Shown: piece after piece, positions 1 to 64,000 of the stretch
Layout of the letters: each line of letters starts with the position of its first letter
Position numbering within the stretch: position 1 is the first letter of the stretch
NCBI RefSeq assembly: GCF_001761325.1
Contig: NZ_CP017478.1
Span: forward strand, 2,687,501-2,751,500
DNA from: Urechidicola croceus
Lineage (GTDB): Bacteria; Bacteroidota; Bacteroidia; Flavobacteriales; Flavobacteriaceae
Length of the DNA stretch: 64,000 nucleotides
Direction: 5' to 3'
Made by a program: the position numbers and the translations under genes
The notes under the pieces: generated by a model
The model's database searches: none
Told to the model about the DNA's origin: nothing
What the model saw: the letters and a program-made list of their open reading frames with translations, nothing else

Positions 1-1423
1 TAGCAGCAGTAGGACCGGTATAAGTTGAGTGTAATGATGGATTATCCAAATCTGTAAAATCAAATACTAATGTTCGTGTATTTCCACCATTATTAAGTTC
101 GTCAGTTTCATCACCAAGGATAAAATATTTTGAGTCTTCGGTAAACCAACCTTGATGAGTATAGCCAATATTACTATATGCTACCGTGCTAATAATAGTA
201 GGGTTTGATTTGTCAGTTATATCAGCAATAACAACTTCGTTTTCGTTACTTCCAATTAATATTTCTTGACCAGTATAATCACTATCAGGTCCATTATAAG
301 TTACTACTTGTGCATCATGACTATAACCTCCTGCAGAAAAACCTCCTGCTGAAACTGGGTTTATTGGATCCTGAATATTAACGAAATGTGCTCCACCTCC
401 AAACGTTTGTGTACCGACAGCATAGGCATAGCCAGAATCTTCATTGATAACAATATTATGTGCTTTACCAAAAGCATTATAATGGGCATCGGCAGTAAAG
501 TTTTGTACAATAGGATTGGTATTTCTTAATCTTGTTAAGTCAAATACTTGCATGCCATGATTTGAGGCTTCACTCACTATGAATGCGTGGTTGTTATATA
601 CTTTTACATCTCTCCATAAACTATTAGTAGTTGCTGTTGGTAAAATTCCTATAATTTTTAAATTTTCAGTGTCTGAAATATCAACAAATGCTGTTCCAGT
701 TGTCGTTCCAACCAAGGCATATTCTTTTCCTGTTTCAGGATCAGTCCAACCCCAAGAATCATTTCCTTCGGCTCCGTTTCCACCTAACTCATTTACTGGT
801 ATATGAGCCATTAAATCATAACCGTCACAAGGATAATTACCAGCCATACCATCAACACAAGGATTTAGCGGCTCTACATAATCTTCATCACATGCATTAC
901 CGATGCCATCTCCGTCATTATCACCTTGATCCTCATTTTCAGTAAATGGACAATTATCTTCAGTATCTATAATACCGTCGTTGTCATCATCATCATCACA
1001 AGCATCACCAATACCATCACCATCATTGTCTTCTTGATTAGGATTTTCAGTTAAAATACAATTATCATCACCATTTAAAATTCCGTCGTTATCTGTGTCT
1101 CCAGCGGCTTCACAAACATCTCCAATTCCATTAGAATTCGAATCGGCTTGATCAAAATTTGGAACGAATGGGCAATTATCTTCAGAGTCAATAATCCCAT
1201 CGTTATCATCATCATCATCACAAGCGTCACCAATACCATCATTATCATTATCTTCTTGATTAGGATTCGCAACATTTTCGCAGTTATCAAGTGTTCCCAT
1301 TATTTCATCATTATCTGGGTCTAAATCCACTTCATTGTCAGTACAACTTTGAAAAATAAGGACTGAAATTGTAATTACAAAAACATATAAAATTGCTTTG
1401 GGGAAATTTTTATCTATATTCAT
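1..1423 (-). CDS. Secreted choice-of-anchor B lipoprotein with calcium-type repeats, 3' end missing
   Basis: The reading frame opens with ATG at 1423 and stays open to the left edge, so the C-terminus is outside the window (474 codons seen). The N-terminus is a lipoprotein signal: a hydrophobic stretch followed by FQSC with the lipid-accepting Cys at about residue 27. Residues about 45-190 hold thrombospondin type 3-like repeats rich in Asp/Asn and Cys (DNDGDGIGDACD pattern), which in this family bind calcium. After that comes a region with SWGWTDPETGKEYALVG and repeated DISD and HDAQVV segments, typical of the choice-of-anchor B (LVIVP-repeat, propeller-like) family. It is probably exported to the cell surface. 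The substrate is unknown. A -7 box lies upstream on the minus strand. Confidence 0.82.
   Translation of the reverse strand, partial: MNIDKNFPKAILYVFVITISVLIFQSCTDNEVDLDPDNDEIMGTLDNCENVANPNQEDNDNDGIGDACDDDDDNDGIIDSEDNCPFVPNFDQADSNSNGIGDVCEAAGDTDNDGILNGDDNCILTENPNQEDNDGDGIGDACDDDDDNDGIIDTEDNCPFTENEDQGDNDGDGIGNACDEDYVEPLNPCVDGMAGNYPCDGYDLMAHIPVNELGGNGAEGNDSWGWTDPETGKEYALVGTTTGTAFVDISDTENLKIIGILPTATTNSLWRDVKVYNNHAFIVSEASNHGMQVFDLTRLRNTNPIVQNFTADAHYNAFGKAHNIVINEDSGYAYAVGTQTFGGGAHFVNIQDPINPVSAGGFSAGGYSHDAQVVTYNGPDSDYTGQEILIGSNENEVVIADITDKSNPTIISTVAYSNIGYTHQGWFTEDSKYFILGDETDELNNGGNTRTLVFDFTDLDNPSLHSTYTGPTAA
850..1290 (-). repeat. Coding repeat of thrombospondin type 3-like units
   Basis: Inside the lipoprotein gene, units of roughly 37 codons alternate between Cys/Pro-rich and Asp-rich segments. 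The stretches around 985-1060 and 1205-1270 are nearly the same at DNA level (both encode GIGDACDDDDDNDGII), giving a higher-order period near 220 bp. Such repeats can change copy number by slippage or recombination. Confidence 0.75.
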
Positions 1424-1506
1424 AATAATGTAAAATTGGATTTAATTAATTTATTATCAAAAATCATGCTATAATTAATAAAAATTATAGAATTTTGTAC
1501 TCTCAA

Positions 1507-1514
1507 CAAATGTA
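1507..1514 (-). promoter_or_regulatory. -7 promoter box of the lipoprotein gene
   Basis: The minus strand reads TACATTTG, an exact match to the Bacteroidetes -7 consensus TAnnTTTG, about 84 nt upstream of the ATG at 1423. I see no well-spaced -33 TTG. On the plus strand a near-match, TATCTTTC (1534-1541), sits just before thiL. Confidence 0.45.
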
Positions 1515-1544
1515 TCAAATTCTTACACAAAATTATCTTTCAAT

Positions 1545-2594
1545 ATGTTAAAAGACAAAAACGAACAAAGAACTTCTCTATCTGAATTAGGTGAATTTGG
1601 TTTAATTAATCATTTAACTAAATATTTTACAATTAATTGTGAATCTACAGAGAAAGCAATTGGAGATGACGCCGCTGTTCTAGAATTTTCTGGAAAGCAA
1701 GTATTGGTAACTACTGATTTACTAGTCGAAGGAGTACATTTTGATTTGAGTTATATGCCTTTAAAGCATTTAGGTTACAAAGCGGTTATGGTTAATTTGA
1801 GTGATGTATATGCAATGAATGGAACTGCTTCTCAAATTACAGTTTCAATGGCAGTTTCTAATAGATTTCCTTTGGAAGCTTTGGAGGAATTATATGCTGG
1901 AATTCAGTTAGCATGTAAAAATTACAATATTGATTTAATAGGTGGAGATACAACATCATCGACGAAAGGAATGTTGTTAAGTATTACTGCAATTGGAGAA
2001 GCAGAAAAAAAAGATGTTGTCTATAGAAATGGTGCTAAACCAAATGATTTATTGATCGTTACGGGTGATCTTGGTTCAGCATATCTTGGTTTACAAGTTT
2101 TGGAAAGAGAAAAACAAGTTTTTAAGGTAAACCCAAATTCTCAACCTGACTTAGCAAATTACTCATATTTAGTTGAACGCCAATTAAAGCCTGAAGCACG
2201 AAAAGATATAGTTAAATTATTAAAAGACTTGGAGGTAAAACCAACTTCAATGATTGATATTTCGGATGGATTATCGTCAGAGATATTACATATATGTAGT
2301 CAATCTGAAGTGGGATGTAATTTATATGAAGAAAAAATTCCGTTAGATCCTCAAATGATTTCAACATGTGAAGAGTTTAATATTGATTCTACGACTGTTG
2401 CGTTGAGTGGAGGAGAAGATTATGAATTGTTATTTACAATTTCTCAAGAAGATTTTCCTAAAATTAAAGGGAATCCAAACTTCACAGTAATTGGTCATAT
2501 GACTGATAAAACTGAAGGAGCAAATTTAGTAACTCGTGCGAATCAAAAAGTGGAATTGACTGCTCAAGGTTGGAATTCTTTATCAAATGATTAA
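1545..2594 (+). CDS. thiL: Thiamine-monophosphate kinase ThiL
   Basis: ThiL phosphorylates thiamine monophosphate with ATP to give thiamine diphosphate, the last step of cofactor synthesis, in the cytoplasm. The 349-residue length is normal. Visible family motifs are GDDAAV (40-45), the TTDLLVEGVHFD stretch (56-67), NLSDVYAMNG (84-93), GGDT (133-136) and DISDGLSSE near 240, which form the ATP and magnesium sites of the AIR-synthase-like fold. The gene stands alone: no other thi genes and no recognisable TPP riboswitch are present in the 121 bp upstream. A one-mismatch -7 box (TATCTTTC) ends only 3 nt before the ATG, so the mRNA may have almost no leader. The 3' end overlaps the convergent hydrolase gene by 4 bp. 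Confidence 0.95.
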   Translation: MLKDKNEQRTSLSELGEFGLINHLTKYFTINCESTEKAIGDDAAVLEFSGKQVLVTTDLLVEGVHFDLSYMPLKHLGYKAVMVNLSDVYAMNGTASQITVSMAVSNRFPLEALEELYAGIQLACKNYNIDLIGGDTTSSTKGMLLSITAIGEAEKKDVVYRNGAKPNDLLIVTGDLGSAYLGLQVLEREKQVFKVNPNSQPDLANYSYLVERQLKPEARKDIVKLLKDLEVKPTSMIDISDGLSSEILHICSQSEVGCNLYEEKIPLDPQMISTCEEFNIDSTTVALSGGEDYELLFTISQEDFPKIKGNPNFTVIGHMTDKTEGANLVTRANQKVELTAQGWNSLSND

Positions 2595-3370
2595 CTTTTA
2601 ACAAAGTCATCCAAAGTTTTAATTAATTCATTTTTACTTTCTATATGACTCATGTGACCATGAGGAAGTATTGCGGTTTTCACTTTTATATTGTTTACTT
2701 GTTTTAAGTGAATATCTACATCAAGAACAGGGTCATTTTCGCCAAGTATCAATAATATATTCAAATTTGAATTTTGTAAAATATGAGTTCTGTCAATTCT
2801 TGTTTTCATACCTTCTAAAGATGCAATAACACCTTGTTTTGAAGTTTTTAAACATTCATTTGTGGCTAGTTTTATTTCTGACTTTAATTTTTTTCTATTT
2901 TCTATTGAAAACAACTGAGGAATTGAAACTTTAATAAATGTTTTGTGATTTTGTTTAACTGCTATTATTGCTCTATCTCTATTGATTTTTTTTTCTTCTG
3001 AATCTGCGTAAGAAGTTGAATTCATTAGGCAAAAACCTTTTGTAGAATTTGGATATAAATCTGCAAATGCTAAAGCAATATAACCGCCCATCGAATGTCC
3101 AATTAAAGTAAACTTCCGCAATTTTAAACTGCTTAAAAGAGATTTAATCATTTCTGCTTGATCTTCCATTGAATGAATGTAGCCAAGGTTTCCAGTATCA
3201 CCATGACCTAATAAATCAATAGCAATTATTCGATTTTTTTTAGATAGAATCGGAATTATATTTTTCCACATTGAAATATTTTCTAAAAATCCATGAAGTA
3301 AAACAATAACTCCTCCTTGACCAGTTGAGGTGTAATTTATATTGATATTTTTGTAGAGGAAAACCGGCAT
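2591..3370 (-). CDS. Alpha/beta-fold hydrolase
   Basis: A 259-residue alpha/beta hydrolase with the oxyanion-hole HGF motif (VLLHGFLENISMW, near residue 25), the nucleophile elbow GHSMGG near residue 92, a likely acid Asp in ENDPVLD and a likely catalytic His in the C-terminal HMSH segment. No signal peptide is seen, so it is probably cytoplasmic. It resembles the MenH/BioH/esterase branch, but the substrate cannot be told from sequence and no menaquinone genes are adjacent. It is the last gene of a three-gene operon (ACT protein, VOC protein, hydrolase), starting 10 nt after the VOC gene. Its stop overlaps the stop of thiL by 4 bp. Confidence 0.85.
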   Translation of the reverse strand: MPVFLYKNININYTSTGQGGVIVLLHGFLENISMWKNIIPILSKKNRIIAIDLLGHGDTGNLGYIHSMEDQAEMIKSLLSSLKLRKFTLIGHSMGGYIALAFADLYPNSTKGFCLMNSTSYADSEEKKINRDRAIIAVKQNHKTFIKVSIPQLFSIENRKKLKSEIKLATNECLKTSKQGVIASLEGMKTRIDRTHILQNSNLNILLILGENDPVLDVDIHLKQVNNIKVKTAILPHGHMSHIESKNELIKTLDDFVKS

Positions 3371-3380
3371 AACTTAATTA

Positions 3381-3767
3381 TTATATTTCATATAATTCTA
3401 TTGGTAAATCATCAGGGTCTGAAAAAAAGGTAAATTTTTTATTAGTGAATTCGTCAATTCTCACTGGCTCAATTTCTATACCCTTTTTTCTCAAATTAAG
3501 AATTACTTTTTCGATATTATCCACTTCAAATGCAAGATGCCTTAAACCAGTTGATTCTGGCCTTGTTAATCTTTTGGGAGGGTTTGTAAAAGAAAAAAGT
3601 TCTATAACATATTCTCCATTTAAAGATAAATCTAATTTGAATGAATTTCTTTCTTTTCTGTAGTGTTCATTAATAATAGTTAAGCCTAGAACTTCAGTAT
3701 AGAATTTTTTTGAAACTTTATAGTTCGAACAAATAATAGCAATATGATGGATTCTTTTAAGTATCAT
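3381..3767 (-). CDS. VOC (glyoxalase/dioxygenase superfamily) protein, YaeR/GloA2-like
   Basis: A 128-residue single VOC module. It matches the YaeR/GloA2 branch along its whole length from memory: IHHIAII at the start, NGEYVIELFSF in the middle, GLRHLAFEVD, and FFSDPDDLPIELYE at the end. Candidate metal ligands are His7/8, the Glu of VIELF, the His of LRHL and the Glu of IELYE. The reaction of this branch is not established. It starts 1 nt downstream of the ACT-domain gene and 10 nt upstream of the hydrolase, so the three are almost certainly co-transcribed. Confidence 0.88.
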   Translation of the reverse strand: MILKRIHHIAIICSNYKVSKKFYTEVLGLTIINEHYRKERNSFKLDLSLNGEYVIELFSFTNPPKRLTRPESTGLRHLAFEVDNIEKVILNLRKKGIEIEPVRIDEFTNKKFTFFSDPDDLPIELYEI

Positions 3768-3768
3768 T

Positions 3769-4425
3769 TTAACTTTTCAATTTTTTAATTACCGAAAATG
3801 CTTTATCAACCAAATAATCTTCAACTAAAATTGTAAATTCGTTGGTAGTAGAAACAACTTCATAAAGTGCAATTCCCTCCCAAGCCAAACGTTTAAAAAT
3901 TTGATAGTATAATCCAGTTATTTTTGAATTTTCGGCAGGTAAACTAATGCTTATTGCAGATAGGTTTTCTTGTAATCCTATTTGTTTTTCATCAGAAAAA
4001 CTAGTTGAAATTTTACTTTTTTCAGAACTCGAAATAATTATTGTGCTCTCTTGAATCCCTCTTGTAAAAGCATAAAATATGTTTGATTTATTACCAACTT
4101 GTTCAAGTATTTTTGTGTGACTATCAATAAGAGTTGGTGAATTTTGAAAAGTAAAATCACTTAAATTTGATCTCACAGTTATATCGCCTAAATTTTTTAA
4201 AACACGTTTTAACCGTAATGAATTTCCTAAATCTTTTGGTGGATTATAACGTCTTAATGCCATCATAATAGCACCGCTTTTTACGGGTTTATGAAGCATT
4301 ACACTTATAGGTCGTTGTAGTTCTTCTGCCAATGCAGAATAATTAATAATGCTCCTAGATAAAGCTTCTTCTAAAAAAGGTTGTGCTACTAATATTTCTT
4401 CGACACAAGATGCAATAGTTCTCAA
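3769..4425 (-). CDS. ACT-domain protein, predicted regulator of amino-acid metabolism (COG2150-like)
   Basis: 218 residues. The N-terminal 80 residues form a helical segment with a pattern like ILVAQPFLEEALSRSIINYSALA and a small basic patch (RRYNPP). The C-terminal part (about 150-215: ISISLPAENSKITGLYY through TTNEFTILVEDYLVDKAF) has the alternating strands and helices of an ACT domain, which binds amino acids. There is no kinase or enzyme domain. The fold and layout fit the poorly studied COG2150 family. It is divergently transcribed from aspartate kinase, with about 100 bp between the starts, and heads an operon with the VOC and hydrolase genes. I infer that it senses an aspartate-family amino acid. 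Whether it acts on DNA, RNA or the kinase is unknown. Confidence 0.72.
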   Translation of the reverse strand: MRTIASCVEEILVAQPFLEEALSRSIINYSALAEELQRPISVMLHKPVKSGAIMMALRRYNPPKDLGNSLRLKRVLKNLGDITVRSNLSDFTFQNSPTLIDSHTKILEQVGNKSNIFYAFTRGIQESTIIISSSEKSKISTSFSDEKQIGLQENLSAISISLPAENSKITGLYYQIFKRLAWEGIALYEVVSTTNEFTILVEDYLVDKAFSVIKKLKS

Positions 4426-4450
4426 ACTGTTAATTATTTAACATTATGTA

Positions 4451-4458
4451 CAAAAATA
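4451..4458 (-). promoter_or_regulatory. -7 box of the ACT-VOC-hydrolase operon
   Basis: The minus strand reads TATTTTTG, an exact TAnnTTTG match ending about 25 nt before the ATG at 4425. No convincing -33 TTG is visible. Confidence 0.5.
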
Positions 4459-4500
4459 GTATAATTTTATCATTTTTATGAGGTAATTAATTTATAAACA

Positions 4501-4508
4501 TACATTTG
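4501..4508 (+). promoter_or_regulatory. -7 box of aspartate kinase
   Basis: Plus-strand TACATTTG matches TAnnTTTG exactly and lies 19 nt before the ATG at 4528. The divergent -7 boxes of the two transcripts are only about 42 bp apart, so a shared regulator could act on both. Confidence 0.55.
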
Positions 4509-4527
4509 TCATCCTAAAATTAAAGAA

Positions 4528-5850
4528 ATGTTAGTATTAAAATTTGGTGGTACATCGGTTGGGTCAGTTGAAAACATGACTAATGTGAAAAATATTATCA
4601 AGACAGGAGGGAAGAAAATTGTAGTATTATCTGCAATGTCTGGAACAACGAATGCACTTGTTGAAATATCTGAAAATATTAAAAATGGTAAGACTGAAGA
4701 AGCTTTAAATGTTGTAAATAATCTATATAAAAAATACAACGAAACCGTAGACGAACTATTGAGTAGGTCAAATTTGAAGCAAGAAGTTGGAAATTATATT
4801 GATGGTGTTTTTGATTTTTTAATAACCTCAGTAGATGAGCCTTATTCTGAATTACTTTATAATAATATTGTTTCACAAGGAGAATTACTTTCAACTTATA
4901 TTTTTAGTCGATTCTTGATACAAGAAGGAATGAATGCTCGTTTATTACCAGCATTGGATTTTATGCGAATTGACAAGAATAATGAGCCAGACAATTTTTA
5001 TATTAAGCAAAATTTAAATCGAATTATTGATGAATCACTATCTGCGGATATTTATGTTACACAAGGTTTTATATGTTTAGATGCTGAAGGAGAAATTGCA
5101 AATTTACAGCGAGGAGGAAGTGATTATACAGCTACGATCATTGGTTCGGTTATAAATGCTGATGAGGTTCAAATTTGGACAGATATTGATGGCTTTCATA
5201 ATAACGATCCAAGATATGTAGAACATACACATGCAATTTCAAATATATCTTTTGATGAAGCAGCTGAATTAGCATATTTTGGTGCAAAAATATTACATCC
5301 TCAAACGGTAATGCCCGTTCGTGAATTTGACATTCCGGTAAGATTAAAAAATACCATGTCTCCAGAATCATCAGGTACTTTAATAACAAGTGAAATTCAT
5401 GGAGAAGGTATAAAAGCAATTGCGGCTAAAGACAATATTACTGCAATTAAAATTAAATCTGCTAGAATGTTACTAGCGCATGGTTTCTTGAAAAAAGTAT
5501 TTGAAATTTTTGAGAAATACGAAACTTCAATTGATATGATTACTACTTCTGAAATAGCAGTTTCTTTAACAATTGATGATGATACTTATTTAAATTCAAT
5601 TGTCGGTGAACTAGAAAAATTTGCTTCTGTTGAAGTTGATAATAAACAGAGTATCGTTTGTTTAGTTGGAAATGAAATTATTTATCACGAAGACACGCAC
5701 AAATTGTTTAAAGTTCTACAAGATGTAAAAGTGAGAATGATATCTTACGGTGGAAGTAAAAATAATATTTCACTATTGGTAAGTACTGAAAATAAATTAG
5801 AAACACTTCAAAAACTACATAGGTATGTTTTTGGAATGGTTACAGCATAG
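4528..5850 (+). CDS. lysC: Aspartate kinase (monofunctional)
   Basis: Catalyses ATP-dependent phosphorylation of aspartate, the entry step to lysine, threonine, methionine and diaminopimelate. The amino-acid kinase domain occupies about 1-285, with the KFGGTSVGS signature at 5-13, a RGGSDYTA motif near residue 200 and the FGAKILHP stretch characteristic of aspartokinases. The C-terminal 140 residues hold two ACT-like segments, the usual feedback site. No homoserine dehydrogenase domain follows, so unlike ThrA it is monofunctional. It is a single-gene unit between a divergent ACT-domain regulator gene and a bidirectional terminator. Which amino acid inhibits it cannot be read from sequence, so the symbol is by analogy. 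Confidence 0.93.
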   Translation: MLVLKFGGTSVGSVENMTNVKNIIKTGGKKIVVLSAMSGTTNALVEISENIKNGKTEEALNVVNNLYKKYNETVDELLSRSNLKQEVGNYIDGVFDFLITSVDEPYSELLYNNIVSQGELLSTYIFSRFLIQEGMNARLLPALDFMRIDKNNEPDNFYIKQNLNRIIDESLSADIYVTQGFICLDAEGEIANLQRGGSDYTATIIGSVINADEVQIWTDIDGFHNNDPRYVEHTHAISNISFDEAAELAYFGAKILHPQTVMPVREFDIPVRLKNTMSPESSGTLITSEIHGEGIKAIAAKDNITAIKIKSARMLLAHGFLKKVFEIFEKYETSIDMITTSEIAVSLTIDDDTYLNSIVGELEKFASVEVDNKQSIVCLVGNEIIYHEDTHKLFKVLQDVKVRMISYGGSKNNISLLVSTENKLETLQKLHRYVFGMVTA

Positions 5851-5902
5851 AGAAGAGGAGTGAATTTAATTTACATTCTTATTTTATATATTTTGGTTTA
5901 CA

Positions 5903-5932
5903 AAAAAAGGACGTTGAAAAACGTCCTTTTTT
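5903..5932. terminator. Bidirectional intrinsic terminator between lysC and aminopeptidase P
   Basis: A perfect 12-bp stem (5903-5914 with 5921-5932) has a GGACGT/ACGTCC core, a six-base loop, and A/T runs on both sides. It lies between two convergent genes, so it can serve both. Confidence 0.9.
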
Positions 5933-5939
5933 AATTAAA

Positions 5940-7232
5940 TTACTTGTTCATCAAGGCTTCAATTTCTTCAATTTCTAGAGGAATGTTTGCCATTAGATTT
6001 ATTGGTTCCCCTTTTTCTTGAATTACATAATCATCTTCTAAGCGTATACCCAAATTTTCTTCAGGAATATAAATACCTGGTTCAACAGTAAATACCATTC
6101 CTGCTTGCATTGGTTCGGTTAAAATTCCATAGTCATGTGTATCTAATCCCATATGATGAGATGTTCCGTGCATAAAATATTTTTTATATGCAGGCCAAGA
6201 AGGATCTTCATTTTTTATATCTTCTTTTGTTAATAATCCAAGTCCAATAAGTTCTTGAGTCATTAATTTTCCAACTTCAATATGGTAATCTGCCCATATA
6301 GTTCTAGGAACTAGCATTTTTGCAGCTGCTTTCTTAACACGTAAAACCGCATTGTAAACATCTTTTTGTCTGTCAGTAAATTTACCAGAAACAGGAATTG
6401 ATCGAGTCATATCACTTGCGTAATTTCCATAGCTAGAACCTACATCCATTAATATAATATCGCCATCTTTACACTGCTGATTATTTTCAATATAATGCAA
6501 TACATTAGCATTATATCCACTTGCTATAATTGGTGTATATGCAAATCCATTTGAACGATTTCTAGTAAATTCATAGATAAATTCAGCTTCAATTTCATAC
6601 TCCCAAACATTTGGCTTTGTGAAATTTAAAACCCTACGAAAGCCTTTTTCAGTAATATCACAAGCTTTTTGAATTAGTGCAATTTCTTCAGGCTCTTTTA
6701 TTGATCGAAGTCGTTGTAAAATGGGTTGACTTCTTAAATATGTGTGTGCAGGATATTTTTTCTTACACATTTTTATAAATCGGTCTTCACGAGTTTCAGT
6801 TTCAACATTTGATCTATAGTGTTCATTCGTATTTAAATAAACATTTTCAACTTGAGTCATTATTTCAAAAAGTACTTTGTCAAAATCTTTTAACCAAAAA
6901 ACACTTTTAATTCCAGAAGTTTCAAAGGCTTTTTCTTTTGTAAGTTTCTCACCTTCCCAAATAGCAATATGTTCATTGGTTTCTCTTAAAAATAAAATTT
7001 CACGATGCTCTTTTTTTGGAGCTTCAGGAAAGATGACAAGAATACTTTCTTCTTGATCAACACCACTTAAATAAAAAATATCTCGATGTTGAGCAAATGG
7101 TAAAGTGCTATCTGCACTAATTGGGTAGATATCATTAGAATTAAAAATCGCTAAAGAATTTGGTTTCATTTTAGAAGTAAATTTCTTGCGGTTTTTGATA
7201 AATAAATTATTGTCTATAGCTAAGTATTTCAT
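5940..7232 (-). CDS. pepP: Xaa-Pro aminopeptidase (aminopeptidase P, M24B)
   Basis: Removes N-terminal residues that precede proline, probably in the cytoplasm (no signal peptide). The N-terminal creatinase-like domain covers about 1-170. The C-terminal pita-bread metallopeptidase domain has all five dinuclear metal ligands in the usual motifs: Asp in LMDVGSSYGNYASDMTR (two Asp), His in MHGTSHHMGLDTHD, Glu in FTVEPGIYI and Glu in GIRLEDDYVI. The length of 430 fits the PepP family. Monocistronic, with a -7 box 26 nt upstream and a strong terminator downstream. Confidence 0.93.
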   Translation of the reverse strand: MKYLAIDNNLFIKNRKKFTSKMKPNSLAIFNSNDIYPISADSTLPFAQHRDIFYLSGVDQEESILVIFPEAPKKEHREILFLRETNEHIAIWEGEKLTKEKAFETSGIKSVFWLKDFDKVLFEIMTQVENVYLNTNEHYRSNVETETREDRFIKMCKKKYPAHTYLRSQPILQRLRSIKEPEEIALIQKACDITEKGFRRVLNFTKPNVWEYEIEAEFIYEFTRNRSNGFAYTPIIASGYNANVLHYIENNQQCKDGDIILMDVGSSYGNYASDMTRSIPVSGKFTDRQKDVYNAVLRVKKAAAKMLVPRTIWADYHIEVGKLMTQELIGLGLLTKEDIKNEDPSWPAYKKYFMHGTSHHMGLDTHDYGILTEPMQAGMVFTVEPGIYIPEENLGIRLEDDYVIQEKGEPINLMANIPLEIEEIEALMNK

Positions 7233-7257
7233 AAGTCTTAAATGTTCTATTTGACAA

Positions 7258-7265
7258 CAAAAGTA
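7258..7265 (-). promoter_or_regulatory. -7 box of aminopeptidase P
   Basis: The minus strand reads TACTTTTG, an exact TAnnTTTG match 26 nt upstream of the ATG at 7232. Confidence 0.5.
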
Positions 7266-7543
7266 TTGATTTGTTTACAAAAGAATAAAAATCATTATTA
7301 AAATTTATTTTTTAACAAAAAGTAAGCATTTGTTTAGAAAAACAAGAAGAGATTTTAGGTAAAACTACGTAGTTTAATAGTTGTGTTTTGATTGAAATGT
7401 AACTTTAAAAGAAGTTTGAAATTAATTTAATACTTATATTATACTGCATATCAATTTTTTAACTTCAAAGATAAAACCTATTTTAAAATGAGTATAAATT
7501 AAAGAAAACATTAAAATTGTTTATTCAAAATAAATGTAAGTAG
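7266..7543. other. Intergenic region between divergent pepP and sdhCAB
   Basis: A 344-bp gap (7233-7576) is the longest gene-free stretch in the window. It is very A/T-rich and holds the two divergent promoters at its ends. The middle has no open reading frame of note, no clear hairpin and no recognisable RNA gene. A region of this size before sdh could hold regulator sites, but I see no convincing inverted repeat. Confidence 0.6.
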
Positions 7544-7551
7544 TATCTTTG
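7544..7551 (+). promoter_or_regulatory. -7 box of the sdhCAB operon
   Basis: TATCTTTG matches TAnnTTTG exactly, 25 nt before the sdhC ATG. The nearest TTG (7517-7519) leaves a 24-nt spacer, slightly longer than the 17-23 usual in flavobacteria. Confidence 0.6.
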
Positions 7552-7576
7552 TTAGGTTAAAAAAATAATTCAAAAA

Positions 7577-8254
7577 ATGAGCGGACTTTTATCCTCGTCA
7601 ATAGCAAGAAAAGTAGCAATGGCACTTTCGGCTTTTTTCTTAATGTTTTTCTTACTACAACATTTTGCAATAAATATATTATCAGTTTTCAGTCCAGACA
7701 CTTTTAATGAGGTGTCCCATTTTATGGGAACAAATCCATTGGTACAGTATGCATTACAACCAGTTTTATTATTTGGTGTAATATTTCATTTTGTTATGGG
7801 TTTTGTTTTGGAACTAAAAAATAGAAGTGCAAGAACTGTAAAATATGCCAAAAATAATGGTGCGGCAAACTCTTCATGGATGAGTAGAAATATGATTTTA
7901 AGTGGAATCGTTATTTTACTTTTTATGATTTTACATTTTATTGATTTTTGGATTCCAGAATTGAATACAAAATATATTCAAGGAGATATGTCTGGTTTAT
8001 TGGCTGATGGCGAAGGTTTCAGATATTTTGAAGAATTACAACATAAATTTGTTAGTCCAATTAGAGTAGGAGTATATGTTTTAGCATTTGTGTTTTTAGC
8101 ATTACATTTATTACACGGATTTAACTCAGCTTTCCAATCAATGGGAGCAAATAATAAATATACGCAAGGATTGAAAAATTTTGGAAAAGCTTATGCAATT
8201 ATAATTCCATTAGGATTTATTTTCATCGCATTATTTCATCATTTTAATCATTAA
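7577..8254 (+). CDS. sdhC: Succinate dehydrogenase cytochrome b subunit
   Basis: Membrane anchor of succinate:menaquinone oxidoreductase (complex II). At 225 residues with five predicted membrane spans (about 13-38, 57-80, 105-125, 155-180, 200-222) it is the single-subunit, B-type anchor that carries two hemes, so no sdhD is needed. His residues within the spans (for example in LLQHFAIN, VIFHFVMG, LHFIDFW and LHLLHGF) are the likely heme ligands. First gene of sdhC-A-B; sdhA follows after 9 nt. Confidence 0.92.
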   Translation: MSGLLSSSIARKVAMALSAFFLMFFLLQHFAINILSVFSPDTFNEVSHFMGTNPLVQYALQPVLLFGVIFHFVMGFVLELKNRSARTVKYAKNNGAANSSWMSRNMILSGIVILLFMILHFIDFWIPELNTKYIQGDMSGLLADGEGFRYFEELQHKFVSPIRVGVYVLAFVFLALHLLHGFNSAFQSMGANNKYTQGLKNFGKAYAIIIPLGFIFIALFHHFNH

Positions 8255-8263
8255 AAATAAGGT

Positions 8264-10270
8264 ATGACAACATTAAATTCAAAAGTACCTAAAGGAGATA
8301 ACCTTTCAGAAAAGTGGTCAAAATACAAAGAACACATTAATCTTGTAAACCCTGCAAACAAACGTAATATAGATATTATAGTTGTTGGTACTGGTTTGGC
8401 AGGAGGTTCTGCTGCTGCAACTTTAGCAGAGTTAGGGTATAATGTAAAAGCATTTTGTTATCAAGATTCACCTCGTAGAGCACATTCTATTGCTGCTCAA
8501 GGAGGTATTAATGCAGCAAAAAATTATCAAGGAGATGGTGATTCTAACTACAGGTTGTTTTATGATACTGTAAAAGGAGGTGATTATCGTTCTCGAGAAG
8601 CAAACGTACATCGTTTGGCTGAGGTTTCTGGAAATATTATTGATCAATGTGTTGCACAAGGAGTACCATTTGCAAGAGATTATGGAGGCCTTTTAGACAA
8701 TCGTTCATTCGGTGGAGTGTTAGTTTCTCGTACTTTTTATGCAAAAGGTCAAACAGGTCAGCAATTATTATTAGGAGCATATTCAGCAATGAACCGTCAA
8801 ATAGCTCGTGGGAAAATTACGATGCACAACCGTCATGAAATGTTAGACGTTGTAAAAGTTGGGGGTAAAGCAAGAGGAATTATTGCTCGTAATTTAATTA
8901 CAGGTGAAATAGAACGTCATTCAGCACATGCTGTTGTTATTGCTTCTGGTGGATATGGAAATGTATATTTCTTATCTACAAACGCAATGGGTTCTAATGC
9001 TACTGCAGCATGGAAAATTCATAAAAAGGGAGCGTATTTCGCAAATCCTTGTTATACTCAAATTCACCCTACATGTATCCCACGAAGTGGAGATTATCAG
9101 TCTAAATTAACTTTGATGTCAGAGTCATTGCGTAATGATGGACGTATTTGGGTGCCTAAAAATATTGAAGATGTAAAAGCAATTAGAGAAGGAAAATTAA
9201 AACCAACTCAAATTGCTGAAGAAAATAGAGATTATTATTTAGAGCGTCGTTATCCAGCATTTGGTAACTTAGTACCTCGTGATGTTGCTTCAAGAGCAGC
9301 AAAAGAACGTTGTGATGCTGGTTATGGAGTAAATGCAACAGGAGAAGCTGTGTATTTAGATTTCGCTTCCGCAATTCAACGTTACGGAAAAGAACAAGCT
9401 AAAATTCATAATATTAATAATCCTTCTGAGAGTAAAATTTTAGAGTTAGGAGAAGCAATTGTTGAGGCAAAATACGGTAACTTATTTCAAATGTATGAAA
9501 AGATTGTTGCCGAAGACCCTTATAAAACACCGATGATGATTTATCCAGCAACTCACTATACAATGGGAGGAGTTTGGGTTGATTATAACTTAATGACTAC
9601 TGTTGAAGGGTTGTATTGTATTGGTGAAGCAAATTTCTCTGATCACGGTGCTAATAGACTTGGAGCATCTGCATTAATGCAAGGATTGGCCGATGGTTAT
9701 TTTGTATTACCATATACAATTGGAGATTATTTAGCAGATGATATTCGTACTGGAACTATTTCAATAGATTCAAAAGAGTTTGATGATGCAGAAAAAGAAG
9801 TTAAAGAAAGATTAGATTTCTTTATCAATAATGAAGGAACACATTCTGTAGATTATTACCACAAAAAATTAGGTAAGATCATGTGGGAAAAATGTGGAAT
9901 GGCTCGTAATAAAAAGGGATTAGAAGAAGCAATTCAAGAAATACAAGAAGTGCGAGAAGATTTCTGGAAGAATGTAAAAGTTCCTGGAAGTTTAAATGAA
10001 TTCAATCAAGAATTAGAAAAAGCAGGTAGAGTAGCAGATTTCTTAGAATTAGGAGAATTATTCGCAAAAGATGCTTTAAATCGTGAAGAATCTTGTGGAG
10101 GACATTTCCGTGAAGAACATGTTACAGAAGATGGTGAAGCAAAACGTGATGATAAGAATTTTGCATATGTTGCAGCATGGGAATACACAGGGAAACCAAG
10201 TGAAGCAATTTTACATAAAGAACAATTAGAATTTAAAGATATTGAGTTAAAAACTCGTTCATATAAATAA
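8264..10270 (+). CDS. sdhA: Succinate dehydrogenase flavoprotein subunit
   Basis: Oxidises succinate to fumarate at a covalently bound FAD on the inner face of the membrane. The 668 residues include the Rossmann [17 protein letters not shown] motif near residue 43, the FAD-linking histidine in [11 protein letters not shown] near 72, and the substrate-site segments around TQIHPTC and RLGASALMQ. The length matches the Bacteroidetes/epsilonproteobacterial non-classical type rather than the shorter E. coli SdhA. Middle gene of the operon, 9 nt after sdhC and 10 nt before sdhB. Confidence 0.97.
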
Positions 10271-10280
10271 AAGAGACAAT

Positions 10281-11027
10281 ATGAATTTAACGTTAAAGAT
10301 TTGGCGACAAAAGGGACCTCAGGATAAAGGACAAATGGTCGATTACAAAGTAACTGATATTTCAGAGCATATGTCATTTTTAGAAATGATGGATGTTTTA
10401 AATGAACAGTTAGTTAATTCAGGTGATGAGCCTGTTGCTTTTGATCATGATTGTCGTGAAGGAATTTGTGGTATGTGTTCTATGTATATCAATGGAGAAG
10501 CACACGGACCAGATAGAGGAATTACTACATGTCAACTGCATATGCGTTCATTTAAAGATGGTGATACTATATATATTGAACCATTTAGAGCAGCGGCATT
10601 TCCTGTGGTTAAAGATTTAGTTGTTGATCGTTCATCATTTGATAGAATACAACATGCAGGAGGGTATATTTCTGTAAATACATCTGGAAATACACAAGAT
10701 GCAAATTCAATTCCAATTTCTAAGGTTGATGCTGATGAAGCAATGGATGCTGCAACTTGTATTGGTTGTGGTGCCTGTGTAGCAACTTGTAAAAATTCTA
10801 GTGCAATGTTGTTTGTTGGTGCAAAAGTGTCGCAATATGCGTTATTACCTCAAGGTCAGGTTGAAGCTGCAGACAGAGTTATGAATATGGTTGCTCAAAT
10901 GGATTTAGAAGGTTTTGGAAACTGTACGAACACTGGTGCTTGTGAAGTGGAATGCCCTAAAGGAATTTCTTTAGAAAATATTGCGCGTATGAATCGTGAG
11001 TACATGAAAGCAACTACAAAAGGTTAA
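10281..11027 (+). CDS. sdhB: Succinate dehydrogenase iron-sulfur subunit
   Basis: Carries electrons from FAD to the quinone through three clusters. The ligands are visible: CREGICGMC and a later Cys in TTCQLH for 2Fe-2S (about 53-80), [11 protein letters not shown] for 4Fe-4S, and [14 protein letters not shown] for 3Fe-4S. The 248-residue length is normal. Last gene of sdhCAB, followed by a strong terminator. Confidence 0.97.
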
Positions 11028-11063
11028 AACATATTACAATCTTTCCAAAAGGGAAGGAGAAAT

Positions 11064-11097
11064 AAAAAAATCCCAAACTTATATTTGGGATTTTTTT
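11064..11097. terminator. Bidirectional terminator between sdhB and phytase genes
   Basis: A 14-bp stem (11064-11077 with 11084-11097) with core TCCCAAA/TTTGGGA, a six-base loop and seven-base A and T runs. It lies between convergent sdhB and the phytase gene. Confidence 0.9.
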
Positions 11098-11117
11098 ATT
11101 TTATAACCTTTTTAAAG

Positions 11118-12128
11118 TTAATTAAGTTTTAGAGAATCTAGATTGTGAAAGAAAAAATCTTGCTTATCATTCATAGATACAAATAAACCATTTGGATATT
11201 TTTTTCCTAAAGAATGTGTTACAACATCACAACCATCTGTTTCTAAAGTTCCTAAATTTAATGTTTTTACAAATGAATTGTCACTTCTATTAAAAAAGTT
11301 AAAGGTATGGTCTTGCTGATTTGAAACAATAATATACCCTTTATCATTTGCATAAGATGCGATTGCAATACCTTCAATATCGTCTTTAAAATACTCTCCA
11401 CCAAAAATTGAAATTTCATTATTCCCTTTTGCTGGATTTGCATAATATTTTCGTATTCCAACTCCTTCATCAGAAAAATAAACAAAACCTAAAGCATCAT
11501 CAATAGCAATAGCTTCAATTTCTTTTTCACCACTAAAATTTCCAAATTTTCTCATTAAGTGAGATTTTACACCTATTGAATCTGCAATAAATTCATATTG
11601 ATATAAATAGTTTTTTGTTGGTCCTTTTTTGCGACTTACAATTGCTGAAATACTTCCGTTCTGTGGGTTTTTGTATAGTGAAATTCCCATTGGTCTTTTC
11701 ATTTCAACATTAGTTTCATCTGTAAAAACTTTGAAGCCCCCATTGTCTAATGGTTTCATATCTGGAATCGAAAACAATCTGATTTGGTGTTTTTCACGTT
11801 CAGTAAAAACTAATATATCGGTAAATGTAGAATCAGTCAATGCAAAATCATATTCAACATCTACATTGTTAGGATAACTTATACCTGTAATACTTTTTTC
11901 TTTGATGATTTTTCCGTCTAAGTCAAAAGCATAAACACCACCATTAACTTCATCTTTGTCGGTTCCAAAAACAATACTTTTTTCAGGGTTGTTTTTATTA
12001 ATCCATATTGCAGGGTCATCACTATCATGTGGTAATTTTTCGGTAATTAATGTTGGTTTTATTTCTGGTAGTTGTTTCTTACACGAAACAAAAGCTAGAA
12101 GAAAAATTAAGTATATAGAATATTTCAT
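11118..12128 (-). CDS. Beta-propeller phytase (3-phytase), lipoprotein
   Basis: Predicted to release phosphate from phytate (inositol hexakisphosphate) in a calcium-dependent way. The 336-residue sequence begins with a lipoprotein signal, Cys16 after LLAFVS. Beta-propeller phytase hallmarks follow in order: DSDDPAIW (35-42), GGVYAFDLDGK, NNVDVEYDF, the EKEIEAIAIDD segment with YFSDEGVGIRKY, and DDIEGIAIA, which supply the calcium and phosphate ligands. It starts 3 nt after the stop of a TonB-dependent receptor gene, so the two are one operon. A receptor that imports phytate or its complexes and a surface or periplasmic phytase would make a phosphate-scavenging unit. I saw no Pho box. Confidence 0.9.
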   Translation of the reverse strand: MKYSIYLIFLLAFVSCKKQLPEIKPTLITEKLPHDSDDPAIWINKNNPEKSIVFGTDKDEVNGGVYAFDLDGKIIKEKSITGISYPNNVDVEYDFALTDSTFTDILVFTEREKHQIRLFSIPDMKPLDNGGFKVFTDETNVEMKRPMGISLYKNPQNGSISAIVSRKKGPTKNYLYQYEFIADSIGVKSHLMRKFGNFSGEKEIEAIAIDDALGFVYFSDEGVGIRKYYANPAKGNNEISIFGGEYFKDDIEGIAIASYANDKGYIIVSNQQDHTFNFFNRSDNSFVKTLNLGTLETDGCDVVTHSLGKKYPNGLFVSMNDKQDFFFHNLDSLKLN

Positions 12129-12131
12129 TTT

Positions 12132-14924
12132 TTATTTTTTAAATAAGTCGTATTTCAAACCGAATGTTAAACGTTGTTTATAATATTCCATTTGCATAGT
12201 CCTTTCAGAAACACCTTGATAATAGCGTAAAGGTTGGTTTGTGATATTATTTAAATCTGCATAAAAAGTTAAATTATCATTGATGTTATATGATGCATTA
12301 AAATCTAAAAAGAATTGTTGATCATAATATCTATCTTCAAAATCATTTCCTCCTAATTCATCTAAATAGGCATCAGAAAAGTTAGCAGAAATTCGTGCGC
12401 TAAACTTTTTGTCAGAATAGGAAAAAGAACCATTAAACATATGAGGAGCAGCACCTGGTAAATCTAAATTCCCACGTTCATCACCATCTTCATTACGAAT
12501 TCCTTTTGCTTCTGAGCTCAAATATGTATAGTTTAAATATACACCAAAGTTTTTAGCAAATTGTTTTTGGAAGGCAATCTCAGCACCAAATACATCTGCA
12601 TTATCACCATTTAAAGGTTGAAATAAATCGTAGCCGGTTGCTTGATCTTCACTAATAAATACATAAGAAAAGTCTTTAATGTTTTTATAGAATAAACCAC
12701 CAGAAATGATTCCTATGGATTCAAAATAACGTTCAGCCATTATATCAAAGTTCATAGAAGTTGCAGGGTTTAAATCTGCATTTCCTATAAATATTTCTTC
12801 ATCTTCATTGTTTATTTCGCTAAATGGAACTAAATCTACATAGTTTGGACGTGCTATGGTGTTTGTCCAAGCAAATCGCAAAATAGTTCTGTTGTTTAGA
12901 TCATATTTAAAGTGAAGACCAGGTAAAAAGTTTGAATAAGTATTCTCATCATTTAATTCGCTTGTTCCTGCGATATCTCCTTCTTCATCAAAAATGATTT
13001 CGTTTCCTGTACTTTCAATTTTAGTACTTTCTAACCTTAAACCTGTAAGCACTGTTAATTTGTCTGATAATTTTTGATTTGCCATTATATAACCAGCAAA
13101 AACATTTTCTTTTACATCAAAATTTGCAGTAATAAATTCATCTACTAATAGTTCGTTCTCAAATTGATCAGTGTTGAATAAATTTAAACTTCCTAAGAAT
13201 TCAGGTGTTACAAATTGCCCTGATTGATATTGACTTCCTGTTGCGAAATCACTTTTACTATAGTCTCTTAAAGGCACATCAATTAGAGACTCAAATCCAG
13301 AAAGAGGTTCAAATTCGTAAAAATTATTATCGCGATTTTTGTTTTTGATCCTAGCTTTAGCACCAAATTTAATTGTACCATCACCTTGGCCAAACATATC
13401 AGAAGGTAATTCAAAGTTTGTGAATATATTAAAATCTTCTTCTTCAGTAAATTGATTTTCTTCAGTAATTTCTTTTAATTCAAAATTTGCTAAATCTACA
13501 TCGCTAGAATTAATAGGGCTAATAATTGGGAATTCAGTATCAGAAATATCTTGGTTGATTTCAAAGGCATCACCAATTTCATATTCTATATAACGCTCAT
13601 TTAGTCTTTCTTCTGATGCTTTAGCAAATGAAGTTGTCCAATCAAATTTTAAATTTCCAAATAAATGTTTTCCGCCTAAGTTGTAGTTTTGCATACGTTG
13701 GTCTTCCAAACGTTTATTTTTATTTCTATTATTATCAATACCACCTTTAGTTTGACGTCTAACTTCACCTTCATATCCTATAATATTTTCAGTACCATCG
13801 GCAAAAATAGGTTCCATACTTCTGTAACGAAGTCTTAAACGATTTTCTCTATCATCTCTCCAATTGTACATTGTTTTTAGATAGATTTCATTATTTTCGT
13901 TAAACTTATAATCTAAATTTACGGAAAAACTTCTTCTTATTCGTTGCACTAAATATGTTCTTAAGTCAAATTCTTCTATATAAGGATTTACTTCAATATC
14001 TTCTTCAGTAATTGGGCTTTCGGCTTCATTTAACCATACTGCTTCAACATTGTCTGACCCGAAATCATTGTCATTAATTGATGTAGATATCATCCATCCA
14101 AATTTTTCATTTTTGCTTCTATCTCCAAGTAAAAAAGAACCAGTTAATACTCTTTTATCAGTGATAAAATTAACACCAGATCCAGCAGTCGCTGATAATC
14201 GGAAACCTTGAGGAGATGTTTTCGTAATTAAATTTACTGAGCCTCCAAGAGCATCTGCATCCATATCTGGAGTTACTGCTTTGTTTACTTCGATAGTTTG
14301 AATCATATCAGAAGGAATTAAATCCATTTGCACATTTCTGTTATCGCCTTCGGCAGAAGGAATTCTACTTCCGTTTAATGTAACTGAGTTTAATTGTGGT
14401 GCTAAACCTCTAATTATAATATTACGTGCCTCACCTTGATCTACTTGCATTGTAATTCCAGGAATACGTTTTACTGCATCTCCAATGTTTGCATCAGGAA
14501 ATTTCCCAATTTGATCAGTTGAAACAACATTTGTAATGTTTTGATTATTTTTTTGAGTGTTTAAAGCTTTTGCTTGTCCGCTTGAAAACCCCGTAACATA
14601 AACTTCCCCTAATTCAGTTGCTTCAGAAGTTAGGGTAATTGAAATTGTAGTGGTTTCTGACTCATTTATTGTAATTTCTTGTTTAATATCAGCATATCCA
14701 AGGTATTCAATTAATAGATTGTGAGTACCAGTAGGGATGTTAACCATAGTAAAGTCACCATCAAAATCGGAAACGACTCCTTTGTTTAGTTCTTTGATTA
14801 AAATTGTTGCACCTGGAACAGGTAATCCATTATCATCAGTAATAGTTCCTTGAAGGTTTCCAGTCTGCGCTAGTCCGTTAAAAAAAAATGCAATAAGCAT
14901 TAAAAGTGTAATTTTTTGTTTCAT
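12132..14924 (-). CDS. TonB-dependent outer-membrane receptor, phytase-linked
   Basis: 930 residues with a signal peptide ending near GLAQ (residue 20), a carboxypeptidase-regulatory-like beta sandwich (about 22-110, starting GNLQGTITDDNGLPVPGA), a plug domain (about 125-235, with TDQIGKFPDANIGDAVKRIPGI and IIIRGLAPQLNSVTLNG) and a 22-strand-type barrel to the end. It transports a ligand across the outer membrane with TonB energy. No SusD-like partner is next to it. The downstream phytase, 3 nt away, suggests a phytate-derived or metal-phytate ligand, which is inference. The 255 bp upstream contain no clear -7 box. Confidence 0.92.
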   Translation of the reverse strand: MKQKITLLMLIAFFFNGLAQTGNLQGTITDDNGLPVPGATILIKELNKGVVSDFDGDFTMVNIPTGTHNLLIEYLGYADIKQEITINESETTTISITLTSEATELGEVYVTGFSSGQAKALNTQKNNQNITNVVSTDQIGKFPDANIGDAVKRIPGITMQVDQGEARNIIIRGLAPQLNSVTLNGSRIPSAEGDNRNVQMDLIPSDMIQTIEVNKAVTPDMDADALGGSVNLITKTSPQGFRLSATAGSGVNFITDKRVLTGSFLLGDRSKNEKFGWMISTSINDNDFGSDNVEAVWLNEAESPITEEDIEVNPYIEEFDLRTYLVQRIRRSFSVNLDYKFNENNEIYLKTMYNWRDDRENRLRLRYRSMEPIFADGTENIIGYEGEVRRQTKGGIDNNRNKNKRLEDQRMQNYNLGGKHLFGNLKFDWTTSFAKASEERLNERYIEYEIGDAFEINQDISDTEFPIISPINSSDVDLANFELKEITEENQFTEEEDFNIFTNFELPSDMFGQGDGTIKFGAKARIKNKNRDNNFYEFEPLSGFESLIDVPLRDYSKSDFATGSQYQSGQFVTPEFLGSLNLFNTDQFENELLVDEFITANFDVKENVFAGYIMANQKLSDKLTVLTGLRLESTKIESTGNEIIFDEEGDIAGTSELNDENTYSNFLPGLHFKYDLNNRTILRFAWTNTIARPNYVDLVPFSEINNEDEEIFIGNADLNPATSMNFDIMAERYFESIGIISGGLFYKNIKDFSYVFISEDQATGYDLFQPLNGDNADVFGAEIAFQKQFAKNFGVYLNYTYLSSEAKGIRNEDGDERGNLDLPGAAPHMFNGSFSYSDKKFSARISANFSDAYLDELGGNDFEDRYYDQQFFLDFNASYNINDNLTFYADLNNITNQPLRYYQGVSERTMQMEYYKQRLTFGLKYDLFKK

Positions 14925-15179
14925 GATTAGTTTTAGGTTTAAGAAAACTAATTAATGAAATACAAATCAAAATTGTTTTACTGAAATTTCAAGTTTGTGT
15001 TAATTATTGAGAATTTGAATTGTGCCTTAATTTAAAATGAACGATTAATTAATAATTACATAATGTAAGAATGGTTTTTCGAAGGTTAGAAATTTGTGAT
15101 TGAGTAGAATAGATATAAAATTAGATTTTATTCAAAGAAGACCACGATGTTTATCATTTATTTAAAAAAGATATAATTT

Positions 15180-15626
15180 TTATGCGTTGCTTGGAATTTT
15201 TTTGTTTTTCCAAAATTGCATGACAATAAATGAGCAAACAATTGATGACGCCATTCCCTCCATAAAAAGTGCAACAGCCAATAGTGGTGGGCTGAGTGTT
15301 TTTCCCCAAATAGTAGAATCTTCCATTACATTAATGAATGAAGGCTCTATATAAAACAAATAAACTGTAAAGGAAACAATAATAAATATTAAACTTAATA
15401 GTGAAGTGAATAAACCTATAAATAAGTTTTGTAAGTATAAAGAGTTCTGGTTATGTTTGAAGTTTTCTTTAATTGCACTATTGATTCCCCAAAAAACAAA
15501 GGCAAAATTTAGCACACGAAGTTGTGTAATATGTTCTAAACGCAATAGTTTCATTAAGAAGAAAAAAACTACAATACCTAGAAATATTTTTATTGCATTT
15601 TTTAAAACTATTTTTTCTACTCCCAT
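15180..15626 (-). CDS. Small four-span membrane protein of unknown function
   Basis: 148 residues with about four hydrophobic segments (roughly 10-28, 34-50, 65-92, 112-138). The N-terminus is short and basic, and the C-terminus ends in a charged KNKKIPSNA tail. I do not recognise a family with certainty; it resembles the small DUF4199-type membrane proteins of Bacteroidetes in size and layout only. It stands alone, with 255 bp to the phytase-linked receptor and about 120 bp to the divergent nitrilase gene. Confidence 0.65.
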   Translation of the reverse strand: MGVEKIVLKNAIKIFLGIVVFFFLMKLLRLEHITQLRVLNFAFVFWGINSAIKENFKHNQNSLYLQNLFIGLFTSLLSLIFIIVSFTVYLFYIEPSFINVMEDSTIWGKTLSPPLLAVALFMEGMASSIVCSFIVMQFWKNKKIPSNA

Positions 15627-15745
15627 AATAAATAATTTACACAGTCAAAATACGATATAAAGTTACTGATAATTAATTAATTATGAAAATATACTCCTTT
15701 TAATAATAATGTAAGGAAGAATTATTTTTTGTTTAATTTTATGTG

Positions 15746-16528
15746 ATGAAAGAAAAATTAAATATTGTAGCTGTACAGGCAGATATATTTTGGGAGGATA
15801 TTGATGCTAATATCAAAAACTATAATAGTATTCTTTTGGAAATTTCTCATGAGGTGGATTTAATAGTTTTACCTGAAATGTTTTCGACAGGTTTTTCTAT
15901 GGAACCTTATACATGTGCTGAAAAAATGAATGGAATAAGTGTTTCTTGGATGATCCAAATAGCAAAAGAGAAACAAGTAGCAATCACGGGAAGTTTAATA
16001 ATTAAAGAAAATGATGAATATTATAATCGTTTAGTTTTTGTGTTTCCAAATGGACGACTTGAGACTTATGATAAAAGACATTTATTTTCATTAGGTGGTG
16101 AAGATAAATTTTATTCTAGTGGTAGAGAAAAGTTGATTGTAGAATATAAAGGCTGGAAAATATTCCCATTAATTTGTTATGATTTACGTTTTCCTGTTTG
16201 GTCTAGAAATACAGATGATTATCATATTTTAATTTATGTTGCAAATTGGCCTAAACCTAGAATTAATGCATGGGATTCACTTTTAAAAGCAAGAGCTATA
16301 GAAAACATGTGTTATGTTATTGGAGTCAATAGAGTAGGTTTAGATGGTAATAATTTAGAATATATAGGACATTCACAAGTATATGATATATTGGGAAATG
16401 AATTGGAAAGATCTAAAACAAAAAAGGATGATGTAATATCATGTATTTTAGATATTAAAACATTAAATAAAGCAAGAAAAGAACTTTCTTTTTTAAATGA
16501 TAAAGACTCATTTTTTATTGAAAAATGA
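15746..16528 (+). CDS. Nitrilase-superfamily amidohydrolase, omega-amidase (YafV/Nit2-like)
   Basis: Carbon-nitrogen hydrolase of about 260 residues. The catalytic triad is clear: Glu44 in LPEMFSTGF, Lys110 in TYDKRHLF, Cys144 in LICYDLRFP. The DLRFPVW and GHSQVYD stretches fit the YafV/omega-amidase branch, which hydrolyses alpha-ketoglutaramate or ketosuccinamate, linked to methionine salvage and glutamine transaminase. An in-frame GTG lies one codon earlier (15743), but the ATG at 15746 gives the normal family start. The last codons and the stop lie inside a 14-bp hairpin. Confidence 0.88.
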   Translation: MKEKLNIVAVQADIFWEDIDANIKNYNSILLEISHEVDLIVLPEMFSTGFSMEPYTCAEKMNGISVSWMIQIAKEKQVAITGSLIIKENDEYYNRLVFVFPNGRLETYDKRHLFSLGGEDKFYSSGREKLIVEYKGWKIFPLICYDLRFPVWSRNTDDYHILIYVANWPKPRINAWDSLLKARAIENMCYVIGVNRVGLDGNNLEYIGHSQVYDILGNELERSKTKKDDVISCILDIKTLNKARKELSFLNDKDSFFIEK

Positions 16529-16534
16529 GTCTTT
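16502..16534. terminator. Hairpin overlapping the end of the nitrilase gene
   Basis: A perfect 14-bp stem (16502-16515 with 16521-16534) and a five-base loop. The TGA stop (16526-16528) is within the right arm, so the last eight codons encode the left arm and loop. There is no long T-run after the stem, so it may act as a weak bidirectional terminator with the convergent desaturase or as an mRNA 3'-end shield. Confidence 0.65.
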
Positions 16535-16557
16535 AATATTGTTTAGTTTAATACTTT

Positions 16558-17550
16558 TTATGCAGGTATCATCCACTTGAAATTGTATTTTGTATTTGGA
16601 ATTACAATTCTTTCAGTAATTCGTTGCATTCTATCAGGTAGTTTCATTAAATAATCTCTTGCTTTTTCTGCTTCTGCAGTTAAACCAGTAATTTTGTCTA
16701 TTTCCCAAGCCACATTTAACTTTTTAAGAATATCTACATAATCAAATCCAGTATATACACCTGCGCGTTGAGCAACAGTCGAAAAATGATCAAATAAACT
16801 TCCTTTTTCTTCACCAGAATGTCTTAAATGTAAGGCAGGCATTACAATTTTATGTTTCATCATATGTTGAAAAGCTAACATCATTTCGCTTGGATCATAT
16901 TTAAAAATTTGTCTTACAAATTCAGTGTATGCTAAATGATGACGCATTTCATCTCCAGCAATAATTTTAGACATTTTAGCTAATAATTTATGCCCGCTTT
17001 TTCTTGCATGTTTAGCTACGTTATTATGTGAAATGTAGGTTGCTAATTCTTGAAAACTAGTATAAACAAAATTCTTATAAGGGTCACGTGCAGTACCAAT
17101 ATCAAAACCGTCAGATATTAAATGTTGTGTCGTAATTTCTACTTCACGCATATTAACTCTTCCTGATAAGTATAAATACTTGTTTAAAACATCTCCATGC
17201 CTATTTTCTTCTCCAGTCCAAGATCGAATCCATTTTGCCCAACCATTATCACCACCATTTTCACTATGTTGTGAAATACCCTGAACATCAAGTAGCCACG
17301 ATTCATAGGTTGGTAATGCCTCTTCAGTAATAGTGTCACCAACTAATGAAACCCAAAAGTCATCATCTAAATCTTTTGATAACTCTCTAATTTCTTTAAC
17401 TTCTTCTATAAATGAATCACTCTGAGAATTAGGAAGAAAATCAGTTGGTTGCCATATTTTTTCAGGAACAATTAGAAATTTTTCTACAAATGTATCTATA
17501 CTCTTTTCAAGCGTTTGCATCACCTCTAAGCGAATATTGTGTAAGGACAT
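16558..17550 (-). CDS. Acyl-[acyl-carrier-protein] desaturase
   Basis: Soluble diiron desaturase that puts a double bond into acyl-ACP, using O2 and ferredoxin. The 330-residue all-helical sequence has both iron motifs: EENRHG (114-119) and DEMRHH (200-205). In this fold the two E-x2-H motifs and two further Glu residues hold the iron pair. It follows plsC by 26 nt on the same strand, so desaturation and phospholipid assembly are co-expressed, which fits membrane fluidity control. Confidence 0.92.
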   Translation of the reverse strand: MSLHNIRLEVMQTLEKSIDTFVEKFLIVPEKIWQPTDFLPNSQSDSFIEEVKEIRELSKDLDDDFWVSLVGDTITEEALPTYESWLLDVQGISQHSENGGDNGWAKWIRSWTGEENRHGDVLNKYLYLSGRVNMREVEITTQHLISDGFDIGTARDPYKNFVYTSFQELATYISHNNVAKHARKSGHKLLAKMSKIIAGDEMRHHLAYTEFVRQIFKYDPSEMMLAFQHMMKHKIVMPALHLRHSGEEKGSLFDHFSTVAQRAGVYTGFDYVDILKKLNVAWEIDKITGLTAEAEKARDYLMKLPDRMQRITERIVIPNTKYNFKWMIPA

Positions 17551-17576
17551 ATATTGTTGTGTTTGTTGTTTAAGGC

Positions 17577-18314
17577 TTACGAAATTACGCTATTTTTAAT
17601 GGTTTTTTCTACCTTTTCAAATAATTCTTCAAATTTTAAAGATGATGCTTGTATTGGTTTATGAACTTCAAATATTAAATCTACTCCAATATTCATAGGA
17701 AAACCACCATATTTTAAAAGTTTCCATGAATTATTTATTGTTAATGGAACAATGTATGCGGAAGGAATTTTTTTGACTAAAGTTTTCATACCGTTGCTTG
17801 AAAACCGCTTTGGAATACCGTCACGGCTTCTAGTACCTTCTGGAAAAATTACTGCTGCGAATTTATTTTTTTCTATATACTTACCAAATCTTGCTAACTC
17901 TTCAATTGCTTGTTTAGGATTTTTTCTATCTATTAAGGCACTTCCCCCATGCCTTAAATTAAAAGAAACACTAGGAATTCCTTTACCCAATTCTTTTTTA
18001 GAGACAAATTTTGGGTGGTATTTCCTCATAAACCATATAATTGCTGGAATATCATTCATACTTTGATGATTAGATACAATTATTAAAGGGGCATTTTCGG
18101 GTATAGTTTGTTTATTGATAAACTTAATTTTAGTACCTAAAAAATGTAAACATCTAACCAGTCCTAGATTTAATATTGAAACAACTTTTTTATGTAAGTT
18201 ATATCCACCAAGTTTTAAGGCTATCCATTGAATAGGGTGGAAGATTAGTAATAATAATCCGTAAAATAAATAGAATATAATAGTTAGTGGATATGCAATT
18301 ATTTTTTTCATCAT
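17577..18314 (-). CDS. plsC: 1-acyl-sn-glycerol-3-phosphate acyltransferase
   Basis: Makes phosphatidic acid by acylating lysophosphatidic acid at the inner membrane. The acyltransferase block motifs are present: NHQSMND (H-x4-D, near 82-88), the GSALIDR segment, and FPEGTRSRDG near 160. An N-terminal hydrophobic segment (about 8-32) anchors it. The 245-residue length is normal. It precedes the acyl-ACP desaturase gene in an operon, and a terminator separates it from the gene upstream. Confidence 0.9.
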   Translation of the reverse strand: MMKKIIAYPLTIIFYLFYGLLLLIFHPIQWIALKLGGYNLHKKVVSILNLGLVRCLHFLGTKIKFINKQTIPENAPLIIVSNHQSMNDIPAIIWFMRKYHPKFVSKKELGKGIPSVSFNLRHGGSALIDRKNPKQAIEELARFGKYIEKNKFAAVIFPEGTRSRDGIPKRFSSNGMKTLVKKIPSAYIVPLTINNSWKLLKYGGFPMNIGVDLIFEVHKPIQASSLKFEELFEKVEKTIKNSVIS

Positions 18315-18337
18315 TTATTTTTGAGGTAAAAAAATAT

Positions 18338-18351
18338 CCCGCGATAGCGGG
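18338..18351 (-). terminator. Intrinsic terminator after the four-span protein gene
   Basis: On the minus strand, CCCGC-TATC-GCGGG is followed by ATATTTTTTT. It lies just after the gene ending at 18362 and before plsC, ending that transcript. Confidence 0.85.
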
Positions 18352-18361
18352 AATTAATTTT

Positions 18362-18781
18362 TTATATTTGGAACCATTGGCTCCAAGGAATTCTAATTAA
18401 AATTAATAGTAATCCTAATCCATAGAAAAGTGCAATCGTTTTGAATTTAGCCTCACTGGTTGATTTTTTTTTATGTTTAGACCATCCAATTGTTATTAGT
18501 ATGATTGCTAAAATCATCATGATGGGATGCTCAACGGCTAATAAACGATTACCTTCATTTATTCCTGTTTCTTTCATTGATTTGTACCATGGAGACATAA
18601 AATACCAACCAAGACCTATTAATAATTGAATGTGCGATACAATTAATCCAAATAGTGAAAGTCTTAAGTCCTTATCTTTAAATTCTTTTTTGGAAGTAAA
18701 ACCTATAATTGCATTAATTGTTGCTAGAATAAGAATAGCTAATGCAATATATGCCCAATAAGAATGTATAGTTTTCATCAT
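18362..18781 (-). CDS. Four-span membrane protein, possibly cytochrome b-like
   Basis: 139 residues with four predicted spans (about 10-30, 43-66, 84-103, 116-134). His residues sit near span ends (SHIQLL near 50 and VEHPIMM near 85), which could be heme ligands, hence the cytochrome-b-like guess. A tandem ATG (MMKTIHS) leaves the exact start open by one codon. Function unknown. It has its own -7 box and its own terminator, so it is monocistronic. Confidence 0.68.
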   Translation of the reverse strand: MMKTIHSYWAYIALAILILATINAIIGFTSKKEFKDKDLRLSLFGLIVSHIQLLIGLGWYFMSPWYKSMKETGINEGNRLLAVEHPIMMILAIILITIGWSKHKKKSTSEAKFKTIALFYGLGLLLILIRIPWSQWFQI

Positions 18782-18806
18782 AATAAAATGTGATTTTGGT
18801 TTAGAA

Positions 18807-18814
18807 CAAATGTA
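18807..18814 (-). promoter_or_regulatory. -7 box of the four-span protein gene
   Basis: The minus strand reads TACATTTG, an exact consensus match 26 nt upstream of the ATG at 18781. Confidence 0.5.
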
Positions 18815-18832
18815 GTAAATTTTAAGAATAAA

Positions 18833-18858
18833 AAAACCACCTCAATTGAGGTGGTTTT
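18833..18858 (-). terminator. Terminator of the TonB receptor-lipoprotein operon
   Basis: A 26-bp perfect palindrome with core CCACCTCAATTGAGGTGG, followed on the minus strand by a seven-base T-run. It lies 23 bp after the lipoprotein stop. Confidence 0.88.
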
Positions 18859-18880
18859 AAATTTATATTTCAAAAATGGG

Positions 18881-20524
18881 CTATTCAAAAACTACCCATT
18901 CTCCGCTATCATCTTTGATGATGTAGAAGTCTTCAGTTCCACCACTTCCGTTGTAGATGTCGCAAGTCATTAAATACTTTTGACCAACGGCTGCATTAGG
19001 ATCGATGCTAGCTGCAACAATACCCATTGCAGTTATCATCATTTCATCATCCCAACTAGTAGCTCCACCAGTTCTGTTAAAGTTACCATAACTATCTAAG
19101 TTTCCTGCTGCAGAAGCAAAACCATCAGCAGTTAATAAAGTTGAAGCAACTAATGCATAATCATCACCAGTTAATGTATATCTGATTGTATTGTCAGGAA
19201 CCCAAACAGTTCCATCATGACCAAATTGTAATGTTGTACTGATTGTAGATTCGTGACCTACCCACATACCATCAACAACTGTATAAAGGTTACCTCTAAT
19301 TTGAGCACCTGAAGAACTTGAGTAATAGTCATAAATTGCTATTATTTGATCATCTTCTTGAGCGAATGGATATTTGATATCTAAGAAAGTAGGTAAATAA
19401 TTGTTTGGAGGTACAGAACTTCCAAAGTTATTATATTGACCTGGCTGTCCAGATCCTTCTCCCATTGAATCAAAGTCAGAAGAACTTAAGTAATATACAC
19501 CATCAACAACTTCCCAAGCACCACCTGCATACATGAAGTGAGTTCCTTTATTAGCAGTTTCACCTGATACTCCAAGAGTTTTAATGGCTAAACTTTCAAT
19601 TCTCCATCTTCCAGCATCAGAGTCAGTTGATTCATATTTAAAAGCTACGTGAATAGTTTCTCCATCGTAAGCTGAAAAATCATAATCTTCAGAAGGAGCC
19701 ATATCTCCAGTAACAGCAGTACTTAATGTAATTTCATCCCAAGTTGCAGTTGTAACATCATCTGTATAATCAGTTGAAACTAAAATTTTAAGTAATGAAG
19801 TATCTCCAGCATAATCAAGTTCGTGTGTAATTTGAAATTTTAAATCACTTTCATTAGTTAAGTCAATTTCTGGAGAAACTAACCAATCTTCGTTAGCAAT
19901 TTGACCACCAGAATATCCATTTCCTTGAACATATCCACTTTCAGAAGTCCAACCTTGTTCCCCAACTAAATCAGTAATTGTCCAACCTTCTAAACTTCCT
20001 GCAAAATTGTACTCAACAATATTTGCTAAACCTACTTCAGGTACTTCTGTATATTGCTTATATTTTGCTAATAAAATATCTCCTTCAGCACCTGTAACGT
20101 TAGCTGCTAATACATCTCCCATCAAATCATTTGGGTTAACATCAGGATAAAATCCAAAAGCATCACTACCAGTTGATGCGTAATCCGAATTAGATAACTC
20201 ATAAATGTCAGCACCACTATAATCACTTACCCCTTCAGCATTACCAACATATAATTCATATCCTGCAAGAATAGAAGAGCCTTTACCCATAAATGGATAT
20301 AAGTCTGCCAATAAACCTGGGATTAATTGCTTTGCTTCATCTTCAGAGTTAAAACTATCATAAGATAATTCTAATTCTTCATAATCATCAGCTGTTAGTG
20401 TATATTCAACATTTCCAACAACTGGGTTTTCTTGAGAATCAATATCCTCATAAATGTCATCCATTGGATTACAGGCTGCAAATGTCAACCCTAACGCCAT
20501 TAATAAATAAACTATTTTTTTCAT
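18881..20524 (-). CDS. Large lipoprotein with a choice-of-anchor J-like domain and flanking repeats
   Basis: 547 residues with a lipoprotein signal (Cys18 after LTFAA). The middle part (about 165-310, with GWTITD, DWLVSPEIDLT and WRIESLAIK) resembles the choice-of-anchor J/DUF5017 beta-sandwich, often carbohydrate-binding. A YTLT-x-DDY segment occurs twice, at 41-48 and 449-456, suggesting a duplicated module on both sides of the sandwich. The protein is acidic. It starts 15 nt after the TonB receptor gene, so the two form a receptor/lipoprotein pair, but it has no SusD-type TPR fold. The ligand is unknown. Confidence 0.82.
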   Translation of the reverse strand: MKKIVYLLMALGLTFAACNPMDDIYEDIDSQENPVVGNVEYTLTADDYEELELSYDSFNSEDEAKQLIPGLLADLYPFMGKGSSILAGYELYVGNAEGVSDYSGADIYELSNSDYASTGSDAFGFYPDVNPNDLMGDVLAANVTGAEGDILLAKYKQYTEVPEVGLANIVEYNFAGSLEGWTITDLVGEQGWTSESGYVQGNGYSGGQIANEDWLVSPEIDLTNESDLKFQITHELDYAGDTSLLKILVSTDYTDDVTTATWDEITLSTAVTGDMAPSEDYDFSAYDGETIHVAFKYESTDSDAGRWRIESLAIKTLGVSGETANKGTHFMYAGGAWEVVDGVYYLSSSDFDSMGEGSGQPGQYNNFGSSVPPNNYLPTFLDIKYPFAQEDDQIIAIYDYYSSSSGAQIRGNLYTVVDGMWVGHESTISTTLQFGHDGTVWVPDNTIRYTLTGDDYALVASTLLTADGFASAAGNLDSYGNFNRTGGATSWDDEMMITAMGIVAASIDPNAAVGQKYLMTCDIYNGSGGTEDFYIIKDDSGEWVVFE

Positions 20525-20539
20525 TGTTTAATTTTTTGA

Positions 20540-23107
20540 TTAAAATTTAATTTTTGCACTGATATTGAAAGTTCTTCCATATCCATACCATACTAAAGCA
20601 TCAGAAGCACTATGGTTACTTCCGTCTAACGCATCTGAAATATATTCAGTATTAAATACATTATTCATTCTACCAGTTAGAGTTGCATCGAATCCTGCTA
20701 AGTTAAATCCGTATCTTATACTAGCATCAAAAGTTCCATAATCAGGCATTTCCCAAGCTTGTTCAGCTTCGTTAGCTAATTCAGCAATATCAGAAACTCC
20801 TCTTGAATTTGGATCAAAATCTGCATAAATATTTCCAAAATAATTGTAATCTACTGTAAAGTGTGTTCTTTCCATTAATTCATAATCAAGTCCTAATGCT
20901 GCAGTAGTCTGAGCTGCATCAGCTACTTTTAAACCTTTGATATGTAAACTGTATGGATCACCAATTGCTACTTGGTTTTCGTCATAAACCTGAACATTTT
21001 CTAAATTATCGGTCCATTCCCAGTTACCTAATGAAGCCATACCTGTTAATGTTAATTTATCAGAAGGCTTGTAAATGAAATCTAACTCAATACCTTGATG
21101 TAATGCATTAACTCCAGTTAAGTTTGCAAAATATTCAGTAAACACATCTGGTGAAGTTTCAATAGAAAAGTTATCAGTGTAAGTTCTATCATTCCATTTA
21201 GTATGATAAAGGTTTAAGTTTGCAGAGAATTTTTCACCTCTAAAACCGTAACCTAATTCTGCACTAAATATTTTTTGATTTTCAGCATCTTCATTAATGT
21301 CTTCGTTATTAAAGTTTACGAATACTGCGTCAAATCCTGCTGCTTTTTCAAAATAACCTATGTTGGCAAAAACGTTGTTTTGACCATCTAAACGATAATT
21401 TACACCACCTTTTATTCCAAAACCTCCAAAGTTGTATTTATCAGTTTCTCTTAATGGATCATTTGTTAAATATTGGAAATAATCAATTCTTTTGTATGAA
21501 GTGTTTGAAAGAGAAGTTGAAACAAATGCAGAAAGATTGTCATTGTCATATTCTAATTGTGCAAATACACCTTGCCAACCAACTTCACCGTCATTGTAGT
21601 ATGAGAATTTATCTCCAACTTTTAATACAGCATTTGGATTGTTGTCATTAGAGTTATCTTCTACATGAGTACCACCTAATAAATCTGTAATTTCTCTAAA
21701 GTGTTTTCCTGTATATGTTCTTAAATCAATACCAGCAATTAAAGCCAAGTTATCACTTAAGTCTGTTTTGAATGTTGATAAAGCACCAAACCAACTATGA
21801 TCATTTCTTGAAGCTCTTAAGTATGCTTGTGAACCAAATCCTTCAGCACCTCTTGCTCTGTTAATTTCTACAATATTATCTAAATCAATTGGTTGATCGC
21901 TATCTCCTAATCTTACACTAAATAATCCAGTGTCTCCAGCGGTTCCACCTCCACCTCCTGTACCCCAAGAAGCGTATAATGCAGTTGATAAAGATGATTT
22001 ATCATTAATTGTCCAATAGTGATTTAATGATGTTTGAGATTTATGGTAGAAGTTATCTTCAACGTGAACTACTTCACCGTTTTTTATTCCCCAGTTTGGG
22101 TTAAATTTAATACCACTTTCGCTATTTCTGTAACGCTCAATTGTACTTCTGTCTTGTCTTTGACCGTGACGTTGAGGAGCTCCAAAAGAAGTTATAGATA
22201 ATTTGTGGTTTTCATTTATTTCTTTTGAAACGTTTACAAAGTAATTGTAACCTTCAAATTCAGTTCCATCTACATAACCATTTCCTTTAGTTTTAGAAGC
22301 CGAAACAGTTACTGCAAAGCCGCTATCTAATAAACCGGTTGAAACTGTAGCTCCGTATTTTTGATATCCATCATTTCCAACAGCAGTAAAGAAGTTTCCT
22401 CCTTTTTCTACGTCGGTAGTTTTTGATAAAATGTTTACAGTACCACCAATAGAAGGTACAGCAACTTTAGAAGCTCCTAAACCTCTTTGAACCTGCATAG
22501 CACTTGTTACGTCTGCAAGACCTGCCCAGTTAGACCAGTATACTCTTCCGTTTTCCATATCGTTAACAGGAACTCCGTTAATCATTACAGCAACGTTTTC
22601 TGAGTTAAATCCTCTTAAATTTAATCTACCATCACCAAATCCACCTCCAGATTTTGTAGCGTATACACCAGGAGTAGATTTTAAAATTTCAGGAAATTCT
22701 TGAGTTCCTAATTTGTTTTCTATCTCTGAAGCTCTAATTGTAGAAACTGCTACAGGAGTTTTTCTATCAATTGCATAAGAAGTTTGTGTAATTACAATTT
22801 CATCTAATGCTTCAGTAGAAGGTACCAATGCAATTTTTCCAAAATCAGTACTTCCAGAGAAAGTTAAAGTTTTTGTGTTATAACCAATAAATGATACTGT
22901 AACAGTACCACTTTGAGTATCGACGTCTAATGAGAAATTCCCATTGAAATCTGTTGAGGTACCTTTAGTTGTACCCATTAAAACAACATCTGCTCCAGGT
23001 AGTGGTTGATTAGTTTCATCTACAACTGTACCAGAAAGTGTTTGTCCATACATAGTTGAGGCTGTAATAAACAACAACAACAATAAAATTCGAGTAGTTT
23101 TTTTCAT
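20540..23107 (-). CDS. TonB-dependent outer-membrane receptor, lipoprotein-linked
   Basis: 855 residues with a signal peptide ending at about TMYGQ (residue 22), a carboxypeptidase-regulatory-like domain (about 24-105), a plug (about 115-225, with FPEILKSTPGVYATKSGGG and LRGFNSENVAVMINGVPVNDMENG) and a barrel that ends in the outer-membrane signature phenylalanine (SAKIKF). Ligand unknown. First gene of a two-gene operon with the choice-of-anchor J lipoprotein. The 205 bp upstream hold only a one-mismatch -7 box (TGCATATTTG region on the minus strand). Confidence 0.92.
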   Translation of the reverse strand: MKKTTRILLLLLFITASTMYGQTLSGTVVDETNQPLPGADVVLMGTTKGTSTDFNGNFSLDVDTQSGTVTVSFIGYNTKTLTFSGSTDFGKIALVPSTEALDEIVITQTSYAIDRKTPVAVSTIRASEIENKLGTQEFPEILKSTPGVYATKSGGGFGDGRLNLRGFNSENVAVMINGVPVNDMENGRVYWSNWAGLADVTSAMQVQRGLGASKVAVPSIGGTVNILSKTTDVEKGGNFFTAVGNDGYQKYGATVSTGLLDSGFAVTVSASKTKGNGYVDGTEFEGYNYFVNVSKEINENHKLSITSFGAPQRHGQRQDRSTIERYRNSESGIKFNPNWGIKNGEVVHVEDNFYHKSQTSLNHYWTINDKSSLSTALYASWGTGGGGGTAGDTGLFSVRLGDSDQPIDLDNIVEINRARGAEGFGSQAYLRASRNDHSWFGALSTFKTDLSDNLALIAGIDLRTYTGKHFREITDLLGGTHVEDNSNDNNPNAVLKVGDKFSYYNDGEVGWQGVFAQLEYDNDNLSAFVSTSLSNTSYKRIDYFQYLTNDPLRETDKYNFGGFGIKGGVNYRLDGQNNVFANIGYFEKAAGFDAVFVNFNNEDINEDAENQKIFSAELGYGFRGEKFSANLNLYHTKWNDRTYTDNFSIETSPDVFTEYFANLTGVNALHQGIELDFIYKPSDKLTLTGMASLGNWEWTDNLENVQVYDENQVAIGDPYSLHIKGLKVADAAQTTAALGLDYELMERTHFTVDYNYFGNIYADFDPNSRGVSDIAELANEAEQAWEMPDYGTFDASIRYGFNLAGFDATLTGRMNNVFNTEYISDALDGSNHSASDALVWYGYGRTFNISAKIKF

Positions 23108-23312
23108 TTTTAATTAATGTTTTTAATAGTCCTGCAAATATGCAACTAATTCACGATTTTTTATTTAAATTTTAGATTAAATTTAACAAATAATTGTGAA
23201 TAATGTAAAAATATTAATAATCTATGGAGGTCTTGATATGTAAGGGCTTAAGTATATAAGAGGCCTTTAACTAGTATTTTCAATGTTAAAATAAAGCTAA
23301 GACAAATTAAAA

Positions 23313-24884
23313 TTATTGGTTCGCATATATCTTATGTGCTAACTCTTTTCCTAATTCAACACCAAATTGATCAAAACTATAAATATTCCAAATTATTCCT
23401 TGGACAAAAATTTTATGTTCGTACATAGCAATTAAACTACCTAAATTCTTAGGGGTTAATTTTTTAATTAGTATTGTATTTGTTGGTTTATTACCTTCAA
23501 AAACTTTAAATGGAAGTAGTTTTTCAATTTGATTGAATTTACCTTGATGTTTTAAATCTAAATGAGCTTCTTCTCTAGTTTTACCTTCAGCTAATGCTTG
23601 AGTTTGAGCATAAAAGTTCGCCATTAATTTGTTATGATGTTCTTCATTTGCATACAATGATTTTTCAAAACCAATAAAATCAGCAGGTATTAATTTTGTA
23701 CCTTGATGAACTAATTGCATATAAGCATGTTGGGCATTTGTACCAGCGCTTCCCCAAATAATACTACCTGTTTGGTAATTAACTCTATTTCCATTTCTGT
23801 CAACTGATTTACCATTACTTTCCATAATAGCTTGTTGTAAGTAAGCGGAAAGTTTATTTAAATACTGAGAATAAGGAAGTATTACTTCAGTTTCACTACC
23901 GAAAAAGTTGTTGTACCAAACTCCTATTAATGAAAGAATTACTGGGATATTTTTTTCAAAAGGCTCATTTTTGAAATGTTCGTCCATTTCTGAAGCTCCA
24001 ACAAGTAGTTGGTTAAAATTTTTAAATCCTACTGCTAAACTAATAGATAAACCTACAGTACTCCATAGTGAAAAACGACCACCAACCCAATTCCACATTG
24101 GAAAAATGTTATTACTGTCAATGCCAAATTCAGCAACTGATTTTAAATTTGTAGAAACCGCAACAAAATGTTTTCCAATTGCTTTTTCATCGGCAGAATT
24201 TAAAAACCATTTTCTAATAGTTTGTGCATTTGTCAATGTTTCTTGCGTAGTAAATGTTTTTGATACAATTACAAAAAGCGTAGTTTCAGGATTTAAGTTT
24301 TTTATTACTTCTTGTACATGGTCGCCATCAATATTTGATACAAAATGAATATTTAAATGATTTTTGTAATATTTTAAAGCATCAACTACCATATCTGGCC
24401 CTAAGTCAGAACCACCAATACCTATATTAACTATATCCGTAATTTTTTTACCAGTATGACCTTTCCAATCACCAGAAATTATTTTGTTTGAAAATGCCTC
24501 AATTTTTTTGAGTGTTTTCTTAATTTCAGGAAGTATATTTTTACCATCAACAATAATTTCATTATTACTTTGACTTCTTAACGCGGTATGTAAAACGGCT
24601 CTTTCTTCAGTTTCATTTATAATATCTCCACCAAAATATTTTGAAATAGCATCTTTTAAATCAACTTCTTCAACAAGTTCTAAGAGTAGTGTTAACGTAT
24701 CTTTAGAAATTCTATTTTTTGAAAAGTCAATGAGGAAATCATTAAAGTTGATTGAGAAATCTTCTTTCCGATTTAAATTTTCATTAAAAAATGTTCTTAA
24801 ATGAATATTTTTTACCTCTTCAAAATTTTGTTCTAATTTACTCCAAGCAGTTGTTTTTGTTGGATTTACGTTTTTTAACGCCAT
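23313..24884 (-). CDS. pgi: Glucose-6-phosphate isomerase
   Basis: Interconverts glucose 6-phosphate and fructose 6-phosphate in glycolysis. The 523-residue length fits. Visible motifs are the phosphate-binding GIGGSDLGP near 154, the SKTFTTQET loop near 208, the catalytic Glu in MESNGKS near 352, the His in [17 protein letters not shown], and a C-terminal Lys in the DQFGVELGK signature. It follows the M23 gene by 27 nt on the same strand. Confidence 0.97.
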
Positions 24885-24911
24885 AGTATTATAGGTTTGT
24901 TGTGTTGTTGT

Positions 24912-26168
24912 TTATCTTGCAGCAATTTCCGAAGAAATTTCAGTAAAAACAATAGAATCTATCTTAGATTTCATATCAACGATAGAATTAAGATATACAG
25001 GTATTATTTCTTCCTTCATTGGTTCTGCTTCTGGTAACTTTTGTTTTAGTGGATCAACTTGTTTTCCATTTTTCCAAAATCGATAACATACGTGTGGGCC
25101 AGAAGTGTTTCCTGTCATTCCAACATATCCAATAATATCACCTTGTTTTACAACATCACCAACTTTTACAGCACGTTTACTCATGTGTAAATATTGAGTT
25201 GAATATGTTCCGTTGTGTCTGATTTTCACATATTTGCCATTTCCGCCTTTGCGTCTAGATTCAGTAACGGTACCATTGGCTGTGGCAATAATTGGTGTTC
25301 CTACGGGTGATGTGAAATCTGTTCCTTTGTGTGGTCTTACTCTATTACCGTAGATTGCAATTCTTCTTTTTAAATTATATCTTGAAGAAATTCTGTAATT
25401 AAATTTTAAAGGTGCTTTTAAAAACTGCCTTCTTAGTACTTTACCTTCATCATCATAATAATCTTCAATCATTTTAGTTGAATCGGCAATAAATTTGAAA
25501 GCATAAAAAGGTTTTCCACCATGTTCAAAATAAGCTGCTTTAATTTGATGAATTCCAGCCGAGATAGAATCGTCAATAAATTTTTCTTCGTATACTATTT
25601 TAAATTTATCATTTTTTTGTAGCCTAAAAAAGTCAATTGTCCAAGCATAAATAGTTGATAGGTCGTTTGAAATTACAGCACTTAAGCCTTGTTCATCTAA
25701 AGTTTGAGATAGTGAACTTGTAATTGTTCCTGAGGCTGTTTTTTCTATATATTTTACTGGTTTTTGGACTTTTTGAGCGATAATTGAATCGGTAAAATCG
25801 ATTATTGTATAATCTATTTTATTATGTTGATAAATAAATACTTGTCCTTGTTCTGTAGAATCTTTTTTTGCTAAAAGAGTATATGGTTTACCTGCTCGTA
25901 ATTTTCGAACATCGAAGGTGTCTTTTATTGTGGCTGCAATTTTATTTATTACTGGATATCCAACATGATTTCTATCTAAAATAACACCAAAACTTTCTCC
26001 CTTTTGAATAGTGTCTTTAATGACAAGATAATCATCTAAATTATATCCAAATTCATAAATTGAAACAGGTGTTTCAGGTTGAGGTTGGTCAACTGAAACC
26101 AAAGTTCTTTTTTCTTTACAGGCAACGAAGAGCAATGCACCAATTAATAGTGCAAAATATTTTTTCAA
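24912..26168 (-). CDS. M23 (LytM) peptidoglycan endopeptidase-like lipoprotein
   Basis: 418 residues with a lipoprotein signal (Cys17 after LLFVA), an N-terminal substrate-guard-like region rich in beta strands, and a C-terminal M23 domain (about 270-370). The first zinc motif is intact (HKGTD, His280 and Asp284). The second motif, usually H-x-H, is H-V-C (His359, Cys361), so the third ligand would be Cys. It may still bind zinc or be a non-cutting regulator. It lies between a DUF3108-like gene (44 nt upstream, with a -7 box in between) and pgi (27 nt downstream). Confidence 0.88.
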   Translation of the reverse strand: MKKYFALLIGALLFVACKEKRTLVSVDQPQPETPVSIYEFGYNLDDYLVIKDTIQKGESFGVILDRNHVGYPVINKIAATIKDTFDVRKLRAGKPYTLLAKKDSTEQGQVFIYQHNKIDYTIIDFTDSIIAQKVQKPVKYIEKTASGTITSSLSQTLDEQGLSAVISNDLSTIYAWTIDFFRLQKNDKFKIVYEEKFIDDSISAGIHQIKAAYFEHGGKPFYAFKFIADSTKMIEDYYDDEGKVLRRQFLKAPLKFNYRISSRYNLKRRIAIYGNRVRPHKGTDFTSPVGTPIIATANGTVTESRRKGGNGKYVKIRHNGTYSTQYLHMSKRAVKVGDVVKQGDIIGYVGMTGNTSGPHVCYRFWKNGKQVDPLKQKLPEAEPMKEEIIPVYLNSIVDMKSKIDSIVFTEISSEIAAR

Positions 26169-26200
26169 AGGGTATGGTTTTAACGTTAAAATATATTTGA

Positions 26201-26208
26201 CAAATATA
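26201..26208 (-). promoter_or_regulatory. -7 box of the M23-pgi unit
   Basis: The minus strand reads TATATTTG, an exact TAnnTTTG match, in the 44-bp gap before the M23 gene. So M23-pgi can be transcribed separately from the gene upstream. Confidence 0.5.
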
Positions 26209-26212
26209 TAAT

Positions 26213-26986
26213 TTAATTGTCGAAAATTATGTTAAAAGGATGTGCTAATCCTTTAAACCCCTCGAGGTCTGCTTTTAATGAGCCTACAGCAAGGTCTGCT
26301 TCAATTCTGATTGGAATTTTATTTTTGTCGGCTGTAATCCAAATTGTTAAACTTTCCTCTGCTTCAAAAACACGTCCTGATTTAACTAGTGGTCTAAATT
26401 TTAAACATTTTATTTTTCCAAAAGTAGTTTTTAATTCTTCTTCGCCTAAATAACGCATCTTAAATCCGTAAGTTTCATAGTCGAAAAACATATTGAGTTT
26501 TAATTCATCACCAATATTTAAATTATCTACATCTTGATTTCTTAGGTAATAAAATGAAGATACCATATCTTGAACATCTTCAATTGTAACAGTTTTTTCT
26601 GTATTCTTTTTATGATCTTTAATAAAGGCTGTTTTACCTTCTTGATCAAAGTAAATGTCTCTTGATATAATATGCCCACCTTCATCAACTCGTCTTCTGA
26701 AGTGATAAGGCTTCATATTGTCTTTATAAAAAGATGTCTGGTAATTATCTTTTACTTTAAAAAACCATTTAAAAGCACCAACAGTCCAACCTTTTCCCTC
26801 TACATGATAAGCGCTACGTCCATCTTTGGTTGTATCTTTAATATTAATAGTTGCATAACCTGCATTGATAAACCCATAATGCATTCTATATTTTAGCCAC
26901 TCTCCTGATTTAAATGCTTCTTTGTTAGATTGTGAGAATGATGTAATAGATGAAACTAAAAGTATGGCAAGTAATATTTTTTTCAT
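26213..26986 (-). CDS. DUF3108-like exported protein
   Basis: 257 residues with a signal peptide (cleavage near SITSFSQ, residue 19). The body has FKSGEWLKYRMHYGFINAGYA, a KDNYQTSFYKD segment and a RPLVKSGRVFEAEESLTIWITAD stretch, typical of the DUF3108 family found in Bacteroidetes and proteobacteria. The role is not known; the family is thought to be periplasmic or outer-membrane associated. Its own -7 box is 68 nt upstream. Confidence 0.83.
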   Translation of the reverse strand: MKKILLAILLVSSITSFSQSNKEAFKSGEWLKYRMHYGFINAGYATINIKDTTKDGRSAYHVEGKGWTVGAFKWFFKVKDNYQTSFYKDNMKPYHFRRRVDEGGHIISRDIYFDQEGKTAFIKDHKKNTEKTVTIEDVQDMVSSFYYLRNQDVDNLNIGDELKLNMFFDYETYGFKMRYLGEEELKTTFGKIKCLKFRPLVKSGRVFEAEESLTIWITADKNKIPIRIEADLAVGSLKADLEGFKGLAHPFNIIFDN

Positions 26987-27053
26987 AACGCTTTAAACTA
27001 ATTCTTTTTCTTGGTTTGTCCTTTTCAGATATCAAAAATTACAATTACCATTC

Positions 27054-27061
27054 CAAAAATA
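27054..27061 (-). promoter_or_regulatory. -7 box of the DUF3108-like gene
   Basis: The minus strand reads TATTTTTG, an exact consensus match 68 nt upstream of the ATG at 26986. Confidence 0.4.
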
Positions 27062-27112
27062 GAAAATGAATAAACATTAAACGTTAAGGTTAAGTGAAAA
27101 TTATGCAAAAAA

Positions 27113-28063
27113 TTATAATTCAGTTAAAATTTTACAGCCATCTAGATTGCTGATTCCCCAATTTTTAAGTTCTTCTTCATTCCATAAATCTGGGAAGAAA
27201 ATTCTACGCTGATATTTTGGATGCATATATTTTCTCCAGTGGCTACCTCCTGTTGCTTCAATTTCAACATCTCCACTGTTTAAATATTTTCCGGCAGTAT
27301 TATAATGAGCCATGACCCAATTTACATTTACTGTATGATCATAATGACGCATTGCATTAACTAAATCAACATTTTTTTTATCAACTTCAGGTAGTTCTTT
27401 AAATCGACTCCACAAATTAGTTTTATGGTACTCCTCCATGAATCTTAAAAAGCGATTTTTATATTTTTTTTCAAATAATTCTAATAAAATTATTTTTTCA
27501 CCTGTTTCGTGATCTTTTCCTGCGGCTTGCCAATATAAATGTTCGAAAGCATGTTCATAAGAACAATTTTTGTCAATTTTATCTCTAAACCTAATATCAA
27601 TTAAATTTATAACTTCTGTCGAAGCAAATTCAATCATTCTATATTGAGCACTTTGAAAACCGCTAGCAGGAGTTAAGGTTTGGCGAAATTTCATATACTG
27701 TTCAGCATCCATACCATCTCCCATAATAGAAAAAGAGGTTGTTAGCATATCAAAATAACGGCTTATACGCCCAAGTCTTGAAGTGAAAAAAGAGGTGGTT
27801 AACTCTTTTTTTCTTGAAATCTGAGTCATTTCCCAAAGTATCATTTTAAACAATAATTCATTGATTTGATGATACATAATGAACACTTTTTCATCTGGCA
27901 AAGTTGTTCGTTGGGCTTGTAATGATAAAAGAGGTCCAGTTTGAATATAATCCCAGTAGGTGATTGGTTTACTGTGTAGTAAACCTTCAAGCATTGATTC
28001 TGTCGGAATGCCTAAATCATTGTATTTTTCTTCAATTTTTCTTAAAATTTCATCTTTGCTCAT
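27113..28063 (-). CDS. Tryptophan 2,3-dioxygenase family protein
   Basis: Heme dioxygenase expected to open the indole ring of tryptophan, the first step of the kynurenine pathway. The distal His is in MYHQINELLFK (canonical families have YELWFKQ, so Trp is Leu here). The substrate segment FRQTLTPASGFQSAQYR is conserved, and the proximal heme His is likely the one in MAHYNTAGKYL, followed by ATGGSHWRKYM. The length of 316 is close to bacterial TDO. No other kyn gene is near. It is the third gene after mrp and nfu, starting 40 nt after nfu, so co-transcription with Fe-S genes is likely. Confidence 0.85.
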   Translation of the reverse strand: MSKDEILRKIEEKYNDLGIPTESMLEGLLHSKPITYWDYIQTGPLLSLQAQRTTLPDEKVFIMYHQINELLFKMILWEMTQISRKKELTTSFFTSRLGRISRYFDMLTTSFSIMGDGMDAEQYMKFRQTLTPASGFQSAQYRMIEFASTEVINLIDIRFRDKIDKNCSYEHAFEHLYWQAAGKDHETGEKIILLELFEKKYKNRFLRFMEEYHKTNLWSRFKELPEVDKKNVDLVNAMRHYDHTVNVNWVMAHYNTAGKYLNSGDVEIEATGGSHWRKYMHPKYQRRIFFPDLWNEEELKNWGISNLDGCKILTEL

Positions 28064-28103
28064 AGTCCTGTAAAGTAGTTTTAAAGATAATTTTTTACTA
28101 AAA

Positions 28104-28340
28104 TTAAACTTGACTAACTTCTATTACTTTTTCAATTTGAGGTGCATATTTTTTAATTGTAGCCTCAACACCATTTCTAAGTGTCATTTGATTTACAGAA
28201 CAACTTATACAAGCTCCTTCTAATTGAACTTTTACGATATTATCTTCAATATCGATAAGTTTAATATTTCCGCCATCAGTAATTAAAAAAGGTCTAATTT
28301 CTTCTAGCGCTTGTTCTACTTTTATTTTTAAATCTTCCAT
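28104..28340 (-). CDS. NifU-like (NFU) iron-sulfur carrier domain protein
   Basis: About 78 residues in the form of a lone NFU domain, with the cluster-binding CxxC in GACISCSVNQMT. It delivers a 4Fe-4S cluster to client proteins. An earlier in-frame start at 28370 would overlap mrp by 29 nt; I prefer the ATG at 28340, which is one nucleotide beyond the mrp stop and matches the normal NFU N-terminus. Co-transcribed with mrp upstream and the dioxygenase downstream. Confidence 0.9.
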   Translation of the reverse strand: MEDLKIKVEQALEEIRPFLITDGGNIKLIDIEDNIVKVQLEGACISCSVNQMTLRNGVEATIKKYAPQIEKVIEVSQV

Positions 28341-28341
28341 T

Positions 28342-29478
28342 TTATTTTTTTTTGACTGCACTACATCCACTCATAGTTGTGATTCTAACAACTTCAGTTG
28401 GAGGTAAATTTTTATTCCTTTTAATTAATTCAGAAGCAATATTCTTTGTAATTTCAATAAATGTCTCTTCTAATGGGGTGCCATCTTGCATTGCAACAGG
28501 GTGGCCAAAATCTCCAGATTCTCTTATGCTTTGAACCAAAGGAACTTCTCCTAATAATTTTGTATTTAAATCAATTGCCAAATTTTTGGCACCATCTTTT
28601 CCAAAGATATAATATTTATTGTTAGGTAGTTCGGCTGGAGTAAAATAACTCATGTTTTCAACTATTCCAAGTACTGGTACGTTAATACTTTCTTGTTGGA
28701 ACATTGCGACTCCTTTTTTAGCATCTGCCAAAGCAATGTTTTGGGGTGTGCTTACAATAACTGCTCCTGTGATAGGCAGTGATTGTACAATTGATAAATG
28801 TACATCACCTGTTCCAGGAGGTAAATCGACCATTAAGAAGTCTAACTCTCCCCAATCTGCGTCAAAAATCATTTGTTTTAATGCTTTGGAAGCCATGGGA
28901 CCTCTCCAAATTACAGCCTGATTGGGTTGTGTAAAAAAACCAAGTGATAATATTTTAATACCATAACTTTCAATAGGTTTCATTTTTGATCGGCCATTAA
29001 CTGTTATTGATCGAGGTTTTTCATTTGCAACATCAAACATTAAGTGAGTTGAAGGGCCATAAATATCAGCATCTAAAATACCAACTTTGAATCCCATTTT
29101 TGACAAAGTAACTGCAACATTGGAAGTAATAGTAGATTTTCCAACTCCACCTTTTCCTGATGCAACTGCAATAATATTTTTAATTCCAGGAATTTCTTTT
29201 CCTTTGATTTGATTTACAGGTTTTTCAGCAACTACAGCTTTAACATTGACTTTTACATCTGCTTTAGGGTGTACTTTTTCATGAATTATTTTCATGATAT
29301 CAACTTCTACACGTTTTTTGGCTTGTAATGATGGATTTCCTATTTCAACATCTACAATAACTTCTTTGTCAAAAACCACAATGTTTTTAACGGAATTACT
29401 TTCAACTAAACTTTTTCCTTCTCCGGGAGCAGTAATGTTTTCTAGTGCTTGTAATATATCTTTTTTGTTAAGTGTCAT
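28342..29478 (-). CDS. Mrp/NBP35-family ATPase, iron-sulfur carrier (ApbC-like)
   Basis: 378 residues: an N-terminal MIP18/DUF59-like domain (about 1-90) and a P-loop ATPase domain with the deviant Walker A GKGGVGKST near 109. A CSAVKKK tail contains a late Cys (the family's CxxC is not complete here). It transfers Fe-S clusters to apoproteins in an ATP-dependent way. First gene of the mrp-nfu-dioxygenase operon. A -7 box sits 27 nt upstream. Confidence 0.9.
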   Translation of the reverse strand: MTLNKKDILQALENITAPGEGKSLVESNSVKNIVVFDKEVIVDVEIGNPSLQAKKRVEVDIMKIIHEKVHPKADVKVNVKAVVAEKPVNQIKGKEIPGIKNIIAVASGKGGVGKSTITSNVAVTLSKMGFKVGILDADIYGPSTHLMFDVANEKPRSITVNGRSKMKPIESYGIKILSLGFFTQPNQAVIWRGPMASKALKQMIFDADWGELDFLMVDLPPGTGDVHLSIVQSLPITGAVIVSTPQNIALADAKKGVAMFQQESINVPVLGIVENMSYFTPAELPNNKYYIFGKDGAKNLAIDLNTKLLGEVPLVQSIRESGDFGHPVAMQDGTPLEETFIEITKNIASELIKRNKNLPPTEVVRITTMSGCSAVKKK

Positions 29479-29504
29479 TTACAATTTAGATTTTGTCTAA
29501 AGTG

Positions 29505-29512
29505 CAAATATA
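29505..29512 (-). promoter_or_regulatory. -7 box of the mrp-nfu-dioxygenase operon
   Basis: The minus strand reads TATATTTG, an exact match, 27 nt upstream of the ATG at 29478. Confidence 0.5.
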
Positions 29513-29577
29513 CTGCGAAATGTTTAGAATTATACTAGGTATAATATTGAAATGCTTTATAGATATATTTAGATTGG

Positions 29578-29910
29578 TTATTCTAATTCATCTGAAGGGT
29601 TCCAAAAAATAGTTTCGAAATCTTGTATTTGATTATTGATAACCTTTACACCTTCGCTTTCCAGCAGTTGTTGCATTAAATTAGTACCATCAAAATGATG
29701 TTTTCCAGTCAATAATCCTTGTTTGTTTACAACTCTATGTGCGGGAACCGTATCATCATTGTGTGAAGCATTCATTGCCCAACCTACCATTCTTGCAGAT
29801 CTAGCAGCCCCTAAATATTTAGCGATTGCTCCATAACTTGTGACTCTTCCATATGGAATTTGTCTAGCAATTGTATAAGATTTTTCGAAGAAGTTGTCGT
29901 TTGGATTCAT
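29578..29910 (-). CDS. Alkyltransferase-like protein (Cys-less MGMT relative)
   Basis: 110 residues, a single C-terminal-type domain of O6-methylguanine-DNA methyltransferase. The active-site motif PCHRV of the repair enzyme is PAHRV here (56-60), so the alkyl-accepting Cys is Ala. That is the defining feature of ATL proteins, which bind O6-alkylguanine without repair and hand the lesion to nucleotide excision repair. The helix-turn-helix arginine finger segment (GAARSARMVGWAM) is conserved. It starts 24 nt after trmB, so it is at the end of that operon. Confidence 0.9.
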   Translation of the reverse strand: MNPNDNFFEKSYTIARQIPYGRVTSYGAIAKYLGAARSARMVGWAMNASHNDDTVPAHRVVNKQGLLTGKHHFDGTNLMQQLLESEGVKVINNQIQDFETIFWNPSDELE

Positions 29911-29934
29911 CGAAATAAAAGTATGTTAATTGAA

Positions 29935-30609
29935 CTAATAATTCAATTTAAATTTAATATAAGTAATAGCTTTTCCCGTTTCTAAATACTGACTTTCATA
30001 AAAAGTTTGTGTAGAAATCACTTCTTCAGGAGAATGTTGTATATTGTTATATACATTATGATGTGCATATAGAATTTCATGATTTTCACCATGTAGTACT
30101 CCTAATGTGTAACCGTGCATGAATTCACTATCAGTTTTTAAATGTACAAGACCATCTGGTTTAAGAATAGTATGATATTTTTTTAAAAACTCTTGATTGG
30201 TAAGTCTATGTTTTGTTCGGGTATATTTAATTTGAGGATCTGGAAAAGTAATCCAAATTTCATCAACTTCATTTTCTTCAAAGCACAAATTTATAAGTTC
30301 AATTTGTGTACGTAAAAAACCAACATTCTGCATTTTATTTTCTAATGCAGTTTTAGCTCCTCGCCAAAAGCGAGCACCTTTTATATCAACACCGATAAAA
30401 TTTTTATTTGGATTTTTTTCTGCTAATGCAAGAGTATATTCACCTTTTCCACAACCTAGTTCAAGAATAATAGGGTTGTTATTTTTAAAGAATGTACTCC
30501 ATTTTCCTTTTAAAGAAAAACCAGAAAACACATCATCTCTCGTCGGCTGAATAACATTTGAGAATGTATCATTCTCTCGAAATCGTTTCAGTTTGTTTTT
30601 ACTTCCCAC
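29935..30609 (-). CDS. trmB: tRNA (guanine-N7-)-methyltransferase
   Basis: Puts the m7G46 mark in the variable loop of tRNA. The SAM-binding motif LELGCGKGEYTLALA is near 53, ENPNKNFIGVDIKG follows, and the catalytic/tRNA segment WITFPDPQIKYTRTKHRL near 123 is typical of TrmB. The 224-residue length is normal. It sits between the small membrane gene (36 nt upstream) and the ATL gene (24 nt downstream), on the same strand. Confidence 0.95.
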   Translation of the reverse strand: MGSKNKLKRFRENDTFSNVIQPTRDDVFSGFSLKGKWSTFFKNNNPIILELGCGKGEYTLALAEKNPNKNFIGVDIKGARFWRGAKTALENKMQNVGFLRTQIELINLCFEENEVDEIWITFPDPQIKYTRTKHRLTNQEFLKKYHTILKPDGLVHLKTDSEFMHGYTLGVLHGENHEILYAHHNVYNNIQHSPEEVISTQTFYESQYLETGKAITYIKFKLNY

Positions 30610-30645
30610 AGGAAAATAGATTAAATAAAAGTGAAGAATTTAGAA

Positions 30646-30846
30646 CTATTCTGTTCCTTGTTGTTTGAATTGTTTCAATTGACCCATCCAATAAACGAAT
30701 GCAACCATTGAAATAATAACAAAAATCCAACTGATAGTATTTTGAGTCCACCAACTTGAAATATCGTTACGAATCCAATCCATTGGTTTAAACCCTACAT
30801 TCGTGAAAAAATCACCGATAGCCCTAAAAATATTGTTTGCAATCAT
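30646..30846 (-). CDS. Small membrane protein (DUF6341-like)
   Basis: 66 residues with one predicted span (about 36-54). It begins MIANNIFRAIGDFF and ends QLKQFKQQG. I recall such short proteins (DUF6341) being common in Flavobacteriaceae next to upp, but the role is unknown. First gene of the unit that includes trmB and the ATL gene. A full promoter lies upstream and reaches into the divergent DUF6427-like gene. Confidence 0.75.
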   Translation of the reverse strand: MIANNIFRAIGDFFTNVGFKPMDWIRNDISSWWTQNTISWIFVIISMVAFVYWMGQLKQFKQQGTE

Positions 30847-30866
30847 TATTAATTGTATTTACTTTG

Positions 30867-30897
30867 CAAATGTATAAAAACAAAATATGATTGCCAA
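30867..30897 (-). promoter_or_regulatory. Promoter of the small membrane gene-trmB-ATL operon
   Basis: The minus strand has TTG (30895-30897), a 20-nt spacer and TACATTTG (30867-30874), a full match to the flavobacterial TTG-N17-23-TAnnTTTG arrangement. The -33 part lies inside the first codons of the divergent gene at 30887. Confidence 0.65.
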
Positions 30898-31810
30898 TTT
30901 TTTTAAGAAAACTAAACCCATACATGCCATATTTATAGGGGCGTTATTTTTAGTTTATTATTTAATGGCCGTTTTGGGGTATAAAAACTTAAACTTTTCT
31001 TTTTTAGAAGTATTTGTTCAATTAGGAATATTGCTTTTATTTGTTGTTATATTTTTTTTAATTCGATTTATAAATAGAAAGAATTTTTTATCAGGTTTAA
31101 ATTCTTATGTTTTGTTATTATTTGCAGTGTTATTTGGAATTTTTCCAAAGACTTTAGAACTACAAAACATTTTTATTGCACACTTTTTTTTATTACTGTT
31201 TTTTAGAAGGGTTTACAGTATTCGAACAAATAAGAATATTAAGCAAAAATTATTTGACAGTGGCTTTTGGATTGCCGTAGCTTCAATTTTTTATATATGG
31301 TGTATGCTTTTTTTAATTTTAGTATATATTGCGATATTGGTAAATGACAAGAAGCAAACAAGGCATTTAATTATACCTTTAGTTGGGTTTGCTACACCGT
31401 ATTTTATATTACTTACATACTATATTTTTACTGATAATTTTGATGTGTTTTTAGATTATTTAGTATTTAAATATAGTTTAGATTTTGGAGGATATTTACA
31501 ATTAAACGTATTATTTCCGGCTATATTTTTACTGATAATTTCAGTTTGGGGGATTTTGAAGGTAAGTACAAATATTTTTTCGTTAACCAACGATTTAAAA
31601 CCTTCATGGTTGTTAATTATAACTCATTTTATTATTGCTCTTTATATTGCAATATTTGCAGTTGAAAAAAATGGATCAAGTTTTATTTTTACTTTTTTTC
31701 CGATTGCAATTATAATTGCTAACTATCTTCAAATATTAGAATTGAAAATATCTAAAGAAATAGTAATCTATAGTTTACTAATACTATCAATAAGTATTTA
31801 TTTTTTATAA
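30887..31810 (+). CDS. Polytopic membrane protein (DUF6427-like)
   Basis: 307 residues and about ten hydrophobic segments, with charged loops around RFINRKN and RTNKNIKQK. The order DUF6427, upp, DUF6341 fits what I recall of flavobacterial genomes. No function is known. It is divergent from the small membrane gene (40 bp between starts), and its 3' end overlaps the convergent upp gene by 6 bp. Confidence 0.75.
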   Translation: MIANFFKKTKPIHAIFIGALFLVYYLMAVLGYKNLNFSFLEVFVQLGILLLFVVIFFLIRFINRKNFLSGLNSYVLLLFAVLFGIFPKTLELQNIFIAHFFLLLFFRRVYSIRTNKNIKQKLFDSGFWIAVASIFYIWCMLFLILVYIAILVNDKKQTRHLIIPLVGFATPYFILLTYYIFTDNFDVFLDYLVFKYSLDFGGYLQLNVLFPAIFLLIISVWGILKVSTNIFSLTNDLKPSWLLIITHFIIALYIAIFAVEKNGSSFIFTFFPIAIIIANYLQILELKISKEIVIYSLLILSISIYFL

Positions 31811-32455
31811 TTTTTTGCCGAAAGATAGATCTCCAGCATCACCTAATCCAGGAATAATATAGCCTTTATCGTTTAGTTTGTCATCAATAGTAGCAATCCA
31901 TAAATGTGTGTTTTTAGGAAAGTGATTTTTAATATATTCAACACCTTCTTTTGAGGCAATTACAGCAATTAAATGAATTTCTTTAGGAGTTCCGTTTTTT
32001 AATAATGCTTCATAAGTACTAACTAATGATTGTCCAGTGGCAAGCATTGGATCAGCAAGAATTAAAGTTTTATTATTAAATGAAGGAGAAGCCAAATATT
32101 CAACTATAATTTCAAACTCATGTTCATTTAAATGTTTTCTATATGCCGAAATAAAAGCATTTTCTGAAGAGTCAAAATAATTTAAAATTCCATTATGTAA
32201 TGGTAGCCCAGCACGTAAAACAGAACATAAAACAATTTTGTTTTCCGGTAAATTTGTAAACTTTGAACCTAAAGGAGTATTAATTTCATGAACTTGGTAG
32301 TCTAATTGTTTACTTAATTCATAACTTAAAATCTCCCCAATTCGCTCAATATTTCTTCGAAATCTCATACTATCTTTCTGAATATTAGCATCTCTTATTT
32401 CTGAAATAAATTTATTTAGTATTGAATCAGTATTCCCAAAATTGTGGACAATCAT
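31805..32455 (-). CDS. upp: Uracil phosphoribosyltransferase
   Basis: Salvages uracil to UMP with PRPP. The PRPP loop LADPMLATGQSLVS near 130 and the uracil loop GYIIPGLGDAGD at the C-terminus are both present, as is SVLRAGLPLHNG. The 216-residue length is normal. Single-gene unit with a -7 box 15 nt upstream. Its stop overlaps the convergent DUF6427-like gene by 6 bp. Confidence 0.95.
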   Translation of the reverse strand: MIVHNFGNTDSILNKFISEIRDANIQKDSMRFRRNIERIGEILSYELSKQLDYQVHEINTPLGSKFTNLPENKIVLCSVLRAGLPLHNGILNYFDSSENAFISAYRKHLNEHEFEIIVEYLASPSFNNKTLILADPMLATGQSLVSTYEALLKNGTPKEIHLIAVIASKEGVEYIKNHFPKNTHLWIATIDDKLNDKGYIIPGLGDAGDLSFGKKL

Positions 32456-32470
32456 AATATTTAATTTTTA

Positions 32471-32478
32471 CAAAGATA
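32471..32478 (-). promoter_or_regulatory. -7 box of upp
   Basis: The minus strand reads TATCTTTG, an exact consensus match 15 nt before the ATG at 32455. Confidence 0.5.
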
Positions 32479-32569
32479 ATTTTTTAAAGTAGATTTTAAT
32501 TATGAAAAAATATTGTATATTGGACTGCCCCAAAAGATTTATTAACATTTAAAAAAAAAGATTAAAATT

Positions 32570-33031
32570 ATGGGATTATTTTCATTTATTAAGAATGCCG
32601 GAGCAAAAGTATTTGGTATTGGTAAAACTACCGAAGAAGAAGCTGCAGAAGCTGCGTCAAAATTAGTAAACGCAGTTGAAACATTAGGTTTCAATGTTAC
32701 AGATTTAAACATTGAAGTAGATGATGAAACTGCAACTGTATGGGGTGAAGCAGATTCACAAGCAACACGCGAAAAAGTTGTATTAGTAGTTGGTAATACA
32801 GAAGGGATAGGTTCAGTTGATGATAGAATGACTGTTGTCGTTGCTGAAGTTGAAGAACCAGTTGCTCAATTTCATACTGTAGTTTCAGGTGATACACTTG
32901 GGAAAATTGCTAAAACTTATTATGGAAATGCTATGAAGTATCCGGTTATTTTTGAAGCCAATAAACCAATGCTTTCTCATCCTGATAAAATTTATCCAGG
33001 TCAAGTTTTAAGAATTCCTTCTTTAGATTAA
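32570..33031 (+). CDS. kbp: BON-LysM protein, potassium-binding Kbp-like
   Basis: 153 residues: N-terminal BON domain (about 25-90) and C-terminal LysM (about 100-151), the same order and length as E. coli Kbp/YgaU (149 residues), with matching start MGLFSFIKNAG and end NKPMLSHPDKIYPGQVLRIP. Kbp binds K+ in the cytoplasm. A GDTLGKIA segment marks the LysM. There is no signal peptide, in line with a cytosolic role. Single gene with its own terminator. Confidence 0.88.
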   Translation: MGLFSFIKNAGAKVFGIGKTTEEEAAEAASKLVNAVETLGFNVTDLNIEVDDETATVWGEADSQATREKVVLVVGNTEGIGSVDDRMTVVVAEVEEPVAQFHTVVSGDTLGKIAKTYYGNAMKYPVIFEANKPMLSHPDKIYPGQVLRIPSLD

Positions 33032-33053
33032 AGTAGAAAGTTAAACAGTATAT

Positions 33054-33093
33054 AAAAAACGCTCACATATTGATTGTGAGTGTTTTTTTTTTT
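33054..33093 (+). terminator. Terminator of the Kbp-like gene
   Basis: The stem CGCTCACA with TGTGAGTG (one G-T pair), extended by A/T pairs, has a seven-base loop and ends in an 11-base T-run. Confidence 0.9.
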
Positions 33094-33140
33094 GAATTAA
33101 TAAAAGAATTATTTTCACCTTTGTAATTCAAATATTCTAA

Positions 33141-34034
33141 ATGAAAGGAAGAAATTTAGCATTGTTATCGGCATTTTGTGCAACATTGATTTATGCATTG
33201 AATTATTCGATAGCTAAAGATGTTATGCCATTGTATATTAAACCATTCGGATTTATTATTTTAAGACTATCTGGCGCTCTTGTACTTTTTTGGATTGCTA
33301 GTTTTTTTATTAAAAAAGAAAAAATTGAACGGAAAGATTTTATACCAATTTTTTTTGCAGCGTTATTTGGGGCAGCATTTAACATGTTAACCTTTTTCAA
33401 AGGATTAAGTTTAACAACACCTATTAATGCGGCAGTTATTATGGTAACTACACCAATATTGGTATTCATTCTTTCCCTAATATTTTTACAAGAAAAATTA
33501 ATTAAGCGCAGAATAATTGGAGTTGTTATAGGATTAATAGGAGCAATAATACTTATTTATTATGGGCCAAAATCTGCAGTAAATGCTCCAAATATATTTT
33601 TAGGAAATATATATGTATTTATAAACGCTTCGCTATATGCATTTTACATGATTATTGTAAAAAAATTAATTGGAAAATATCATCCATTGACGTTTGTAAA
33701 ATGGATGTATTTATTTGGTTTAATTATAGTTATTCCTTTTGGATATAATGAATTGATGGAAGTAGAATGGAATAACATGCCTATAAATATTTACTACGCA
33801 GTATTATTCGTAGTTATTGGAACGACTTTTTTAACGTACTTATTTAATTTATTAGCTCTTACAAAATTAAAGCCAACGACGGTAAGTTCATTTGTCTATT
33901 TACAACCAGTAATTACAACTGTTTTTGCACTTTTATTAAAAAGTGACACACTTAATATTGTGAAAATTGTTGCGGCTATTCTTATATTCTTAGGAGTATA
34001 TTTAGTAAGTAAACCGGCAAAGCAAAATGCTTAA
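33141..34034 (+). CDS. EamA-family (DMT) transporter
   Basis: 297 residues, ten predicted membrane spans in two EamA repeats (about 5-135 and 150-290). The second repeat ends with a PVITTVFALLLKSD segment typical of the family. Substrate unknown; relatives export amino acids or metabolites. Single gene; 42 bp separate it from yicC, and a -7 box for yicC lies in that gap. Confidence 0.88.
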   Translation: MKGRNLALLSAFCATLIYALNYSIAKDVMPLYIKPFGFIILRLSGALVLFWIASFFIKKEKIERKDFIPIFFAALFGAAFNMLTFFKGLSLTTPINAAVIMVTTPILVFILSLIFLQEKLIKRRIIGVVIGLIGAIILIYYGPKSAVNAPNIFLGNIYVFINASLYAFYMIIVKKLIGKYHPLTFVKWMYLFGLIIVIPFGYNELMEVEWNNMPINIYYAVLFVVIGTTFLTYLFNLLALTKLKPTTVSSFVYLQPVITTVFALLLKSDTLNIVKIVAAILIFLGVYLVSKPAKQNA

Positions 34035-34048
34035 ATGTTAAAATTGTG

Positions 34049-34056
34049 TACCTTTG
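34049..34056 (+). promoter_or_regulatory. -7 box of the yicC-gmk-nadD operon
   Basis: Plus-strand TACCTTTG matches TAnnTTTG exactly, 20 nt before the yicC ATG at 34077. Confidence 0.55.
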
Positions 34057-34076
34057 CGTAATTTTATTTTTCGCAG

Positions 34077-34934
34077 ATGATACAATCAATGACCGGTTAC
34101 GGTAAAACCGAACTACAATTACCAACAAAAAAAGTAACTATTGAGATAAAATCTTTAAATAGTAAAAACTTAGATTTAAACGTAAGAACTCCTTCATATT
34201 ACAAAGAAAAAGAACTTGAAGTTCGTAAAAAGATTGCGAATAAATTAGTTCGTGGAAAAGTAGATTTTTCAATTTTTGTTGAGTCTATAGGGTCGATTGT
34301 TTCTTCTCAAATAAATGAAGATGTTGTAAAATCATATATAAAGCAACTAAAAGGAATGTCAAATGCTTCAGAATTAGAATTATTACAAATGGCAATGCAA
34401 CTTCCTGAAACTATTCAAAGCAAAAGGGAAGAGTTAGATGAAAACGAGTGGAGTTTGATTGATAATGCTATAAATGAAACACTTGATAAAATAGTTGTTT
34501 ATCGAAAAGATGAGGGAGCTACTTTAAAGAAAGATTTTGAAAAGCGTATAAAAATTATTGATGATTTATTATTTCAAGCAGTTGAATTAGATCCTCAGAG
34601 AATTGAAAGTATTAAAGAGAAATTGCAAAAAGCAATTGTTGAACTAGAGGTAAAAGTTGATGAGAATCGATTTGAGCAAGAATTAATTTATTATTTAGAA
34701 AAGTTAGATATTACTGAAGAAAAAGTTCGTCTTAAAAACCATTTGGAATATTTTTTGAAAGAATTACTTTCAGATAATTCTAATGGTAAAAAACTAGGTT
34801 TTATTACTCAAGAAATTGGAAGAGAAATTAATACTATTGGATCGAAATCAAATTTTGCAGAGATGCAAAAAGTGGTAGTTCAAATGAAAGATGAATTAGA
34901 AAAAATAAAAGAACAAAACTTAAACGTTCTCTAA
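34077..34934 (+). CDS. yicC: YicC-family endoribonuclease
   Basis: 285 residues beginning with the family hallmark MIQSMTGYGK and ending with the conserved FITQEIGREINTIGSKS block. YicC proteins cut RNA and, in E. coli, act on the small RNA RyhB. The start codon of gmk overlaps its stop by one base, so it is translationally coupled. It shares the operon with gmk and nadD, an arrangement seen in many bacteria. Confidence 0.94.
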   Translation: MIQSMTGYGKTELQLPTKKVTIEIKSLNSKNLDLNVRTPSYYKEKELEVRKKIANKLVRGKVDFSIFVESIGSIVSSQINEDVVKSYIKQLKGMSNASELELLQMAMQLPETIQSKREELDENEWSLIDNAINETLDKIVVYRKDEGATLKKDFEKRIKIIDDLLFQAVELDPQRIESIKEKLQKAIVELEVKVDENRFEQELIYYLEKLDITEEKVRLKNHLEYFLKELLSDNSNGKKLGFITQEIGREINTIGSKSNFAEMQKVVVQMKDELEKIKEQNLNVL

Positions 34935-35527
34935 TGAAAAAAGGAAAACTCATAGTATTTTCGGCACCATCAGGTTCTGGTAAAACAACGATTGTACGTC
35001 ATCTTTTAAAGCAACCTGAACTAGGTTTGGAGTTTTCTATTTCTGCAACTTCACGTGAGAAAAGAGGCCAAGAAGTAGATGGAGAAGATTATTATTTTTT
35101 ATCCGCTAAAGAATTCAAAACCAAAATAAAAAATGACGAATTTTTAGAATGGGAAGAAGTATATAGAGATAGTTTTTATGGAACTCTAAAAACAGAGGTT
35201 GAACGTATTTGGGCTAAGGGCAAACATGTGATATTTGATATTGATGTTTCAGGTGGATTAAGAATTAAAAGAAAATTTCCAGAAGAAACATTGGCAATAT
35301 TTGTAAAGCCACCTAGTATTGATGAATTGAAAATACGATTAAAAAAGCGTCAAACCGAAAGTGAAGATAAAATCAATATGCGAGTTGCAAAAGCATCTGC
35401 TGAGTTAGCAACTGCGCCATTATTTGATTATATTATTGAAAATAATGTGTTAGAAGACGCATTAGTTGAAGCTAATAAACTAGTTGGAGATTTTGTAGGG
35501 GCTAAAAAAAAAGAAATAAAAGAATGA
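34934..35527 (+). CDS. gmk: Guanylate kinase
   Basis: Converts GMP to GDP with ATP. The P-loop SGSGKTT (about 13-19) and the GMP-binding SATSREKRGQEVDGEDYYF region are clear. The 197-residue length is normal. It overlaps yicC by 1 nt and nadD by 4 nt. Confidence 0.97.
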   Translation: MKKGKLIVFSAPSGSGKTTIVRHLLKQPELGLEFSISATSREKRGQEVDGEDYYFLSAKEFKTKIKNDEFLEWEEVYRDSFYGTLKTEVERIWAKGKHVIFDIDVSGGLRIKRKFPEETLAIFVKPPSIDELKIRLKKRQTESEDKINMRVAKASAELATAPLFDYIIENNVLEDALVEANKLVGDFVGAKKKEIKE

Positions 35528-36105
35528 ATGTAGGATTGTATTTTGGAAGTTTTAATCCTATCCATATTGGGCATTTAATAATAGCCAATCATCTAGTAGA
35601 ACATTCTGATTTAGATCAAATATGGCTTGTTGTAACACCTCACAATCCACATAAAAAAAAGAACTCATTACTAGACAATCATCATAGATTAGCAATGGTT
35701 AATATTGCTGTCGAAGAATATCCAAAAATAAAATCATCAAATATTGAGTTTGATTTACCGCAACCATCTTATACAGTAAACACTTTAGCACACATTACTG
35801 AAAAATATCCAGATTATGATTTTAGTTTGATAATGGGTGAAGATAATTTAAAGAGTTTTCATAAGTGGAAAAACTATAGAACTATTCTTGAAGGACATGA
35901 TATTTATGTATATCCAAGAATATCAAAAGGTCATATTGAATCTCAATTTGACAATCATCCAAGAATTCATAAAGTTGATGCCCCAATAGTTGAGATTTCA
36001 TCTACTTTTATTCGAAATTCAATCAAAGATAAAATAAATGTTCTTCCGCTACTACCTTTTAATGTTTGGCAATATATAGATCAGATGAATTTTTACAAGA
36101 AGTAA
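35524..36105 (+). CDS. nadD: Nicotinate-nucleotide adenylyltransferase
   Basis: Makes nicotinic acid adenine dinucleotide for NAD synthesis. The nucleotidyltransferase motif GSFNPIHIGH (8-17) and ISSTFIRNS near 158 are present. The 193-residue length is normal. It overlaps gmk by 4 nt (ATGA), and no further gene of the operon follows: a fresh promoter starts 62 bp downstream. Confidence 0.96.
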   Translation: MNVGLYFGSFNPIHIGHLIIANHLVEHSDLDQIWLVVTPHNPHKKKNSLLDNHHRLAMVNIAVEEYPKIKSSNIEFDLPQPSYTVNTLAHITEKYPDYDFSLIMGEDNLKSFHKWKNYRTILEGHDIYVYPRISKGHIESQFDNHPRIHKVDAPIVEISSTFIRNSIKDKINVLPLLPFNVWQYIDQMNFYKK

Positions 36106-36167
36106 AAATTATAGTTTTATTAAGAATTACAAATACCTTTTGTACTTAATCAAATAAAAATCCGTTG

Positions 36168-36175
36168 TATATTTG
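36168..36175 (+). promoter_or_regulatory. -7 box of the M23-GH3-MOSC operon
   Basis: TATATTTG matches TAnnTTTG exactly. It includes the TTG (36173-36175) that would be the start codon of a longer reading frame, so that TTG cannot be on the mRNA and the ATG at 36191 must be the start. The nearest TTG upstream leaves a 25-nt spacer. Confidence 0.6.
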
Positions 36176-36190
36176 CTCTTAATAAATACA

Positions 36191-37060
36191 ATGGCAAAAA
36201 AGAAACCCAATAAAAAGAAATTTAGGCAAAAACTCATTCATAAATACAGAATGGTAGTCATAAATGAAGATACTTTTGAAGAAAAGATATCATTCAAATT
36301 AAGTCGATTAAATGTATTTATTTTTGGTGGGCTATTTACAATATTATTAATTGGATTGACTACTATTTTAATAGCTTTTACACCTTTGAGAGAGTATATA
36401 CCAGGATATTCATCGGCTAAACTTAGAAAAGATGCCAATTATTTATTGACTAAAGTTGATTCTTTGGAAAGAGAAATTGCAGGGAATGAAGTTTATTTTT
36501 CAGAAATAAAAAATGTATTGAAAGGAAATGTTTCAGGATTTGAATTTGACAAAGATTCTGTTATTGAAACTTTTAAATTTGATATTGACTCCTTGCCAAT
36601 AAATGCCTCAGAAACCGATTCTTTATTTAGAACAGAAATTGAAAGAGCTGATAAATTTAGTTTTTTTGAAGAGGCAAAAAAAGATGCGGGAATTGTATTT
36701 TTTGCACCGATTACAGGAACTATTACATCCGATTATAACATAAATCAAAAACACTATGCAATAGATATTGCTGTTAAAACAGGTACTCCTGTAAAAGCCG
36801 TGGCAGATGGTACTGTAATTTTTGCTGAATGGACTGCTCAAACAGGTCATGTTATCATTTTGGAGCATGCTAAAGGTTTTATATCAATTTATAAACACAA
36901 TGGAGCATTGCATAAACAACAAGGAGATTTAGTAAAATCTGGTGAAGTAATTGCAAGTTCTGGTTCTACTGGAGAATTCTCAACAGGACCGCATTTACAT
37001 TTTGAATTATGGAATGATGGATATCCAGTTGATCCAATTAATTTTATTGATTTTGAATAA
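36191..37060 (+). CDS. M23-family (LytM) peptidase, membrane anchored
   Basis: 289 residues from the ATG at 36191. A basic N-terminus and one membrane span (about residues 36-60) precede a short coiled region and the M23 domain (about 170-285). Zinc motifs are complete: HYAID (H-x3-D) and HLH in GPHLHFEL. Predicted to cut peptidoglycan cross-links in the periplasm. First gene of an operon with GH3 and MOSC. The TTG start 18 bp upstream is inside the promoter. Confidence 0.92.
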   Translation: MAKKKPNKKKFRQKLIHKYRMVVINEDTFEEKISFKLSRLNVFIFGGLFTILLIGLTTILIAFTPLREYIPGYSSAKLRKDANYLLTKVDSLEREIAGNEVYFSEIKNVLKGNVSGFEFDKDSVIETFKFDIDSLPINASETDSLFRTEIERADKFSFFEEAKKDAGIVFFAPITGTITSDYNINQKHYAIDIAVKTGTPVKAVADGTVIFAEWTAQTGHVIILEHAKGFISIYKHNGALHKQQGDLVKSGEVIASSGSTGEFSTGPHLHFELWNDGYPVDPINFIDFE

Positions 37061-37063
37061 ATT

Positions 37064-38554
37064 ATGATAAAGTCAATTCTTGCTATACCTTATGCAAATA
37101 GAATAACCAAACGTATTCATAAGTGGGCGAACAACCCAAAAAAAACCCAACAGAAAGTATTTAAAAAACTGATTCGAGAAGGTAGAAATACAACTTTTGG
37201 TAAGGATCATAATTTTGAAGAAATTGTTACCTATGAAGATTTTAAAAAAAACATTCCAATAAGAGATTATGAAGGGTTAAAACCTTATGTGAATAGAATT
37301 ATTGAGGGAGAATCTGATGTTTTATGGAAAGGTAAACCAACTTATTTTGCCAAAACTTCTGGAACAACATCTGGAGCAAAATATATTCCACTTACTAAGG
37401 AATCAATGCCTGCACATATAGAAGGAGCTAGAAATTCTTTAATGATGTATATCAATCGAAAAAGAAATGCCGATTTTGTGAATGGAAAAATGATTTTTTT
37501 ACAAGGAAGCCCTGAACTCAACGAGAAAAATGGAATTAAAATAGGAAGGTTATCGGGTATTTCTGCTCATTATGTTCCCAAATATTTACAAAAAAATAGG
37601 TTGCCGAGTTACGAAACTAACTGTATTGAAGATTGGGAAACTAAAGTTGAAAAAGTTATTGATGAAACAATTAATGAAAACATGACATTAATTGGTGGAA
37701 TTCCATCATGGGTTCAAATGTATTTTGAAAGAATAGTTGCAAGAACAGGTAAAAAAGTAGGAGAAGTATTTCCAAATTTTAATTTATTTGTATATGGTGG
37801 AGTAAATTATGAGCCTTACAGAAAGAAATTTGAAGATTTAATTGGCCGTAAAGTTGATTCTATTGAATTGTATCCTGCGTCTGAAGGGTTTATTGCATTT
37901 CAAGATACAGATGAAAAGGGAATGCTTTTAACGTTAAATTCAGGTATTTTTTATGAATTTATTCCTGCGGATGAATTTTATAATGAAAATCCAACAAGAA
38001 TTTCAATTAACGAAGTACAATTAGAGGTAAACTATGTTATTATTTTAAATACCAATGCTGGACTTTGGGGATATAATATTGGTGATACTATTGAATTTAC
38101 ATCTTTAAAGCCTCATAGAATTATTGTAACTGGTCGTATCAAGCATTTTATATCTGCATTTGGGGAACATGTTATTGGAAAAGAAGTGGAAGATGCTATG
38201 GAGTCGGCGACTAAGTTAATAAATGCAAGTGTTACAGAATTTACAGTTGCACCAAAGATTGAAGTTGAGAATGAATTGCCATATCATGAATGGTTTGTAG
38301 AATTTGAAAATGAACCAAATGATTTAAAAGCTTTTGCAAAAATTATTGATGATAGTTTACAAAAACAAAACAGTTACTATTTTGATCTAATTGAAGGTAA
38401 AGTTTTACAGCCTTTGAAAATTACTAAAATTAAAAAAAGTGGGTTTCATTATTATATGAAATCTGTTGGTAAATTAGGCGGCCAAAATAAAATCCCTAGA
38501 CTTTCTAATGATCGAAAAATTGCTAATGAATTATCCAAATTTAGTGAAAAATGA
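37064..38554 (+). CDS. GH3-family acyl-adenylate/amido synthetase
   Basis: 496 residues resembling plant GH3 acyl-amido synthetases of the adenylate-forming superfamily. The ATP motif FAKTSGTTSGAKYIPLT is near 103, and YPASEGF near 272 and GYNIGDTIEF near 344 are further family signatures. Plant GH3 enzymes join amino acids to auxin or jasmonate; the bacterial substrates are unknown. It starts 3 nt after the M23 gene and overlaps the MOSC gene by 4 nt. Confidence 0.9.
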   Translation: MIKSILAIPYANRITKRIHKWANNPKKTQQKVFKKLIREGRNTTFGKDHNFEEIVTYEDFKKNIPIRDYEGLKPYVNRIIEGESDVLWKGKPTYFAKTSGTTSGAKYIPLTKESMPAHIEGARNSLMMYINRKRNADFVNGKMIFLQGSPELNEKNGIKIGRLSGISAHYVPKYLQKNRLPSYETNCIEDWETKVEKVIDETINENMTLIGGIPSWVQMYFERIVARTGKKVGEVFPNFNLFVYGGVNYEPYRKKFEDLIGRKVDSIELYPASEGFIAFQDTDEKGMLLTLNSGIFYEFIPADEFYNENPTRISINEVQLEVNYVIILNTNAGLWGYNIGDTIEFTSLKPHRIIVTGRIKHFISAFGEHVIGKEVEDAMESATKLINASVTEFTVAPKIEVENELPYHEWFVEFENEPNDLKAFAKIIDDSLQKQNSYYFDLIEGKVLQPLKITKIKKSGFHYYMKSVGKLGGQNKIPRLSNDRKIANELSKFSEK

Positions 38555-39093
38555 AAGTTTTATCAGTAAATATTGGAAAGCGAAAAATTGTTTCATGGAG
38601 GGGAAAAGATGTTGAAACAGGGATTTTTAAATATCCTGTAGATAAATCTATTTTTCTTGGAAAAGAAGATGTAGAAAATGACGCTGTTGTTGATCGAAAA
38701 TATCATGGAGGAATAGACAAAGCGGTTTATGGTTATTCTTTTGAACATTATGATTATTTTAAAAAATTACACCCAGATTTAGATTGGAATTATGGAATGT
38801 TTGGAGAAAACATTACATTTTCTAGATTAAATGAGGATGAAATTACTGTTGGTAGTATTTATAAATTAGGTGAATGTAAACTCGAAGTGTCAAAACCTAG
38901 ACAACCATGTTATAAGTTAGGTATTCGATTTAACACTCCCAAAATTGTAAAACAGTTTTGGAATTCCTCAAAGAGCGGAATATATTTTAAGGTTCTTGAA
39001 ACAGGAAATGTAAAAGTAGATGATGAATTAGTATTACTTAATAAACTATTAGATGCTTCAACAATTGCTGAAGTGTACGAGACCAAAAAATAA
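38551..39093 (+). CDS. MOSC-domain protein
   Basis: 180 residues, a single MOSC domain (about 20-165) with the Cys-containing segment KPRQPCYKLG near 122, which in MOSC proteins such as YiiM and the MoCo sulfurase C-domain is the reactive or binding Cys. The likely role is handling sulfur or molybdenum cofactor, or reducing N-hydroxylated bases as in YiiM; not settled. Its ATG overlaps the GH3 stop. Its stop codon lies in the shared terminator. Confidence 0.87.
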   Translation: MKVLSVNIGKRKIVSWRGKDVETGIFKYPVDKSIFLGKEDVENDAVVDRKYHGGIDKAVYGYSFEHYDYFKKLHPDLDWNYGMFGENITFSRLNEDEITVGSIYKLGECKLEVSKPRQPCYKLGIRFNTPKIVKQFWNSSKSGIYFKVLETGNVKVDDELVLLNKLLDASTIAEVYETKK

Positions 39094-39120
39094 AACCCTT
39101 ACTCATTGAGTAAGGGTTTT
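39091..39120. terminator. Terminator between the MOSC gene and mscL
   Basis: A 14-bp perfect stem (39092-39105 with 39107-39120), core AACCCTTACTCA with TGAGTAAGGGTT. The T-run is better on the minus strand, so it is chiefly the terminator of mscL. The TAA of the MOSC gene overlaps its base. Confidence 0.82.
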
Positions 39121-39145
39121 GGAATTCTATTTAAGATAAGGAGAA

Positions 39146-39556
39146 TTACTTTTTTAAAGCCTCTAAGATATCTTTTAATAAATCATTGTCAGATGGTCCT
39201 GCTGGAGCTGGTTCTTCAACTGGAGCTTTTGTTTTGTTATAAGCTTTTACAATTAAAAACATTACAAGTCCAACAATTAACAAATTAACAATTGTGTTAA
39301 TCCATGCACCGTATGCAATAACCGCTCCTCCAGCTTCTTTAGCAGCAGCTAGTGTTGGATAGTCATTACCATCCATTGCGACGTGTAAATCTTCGAAATT
39401 CATTCCGCCAGCAAAATAACCAACGAAAGGCATTGCGATATTGTTTACAAAACCATTAATAACACCTCCAAGTGCACCAGCCATGATAACTGCAACAGCA
39501 AAGTCAATCACGTTACCGGTCATAATGAAATTTTTAAACTCTTTTAACATTCCCAT
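39146..39556 (-). CDS. mscL: Large-conductance mechanosensitive channel MscL
   Basis: Homopentameric inner-membrane channel that opens under osmotic downshift. The amphipathic N-terminal helix (MGMLKEFKNFIMTGN), the TM1 pore segment VIDFAVAVIMAGALGGVINGFV and TM2 (about 80-103) are clear. The usual glycine pore residues are kept. The 136-residue length is normal. Single gene on the minus strand. Confidence 0.95.
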   Translation of the reverse strand: MGMLKEFKNFIMTGNVIDFAVAVIMAGALGGVINGFVNNIAMPFVGYFAGGMNFEDLHVAMDGNDYPTLAAAKEAGGAVIAYGAWINTIVNLLIVGLVMFLIVKAYNKTKAPVEEPAPAGPSDNDLLKDILEALKK

Positions 39557-39604
39557 AATTTATATAGTTTTTGGTTAGTAATTAGTTGCTAATATAATAA
39601 AAAA

Positions 39605-40708
39605 TTAACACAAAATTTGTCTTTTCACTCTTTGAGAAACAGCAGTTAAAAGTTCATATGAAATCGTGTCAGCCTTTTGTGCTAAATCTTCAACATTTTG
39701 CTGAGTGTCAAAAATTATAACTTCATCACCTTCATTACAATTAATATTGGTTATGTCAATCATTATCATGTCCATACACACATTTCCAATAATTGGTGCT
39801 TTTTGATTGTTGACTTGTAAATAACCAACTTTTTGTCCAAGTCTACGATTTATTCCATCAGCATGACCAATAGGAATAGTAGCTGTTTTTGTAATTTTAT
39901 CCGCAATATAAGCCCTGTTGTAACCCACACTCTCACCTTTTTCAATTGTATGTATTTGTGAAATGACACTTTTTAAGGAAATCACATTTCGAAGTTTTGA
40001 AGTTTCTTCAGGGTCATTTCCAAATCCATATAAACCAATACCCAATCTTACCATATCAAAATGTGCATTTTGATAATTAATGATTCCTGAAGTATTCGCC
40101 ATATGTATTAATGGCTTATAACCGAGTTGATTTTTAAAAGTTGATATTATTCTTTCGAAAGATTGTATTTGTTTTAATGTAAATTCTCTTTCGTTGGAAT
40201 CTTCAGATGCAACCATATGAGAAAATATGGATTTTACTTTTATATAATTTTGATTTTTAAGAGTAGAAGAAATTAGTTCAATTTCATTTTCACTAAACCC
40301 CAATCTATTTAATCCAGTATTAAATTTTAGATGTACAGGGTATTGTGACAAATTTTTTCCTTTTGCTAATAATAAAAAGGACTTTAATATTTTTTCATTG
40401 TATAAATTGGGTTCTAAACAATATTGTATATCGAGTTCAAGATTTGCAATATGAGGATGCAAGACTAAAATTGGAGTATTTATTCCAGATTCTCTAAGAG
40501 CTATACCTTCATCAGTATAAGCAACAGCAAAGTATGAAACATCATTTTGAATTGATTTTGCAATTGCAACAGCATCACTTCCATATCCGAAAGCTTTTAC
40601 CACGACCAATATTTGAGTGTTTTCTTGAAGTTTAGACTTGAAATAATTCAAGTTGAATTTAACAGCATTTAAATCAATTTCAAGAACTGTAACATGGTTA
40701 TTCTTCAT
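39605..40708 (-). CDS. alr: Alanine racemase
   Basis: PLP enzyme making D-alanine for peptidoglycan. The PLP lysine is in [11 protein letters not shown] near 38, and the catalytic Tyr is in [12 protein letters not shown]. The 367-residue length is normal. Its start overlaps the end of tdk by 11 nt, so the two genes are co-transcribed in the order tdk-alr. Confidence 0.95.
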
Positions 40709-41327
40709 CTTTTATCTCTTCTTCATTCACATCCATCTTAGCAACTTTATCCTTTAAAATGGCTTTGTAATAAGCTGCTCTACTTAGCGGTTCGTATTCT
40801 TGGGTTTCTCCAAGTAAAACCAATTCTTCATTTGCAGTTTTTCTATGGCTAAAATGCGCTAAATTTCCTGTTCTTGTACATACTGCATGAACTTTAGTTA
40901 CATATTCGGCAGTAGCCATTAAAGCCGGCATAGGGCCAAAAGGATTACCTTTAAAATCCATATCTAAACCAGCGACAATTACTCGAACACCACGATTTGC
41001 TAAATCATTACATACAGCCACAATACCATCATCAAAAAATTGCGCTTCGTCAATGCCTACAACATCAACATCATTTGCTAATATTCTAATATTGGCTGAT
41101 GCAGGAACAGGAGTTGAGCGTATTTCATTAGAATCATGAGAAACTACTTTTTCTTCGTCATATCGAATATCAACAGCAGGTTTGAAAATTTCAACTTTTT
41201 GTTTAGCAAATTGCGCTCTTTTGAGACGACGTATTAGTTCCTCAGTTTTTCCAGAGAACATCGAGCCACAAATAACTTCAATCCAACCAAATTGTTCTGT
41301 ATGATTTACTGTATTTTCGAGAAACAT
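40698..41327 (-). CDS. tdk: Thymidine kinase (type II)
   Basis: Phosphorylates thymidine with ATP. The P-loop GSMFSGKT (21-28) and the DEAQFF motif (93-98) are present. The lasso region, which in type II enzymes holds four zinc ligands (CxxC and a later pair), has only one Cys (Cys150 in AVCTRTGN), and the usual RCRxH-type C-terminal zinc residues read [11 protein letters not shown]. So the structural zinc site is probably absent. First gene of tdk-alr, with a -7 box 55 nt upstream. Confidence 0.93.
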
Positions 41328-41381
41328 TTCGTAATTTTCGGACTTGTAAGGGTTATGAATAGATTTTTATCTTCGTTCCTA

Positions 41382-41389
41382 CAAATGTA
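41382..41389 (-). promoter_or_regulatory. -7 box of tdk-alr
   Basis: The minus strand reads TACATTTG, an exact consensus match 55 nt upstream of the tdk ATG (41327). A possible -33 CAA/TTG pair lies 15 nt farther on. Confidence 0.5.
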
Positions 41390-41429
41390 TCAAAAATAAA
41401 TTATCAAATTCCTATAAATCCATCAACTT

Positions 41430-42182
41430 ATGCACAAAAAATTGGAGGCCGAATTAGTAAGTATAGCACATAGTATTTTACAGATGAAAAATCGTGAAGA
41501 TGTAACTGCATTACAAGAAAAAGCAAGGCAATTATATGAGAAATTATCAGTTTTAAATTATGTTGATACATATATAAATACTACTCCTAATGCAATAGAA
41601 ACGAAAGAGGAATTAGTATCAAAAATAGAAAATGCAACTTTAAATGAAGTTACTGAAAAACCACTATTAGATAATAATGTTTTAGATGATAAAATAGAAA
41701 AAGAGCCCGTAATAATAAGACAACTTGAAGAAGTTGTTGAAGAAAAAATTGAAGGTTCAATAACTATTGAAGTTGAAGAAGCTGTTAAAGAAAAAATTGT
41801 AGATGAAATTGTGTTGAAAGACAATCCAAAAAAGCAACTTAGTCTTGATGAAGAGTTTAAAGACTCAGTATCTGTTGATGTAACTGCCGATTTATTTAAA
41901 AAGGTAGAGAAAAAAGATACTGAAGTTAAAACTTCATTAAATGATCGTTTGATGCAAAACAATCTTCAGGTTGGTTTGAATGATAGGATTGCTTTTGTAA
42001 AGCATTTATTTAATCATAGTCAAGCAGATTTTAACAGAGTTTTGTCGCAATTAAATTCATTTAAATCTGAAAAGGAAGCCAAAGATTTCATTAGTAATAT
42101 GGTTAAGCCAGATTATGATTGGGCAGGAAAAGAAGAATATGAGGAAAGGTTAGTTGCATTAATCGAACGTCGTTTTGCATAA
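41430..42182 (+). CDS. Conserved flavobacterial protein of unknown function
   Basis: 250 residues. The N-terminal 45 residues are helical (ILQMKNREDVTALQEKARQLYEKL). A long, acidic, low-complexity middle (about 45-160, rich in Glu, Lys, Val) is followed by a folded C-terminus (about 175-250: LNDRIAFVKHLFNHSQADFNRVLSQL through VKPDYDWAGKEEYEERLVALIERRF). I recall the C-terminal block as conserved across flavobacteria, function unknown. No signal or span, so cytoplasmic. It is 6 nt upstream of the glycosyltransferase-like gene and divergent from tdk. Confidence 0.75.
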   Translation: MHKKLEAELVSIAHSILQMKNREDVTALQEKARQLYEKLSVLNYVDTYINTTPNAIETKEELVSKIENATLNEVTEKPLLDNNVLDDKIEKEPVIIRQLEEVVEEKIEGSITIEVEEAVKEKIVDEIVLKDNPKKQLSLDEEFKDSVSVDVTADLFKKVEKKDTEVKTSLNDRLMQNNLQVGLNDRIAFVKHLFNHSQADFNRVLSQLNSFKSEKEAKDFISNMVKPDYDWAGKEEYEERLVALIERRFA

Positions 42183-42188
42183 TAAAGA

Positions 42189-42920
42189 ATGAAAGAAAAT
42201 AATTATATTTTTTGTATGAAATGGGGCACTTTGTATGGTGCTGAATACGTAAACAGATTATATTCTATGGTTAAGAGAAATCTTACTCATGATTTTAAAA
42301 TGGTTTGTTTTACTGATGATGAAACTGGAATTATTGATGAAGTAAAATGTTATCCTATTCCTGAAATCAATTTAGACTCAAATCTTCCAGAGCGAATGTG
42401 GAAGAAATTAACGACGTTAAAAGAAGATTTATATGGGTTGGAAGGAAGAGCACTATTTTTAGATTTAGATATTGTAATAGTTGATAATATTGATTGTTTT
42501 TTTGAAGTTGAAGGCGAATTTAGAATTATAAAAGACCATAGTTGGAGAAGTTGGAGAATTACAGGCAACTCTTCTGTTTATAGATTTGATATTGGAAAGC
42601 ACGGCTATGTTTTTGATGATTTCATTGCAAATTTTGATGAAATAAGGAAAATTCATCGTAACGAACAAGAGTATTTAACTCATGCAATCAATGATAAAGG
42701 TAAACTACAATATTGGCCAACGGAATGGTGTCCAAGTTTTAAATATGATTGTATTTCACGTTTTCCTCTTGCCGTTTGGAAAAAGCCAATTATTCCTGAA
42801 GGATCTAAAATCATTATTTTTCATGGTGAAATTAATCCACATAAAGCAATAAAAGGAGGGCGAGGAAAATGGTATCGTTATGTAAGACCTGCACCTTGGG
42901 TAGCAGAGTATTGGAAATAA
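42189..42920 (+). CDS. Glycosyltransferase-like protein
   Basis: 243 residues with an N-terminal Rossmann-like fold and the acidic FLDLDIVIVDNID stretch (a DxD metal/nucleotide-sugar motif). The layout YIFCMKWGTLYGAEYVNRL, then DLD, then ENQPT-like TEWCPSF and HGEINPHKA is typical of a family of small glycosyltransferases from flavobacteria. Donor and acceptor unknown. Follows the conserved acidic protein by 6 nt. Its stop abuts the stop of the convergent ArsC/Spx-like gene with no gap. Confidence 0.75.
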   Translation: MKENNYIFCMKWGTLYGAEYVNRLYSMVKRNLTHDFKMVCFTDDETGIIDEVKCYPIPEINLDSNLPERMWKKLTTLKEDLYGLEGRALFLDLDIVIVDNIDCFFEVEGEFRIIKDHSWRSWRITGNSSVYRFDIGKHGYVFDDFIANFDEIRKIHRNEQEYLTHAINDKGKLQYWPTEWCPSFKYDCISRFPLAVWKKPIIPEGSKIIIFHGEINPHKAIKGGRGKWYRYVRPAPWVAEYWK

Positions 42921-43268
42921 TTAAGCAAATTTTTCTTGTAGTACTTTCACTACTTTTGGGCTATTTCCAATAAATATCTCGCTATCTGCAATAATTACTG
43001 GTCGTTTTAGAAATGTATATTCATCTAAAATTAGTTGTTTATAATCTTTTTCAGATAATTCTTGGTTTTTTAAATCCATCTGCTTGTATTTCTTTGCTCT
43101 TCGACTAAAAAGTGATTCATAACTTCCAGATAAGGCATGCATTTCTTCAAGTTGCTTTACTGTCATCTGTTCAGTTTTTATATCCTGAAGAATAAAACCA
43201 TCAAGATTGATTGATTTTAAAATTCTTGTACATGTATCACAAGTTTTAAGGAAATAAATTTTTTTCAT
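42921..43268 (-). CDS. ArsC/Spx-family thioredoxin-fold protein
   Basis: 115 residues beginning MKKIYFLKTCDTCTR, with Cys10 and Cys13 (CxxC as in Spx; arsenate reductase proper uses one Cys plus Arg). The LKRPVIIADSEIFIG segment near 88 is typical of the ArsC family. It could be arsenate reductase or a stress-related redox protein; context does not decide. No ars genes are near. Confidence 0.85.
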   Translation of the reverse strand: MKKIYFLKTCDTCTRILKSINLDGFILQDIKTEQMTVKQLEEMHALSGSYESLFSRRAKKYKQMDLKNQELSEKDYKQLILDEYTFLKRPVIIADSEIFIGNSPKVVKVLQEKFA

Positions 43269-43293
43269 AAAAGATTTTTTTTAGCATGTCTTC

Positions 43294-43314
43294 ATTCTGA
43301 ACTTGTTTCAGAAT
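43294..43314. repeat. Short palindromic element before the DinB gene
   Basis: ATTCTGAA-CTTGT-TTCAGAAT is a perfect 8-bp stem with a five-base loop, in the gap between divergent genes. I recall similar sequences (CATTCTGAACTTGTTTCAG) as scattered intergenic elements in flavobacterial genomes; only one copy is visible here. Confidence 0.5.
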
Positions 43315-43388
43315 CTTGTTATATTATCTTTTGTAAAATTACAATCAAACTATTTAAAAATATCTATTTTTATAAAAATTTTATTTAG

Positions 43389-43844
43389 ATGAAAGAACAG
43401 TTTGATATTATAAATAAAGGAAGAATATTAATGCTAAAACTCATTGAAGGGTATTCTATTGAACAATTGAATAAAATTCCTAAAGGATTTAGTAATAATA
43501 TAGTATGGAATATTGCTCATCTTGTTGTAACCCAACAGTTATTGTGTTATAAATTTTCAGGGTTAAAACCTTTAATTTCTGAAGATATGATTGAAACTTT
43601 TAGAAAAGGTACTTCGCCTCAAAAAGATATTTCGGCAGAATATTTTGAAGAAATAAAAAGATTATTTTTAGAATTACCTATTCAATTTGAAGAAGATTAT
43701 TCAAAAGGAATTTTTATAAATTATACTGAATATACCACAAGTGTTAATGTGACTCTAACAGATATTAATAAAGCATTTTATTTTAATAATTTCCATGAAG
43801 GGATTCATTTAGGATCAATATTAGCATTAAGAAAATTTATTTAA
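43389..43844 (+). CDS. DinB-family protein
   Basis: 151 residues, a four-helix bundle with the family-typical start of [23 protein letters not shown] and a [12 protein letters not shown] metal-binding helix (His near 47), plus a second His segment NFHEGIHLG near 138. DinB-like proteins bind metals through three His residues; many are thiol-dependent or of unknown function. It starts 1 nt upstream of the antiporter gene, so they are one operon. Confidence 0.85.
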
Positions 43845-43845
43845 G

Positions 43846-45081
43846 ATGGATATATTTATAATTATTACAATTCTCGTTTCATTATCAGCAGTATTTGGCT
43901 ATTTAAATGTGCGATTTTTAAAAATGCCTAATACTATTGGATTGATGGTAATTACAATTCTTTTTACTTTGGTTGTTTTGGCAATAAGTTATTTTGATAC
44001 AACACTTTTAGAAAAAGAAAGAGAATTCATTTCACAGATAGATTTTGAAACGGTTTTATTAGATGTAATGCTTAGTTTTTTGCTGTTTGCAGGTGCTTTA
44101 CACACTAATTTTCAGCAGTTAAAAATTCAACGCAAACCTATATTTACATTTGCAACATTAGGAACAATTTCATCAACATTTATTGTTGGGGTATTTACTT
44201 TTTACTTACTGAAATTAATAGGATTTGAAGTAGAATTTATTTATTGCTTGTTATTTGGAGCATTGATTTCTCCTACAGATCCAATAGCAGTTTTAGGAAT
44301 TTTAAAGCAAGCAGGTGCACCAAAGAAACTTGAAACAAAAATAGTAGGTGAATCATTGTTTAATGATGGTGTAGGAGTAGTAGTTTTTCTAACAATTTAT
44401 GAAATTGCTAAAGGAGGAGGGCATGTTTCTATAGGTCATGTAGCCGAATTATTTTTGGTAGAAGTTATTGGAGGTATTACTCTTGGGTTGGCATTAGGGT
44501 GGATTACTTATAGGTTGCTAAAATCAATTGATGATTATGATACTGAAGTTATTATTACAATAGCAACAGTTATGGGCGGTACTGTTTTAGCTCAATATTT
44601 TCATTTATCAGCACCATTAGCTATGGTAACTGCAGGATTGGTTGTAGGTAATGATACGATTAGAGAAAGCTCTATGAGTGAAGTGACTGAACAATATGTC
44701 GATAAGTTTTGGGAATTAGTAGATGTTCTTTTAAATACCATTCTCTTTGTGATGATTGGTATGGAAATATTAGTGTTAACATTTGATGGTAAATATATTT
44801 TAGCAGGTGTTTTAGCAATTCCTATGCTATTATTTGCACGTTATTTATCTTTAATGTTACCAATAAAATTTTTCGCAAAAAAATTGGATTTTGTACCAAA
44901 TACAAATTTAATTATGACTTGGGGAGGTCTACGTGGAGGTATTTCAATAGCCTTGGCTTTGAGTTTGACTCCAGATATGCATCGTGATTTATTCTTAGTT
45001 ATTACTTATGTAATAGTAGTATTTTCAATTATCGGTCAAGGGCTGACTGTTGGAAAACTTATAAAAAGATTGGCTAAATAA
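43846..45081 (+). CDS. Na+/H+ antiporter (CPA1/NhaP type)
   Basis: 411 residues, about 12 spans. The ion-binding segment [12 protein letters not shown] near 147 and [14 protein letters not shown] near 166 contain the TDP and ND residues of CPA1 exchangers, and [16 protein letters not shown] is the conserved late span. It exports Na+ for H+ and helps with pH and salt. It starts 1 nt after the DinB gene. Confidence 0.92.
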
Positions 45082-45085
45082 AAAG

Positions 45086-45113
45086 AATTTATCTTTATGA
45101 ATAAAGATAAATT
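45086..45113. terminator. Bidirectional terminator after the antiporter
   Basis: A 13-bp stem (45086-45098 with 45101-45113) and a very short loop, with T-rich flanks on both strands, between convergent genes. Confidence 0.75.
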
Positions 45114-45114
45114 T

Positions 45115-45957
45115 TTAGTTCAAATAATAGATGTAACCAACATGTAAAAACACATTCCAATCATTATATTTATTATTAGGAATGGTATTAGTAGTTGGTA
45201 CTTTAGCGTTTAAAGCATCAACCCAGTTTGAGAAATAATACTGCCATTTTGATTCAATAAATACGTCAGAATATTCACCAATTTTAAGTCTTGTACCAAC
45301 ACCTGCAGTTGCACTAAAAATGAATTGAGCATCATCGTTTACAGCACCTGGTACCGCCCATTTTTCATATAAAATATTTTGATCTGCATTCCAATCGCCA
45401 TCACCATATTCAGAAATAAGTTCAGGGTTAGAAAAAACACCTAATATACCCAAACTTAAGTATGGCGACCAAGTAAGATCTGGATCTCGTCTTGAGCCGA
45501 AATCTGTAATGTTTACAAAGTGAAATTCTAGTTGTGTTCCAATATTAATAACACGAGCTTTTCCATGCATTGCACGAAGTTTATCGGCTTGTTCCCCAAC
45601 ATTACTTTCATCAACATATTTTCCAAAGTGATCTAAATCGGCACTAAAATAAGATAGTTCATTACGCAACCTAAAATGATCTGCCCAATAACTAGTTCGT
45701 TGATTCCATCGATAGCGATAATCAGTGAATGTAAGATAATGTATTATTCCAAAACCAATACCAACATTTCCTCCAACATTACTTTTGAATAAATATCTTT
45801 CTCCATAATCTGTAGTGAAATGCGTAGAGCCAGTCATAAAACCAATCTCGTGACTATTATTTCCATAACGTGACCAGTTCTGTGCAGATGCAGTTGTAAT
45901 AAATAAAAATATTACAAATATTGGGGTTAGTATTCTTGTAATCTTTATCAATTTCAT
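45115..45957 (-). CDS. Outer-membrane protein of a flavobacterial conserved family
   Basis: 280 residues with a signal peptide ending near ASAQ (residue 26), then beta-rich sequence with alternating aromatics and a final Tyr/Leu-Asn (IYYLN), consistent with a beta-barrel. It resembles the flavobacterial family named after locus THC0290_0291 (memory, not certain). Function unknown. It has its own -7 box. Confidence 0.72.
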   Translation of the reverse strand: MKLIKITRILTPIFVIFLFITTASAQNWSRYGNNSHEIGFMTGSTHFTTDYGERYLFKSNVGGNVGIGFGIIHYLTFTDYRYRWNQRTSYWADHFRLRNELSYFSADLDHFGKYVDESNVGEQADKLRAMHGKARVINIGTQLEFHFVNITDFGSRRDPDLTWSPYLSLGILGVFSNPELISEYGDGDWNADQNILYEKWAVPGAVNDDAQFIFSATAGVGTRLKIGEYSDVFIESKWQYYFSNWVDALNAKVPTTNTIPNNKYNDWNVFLHVGYIYYLN

Positions 45958-45971
45958 TATTTTACTGATGC

Positions 45972-45979
45972 CAAATGTA
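45972..45979 (-). promoter_or_regulatory. -7 box of the outer-membrane protein gene
   Basis: The minus strand reads TACATTTG, 15 nt upstream of the ATG at 45957; exact consensus. Confidence 0.5.
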
Positions 45980-46023
45980 CTAAAAACTATTTTATATACA
46001 ACGCTTTAACTAATTCTTTTATT

Positions 46024-47625
46024 TTATTTTAGGTTGAAAGATTCATTCAACTCCCAATTGACTCTTAGTTCCATAACTACATTATAGTAGATAATTTTCT
46101 CAGGTTTTTTTCTACTAAGAAAGTCTCCAGAATCCCATTTTCTATTTTTATTTGAGTCATAAATTACTCTTGCAATATAATTTTGAGGGTCTAAATTTTC
46201 AAACTTAAATGATACTTCATTAGTAGAATATGCAGTTCTTACAACCTTATAATCTTTATCTAAGAGTTCTAAAATTATTGGATAACTTTCAATATTTTGA
46301 AGTGAAATATTAATAACGCCATAGTCATCAGGATGCTTAGTTGTTGTTCCAAAATTTAAAGTGTCATTTACATTTCCAAAAATATCTTCTATTGCATTAG
46401 GCAATAAGTTGAATTTATATTGATGATCATATTTTTTATCAAAATTTAGTTTTAGATTCTTTTTTGAAGTATCTAAGTAAGTTGTAAATTTTACTTCAAC
46501 AGAGTCTTTATCCAAAATAGTAATTTTGGACTTATCAACATTTTGAATAGGAATATTTGTAACAATAGCTATTGTATCTTGTAGGTTTAAATTCCCTCTT
46601 ATTGAACGATCTACTATTAAACTATCTATTTCTTTAGACCTTAATTTTACTACAACATCTTGTTTTAATTCGTTGTGAGTAACCTGAAATTGAAGTGAAT
46701 CAGCTTCAAAAGGAGTAAACCAGTAACTTACCGAATCTTTATCTGATTCAAAAACTAATGTAGATTTAAAATCTTTGGGCTTATCACTTATTAAATCTAT
46801 TTTTAAATCACGAGGATCCCCTTCATAGCCAAAATAAATATGTCCTTTATTTACCTCAGATGCACGCATTAACTTAAATGGTAATTCTTCTTTAAAAAGA
46901 GTAATATCTACAATGCTATCATTTGGTAATGTAATAAAATCAGAATGAAATCCAATTTTATCTTGTTTAGGATCATAGGTGTAATTGTTGGCATAATCAT
47001 TTAGTGCAACAATTAAATATTTTCCCTCTTTCAAATTTGTTAATTCATAACCAATACTATCGAGCGTATTGGCAACATAATTAGGTCTTTCTTTAAAAAT
47101 GATAGAATCTGTATAATCCTCGGTAACTTCATATAACATTATTGAAATATTTTCATCTGCTTTTTGGTTATAAGCATCTGCAACCGTTCCATACACCTTT
47201 AAGGAGTCAATATAATCTCCAGTAGAAAACACATATTTAAATCGTTCTAACGGATTAGATTCATTGTTGTCTTCAACACTATTTCCAAAATTAAAAGTAT
47301 AAGTAGTATTTTCTTTTAAGGTGTCTAAAATTTTGATATTAATAAATTTACTTGCAGTTCCAACAGGAGTTATTGTTGGTTGGTTTTCCATTGGTGGAGA
47401 AATGACCAATTGTTTATTAAGATCTTTTAATTTTATATATTCATTAAAGTTTAATCTAATTTTTTCAGAATTGAATTTAACACTTTCATGATGAGGTTCT
47501 GCAGTAATCATTATTGGAGCAGTAACATCTTTTTCTCCTCCAGTTGGTCTACCACGACGAGCACAACTATTTAATAAAAGTAGAAATGTTAATAAAAAAA
47601 GGGAGTAAAGTAAACGCAATTTCAT
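46024..47625 (-). CDS. Ig-like domain lipoprotein
   Basis: 533 residues with a lipoprotein signal (Cys21 after LLLLNS). Residues about 40-135 read as an SbsA-type Ig-like domain (PIMITAEPHHESVKF and the FNEYIKLKDLN stretch). Then follow several beta-rich segments, with RVIYDSNKNRKWDSGDFLS near the C-terminus, a likely calcium-binding loop. Exported and tethered to the membrane. Function not known; it is a family widely present in Bacteroidetes. It is separated by 66 bp from the outer-membrane protein gene. Confidence 0.8.
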   Translation of the reverse strand: MKLRLLYSLFLLTFLLLLNSCARRGRPTGGEKDVTAPIMITAEPHHESVKFNSEKIRLNFNEYIKLKDLNKQLVISPPMENQPTITPVGTASKFINIKILDTLKENTTYTFNFGNSVEDNNESNPLERFKYVFSTGDYIDSLKVYGTVADAYNQKADENISIMLYEVTEDYTDSIIFKERPNYVANTLDSIGYELTNLKEGKYLIVALNDYANNYTYDPKQDKIGFHSDFITLPNDSIVDITLFKEELPFKLMRASEVNKGHIYFGYEGDPRDLKIDLISDKPKDFKSTLVFESDKDSVSYWFTPFEADSLQFQVTHNELKQDVVVKLRSKEIDSLIVDRSIRGNLNLQDTIAIVTNIPIQNVDKSKITILDKDSVEVKFTTYLDTSKKNLKLNFDKKYDHQYKFNLLPNAIEDIFGNVNDTLNFGTTTKHPDDYGVINISLQNIESYPIILELLDKDYKVVRTAYSTNEVSFKFENLDPQNYIARVIYDSNKNRKWDSGDFLSRKKPEKIIYYNVVMELRVNWELNESFNLK

Positions 47626-47691
47626 TTAAAATAATTTACTACAAAGAAACAATATATTTTTATTATACAACGAACATCTTTTTCAGATATT

Positions 47692-48378
47692 TTACTCGGT
47701 AAAAGCCATAAGTGCAAGACTAATTTTTATATTTTTACTCTTTAATAATTGATTAGCACATGATTCTAAAGTAGCTCCAGTTGTTATAACATCATCAATT
47801 AAGAGAATATGTTTGTTATTAAAATAATCTTCATTTTTAATTTTAAATTGCTCATTTACATTGTTCCACCGTGCGACAATTCCTTTTTTGGTTTGAGTTT
47901 CAGACGAATATGTTTTGATTAATTTATTGTCTATATACTCGCTGTTTAATACTTTAGCAAGAGTAACACCAAATTTAGTCAGTTGATTATAGCCTCTTAA
48001 TTTCTTTTTCTTTGGATGTAATGGCACAGGAATTATATAGTCAATATTTTTAAAACGATTGCTAGATTTTAACTCCTCACCCAGCCAATTTCCAATTAAA
48101 GTCCCAATTTCTTGTTGGTTTTTATATTTTAATTGATGAATTAACTGTTGTACTTTTCCTTTTTTATGAAATATAAATAACGCTGATGCAGATTCAATAG
48201 GAACTCTCCCATAAAATTTCTTTTCAATTGGATTATCAATTTGATTGGTAAAGTTTGCTAGAGGAAAATCATGTCTACATATTGTACATATAGTGTTTTC
48301 ATTTTTAGATAATTGTTGATTACAACTCAAACAAACATCAGGAAAAAACAAATAAAATATATCTTTAAATAATTGCAT
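47692..48378 (-). CDS. comF: ComF-family phosphoribosyltransferase-like protein
   Basis: 228 residues. The N-terminal zinc ribbon has CLSC (16-19) and CTIC (31-34) pairs. The C-terminal PRTase domain has HLLIDDVITTGATLESC near 190. ComF is needed for natural transformation in some bacteria. No other competence genes are seen here. Divergent from the methyltransferase gene. Confidence 0.9.
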   Translation of the reverse strand: MQLFKDIFYLFFPDVCLSCNQQLSKNENTICTICRHDFPLANFTNQIDNPIEKKFYGRVPIESASALFIFHKKGKVQQLIHQLKYKNQQEIGTLIGNWLGEELKSSNRFKNIDYIIPVPLHPKKKKLRGYNQLTKFGVTLAKVLNSEYIDNKLIKTYSSETQTKKGIVARWNNVNEQFKIKNEDYFNNKHILLIDDVITTGATLESCANQLLKSKNIKISLALMAFTE

Positions 48379-48437
48379 CTTTAATAAAGTTTTCGGAAAG
48401 TTGTATAAATATACCTAACTTGTGATCAAATTAAAGG

Positions 48438-49001
48438 ATGATGCAGAAAAAAGTTGCTTTTTTTAAAGAAGCAGTAAAAAGTATTAAAACATCTGGAACT
48501 TTTATTCCGAGTTCTAGATTTTTAGTTAAAAGAATGTTGAAAAATGTAAATTTTCAAACTTCAGAAGTAATTATAGAATTTGGACCTGGAAATGGAATAA
48601 TAACAACAGAAATTTTAAAAAGATTAAAACCTAAGGCTATACTCATTTGTTTTGAGATAAATCAAAATTTTCATGATGAACTTGAAAGAATAAATAATGA
48701 CCAATTAGTTGTTTTAAATGCATCTGCAGAAGATATTGAATCTGAACTTCTAAAATTGGGAATTTCAAAAGTTGATAGTATAATCTCTAGTTTGCCTTTG
48801 GCTATTTTACCTAAAGAATTGTCTCAAAATATTATTATTAACGCACATAAGGTTCTTAAGAATGAAGGCATATTTGTACAATATCAGTACAGCATTCAGT
48901 TTTTAAAACAATTCAAAACCATTTTTAATAAAAATAAAGTTGATTTAGATTTTGAACCATTAAATGTTCCACCTGCTTTTTTGTATGTGTGTGAAAAATA
49001 G
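48438..49001 (+). CDS. Class I SAM-dependent methyltransferase
   Basis: 187 residues with a SAM motif IIEFGPGNGIITTEIL near 47 and FEINQNFHDEL, then LNASAEDI. Similar in layout to the phospholipid N-methyltransferase (PmtA-like) and to KsgA-type enzymes. Substrate undetermined. Two adjacent ATG codons at the start differ by one residue. Confidence 0.85.
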   Translation: MMQKKVAFFKEAVKSIKTSGTFIPSSRFLVKRMLKNVNFQTSEVIIEFGPGNGIITTEILKRLKPKAILICFEINQNFHDELERINNDQLVVLNASAEDIESELLKLGISKVDSIISSLPLAILPKELSQNIIINAHKVLKNEGIFVQYQYSIQFLKQFKTIFNKNKVDLDFEPLNVPPAFLYVCEK

Positions 49002-49093
49002 GTTTTTATCTAAATAAAAAAAGTGAGAGGTATAATAATTTATACTAACTTTATACGTTGTTTAAGCATTCAACCTATAAAACTCATTTACAA

Positions 49094-49978
49094 ATGGAAA
49101 ACAAAACAAACTCATCAAACAGAATTGTTATTGGTGTTTTACTTGCTTTGCTTATTGGTGCACTTGGTTATACACTTTACACTAATAGCAAATTAAATGA
49201 ATCAAAAGCATTTTTAGAAGACGAAAAAGTTAAAATTGGTCAAGATTTAGATGAAATGATTGCTAAATACGATAAGGCAATATCTGAAAACTCTGCATTG
49301 GCCGATGAATTGAAACTCGAAAGAGAAGATATTTTACTTTTTCGTGATTCTGTAAAAAATTTAAAACAAACAAATTATAGTATTATAAGTCGTTATCGAA
49401 AAAAGATAGCCTCTTTAGAAGCATCTAATCAAGATTTATTTCAACAGAATGATTCTCTCAGAATTTCTAATCAATTCTTGGCTGGAGAAATAGATAGTGC
49501 TCGTGTATTTATTCAAAATCAAACAGCATTACTTGATACATTAACAATGAAAAATACCGAATTAGCAAATAAAATAGGTATAGGAGCCAAATTATTGGTA
49601 AATAGTGTGAAAGCAGTTTCTATGAAACAGCGAAATAATGGTAAATTGGTTTCGACTTCTAGAGCAAATCGAACAGATGCTTTGAGAATTAGTTTTAGAA
49701 TTGCTGAAAATTCATTGGCAGACGAAAGTAAAAATAATGCTTTAATTCAGGTGTTGAGCCCTTCAGGAGATGTAATTCACAATATTGGATCTGAAATTTT
49801 AGAAAATGGTGAAGAAATTGCATATACTGATAAAACAGATGTTGAGTATAATAAGGAAGATATTGATGTAATTTCATTAATTGAAGTTGACAGAAAAACG
49901 ATGTCTAAAGGGATTCATTCTGTAAATGTTTTTCTCGATGGTCGCTTTGTAGGTACTTCAAAATTTGATTTAAAATAA
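49094..49978 (+). CDS. Membrane-anchored coiled-coil protein, conserved in flavobacteria
   Basis: About 294 residues from the ATG at 49094. An N-terminal membrane span (about 11-30) is followed by a long coiled coil (about 30-170) and a C-terminal beta domain (about 180-294, FRIAENSLADESK to GTSKFDLK). A TTG 36 bp upstream would give an extra 12 residues. The C-terminal domain resembles a family found in flavobacteria and often mis-named as a chromosome-partitioning protein; I see no ParA motif. Function unknown. Followed by a terminator. Confidence 0.75.
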   Translation: MENKTNSSNRIVIGVLLALLIGALGYTLYTNSKLNESKAFLEDEKVKIGQDLDEMIAKYDKAISENSALADELKLEREDILLFRDSVKNLKQTNYSIISRYRKKIASLEASNQDLFQQNDSLRISNQFLAGEIDSARVFIQNQTALLDTLTMKNTELANKIGIGAKLLVNSVKAVSMKQRNNGKLVSTSRANRTDALRISFRIAENSLADESKNNALIQVLSPSGDVIHNIGSEILENGEEIAYTDKTDVEYNKEDIDVISLIEVDRKTMSKGIHSVNVFLDGRFVGTSKFDLK

Positions 49979-50001
49979 AAGAATTATTATAAATTATTAA
50001 T

Positions 50002-50039
50002 AAAAGTGGATGGCTTGTATTTGGTCATCCACTTTTTTC
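50002..50039 (+). terminator. Terminator of the coiled-coil protein gene
   Basis: An 11-bp stem (50002-50012 with 50026-50036), core AGTGGATG/CATCCACT, then a T-run. Confidence 0.88.
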
Positions 50040-50050
50040 ATTTACAATAG

Positions 50051-50079
50051 TTGAAATGTTAAAACCTTTATTATTTTTG
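50051..50079 (+). promoter_or_regulatory. glyS promoter that implies a leaderless mRNA
   Basis: TTG (50051-50053), an 18-nt spacer and TATTTTTG (50072-50079) match the flavobacterial promoter in full. The glyS ATG (50084) begins only 5 nt after the -7 box, about where transcription should start. Confidence 0.72.
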
Positions 50080-50083
50080 CACC

Positions 50084-51625
50084 ATGGCAAAACAAGAAGA
50101 CAAATTTAAAAATGTAATTTCTCATGCTAAAGAATACGGATATGTATTCCAAAGTAGTGAGATTTACGACGGATTGAGTGCAGTTTATGATTATGCACAA
50201 AACGGAGTTGAATTAAAGAAGAATATTCGAGAGTATTGGTGGAAAGCCATGGTTCAAATGAATGAAAATATTGTTGGTTTGGATTCAGCAATTTTTATGC
50301 ATCCAACTACTTGGAAAGCATCTGGGCACGTTGATGCATTTAACGATCCGTTAATTGATAATAAAGATTCAAAGAAAAGATATAGAGCTGATGTTTTAAT
50401 TGAAGATTACGTTGGTAAATTAGATGCTAAAATTGAAAAAGAAGTTGCAAAAGCAGCAAAGCGTTTTGGAGAATCTTTTGATAAAGTACAATTTTTAGCA
50501 ACTAATTCTAGAGTTGTAGGTTATAAAGAAAAAGGGGATGCTATTTTAAAAAGAATGGGTCAATCTCTTGAAAAAGAAGATTTGGCTGATGTCAAAGCGT
50601 TGATTGAAGAATTAGAAATTGCTTGTCCATTATCAGGTTCAAGAAATTGGACAGAAGTAAAACAATTTAACTTAATGTTTGGTACTAAGTTAGGTGCATC
50701 TGCCGAAAGTGCAATGGACTTATATTTAAGACCAGAAACAGCTCAAGGTATTTTTGTCAATTTTTTAAATGTTCAAAAAACTGGGCGTATGAAAATTCCT
50801 TTTGGAATTGCGCAAACTGGTAAAGCATTTAGAAATGAGATTGTTGCTAGGCAATTTATTTTTAGAATGCGGGAGTTTGAACAAATGGAAATGCAATTTT
50901 TTATTAAGCCAGGTACTCAAAAAGAATGGTATGAGCATTGGAAAGAAGCACGAATGAAATGGCATTTATCATTAGGAATGGGAGAGGATAATTATAGGTT
51001 CCATGACCATGAAAAATTAGCTCATTATGCTGATGCTGCTGCTGATATTGAGTTTAGATTTCCTTTCGGATTTAAAGAATTAGAAGGAATACATTCTCGT
51101 ACTGATTTTGATTTAAAGGCTCACGAAGAATTTTCTGGAAAAAAATTACAGTATTTTGATCATGAAGAAAATAAATCTTATGTTCCTTATGTGTTAGAAA
51201 CCTCTATTGGTTTAGATAGAATGTTTTTAGCAGTGTTTTCAAATTCATTACAAGAAGAAGAATTAGAAAATGGAACAACAAGAACTGTATTGAAATTACC
51301 AGCAGTTTTAGCACCAACAAAAGCAGCAATTTTACCGTTAGTTAAAAAGGATGGATTGCCAGAAGTTGCTCGAAAAATCATGGAAGATTTGAAATGGGAT
51401 TTCAACGTAACTTATGATGAAAAAGATGCTGTAGGGCGTCGATATAGAAGGCAAGATGCAAATGGTACACCATTTTGTATTACTGTTGATCATGATACAT
51501 TAGAAGACGACTCTGTTACTATACGTCATAGAGACACTATGGAACAAAAGCGTGTAAAAATATCAGAATTAAAAGATATCATTAGTGAAGAAGTTTCAAT
51601 GAAAAATTGGTTGTTGAAAATGTAA
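50084..51625 (+). CDS. glyS: Glycyl-tRNA synthetase (single-chain alpha2 type)
   Basis: Charges tRNA-Gly. The 513-residue protein is the eukaryote/archaea-like single-chain type, not the bacterial alpha-beta type. Class II motif 2 is seen in FRNEIVARQFIFRMREFEQMEMQFF near 248 and motif 3 in ETSIGLDRMFLAV near 372. The start is fixed by the family N-terminus (MAKQEDKFKNVISHAKEYG). There is no room for a leader between the promoter and the ATG. Single gene with a strong terminator. Confidence 0.96.
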   Translation: MAKQEDKFKNVISHAKEYGYVFQSSEIYDGLSAVYDYAQNGVELKKNIREYWWKAMVQMNENIVGLDSAIFMHPTTWKASGHVDAFNDPLIDNKDSKKRYRADVLIEDYVGKLDAKIEKEVAKAAKRFGESFDKVQFLATNSRVVGYKEKGDAILKRMGQSLEKEDLADVKALIEELEIACPLSGSRNWTEVKQFNLMFGTKLGASAESAMDLYLRPETAQGIFVNFLNVQKTGRMKIPFGIAQTGKAFRNEIVARQFIFRMREFEQMEMQFFIKPGTQKEWYEHWKEARMKWHLSLGMGEDNYRFHDHEKLAHYADAAADIEFRFPFGFKELEGIHSRTDFDLKAHEEFSGKKLQYFDHEENKSYVPYVLETSIGLDRMFLAVFSNSLQEEELENGTTRTVLKLPAVLAPTKAAILPLVKKDGLPEVARKIMEDLKWDFNVTYDEKDAVGRRYRRQDANGTPFCITVDHDTLEDDSVTIRHRDTMEQKRVKISELKDIISEEVSMKNWLLKM

Positions 51626-51646
51626 TTTTCAATTTTATTTAAAATT

Positions 51647-51673
51647 AAACCTCCGAGAATTTCTCGGAGGTTT
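51647..51673. terminator. Bidirectional terminator between glyS and the OMP cluster
   Basis: A 13-bp perfect stem (51647-51659 with 51661-51673), core AACCTCCGAGA/TCTCGGAGGTT, followed on the plus strand by TTGTTTTT. It serves both glyS and the convergent OMP gene. Confidence 0.88.
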
Positions 51674-51684
51674 TGTTTTTATGG

Positions 51685-52254
51685 TTAAAACCGTTTACCA
51701 ATTATAATGTTAAAAGTTAAATCAGTTTCTGGTATTAAACCTCTTACATCTCCTGTTTTATATATTGACTTGCTATATCTAATATTTGCATCAATATAAA
51801 TATTGTTTTTGAAGATATGTTTATAACCAATACCAATACCAACTCTAATATTATGATAATCTCCATCATAATCATATAGAGGTGCCGTATCGGTATTATA
51901 AACTCGTCCCCAACCATATTTTGCAAAAGCTTCGATATAAAAGCCAGATGTATGCTTTTCAGAAAAGTAATGTCTATAATTAAAATCAATTCCTAAGGTT
52001 TCATGATATTGATTTCGATTTCTGAAATTCTTATTTTCTGGAAATAAATAAAGTGTAGAACCGATACTATTAGATTCATTTAATAGATAGTTATAGGATA
52101 ATTTGACTTTCCGATTTTGTACTAGACCTAGAACGTCAAATCCTATCTCATGTTTTGGTTCTGTTTCTTTTATATCCTCATTTGTATTCTGCGCGCTTAT
52201 TATTGAAGTAAAAAAAATGGTTACAACAATAAATATAATTTTAAGTTTTTTCAT
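51685..52254 (-). CDS. Small outer-membrane beta-barrel protein, paralog 1
   Basis: 189 residues with a signal peptide ending near ISAQ (22). The body is beta-rich: NYLLNESNSIGSTLYLFPE, the NYRHYFSEKHTSGFYIEAFAKYGWG segment, GIGIGYKHIF, and a final GKRF. It is clearly related to the next gene on the right (about half the residues match by eye) and more distantly to the third. Resembles DUF3575-type outer-membrane proteins. Function unknown. It follows paralog 2 by 20 nt in one operon. Confidence 0.78.
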   Translation of the reverse strand: MKKLKIIFIVVTIFFTSIISAQNTNEDIKETEPKHEIGFDVLGLVQNRKVKLSYNYLLNESNSIGSTLYLFPENKNFRNRNQYHETLGIDFNYRHYFSEKHTSGFYIEAFAKYGWGRVYNTDTAPLYDYDGDYHNIRVGIGIGYKHIFKNNIYIDANIRYSKSIYKTGDVRGLIPETDLTFNIIIGKRF

Positions 52255-52274
52255 ATTTATAGAAGTAGAAGAGA

Positions 52275-52859
52275 TTAAAATCGTTTACCAATAGAAATAC
52301 CAAAATGAGGTTTTACATTCGGAATAGAATATTCACTATTTGAATCAATTGAGTTTATAATTGTCCTACTGACTTTAAAATTACCTTCTATAAAGAAGTT
52401 TCTTCTTGACACATATTTATAGCCAATACCAAAGCCAACTTCTAATTCATGATATCTTTTAAAATCATCGGGATTATAGTTAAAACTATTTTGATCTTGT
52501 TTAAATCCTTTACCATAATTGTATTTTGCTAATGCTTCTATATAAAAGCCTTGAGCATACTTTTTTGAAAAATAGTGTTTGTAATTTATATCTACTGAAA
52601 AATTTTCTTGATATCCTTCAAAATCATAAAAGTCATCATTGTCAGGGAAAAAGAAAATATTTGTTCCGATACTTTCTGATTCGTTTAATAGGTAGTTGTA
52701 AGAAAATTCGATTTTTTTGTAAGCAATTAATTCAGCAATATCAAATCCAACTTCGTGTTTTGGCTGTTTTTCTTCAGGTTTTTCATTTGAATTTTGAGCG
52801 TTTAATGTCATAGTTGTTAAACTAATAAATGCGATTAAAGTAATTTTAATTTGTTTCAT
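52275..52859 (-). CDS. Small outer-membrane beta-barrel protein, paralog 2
   Basis: 194 residues with a signal peptide ending near LNAQ (22). It shares with its neighbour the KHEVGFDIAELI start, NYLLNESESIGTNIFFFPD, YKHYFSKKYAQGFYIEALAKYNYG, GFGIGYKY and the C-terminal SIGKRF. It is the first gene of the pair. A -7 box lies upstream at 52888-52895. Confidence 0.78.
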   Translation of the reverse strand: MKQIKITLIAFISLTTMTLNAQNSNEKPEEKQPKHEVGFDIAELIAYKKIEFSYNYLLNESESIGTNIFFFPDNDDFYDFEGYQENFSVDINYKHYFSKKYAQGFYIEALAKYNYGKGFKQDQNSFNYNPDDFKRYHELEVGFGIGYKYVSRRNFFIEGNFKVSRTIINSIDSNSEYSIPNVKPHFGISIGKRF

Positions 52860-52887
52860 ATTAATTGTTTTTTAATGTTAAGTAGAA

Positions 52888-52895
52888 CAAACATA
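52888..52895 (-). promoter_or_regulatory. -7 box of the two-gene OMP operon
   Basis: The minus strand reads TATGTTTG, an exact consensus match, 29 nt before the ATG at 52859. A CAA (TTG on the minus strand) leaves a 25-nt spacer, a little long. Confidence 0.55.
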
Positions 52896-52953
52896 GCCGA
52901 TTATAACAGTAGAGAAATCCCAACAAAAAGTTAAACAAGGTTAATTATGTCAC

Positions 52954-52998
52954 AAAAAAAAAGAGGTTAACATAAATTATGTTAACCTCTTTTTTTTT
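52954..52998. terminator. Terminator of the third OMP gene
   Basis: A long stem with core GAGGTTAACATAA/TTATGTTAACCTC extended by eight A-T pairs on each side, hence near-symmetrical. It is 24 bp past the stop of the gene at 53022-53543, and could also block readthrough from either side. Confidence 0.92.
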
Positions 52999-53021
52999 AA
53001 CGTTTTCTATAAAATTTTTTG

Positions 53022-53543
53022 TTAAAATCTTTTACCTATAGAAATTCCGCCTCTAAAAAAGCCTTCGGGAGAATAATCGCTAAATCCTAAAACTCGACCT
53101 CCACCAGCAAAAATTTCTAAAATAAAACCATTGCTATTTACCCATTTCTTACCAATTGCTATACCTATAGCAGCATCAAAATAATTATTATCTTCATTTT
53201 CTACTTCATAAAAAAGATCGTCAGTACCAAAAGAGAATTTGGTAAAACCTTCTACAAACAATCCTTTTGCTCCATAATCTTCTTTATTGAAAAAATACAT
53301 TCTATAAAAAGGTGTAATTGAAAATTTTTCAAAATAAATATCACTTTCCCGTGGATTGATTAGTAATGAAATTCCATATCCTGATGATTTTTTATTTACA
53401 TTCTCATAACTAACTTCAATTATGGTTGCAAATGCAAGTTTGGCTCCATCGATTTTAACTTCATGATTGAACTCATTAGTTTTTTCTTGAGCAAATGTTG
53501 AAATTCCGACTAGTAATAAGGTAATTAAGGTAATTTTTTTCAT
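53022..53543 (-). CDS. Small outer-membrane beta-barrel protein, distant paralog 3
   Basis: 173 residues with a signal peptide ending near STFAQ (19). It shares with the two other paralogs the layout (short signal, NHEVKIDGAKLAFA, FYRMYFFNKEDYGAKGLFVEGFTKFSFG, and GGISIGKRF at the end). It lies alone behind a terminator, upstream of the pair. Function unknown. Confidence 0.76.
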   Translation of the reverse strand: MKKITLITLLLVGISTFAQEKTNEFNHEVKIDGAKLAFATIIEVSYENVNKKSSGYGISLLINPRESDIYFEKFSITPFYRMYFFNKEDYGAKGLFVEGFTKFSFGTDDLFYEVENEDNNYFDAAIGIAIGKKWVNSNGFILEIFAGGGRVLGFSDYSPEGFFRGGISIGKRF

Positions 53544-53681
53544 AATGTTAATTTAAGTTTTTAAATAGATGTAAATTATTGTTAATAGTTGCGTACTACT
53601 AATCAATAACGATACCAAGAATATTTGAACTCGTAATAGTATATATACAATTTTGTGTAAAAAATTATTGAAAGTAGTTTT

Positions 53682-55658
53682 TTAGACTAAATATTTGTCT
53701 TTATAACTGAGTAGTCTTAGGGCATTAAGAACTACAACGATTGTTGATCCTTCGTGGAAAAGTACAGCCAAACCAATGTTGGTCAAACCTAAGATAGTTA
53801 CAGGAACTAATAAAGCAACAACTCCCAAACTTATCCATATATTTTGTTTAATTATTCGTTTAGATTCTCTACTTAATCCTATTACAAATGGAAGGTTTTC
53901 AATTTTATCGGACATTAAGGCTACATCAGCGGTCTCTAGTGCAACATCACTTCCTGCTGCTCCCATAGCAACACTTACTGTACTTAATGCCATTGCAGGA
54001 GCATCATTTACACCATCACCAACCATTGCAATTTTACCATCACGATTTAATAATTCTTGAATTGCTGCGACTTTATCTTCTGGCAGTAAATTTCCACGAG
54101 CTTCGGTAAGACCTATTTGTTTGGCAATAGTATTTCCAACATTTTGATGATCACCTGTAAGCATTATCATATGCTTAACACCGATTTTTTTTAATCTTTG
54201 CAAAGTGCTAGTTGCGGTTTTTCTTGGAACATCCATTACGCTTATCAAACCAATGATATTGCTTTTATATGCTACTATCATTACTGTATGACCGTTTTGA
54301 AGCAGCGTTTCCATTTGTTCAAGAATTGATTTCGAAACATAAATATCTTGACTTTCCATAAGTTTCACATTACCAATGAAGATTTGATTTCCATTGTAGT
54401 CGGCACTTATTCCTTTTCCTTGAATTGCATTTACATTGGATGCTTTGTTTAATGGTTTAATGTTATATTGAGTTTTTAGATCCTTAGATATTGCTTTTGC
54501 CAAAGGATGATTACTCAAACTTTCAACTTCAAGTACTAATTGAACAAATTCTTTTTCATCAAAATCATCAATAGGAATTACATTGGTAAGTTTTGGTTTA
54601 CCTTCTGTAAGCGTTCCTGTTTTATCAAAGGCTATTGTGTTTATTGTTCCTAAATCTTCTAATGCTTTTCCTCCTTTAATCAATACTCCTTTTTTGGCGG
54701 CTCTAGCAATTCCACTCAAAACAGCACTTGGAGTTGATATTGCTAATGCGCATGGACTTGCTGCAACCAATACTGTGATTGCTCGGTAAAGACTTTTATC
54801 AAAATTTTCATCGATTACTACATAAGCGAAACACAATGTAAAAACAACGATTAGAACAATTGGAACATACCATTTTTCAAATTTTTTAGTCAATCGTTGG
54901 GTAGGAGATTTATGGGTTTCTACTTCACTTACCATCTTAACTAGTCGAGATACAGTTGAGTCAACACTTAGTTTTAGTACCAATACTTCAATACTATTAT
55001 CTCCATTAATAGTTCCAGTAAATACAATATGATTTTTATCTATTTCATTGAATTTTGGCAAATTATGGGTATTTGGAATAGCGGTTTTATCAACTGGCAT
55101 ACTTTCGCCAGTAATTGGCGCTTGATTGATACTACTATTTCCTTTTACAATAACACCATCTGCAGCAATTTTAGAATTTGGTTTTATAACAATAGTATCA
55201 TTTATTTTTAAATCATGAATGTCAATTTCTTCAATCGTTCCATTTTTTTTAATAAATGCAGTTTTAGGAGATAATTTACCTAATGCCTCAATAGATTTTT
55301 CGGCTTTTCCCATAGCATAATTTTCCAAAGAATGCCCTAAGCTAAAAAGAAATAAAAGCAGTGAGCCTTCACCTACACTTCCAATATATGCTGCTCCTGC
55401 TGCTGCAAGAATCATTAGGAAGTCAATTTCAAATTGCCCTTTTGTAATTTTTTCAAAGGCTTCTATTAGTGCATAATAACCTCCAAAAACATAACCTAAA
55501 CCATAACTTACAATACTTACATATTCAGGATAATTTGTGAACTTTTGGATTATAAACCCAACTAGTAAAAAAATCCCACTTAAAATCGCAAAAATGAGTT
55601 CCGATTTTTCTCCAAATATGCCTGAATGATTATGAGACTCTTCTTTATTATGACTCAT
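53682..55658 (-). CDS. P1B-4-type heavy-metal-exporting ATPase
   Basis: 658 residues. There is no N-terminal CxxC metal-binding domain, only a short His-containing tail (HNHSG near 9-13). The P-type core is complete: TGES (183-186), DKTGT with phosphorylated Asp345, and GDGVND near 560. The metal-path motif is SPC (301-303), with HEGST (635-639) in the last span. SPC plus HEGxT is the signature of the P1B-4 group, which moves Co2+, Fe2+ or Zn2+ rather than Cu+. It would pump metal from the cytoplasm to the periplasm. Last gene of the efflux operon, 53 nt after the adaptor gene. Confidence 0.9.
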   Translation of the reverse strand: MSHNKEESHNHSGIFGEKSELIFAILSGIFLLVGFIIQKFTNYPEYVSIVSYGLGYVFGGYYALIEAFEKITKGQFEIDFLMILAAAGAAYIGSVGEGSLLLFLFSLGHSLENYAMGKAEKSIEALGKLSPKTAFIKKNGTIEEIDIHDLKINDTIVIKPNSKIAADGVIVKGNSSINQAPITGESMPVDKTAIPNTHNLPKFNEIDKNHIVFTGTINGDNSIEVLVLKLSVDSTVSRLVKMVSEVETHKSPTQRLTKKFEKWYVPIVLIVVFTLCFAYVVIDENFDKSLYRAITVLVAASPCALAISTPSAVLSGIARAAKKGVLIKGGKALEDLGTINTIAFDKTGTLTEGKPKLTNVIPIDDFDEKEFVQLVLEVESLSNHPLAKAISKDLKTQYNIKPLNKASNVNAIQGKGISADYNGNQIFIGNVKLMESQDIYVSKSILEQMETLLQNGHTVMIVAYKSNIIGLISVMDVPRKTATSTLQRLKKIGVKHMIMLTGDHQNVGNTIAKQIGLTEARGNLLPEDKVAAIQELLNRDGKIAMVGDGVNDAPAMALSTVSVAMGAAGSDVALETADVALMSDKIENLPFVIGLSRESKRIIKQNIWISLGVVALLVPVTILGLTNIGLAVLFHEGSTIVVVLNALRLLSYKDKYLV

Positions 55659-55711
55659 TAAAATGATTTTTTAATTTTATGAAAATACTAAATTGTTGTC
55701 AATAAATAATC

Positions 55712-56839
55712 CTATTCTCCCATCAACATAAAACCACCAATAGTCAACACTTTTTTATCTTTTAAATCAATTGTGTTTAAAATTTCAATATAATCTTCAG
55801 ATTGTTTTCCGACTTCCACTTTTGTTTTATCAAAAGTATATTTATTTTCTTTTTGATTATTTAGAACTAATGTATAATAGTTTCCATCAATTTCAGTAAT
55901 CGAATTTTTAGGAAGTGCTAGGCTATTTTTAGATTTCGTGATGATATTAGCATCTACAAACATTCCTGTTACAAAATTCGTGTTTTCATCATCTTGAATA
56001 TGTCCATGAACTTTAATAGTTCTGTTTTTTTCATCAATAGAGGTTCCAACCAAATGAACTTCTGCTTTAAAAACGTCATCGGACGCTTCTGGAATTTTGA
56101 AATTAATAGTTTGATCTTTCTTAATTTTTAAAATGTCTTTTTCAAAAACGGATAATTCTAAATGAATATGATCTGTATTTACAATTTCAATAATTCCTTC
56201 CGAAGGAGAAACATAACTACCATTACTCACATTCACTTTTGTTACAAATCCTGAAATAGGAGCATAGATATTAATTGTTGATGAGATTTTTCCTTGCTCT
56301 ACAGAAGTTGGATTCAAATTCATCATTTTTAATTTTTTACGCAATCCATTATAATGGGCAAGAGAACTTTTATAAGTACTTTCTGCTTTTAAATAATTTT
56401 TTTGCGAAGTAATTTTTTCATTATATAATGTTTGTTGTCTTTCAAATTCAGATTTTAAATAATTCAATTGCTCAGCAACTTCTAAATATTGCTGCTGAAT
56501 TTCTATAAATTCGGTGTTTTCAAGTGTTACAACAAGTTGACCTTTTTTGACTTTATCTCCAATTAATAAAGGAGTTCTCTTAATAAAACCACCGATGAAA
56601 GTGCTAATACTTGCTTTGTTTTGAGGAGGAACATCAATAAAACCATTGGCTTTTACAATTTCATCAAAAGATTGATCTGTAAGTGTTCCTAATTCCATTT
56701 TTTCAGATTCAAATTGAGACTGAGTTACTGTTATTATATTGTCATTAGAAACTAGATTAACTTCTGACTCTGTATTCTTTTCTGACTTTCCACAAGATAC
56801 TAGTACAAGTGAAAAAAGGATGATATATATATGTTTCAT
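55712..56839 (-). CDS. czcB: Periplasmic adaptor (membrane fusion) lipoprotein of an RND metal pump
   Basis: 375 residues with a lipoprotein signal (Cys16 after SLVLVS). The hairpin helices (about 110-175) sit between the two halves of a lipoyl domain (about 75-105 and 190-225: INIYAPISGFVTKVNVSNGSYV), followed by a beta-barrel domain. It bridges the inner-membrane RND pump and the outer-membrane channel. It starts 10 nt after the RND gene. The symbol is by context with the Czc-type RND motif. Confidence 0.9.
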   Translation of the reverse strand: MKHIYIILFSLVLVSCGKSEKNTESEVNLVSNDNIITVTQSQFESEKMELGTLTDQSFDEIVKANGFIDVPPQNKASISTFIGGFIKRTPLLIGDKVKKGQLVVTLENTEFIEIQQQYLEVAEQLNYLKSEFERQQTLYNEKITSQKNYLKAESTYKSSLAHYNGLRKKLKMMNLNPTSVEQGKISSTINIYAPISGFVTKVNVSNGSYVSPSEGIIEIVNTDHIHLELSVFEKDILKIKKDQTINFKIPEASDDVFKAEVHLVGTSIDEKNRTIKVHGHIQDDENTNFVTGMFVDANIITKSKNSLALPKNSITEIDGNYYTLVLNNQKENKYTFDKTKVEVGKQSEDYIEILNTIDLKDKKVLTIGGFMLMGE

Positions 56840-56849
56840 AACTATTCTT

Positions 56850-59800
56850 TTATAAAATTAAATGGTTTATTGCAATAACTGTTTGGTTGTAAAGCTGTAA
56901 ATTATCTAGGTAATTTAATTCAATATCTGTAGCGGTTTCAATGCTTTGTATATATTGAAAAAAGTCAATTTCACCGTGTTTAAAACTGCTTTCGGCTGTT
57001 TTTATAATTTCTTTTGACAAATTTTCACCTTGAGAATCATAATAATTTATGGACGCTTCATGTTGTTGAAGTTTTGCTAAAAGCATATTGTATGCTGCTG
57101 CTAGTTTGGTTTTATAATCATTTTCTTGTTCTTCAATAATTTGCCTTGATATTTTTGAGGCTTTAATTTTTGATGATTTTCCACCAAACAGCAAGGGAAT
57201 TTTAATTCCGAATTGATACCCTCTAATATTGTCATTCAAAGAACTGTTGGTGCCTTGAAAATATTGAGCGTTTAAATCTGGAAGTAACTGCTGTTTTTCT
57301 AGTTTGTATAAGGCATCATAATAGGTCTTTGAGTTTTCAAAATATTGCAATCCAATATTATCTTCCTTTGAAAAAGTATTTAACGGAATTTTTTCTAAAG
57401 GAATAGTTGCAATTGAAAAACTATCAACTTGAACAATTTTTTTAAGTTGTTCATAGTATAAAACGACTTCTTGTTGTGCTTGATTGAACAAGGTCTGTAG
57501 TTGCTTTTGTTTTGATTGTGCAGTAATCATTTCTAAATAATTAGTTTCACCTAATTCAAATTTTCTTTTGGCTGAATGCGCAAAATTCTGATACAAACTA
57601 TCTAAAAACTGATACGTTTTTACTTTGTTTTTAGCATACATCAAATCATAATAAGACAAATAAACGTCTCTTTTTAATTCCTCTAATTTGATATTATAGT
57701 TCGACTGTTCAATGGTGTTTTTAGCAATAGTTACTTTTTTATTGGCAGTATAAACCGTTGGGAATTTAAAATCTTGTTGAATTCCAAAGACGTTTAGTGG
57801 TTCATTGTTAATTGCTAAATTACTTTCGTCACGATTGTAATAGATTGTTGTTTTATCAAAATCAAAAGCACTTCCAATCAATGCTTCTGATTCATCCACT
57901 TTTAAAGCGAATGCTTTTAAACCTGTATTATTTTCAATGGCTAACGCTACTGTTTCTTCAACGGTTAATGTATTATGTTGAGCGTTCATCGAAAAAGAAA
58001 TCAAAAGAATAATTATAGATGCAATTCCTTTTTTAGAAAGTTTAGTTTGTTTTGCTTCAAACCAAGCATATAAAACAGGAAGTACTACCAATGTTAAAAT
58101 AGTTGCTGTCACCAAACCGCCAATAACAACAGTTGCTAAAGGACGTTGAACTTCTGCTCCTGCATTTGTAGAAATAGCCATTGGCAAGAAACCAAGTGCA
58201 GCAGCAGCAGCCGTTAATAAAACTGGACGTAATCTTTCAGTTGTGCCTTTAATAACACGTTCTTTTATATCCATAATTCCATCTTCTTTAAGTTCTTTAA
58301 AATGCTCGATTAATACAATTCCGTTTAACACTGCAATTCCAAAAAGGGCAATAAATCCAACTCCTGCTGAAATACTAAAAGGTAATCCACGAATCCATAA
58401 TAAAAGAATTCCACCTACTGCAGATAACGGAATTGCGGAGTAAACCATCAATGCTTCTTTAACCGAATTAAACGCGAAATACAATAAAATAAATATCAAT
58501 ACCAACGCAATAGGAACAGCAACAAGTAATCTCGCTTTGGCACTTTGTAAGTTCTCAAATTGACCTCCATAGGTAATATTATATCCTGTAGGAAGTTTTA
58601 AATCTCGTTCAATAATTGTTTGCACATCATCTACAACAGATTGTAAATCCCTATTTCTTACATTGATTCCTACAACAATCCTACGTTTGGTATCATCTCT
58701 TGAAATTTTTGCAGGACCTTTAGTGTATGATATTTCAGCTAATTCGTTTAGCGGAATTTTTATTCCAGATGGTGTGTCTACATATAAGTTTTGAAGACTT
58801 TCTAAATTCACACGATGTTGAGTGTCCAGACGCAATACCAAATCAAATCGTTTTTCTCCTTCAAAAACATTTCCAGCAGATTTACCTGCAAATCCCATAG
58901 AAACCAATTCATTTAAATCGGCGATATTCAATCCATAACGTGCAATTTTACTTCGGTTATAGTTCACACTCATTTGAGGTAAACCTTCTACTTTTTCAAC
59001 AGTAATATCTGATGCTCCTTCTACATTTTTAATCAACTCTTTTATTTCATCAGCCTTAGAACTTAAAACAGTCAAATCTTCACCAAAAATTTTAATAGCA
59101 ACATCGGCACGAACTCCAGTAATTAATTCATTGAAACGCATTTCAATAGGTTGTGTGAATTCGACTTCCATTCCAGGAATAATTGCTAAGGCTTCTTTAA
59201 ACTTATCGGCCAATTCATCTTTATTTTTTGCAGATGTCCATTCACGTTTTGGTTTTAATTTAATGATGACATCGGCTTCTTCCATCGACATTGGGTCGGT
59301 TGGAACTTCTGCAGCACCAATTCTACTAACTACTTGATCTACTTCTGGGAAATTATCCAACAGAATTTGCTCAATTTTTGTAGTGATTTCAATGGTTTTA
59401 CTAAGTGAAGTACCCGTTTTTAAAACTGGCTGAATCACAAAATCTCCTTCATCTAATGTTGGAACAAATTCACCACCCATTCTACTAAATAACCAAAGGC
59501 TTGAAGTCAATAAAACAATAGAAAGCGATACAACTATTTTTTTATTAGACAACGCCCAATTAATAACTGGTCGATACCACTTAGTCAGTTTTTTCATCAA
59601 TCTGATAGAAGTATTTTTATCACTTTGTTTAGATGGTTTTAAGAATAGTGAAGAAACAACAGGGATGTATGTCAAACAAAACAGCATTGCACCAATCAAA
59701 GCAAAACTAAATGTCAACGCCATAGGTTTGAACATTTTTCCTTCAACACCACTTAAAGATAAAATAGGTATAAATACTATTAAAATAATAAGTTGTCCAA

Positions 59801-61163
59801 AAATAGCAGAATTCATCATCTTGGATGAACTTTTTAAAGTAATAGCATCGATTTCTACTTGCCTTTCTGTTTTGGAAAGTGAAGTGATATTGGCACTTTG
59901 AGACATAATCCTAAAGGCAATAAATTCAACAATGATTACCGCTCCATCAATTATGATTCCGAAGTCAATGGCTCCTAAACTCATTAAGTTAGCATCAATT
60001 CCAAAAATATTCATAAATGAAATTGCAAATAATAAACTCAATGGAATTACTGACGCTACAACCAATCCTGAACGTAAATTTCCTAGTAAAAGCACCACAA
60101 CAAATATCACAATTAACGAACCTAAAATTAAATTCTCTGCAACTGTAAAAGTTGTTTTCCCAATTAATTCGCTTCGTTCTAAAAATCCGTTGATATACAC
60201 ACCTTCAGGTAGTGTTTTTTGAATTGAGGTAACTCGTTTTTTAACAGCATCAATAATTTTTTTAGAGTTACCATTTTTCAACATCATTACCTGGCCAAGG
60301 ACTTTTTCACCTTCACCGTTTCCCGTAATTGCACCAAATCGAGTTGCACTTCCAAAACCAACTTTTGCAACATCTTTTATGTAAATTGGTAATCCATTAT
60401 TAGATGTAACAACGATATTTTCTATATCATTTAAAGAAGTAACCAATCCTTCACCTCGAACGAAAAACGCTTCATTTGTTTTTTCAATATATCCACCACC
60501 AGCAACACTATTGTTTTGTTCTAATGCTGTATAAATATCAGAAACAACAATATTCATTGCTTTCAATTTTTCAGGATTGATGGCAACTTCGTATTGTTTT
60601 AAAAATCCTCCCCAAGTATTGACTTCAACTACTCCTGAAATTCCGGAAAGTTGGCGTTTGACAATCCAATCTTGAATAGTTCTAAGTTCTGTTGCAGAAT
60701 ATCGATTTTCGTATCCTGGTTTTACATCCAATATATATTGGTAAATTTCTCCCAATCCAGTGGTTATTGGACCCATTTCTGGTGTTCCAAAATTTGCTGG
60801 AATTTTTTCGGAAGCCGATTTTATTTTTTCGGCAATTAATTGTCTTGGTAAATAAGTTCCTAATTTATCCTCAAAAACGATTGTTACTACAGATAAACCA
60901 AACTTTGAAACGGAGCGTATTTCTACAACTCCAGGTAAGTTGGCCATTTCCAATTCGACAGGATAGGTAATAAATTGTTCAACATCTTGAGTAGACAAGT
61001 TTCTTGATGTAGTAATAACTTGTACTTGGTTATTGGTAATGTCTGGAACGGCTCCAATAGGTATTTTTGTTATGGAATAAATTCCGAAACCAATAATAAA
61101 GGCTATAAATAAAAGAATAATAAGTTTATTCTTTAAACTGAATTTTATAATATTTTCTAACAT
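56850..61163 (-). CDS. czcA: Czc-type heavy-metal RND pump fused to a TolC-like channel
   Basis: 1437 residues in two parts. Residues 1-1040 are a full HME-family RND pump with 12 spans (first at 12-31). The TM4 segment D400-F-G-x3-D406-G-A-V has the charge pattern of Czc/Cnr pumps for Zn, Co, Cd or Ni; Cu/Ag pumps usually have DAAIVMIEN. After the last span and a basic KLSKKG linker (1041-1046) comes a hydrophobic stretch ending SMNAQ (1058-1062), just like a flavobacterial signal peptide, then an OEP/TolC-like domain (1062-1437) with two coiled repeats. The channel may thus be released by signal peptidase. A fused channel like this is common in Bacteroidetes. The gene starts 72 nt after the His-rich protein. 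Confidence 0.93.
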   Translation of the reverse strand: MLENIIKFSLKNKLIILLFIAFIIGFGIYSITKIPIGAVPDITNNQVQVITTSRNLSTQDVEQFITYPVELEMANLPGVVEIRSVSKFGLSVVTIVFEDKLGTYLPRQLIAEKIKSASEKIPANFGTPEMGPITTGLGEIYQYILDVKPGYENRYSATELRTIQDWIVKRQLSGISGVVEVNTWGGFLKQYEVAINPEKLKAMNIVVSDIYTALEQNNSVAGGGYIEKTNEAFFVRGEGLVTSLNDIENIVVTSNNGLPIYIKDVAKVGFGSATRFGAITGNGEGEKVLGQVMMLKNGNSKKIIDAVKKRVTSIQKTLPEGVYINGFLERSELIGKTTFTVAENLILGSLIVIFVVVLLLGNLRSGLVVASVIPLSLLFAISFMNIFGIDANLMSLGAIDFGIIIDGAVIIVEFIAFRIMSQSANITSLSKTERQVEIDAITLKSSSKMMNSAIFGQLIILIVFIPILSLSGVEGKMFKPMALTFSFALIGAMLFCLTYIPVVSSLFLKPSKQSDKNTSIRLMKKLTKWYRPVINWALSNKKIVVSLSIVLLTSSLWLFSRMGGEFVPTLDEGDFVIQPVLKTGTSLSKTIEITTKIEQILLDNFPEVDQVVSRIGAAEVPTDPMSMEEADVIIKLKPKREWTSAKNKDELADKFKEALAIIPGMEVEFTQPIEMRFNELITGVRADVAIKIFGEDLTVLSSKADEIKELIKNVEGASDITVEKVEGLPQMSVNYNRSKIARYGLNIADLNELVSMGFAGKSAGNVFEGEKRFDLVLRLDTQHRVNLESLQNLYVDTPSGIKIPLNELAEISYTKGPAKISRDDTKRRIVVGINVRNRDLQSVVDDVQTIIERDLKLPTGYNITYGGQFENLQSAKARLLVAVPIALVLIFILLYFAFNSVKEALMVYSAIPLSAVGGILLLWIRGLPFSISAGVGFIALFGIAVLNGIVLIEHFKELKEDGIMDIKERVIKGTTERLRPVLLTAAAAALGFLPMAISTNAGAEVQRPLATVVIGGLVTATILTLVVLPVLYAWFEAKQTKLSKKGIASIIILLISFSMNAQHNTLTVEETVALAIENNTGLKAFALKVDESEALIGSAFDFDKTTIYYNRDESNLAINNEPLNVFGIQQDFKFPTVYTANKKVTIAKNTIEQSNYNIKLEELKRDVYLSYYDLMYAKNKVKTYQFLDSLYQNFAHSAKRKFELGETNYLEMITAQSKQKQLQTLFNQAQQEVVLYYEQLKKIVQVDSFSIATIPLEKIPLNTFSKEDNIGLQYFENSKTYYDALYKLEKQQLLPDLNAQYFQGTNSSLNDNIRGYQFGIKIPLLFGGKSSKIKASKISRQIIEEQENDYKTKLAAAYNMLLAKLQQHEASINYYDSQGENLSKEIIKTAESSFKHGEIDFFQYIQSIETATDIELNYLDNLQLYNQTVIAINHLIL

Positions 61164-61235
61164 GATTCATATGTAAAAGTAGTTGCAAACTATTGAATAA
61201 CAGTTTGTTAAAAAATGACTTTAATCACGAATGAA

Positions 61236-61625
61236 TTATGTGAATAGTGGTGGATGAAAAACGGAAGGTTTTTCAAAACTAGAAGACGATTCTTTGTAGA
61301 AAAAATTTGAAGGAATTGTTAAAATTGGCTGTGAACCAATTTCGAAATAAATTTTATTAAAAGTAAAAGCAGTATTTACATGTGCACAAGTTTGATGCTT
61401 GTGTTTAAATGGCAAATCCTCATGTTCTTTATGATCATTTTGATGTTGTGCAATTTCATCACCATAATGTTCTGATAAAAACTCGAAAAAACTATCACCA
61501 TATGTTTCTTGGTGATAATCAGCATGTTCCAATAAGACATTTAGTTTTGAAAGATCTTCAAAACTAATGTTAAAACTCTGTACAAGAATTAAACTTGAAA
61601 ATAATATGGAGATTAACTTTGTCAT
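61236..61625 (-). CDS. Small His-rich exported protein heading the metal-efflux operon
   Basis: 129 residues from the ATG at 61625. A signal-like hydrophobic start (LISILFSSLILVQSF) is followed by a His/Glu/Asp-rich core (residues about 34-83: LEHADYHQE, EHYGDEIAQHQNDHKEHED, FKHKHQTCAH), which could bind Zn, Co, Ni or Cu. A TTG 12 bp upstream is inside the -7 box, so the ATG is the true start. Proteins of this size often precede Czc-like pumps in Bacteroidetes; the role (metal buffer, sensor or chaperone) is not known. First gene of the operon. Confidence 0.75.
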   Translation of the reverse strand: MTKLISILFSSLILVQSFNISFEDLSKLNVLLEHADYHQETYGDSFFEFLSEHYGDEIAQHQNDHKEHEDLPFKHKHQTCAHVNTAFTFNKIYFEIGSQPILTIPSNFFYKESSSSFEKPSVFHPPLFT

Positions 61626-61634
61626 ATTGAGTAA

Positions 61635-61678
61635 CAAATTTAATATAAATAATTACATTTTAACGTAACATAAGTTAC
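61635..61678 (-). promoter_or_regulatory. Promoter of the metal-efflux operon with a nearby inverted repeat
   Basis: The minus strand -7 box TAAATTTG (61635-61642) is an exact consensus match ending 9 nt before the ATG at 61625. At 61665-61678 a perfect dyad GTAAC-ATAA-GTTAC lies where the -33 region would be, a possible operator for a metal-responsive regulator. No regulator gene is in view. Confidence 0.5.
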
Positions 61679-61696
61679 TAAAGAAAATTTAATCAA

Positions 61697-64000
61697 TTAA
61701 AAATTTGCTCTTAATTGAACGGTACCTGTATGAATAGTTTTGGAAGTTTCACTTTTTCTTCCCAAATAACTAAAGTTTAAGTCAAGGTATGAAGTAAGTT
61801 TCTGTTGCCATAATAGGCTCCAAGTAAAATTGTTTCCATCTTGAAGACCTTCTAGCATTTGATAAGCAACGGGAGAATTTTGATTACCTGTATATTTATT
61901 TATAAAAAAATTCAATTCAGCATTGAAAGATGTACTCTTATTATTTGAAGTTCGAAAAGAAGCGCCTAATTTATGAGATTCTAAACTTTCCATATTTCCA
62001 ACGATATTGTCTTTGGTTTTATATTCATAAAATAAATCTAAGGACTTATTTTGATTATATATATAAGACAATTTTGGATTAATAGATTTATTGTTTAATT
62101 CATAGTTCCTAGTGCTATAATTTTCTGAAGAATTTGTGTTTTTTGAACTGCTACCTTTTAAATCAAGTAACCAAAAATCACCCATTTTATGGATAAATTG
62201 TAATTGATGAGTATTTAATTTATTTTCTAAATTGTCAATAACTAAACTTGTTTTGTTTTTAGAATTGATATAATTATAAGTTGTAGAATAACGTTGTTTT
62301 CCTCTATTAAAAAAGAGGCTGTTTTTTAAATTATAATTTAACCCTAAAAGATCGTCGCTTTCAACATTAAATGGATTTAAATTAAACTTGTCGTTATCTC
62401 TTTTTTGTTTGTTGTCAATCAAAATAAATGATTGATTTTGAAAGAATGAAAGAATTTTTTTAACTCCACTTTTATTACTCCATTGTTGTGGATTTAAATT
62501 AAGTGATTGGCTGAATTTTGTTTGATGTGTTTGTATATAATTTAAACTAGGTAATGCAACTCTTAAATAGGAGGCTTCATCTTGAAATTGTGCAATTTCA
62601 AATTCGTTTAAATCTTGAATATTGTCGTTGTTATAATCAATCCAAGTATAAAAACCTTGGCCTTGTTCAACTTCTATATAGGTGAATTCTTGTTGTGGTA
62701 AATTTCCAGAAACCGTTTCATAAACAGTATTTAAACTTATAATTCTGTTGAATAATTGCTTGTTGAATATAATTCTTGAATTTAGAGATTTCGTGTCTTC
62801 AAAGTCAACGTTGTCAACAGTTCTGTAATTGGCATATAAGGATAATTTGGTGTCTTTATTTTGAATTAATTGTGAGTTGATGTAATATGTTTTTGAATTG
62901 CTAACTCGTTCTAAAGAATTAGACTTTGTACTATCGTTTAAACGGTAATTATAACCAATTTCAGAAAAAACCTTAGTTGTATCTCCAATTCCAAAGAATG
63001 CTTCATATTCATTAAATCGTTGACTCAAAGGAGATAAATTTTGAGTACTTTTTTCTATACGTTTATTATTTTCAGAATTGATTTTAGTGCCTATCCAACT
63101 TTTTTTAAAATTATATTTTGCATTTGCATTAAGTCGATTGAAGTTATTTTCTTCTAAAGTTGAAATGCTTTTTAATAGACTACTTATTAAGTTAATTTTT
63201 AAATTGTCAAAATGAAGGTTTGCAAAAACATTATGACGATTTCCATCGAAAGAATCACTAAATTTTAATTGTTCAAAATTATAGGATATAATTCCATTTT
63301 CATCATTTGAATAGCCTAAAGTTGCATTTAGTAATTGTTGATCTCCTAAAGGGTTTAGAATGTTCCAATCACGGTTAAATTCTACATTTCTGAAACGTTG
63401 AATACTTTCGAAATTATCGGTAATTGATTCAAAGTTAATGGAAGTTTTTAAATCCCAATTTTTATCAATAAGAGTTTGTTTTAATCCAATTTTGGCAGCA
63501 ATACCATCGTTTAAATCATCATCAATAGATGAAAATAGATTTTGGTCATTTTGACTTAGTCCAATTTCAGCATTTACATTTGTTTTCTCAGTAGGATTGT
63601 AAGAAGCGTGAACAATTGCTAATTGTAATTTGTTTGGTGCTATTAATTGGATGACTGGAGCATAATTACCAGAATTTACACCTACATATTCATAAACTCT
63701 ACCATTAGCAATCGTACTACTTAATTCATAATCACCTTGATTAGTTCCGACATTTGAAAATCGAACATTAAATAATTCATCATCAGGATTGTTGGAAAAA
63801 ACAAAAATTTCTTCGGATCCAACAAATTCTTTTCGATATAAAATTTTGCCTTCGGTATAACTATCGGCTACAGCACTTGGAGCAACCATTAATGACGTGT
63901 CGTTTCCTGCATTTGATAATAATTGTTTTTGGTCATCAGATAAATCTTGTTGTAAAGGTTGATTTTTAGCATCATTCTCTGAATAGAATGATCCGCCGAT
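61697..64000 (-). CDS. Large outer-membrane protein, 5' end missing
   Basis: The frame is open from the right edge of the window to the stop at 61697 (767 codons seen; the start is beyond the edge, and an ATG at 63889 is only internal). The sequence is beta-strand rich with many Asn, Ser and aromatic residues. It contains GQGFYTWIDYNNDNIQDLNEFEIAQFQDEASYLRVALP, a block I recall from a family of about 1000-1100-residue outer-membrane proteins in Flavobacteriia, and ends in RANF with the outer-membrane terminal Phe. Function unknown. It is separated by 71 bp from the metal operon and has its own reading direction, so it is probably not part of it. Confidence 0.7.
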   Translation of the reverse strand: MGGSFYSENDAKNQPLQQDLSDDQKQLLSNAGNDTSLMVAPSAVADSYTEGKILYRKEFVGSEEIFVFSNNPDDELFNVRFSNVGTNQGDYELSSTIANGRVYEYVGVNSGNYAPVIQLIAPNKLQLAIVHASYNPTEKTNVNAEIGLSQNDQNLFSSIDDDLNDGIAAKIGLKQTLIDKNWDLKTSINFESITDNFESIQRFRNVEFNRDWNILNPLGDQQLLNATLGYSNDENGIISYNFEQLKFSDSFDGNRHNVFANLHFDNLKINLISSLLKSISTLEENNFNRLNANAKYNFKKSWIGTKINSENNKRIEKSTQNLSPLSQRFNEYEAFFGIGDTTKVFSEIGYNYRLNDSTKSNSLERVSNSKTYYINSQLIQNKDTKLSLYANYRTVDNVDFEDTKSLNSRIIFNKQLFNRIISLNTVYETVSGNLPQQEFTYIEVEQGQGFYTWIDYNNDNIQDLNEFEIAQFQDEASYLRVALPSLNYIQTHQTKFSQSLNLNPQQWSNKSGVKKILSFFQNQSFILIDNKQKRDNDKFNLNPFNVESDDLLGLNYNLKNSLFFNRGKQRYSTTYNYINSKNKTSLVIDNLENKLNTHQLQFIHKMGDFWLLDLKGSSSKNTNSSENYSTRNYELNNKSINPKLSYIYNQNKSLDLFYEYKTKDNIVGNMESLESHKLGASFRTSNNKSTSFNAELNFFINKYTGNQNSPVAYQMLEGLQDGNNFTWSLLWQQKLTSYLDLNFSYLGRKSETSKTIHTGTVQLRANF

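Follow-up and report, generated by a model that had tools for sequence, protein, structure and literature searches.

The question raised by the minus-strand frame at positions 56850-61163 of the window (the whole 64,000-nucleotide stretch of Urechidicola croceus DNA that was analysed) is how a single gene can serve both a metal pump of the inner membrane and a channel predicted for the outer membrane. The frame starts with ATG and runs through 1437 codons without a stop. In the CzcCBA and CusCBA systems pump and channel are separate genes, and the channel carries its own N-terminal signal. The locus has the same three parts, a pump and an adaptor scoring over the model cut-offs and a TolC-fold channel matching CusC and SilC, but here a single frame holds both pump and channel, with the signal in its interior. 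An earlier note on this DNA had proposed that the linker between them acts as an internal signal peptide, at which signal peptidase would free the channel. We consider this very likely, the cleavage being a prediction: since the join looks like a signal peptide, the cell probably cuts the chain and obtains pump and channel in equal numbers. The relevant features are the following.

58056..61163, minus strand: RND heavy-metal pump domain, residues 1-1036 (TIGR00914, ACR_tran, 12 hydrophobic segments)
58026..58052, minus strand: basic n-region of the predicted internal signal peptide, residues 1038-1046 (KQTKLSKKG), with no ATG, GTG or TTG codon
57990..58025, minus strand: hydrophobic run of the linker, residues 1047-1058 (IASIIILLISFS), from hydropathy
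57981..57989, minus strand: c-region MNA, residues 1059-1061, with the predicted cut after Ala1061 (position matrix 25.8 at Gln1062)
56853..57980, minus strand: predicted mature outer-membrane channel, residues 1062-1437, 376 amino acids, 43.4 kDa (PF02321, structure model, matches to TolC, SilC and CusC)
55712..56839, minus strand: periplasmic adaptor (RND membrane-fusion protein), 375 amino acids (TIGR01730, 144.7 bits, cut-off 94.9; HlyD_D23)
53682..55658, minus strand: heavy-metal P-type ATPase, encoded further along the same row of genes (TIGR01525, 566.5 bits, and TIGR01512, 486.9 bits, both above cut-off)

The arrangement that the earlier note had described, a full Czc-type pump and a TolC-like channel in one frame of 1437 codons, is confirmed. 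TIGR00914, the model of CusA/CzcA heavy-metal RND transporters, spans residues 1-1045 with 1187.6 bits (cut-off 701.45); the Pfam domain ACR_tran covers residues 5-1035, and the outer-membrane efflux domain OEP (PF02321) is found in the C-terminal part with 73.1 bits (cut-off 22). Among solved chains ZneA and CusA score highest, and all 12 NCBIfam models that match the fused protein describe RND-type transporters only. Uncut, the product would have a calculated mass of about 160 kDa. The segment DFGIIIDGAVIIVE at residues 400-413 is similar to the Czc-type motif; the metal substrate is putative. On the minus strand the fused gene is followed by the adaptor gene and then by that of the P-type ATPase; the adaptor has a lipobox-like N-terminus (LVSC).

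By domain and by predicted fold the C-terminal part belongs to the TolC-type channels (OMF), for which an outer-membrane trimer is predicted. A model of residues 1062-1437, built from 59 aligned sequences, has a pLDDT of 92.8 and the form of a TolC-family channel, the first helix of which begins at mature residue 7. When this model was compared with the PDB there were 44 matches at E ≤0.001, by title all of them outer-membrane efflux channels or complexes containing one, with TolC, SilC and CusC at the top of the Foldseek matches (TMq 0.75-0.81 in the leading rows). In a second model, of residues 812-1437 (pLDDT 81.4), confidence is low at residues 1055-1063, which would fit a flexible cut site and proves nothing.

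The join itself reads A1037-KQTKLSKKG-IASIIILLISFS-MNA-Q1062, a basic stretch followed by a hydrophobic run, and Gln1062 had been numbered correctly in the earlier note. By hydropathy, with overlapping windows merged, the pump has 12 hydrophobic segments within residues 1-1036 and the linker is the 13th. With twelve segments the C-terminus of the pump should be cytoplasmic, and with a basic linker segment 13 should be oriented N-in/C-out, so that the predicted topology fits an export signal. The single gene would thus encode a precursor of two proteins. Once the 12 helices of the pump had inserted, leaving its C-terminus on the cytoplasmic side, the basic linker together with the hydrophobic run would serve as an internal signal of N-in/C-out orientation and export the C-terminal part via the Sec channel. 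Most likely signal peptidase I (SPI) would cut between Ala1061 and Gln1062, the exposed glutamine would be converted to pyroglutamate as in other exported proteins of Bacteroidetes, and the freed channel of 376 residues would assemble in the outer membrane and join the adaptor encoded next door, while the spent signal, if not trimmed away, would remain attached to the pump and form its 13th helix. Cut from one chain, pump and channel would be made 1:1; the assembled Cus complex contains 3 pumps, 6 adaptors and 3 channels. We infer the cleavage, the pyroglutamate, the location of the channel, the stoichiometry and the fate of the stub from the sequence.

How closely the linker resembles the signal peptides of this organism can be judged from its own genome. 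In 400 open reading frames, called mechanically in the window and in 400 kb of the same genome, 87 start with a basic stretch and a hydrophobic run that is not soon followed by a further span; the first helix of the focal pump is itself among them. These 87 divide into 54 with [AGSTC]Q after the run, 14 with a lipobox-like cysteine and 19 with neither. Neighbours within the window have signals ending in SIISAQ, LNAQ and TFAQ. In a position matrix built from the 54, which had themselves been selected by the [AGSTC]Q pattern, the linker scores 25.8 at Gln1062, a value reached by 9 of the 54 true signals in leave-one-out. When the Q column is omitted, the score of the linker is 21.0, a value that 9 of the 54 likewise reach; here caution is called for, as the first helix of the pump then attains 18.7. 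Methionine at -3 is favoured by the matrix although it is not the small residue of the textbook. With the full matrix the linker ranks first among 93,653 internal positions of the 400 frames and is the sole one with a score typical of true signal peptides, the runner-up scoring 12.1; thus no other internal signal near the linker score was found among the remaining 93,652 positions, a sample that covers 464 kb of the 3.43 Mb genome, leaves the fused paralogue outside and therefore says nothing for the genome as a whole. The genome also has a 530-codon frame that matches the signal peptidase I family. The linkers of fused relatives score lower in the matrix of this species (median 12.8, lowest -4.2), and the argument for the relatives therefore rests on the motif count.

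This count was made on relatives from a search of 296 genomes of the phylum, 294 of which had relatives at E ≤1e-50. Part of the listed places was retrieved, and 116 pumps were readable to their end. After L040, L041 and L042 (duplicate stretches of the own genome) had been taken out and the distant split pump L005 had been omitted from the tree, the set comprised 95 fused proteins (94 complete; L045 ends at a contig end) and 17 split ones. The fused proteins represent 81 genomes, to which 19 family codes belong. This genome has a second fused gene (51% identity). [AGSTCV]Q follows the most hydrophobic 12-mer of the linker in 92 of the 95; in the same proteins the motif is met at a rate of 0.30 in random 23-mers and after 97 of 869 hydrophobic segments (0.11) inside the pumps. 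Likewise, the stretch ahead of the run carries a net positive charge in 92 of 95. The three without the glutamine are L117 with an ASA site, L119 with an AHA site and L106 without a clear site. When the 92 linkers are anchored at the glutamine, a column that is invariant by construction, only Ala at -1 (64) and Leu at -10 and -9 (46 and 47) are present in at least half of them between -26 and +24. When 21 fused proteins are aligned freely, with no such anchor, Q1062 is the sole invariant column between 1032 and 1130. Although such counts are of related sequences and not of independent events, the Q column stands in large contrast to the columns around it.

A second collection gave the same picture. 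Of at least 588 relatives the best 80 were taken, and in the 79 in which the pump was readable to its end the pump was always fused to the channel; 78 have the motif (the chance rate of 0.30 being that of the first set), and the exception, L173, ends in LQA-R. The statement in the earlier note that fused pump-channel proteins are common in Bacteroidetes thus holds: with 95 in 81 genomes and 79 further loci, the fusion is common across Bacteroidota.

In Bacteroidetes SPI cleavage exposes an N-terminal glutamine in most substrates, and a glutaminyl cyclase makes pyroglutamate of it, as stated in two papers on this Q-rule (PMC5837995, PMC10653852). The linker fits the anatomy of such a substrate, with basic n-region, hydrophobic core, a small residue ([A/S]-Q in the typical case) and Gln, and lies within the range of the 54 own-genome signals. 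It differs from these substrates in its place, residues 1038-1061 behind a 12-helix pump rather than the N-terminus. A span that stays uncut has no known use for glutamine at +1, and the fact that this residue is retained therefore speaks for cutting; the Q-rule, which is absent from the earlier note, is the strongest argument for an internal signal peptide at this join. A word search of the same two papers turned up nothing about internal signals in RND proteins. It should be noted that the rule reportedly does not extend to the entire FCB group. Five of the 79 loci of the second collection are not assigned to Bacteroidota by their names (Chlorobiota, Ignavibacteriota, Balneolota, Pseudomonadota and one title without an assignment), and these five carry the glutamine as well, among them L157 (Chlorobiota), L159 (Ignavibacteriota), L171 (Balneolota) and L213 (Glaciecola, a gammaproteobacterium). 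This is not in easy agreement with the limits of the rule; recent transfer, or mislabelled records or bins, would explain it.

Within the large fused group there are 12 split loci. In 11 of them a channel frame lies no more than about 250 bases from the pump stop, whereas the retrieved stretch of L050 has no channel frame. Ten of these 11 channel genes, all but L052, have [AGSTCV]Q after their own N-terminal hydrophobic run. With signals at the same place on the split genes, the linker is equivalent in position to an N-terminal signal peptide and, as judged from the sequences, occupies the place that a true one has in the split relatives. In L044, L052 and L058 the ATG of the channel frame overlaps the pump stop as ATGA; in this genome the same overlap is seen in the Cus-type pair L144, the channel of which begins MRYIILIIFVFFAFAEVNAQ. 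Such overlapping pump/channel gene pairs are a single frameshift away from fusion.

Could the fused chain work without being cut, with the linker as a 13th membrane span of the ordinary kind and a channel domain that functions while tethered to the pump? The run is hydrophobic enough for a span, and cleavage is a prediction. However, 92 of 95 relatives in the first set and 78 of 79 in the second retain the glutamine at +1, for which an uncut span has no known use. Moreover, with the first helix at mature residue 7, some seven residues would have to bridge the way from the inner membrane to the channel equator, which in known pump assemblies is well over 100 angstroms. Such a tether is hard to build, and we regard the uncut chain as improbable. 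Even less probable is that an internal translation start provides the channel separately and that the fused product is minor. In 64 of the 92 fused linkers a possible start codon (ATG, GTG or TTG) does occur in frame ahead of position -12, and several split relatives begin their channel at such a position. But 28 of the 92, the focal linker among them, lack such a codon, and the nearest ones in the focal gene are the Met1059 ATG and a TTG that lies within the hydrophobic run; with none between the end of the pump and the run, internal initiation cannot supply the focal signal. Methionine shows no enrichment in the n-regions either: it occurs in 67 of 168 linkers, where 62.5 are expected.

The existence of ATGA-overlapping pairs one frameshift from fusion might suggest that the fusion arose through faulty sequencing or by a recent accident in this strain. 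This is extremely unlikely, since fused relatives occur in 81 genomes (19 family codes) and at 79 further loci, and this genome has a second fused gene at 51% identity. The internal signal peptide is thus the reading that we prefer, and the proposal of the earlier note gains support from the own-genome matrix score, from the conservation of Gln +1 in otherwise diverging linkers, from the N-in/C-out charge, from the signals of the split genes, from the lack of a preceding start codon and from the short spacer. Doubtful, in contrast, is the wider view of an obligatory polyprotein throughout the phylum in which SPI sets the ratio, the channel stays by its own pump until assembly and the 13th helix has work of its own.

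The principle of an internal signal peptide is already known. FbcH of Bradyrhizobium is a precursor of cytochrome b and cytochrome c1, one chain that is parted at an internal signal peptide, and the pump-channel case would be a variant of this principle. In both, one frame encodes a membrane protein with several spans and, behind a signal peptide, its exported partner; for the pump-channel chain the cutting is predicted. They differ in that both FbcH products stay in the inner membrane, whereas the second product here is a predicted outer-membrane channel, and in that the pump-channel fusion is found across a phylum. The openly licensed literature, covered mostly as titles and abstracts, yielded no description of the fusion or of its processing; an earlier description of a conserved Q-rule signal peptide at the pump-channel join was likewise not found there. 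In every tripartite system the pump of the inner membrane has to be matched with a channel of the outer membrane, and a fused precursor cut by SPI would be a simple and widespread way of doing so. If this is true, signal peptidase I gains a class of internal substrates that annotation, and predictors based on N-termini, would miss, and exact pyroglutamate peptides can be predicted, for the focal protein pyroGlu-HNTLTVEETVALAIENNTGLK.

As for the history of the fusion, the tree of 112 pumps requires at least 8 switches from one state to the other, fused or split, and starred branches force 7 of them. The earliest branches are the outgroup and three more split lineages, whereas five split copies are nested in a fused group; this branching order suggests early fusion and later splits. 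The tree stems from a quick search, long branches meet at its root, and the counts of changes cannot separate gain from loss. A relic of the channel start codon, kept before the signal, was also considered and rejected, the methionine count given above (of distinct linkers) being not significant (z 0.7). In some fused relatives an ATG stands directly before the signal: L099 and L045, both fused, have KDK-MKFSKK where the split L051 starts with MKFSNYHKK, and all three lead into AQE.

Both fused pumps and one Cus-type pump of U. croceus have directly upstream a small His- or Cys-rich ORF with a hydrophobic N-terminus:

Window 61236-61637, minus strand: small His- or Cys-rich ORF
L040 (another stretch of this genome) 8602-8913, minus strand: small His- or Cys-rich ORF
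L145 (a further pump locus) 7662-8084, minus strand: small His- or Cys-rich ORF, HYC_CC_PP (NF047658)

The third was assigned by the NCBIfam model search (110.8 bits); the first two matched no NCBIfam model, and the ORF at window 61236-61637 no Pfam model either.

A Cus-type pump of the same genome is listed with 1267 codons, and the start of the channel gene overlaps its stop codon (ATGA):

L144 5640-10657, plus strand: Cus-type pump

Record CP034120.1 (locus L213, match at 5001-9332) is by its title a complete gammaproteobacterial chromosome, that of Glaciecola amylolytica. Its pump-channel fusion is full-length (49% identity), with a linker reading NAFS|QEP (bar, predicted cut), and probably reflects transfer, unless the record is mislabelled.

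In five separately encoded channels (L046, L047, L048, L049 and L062) the signal peptide is unusually long through a common stretch, FANFA..LRTLRL or similar, between start codon and hydrophobic run, which resembles an inserted repeat.

Adjoining the metal genes of the window are three adjacent exported proteins with signal peptides of the Q-rule type (Gln directly after the predicted cut site):

Window 51685-52254, minus strand: exported protein
Window 52275-52859, minus strand: exported protein
Window 53022-53543, minus strand: exported protein

None matched an NCBIfam model, nor did the latter two match a Pfam model. The three measure 173-194 aa, have similar C-termini (..IGKRF) and seem to form a small family of duplicates.
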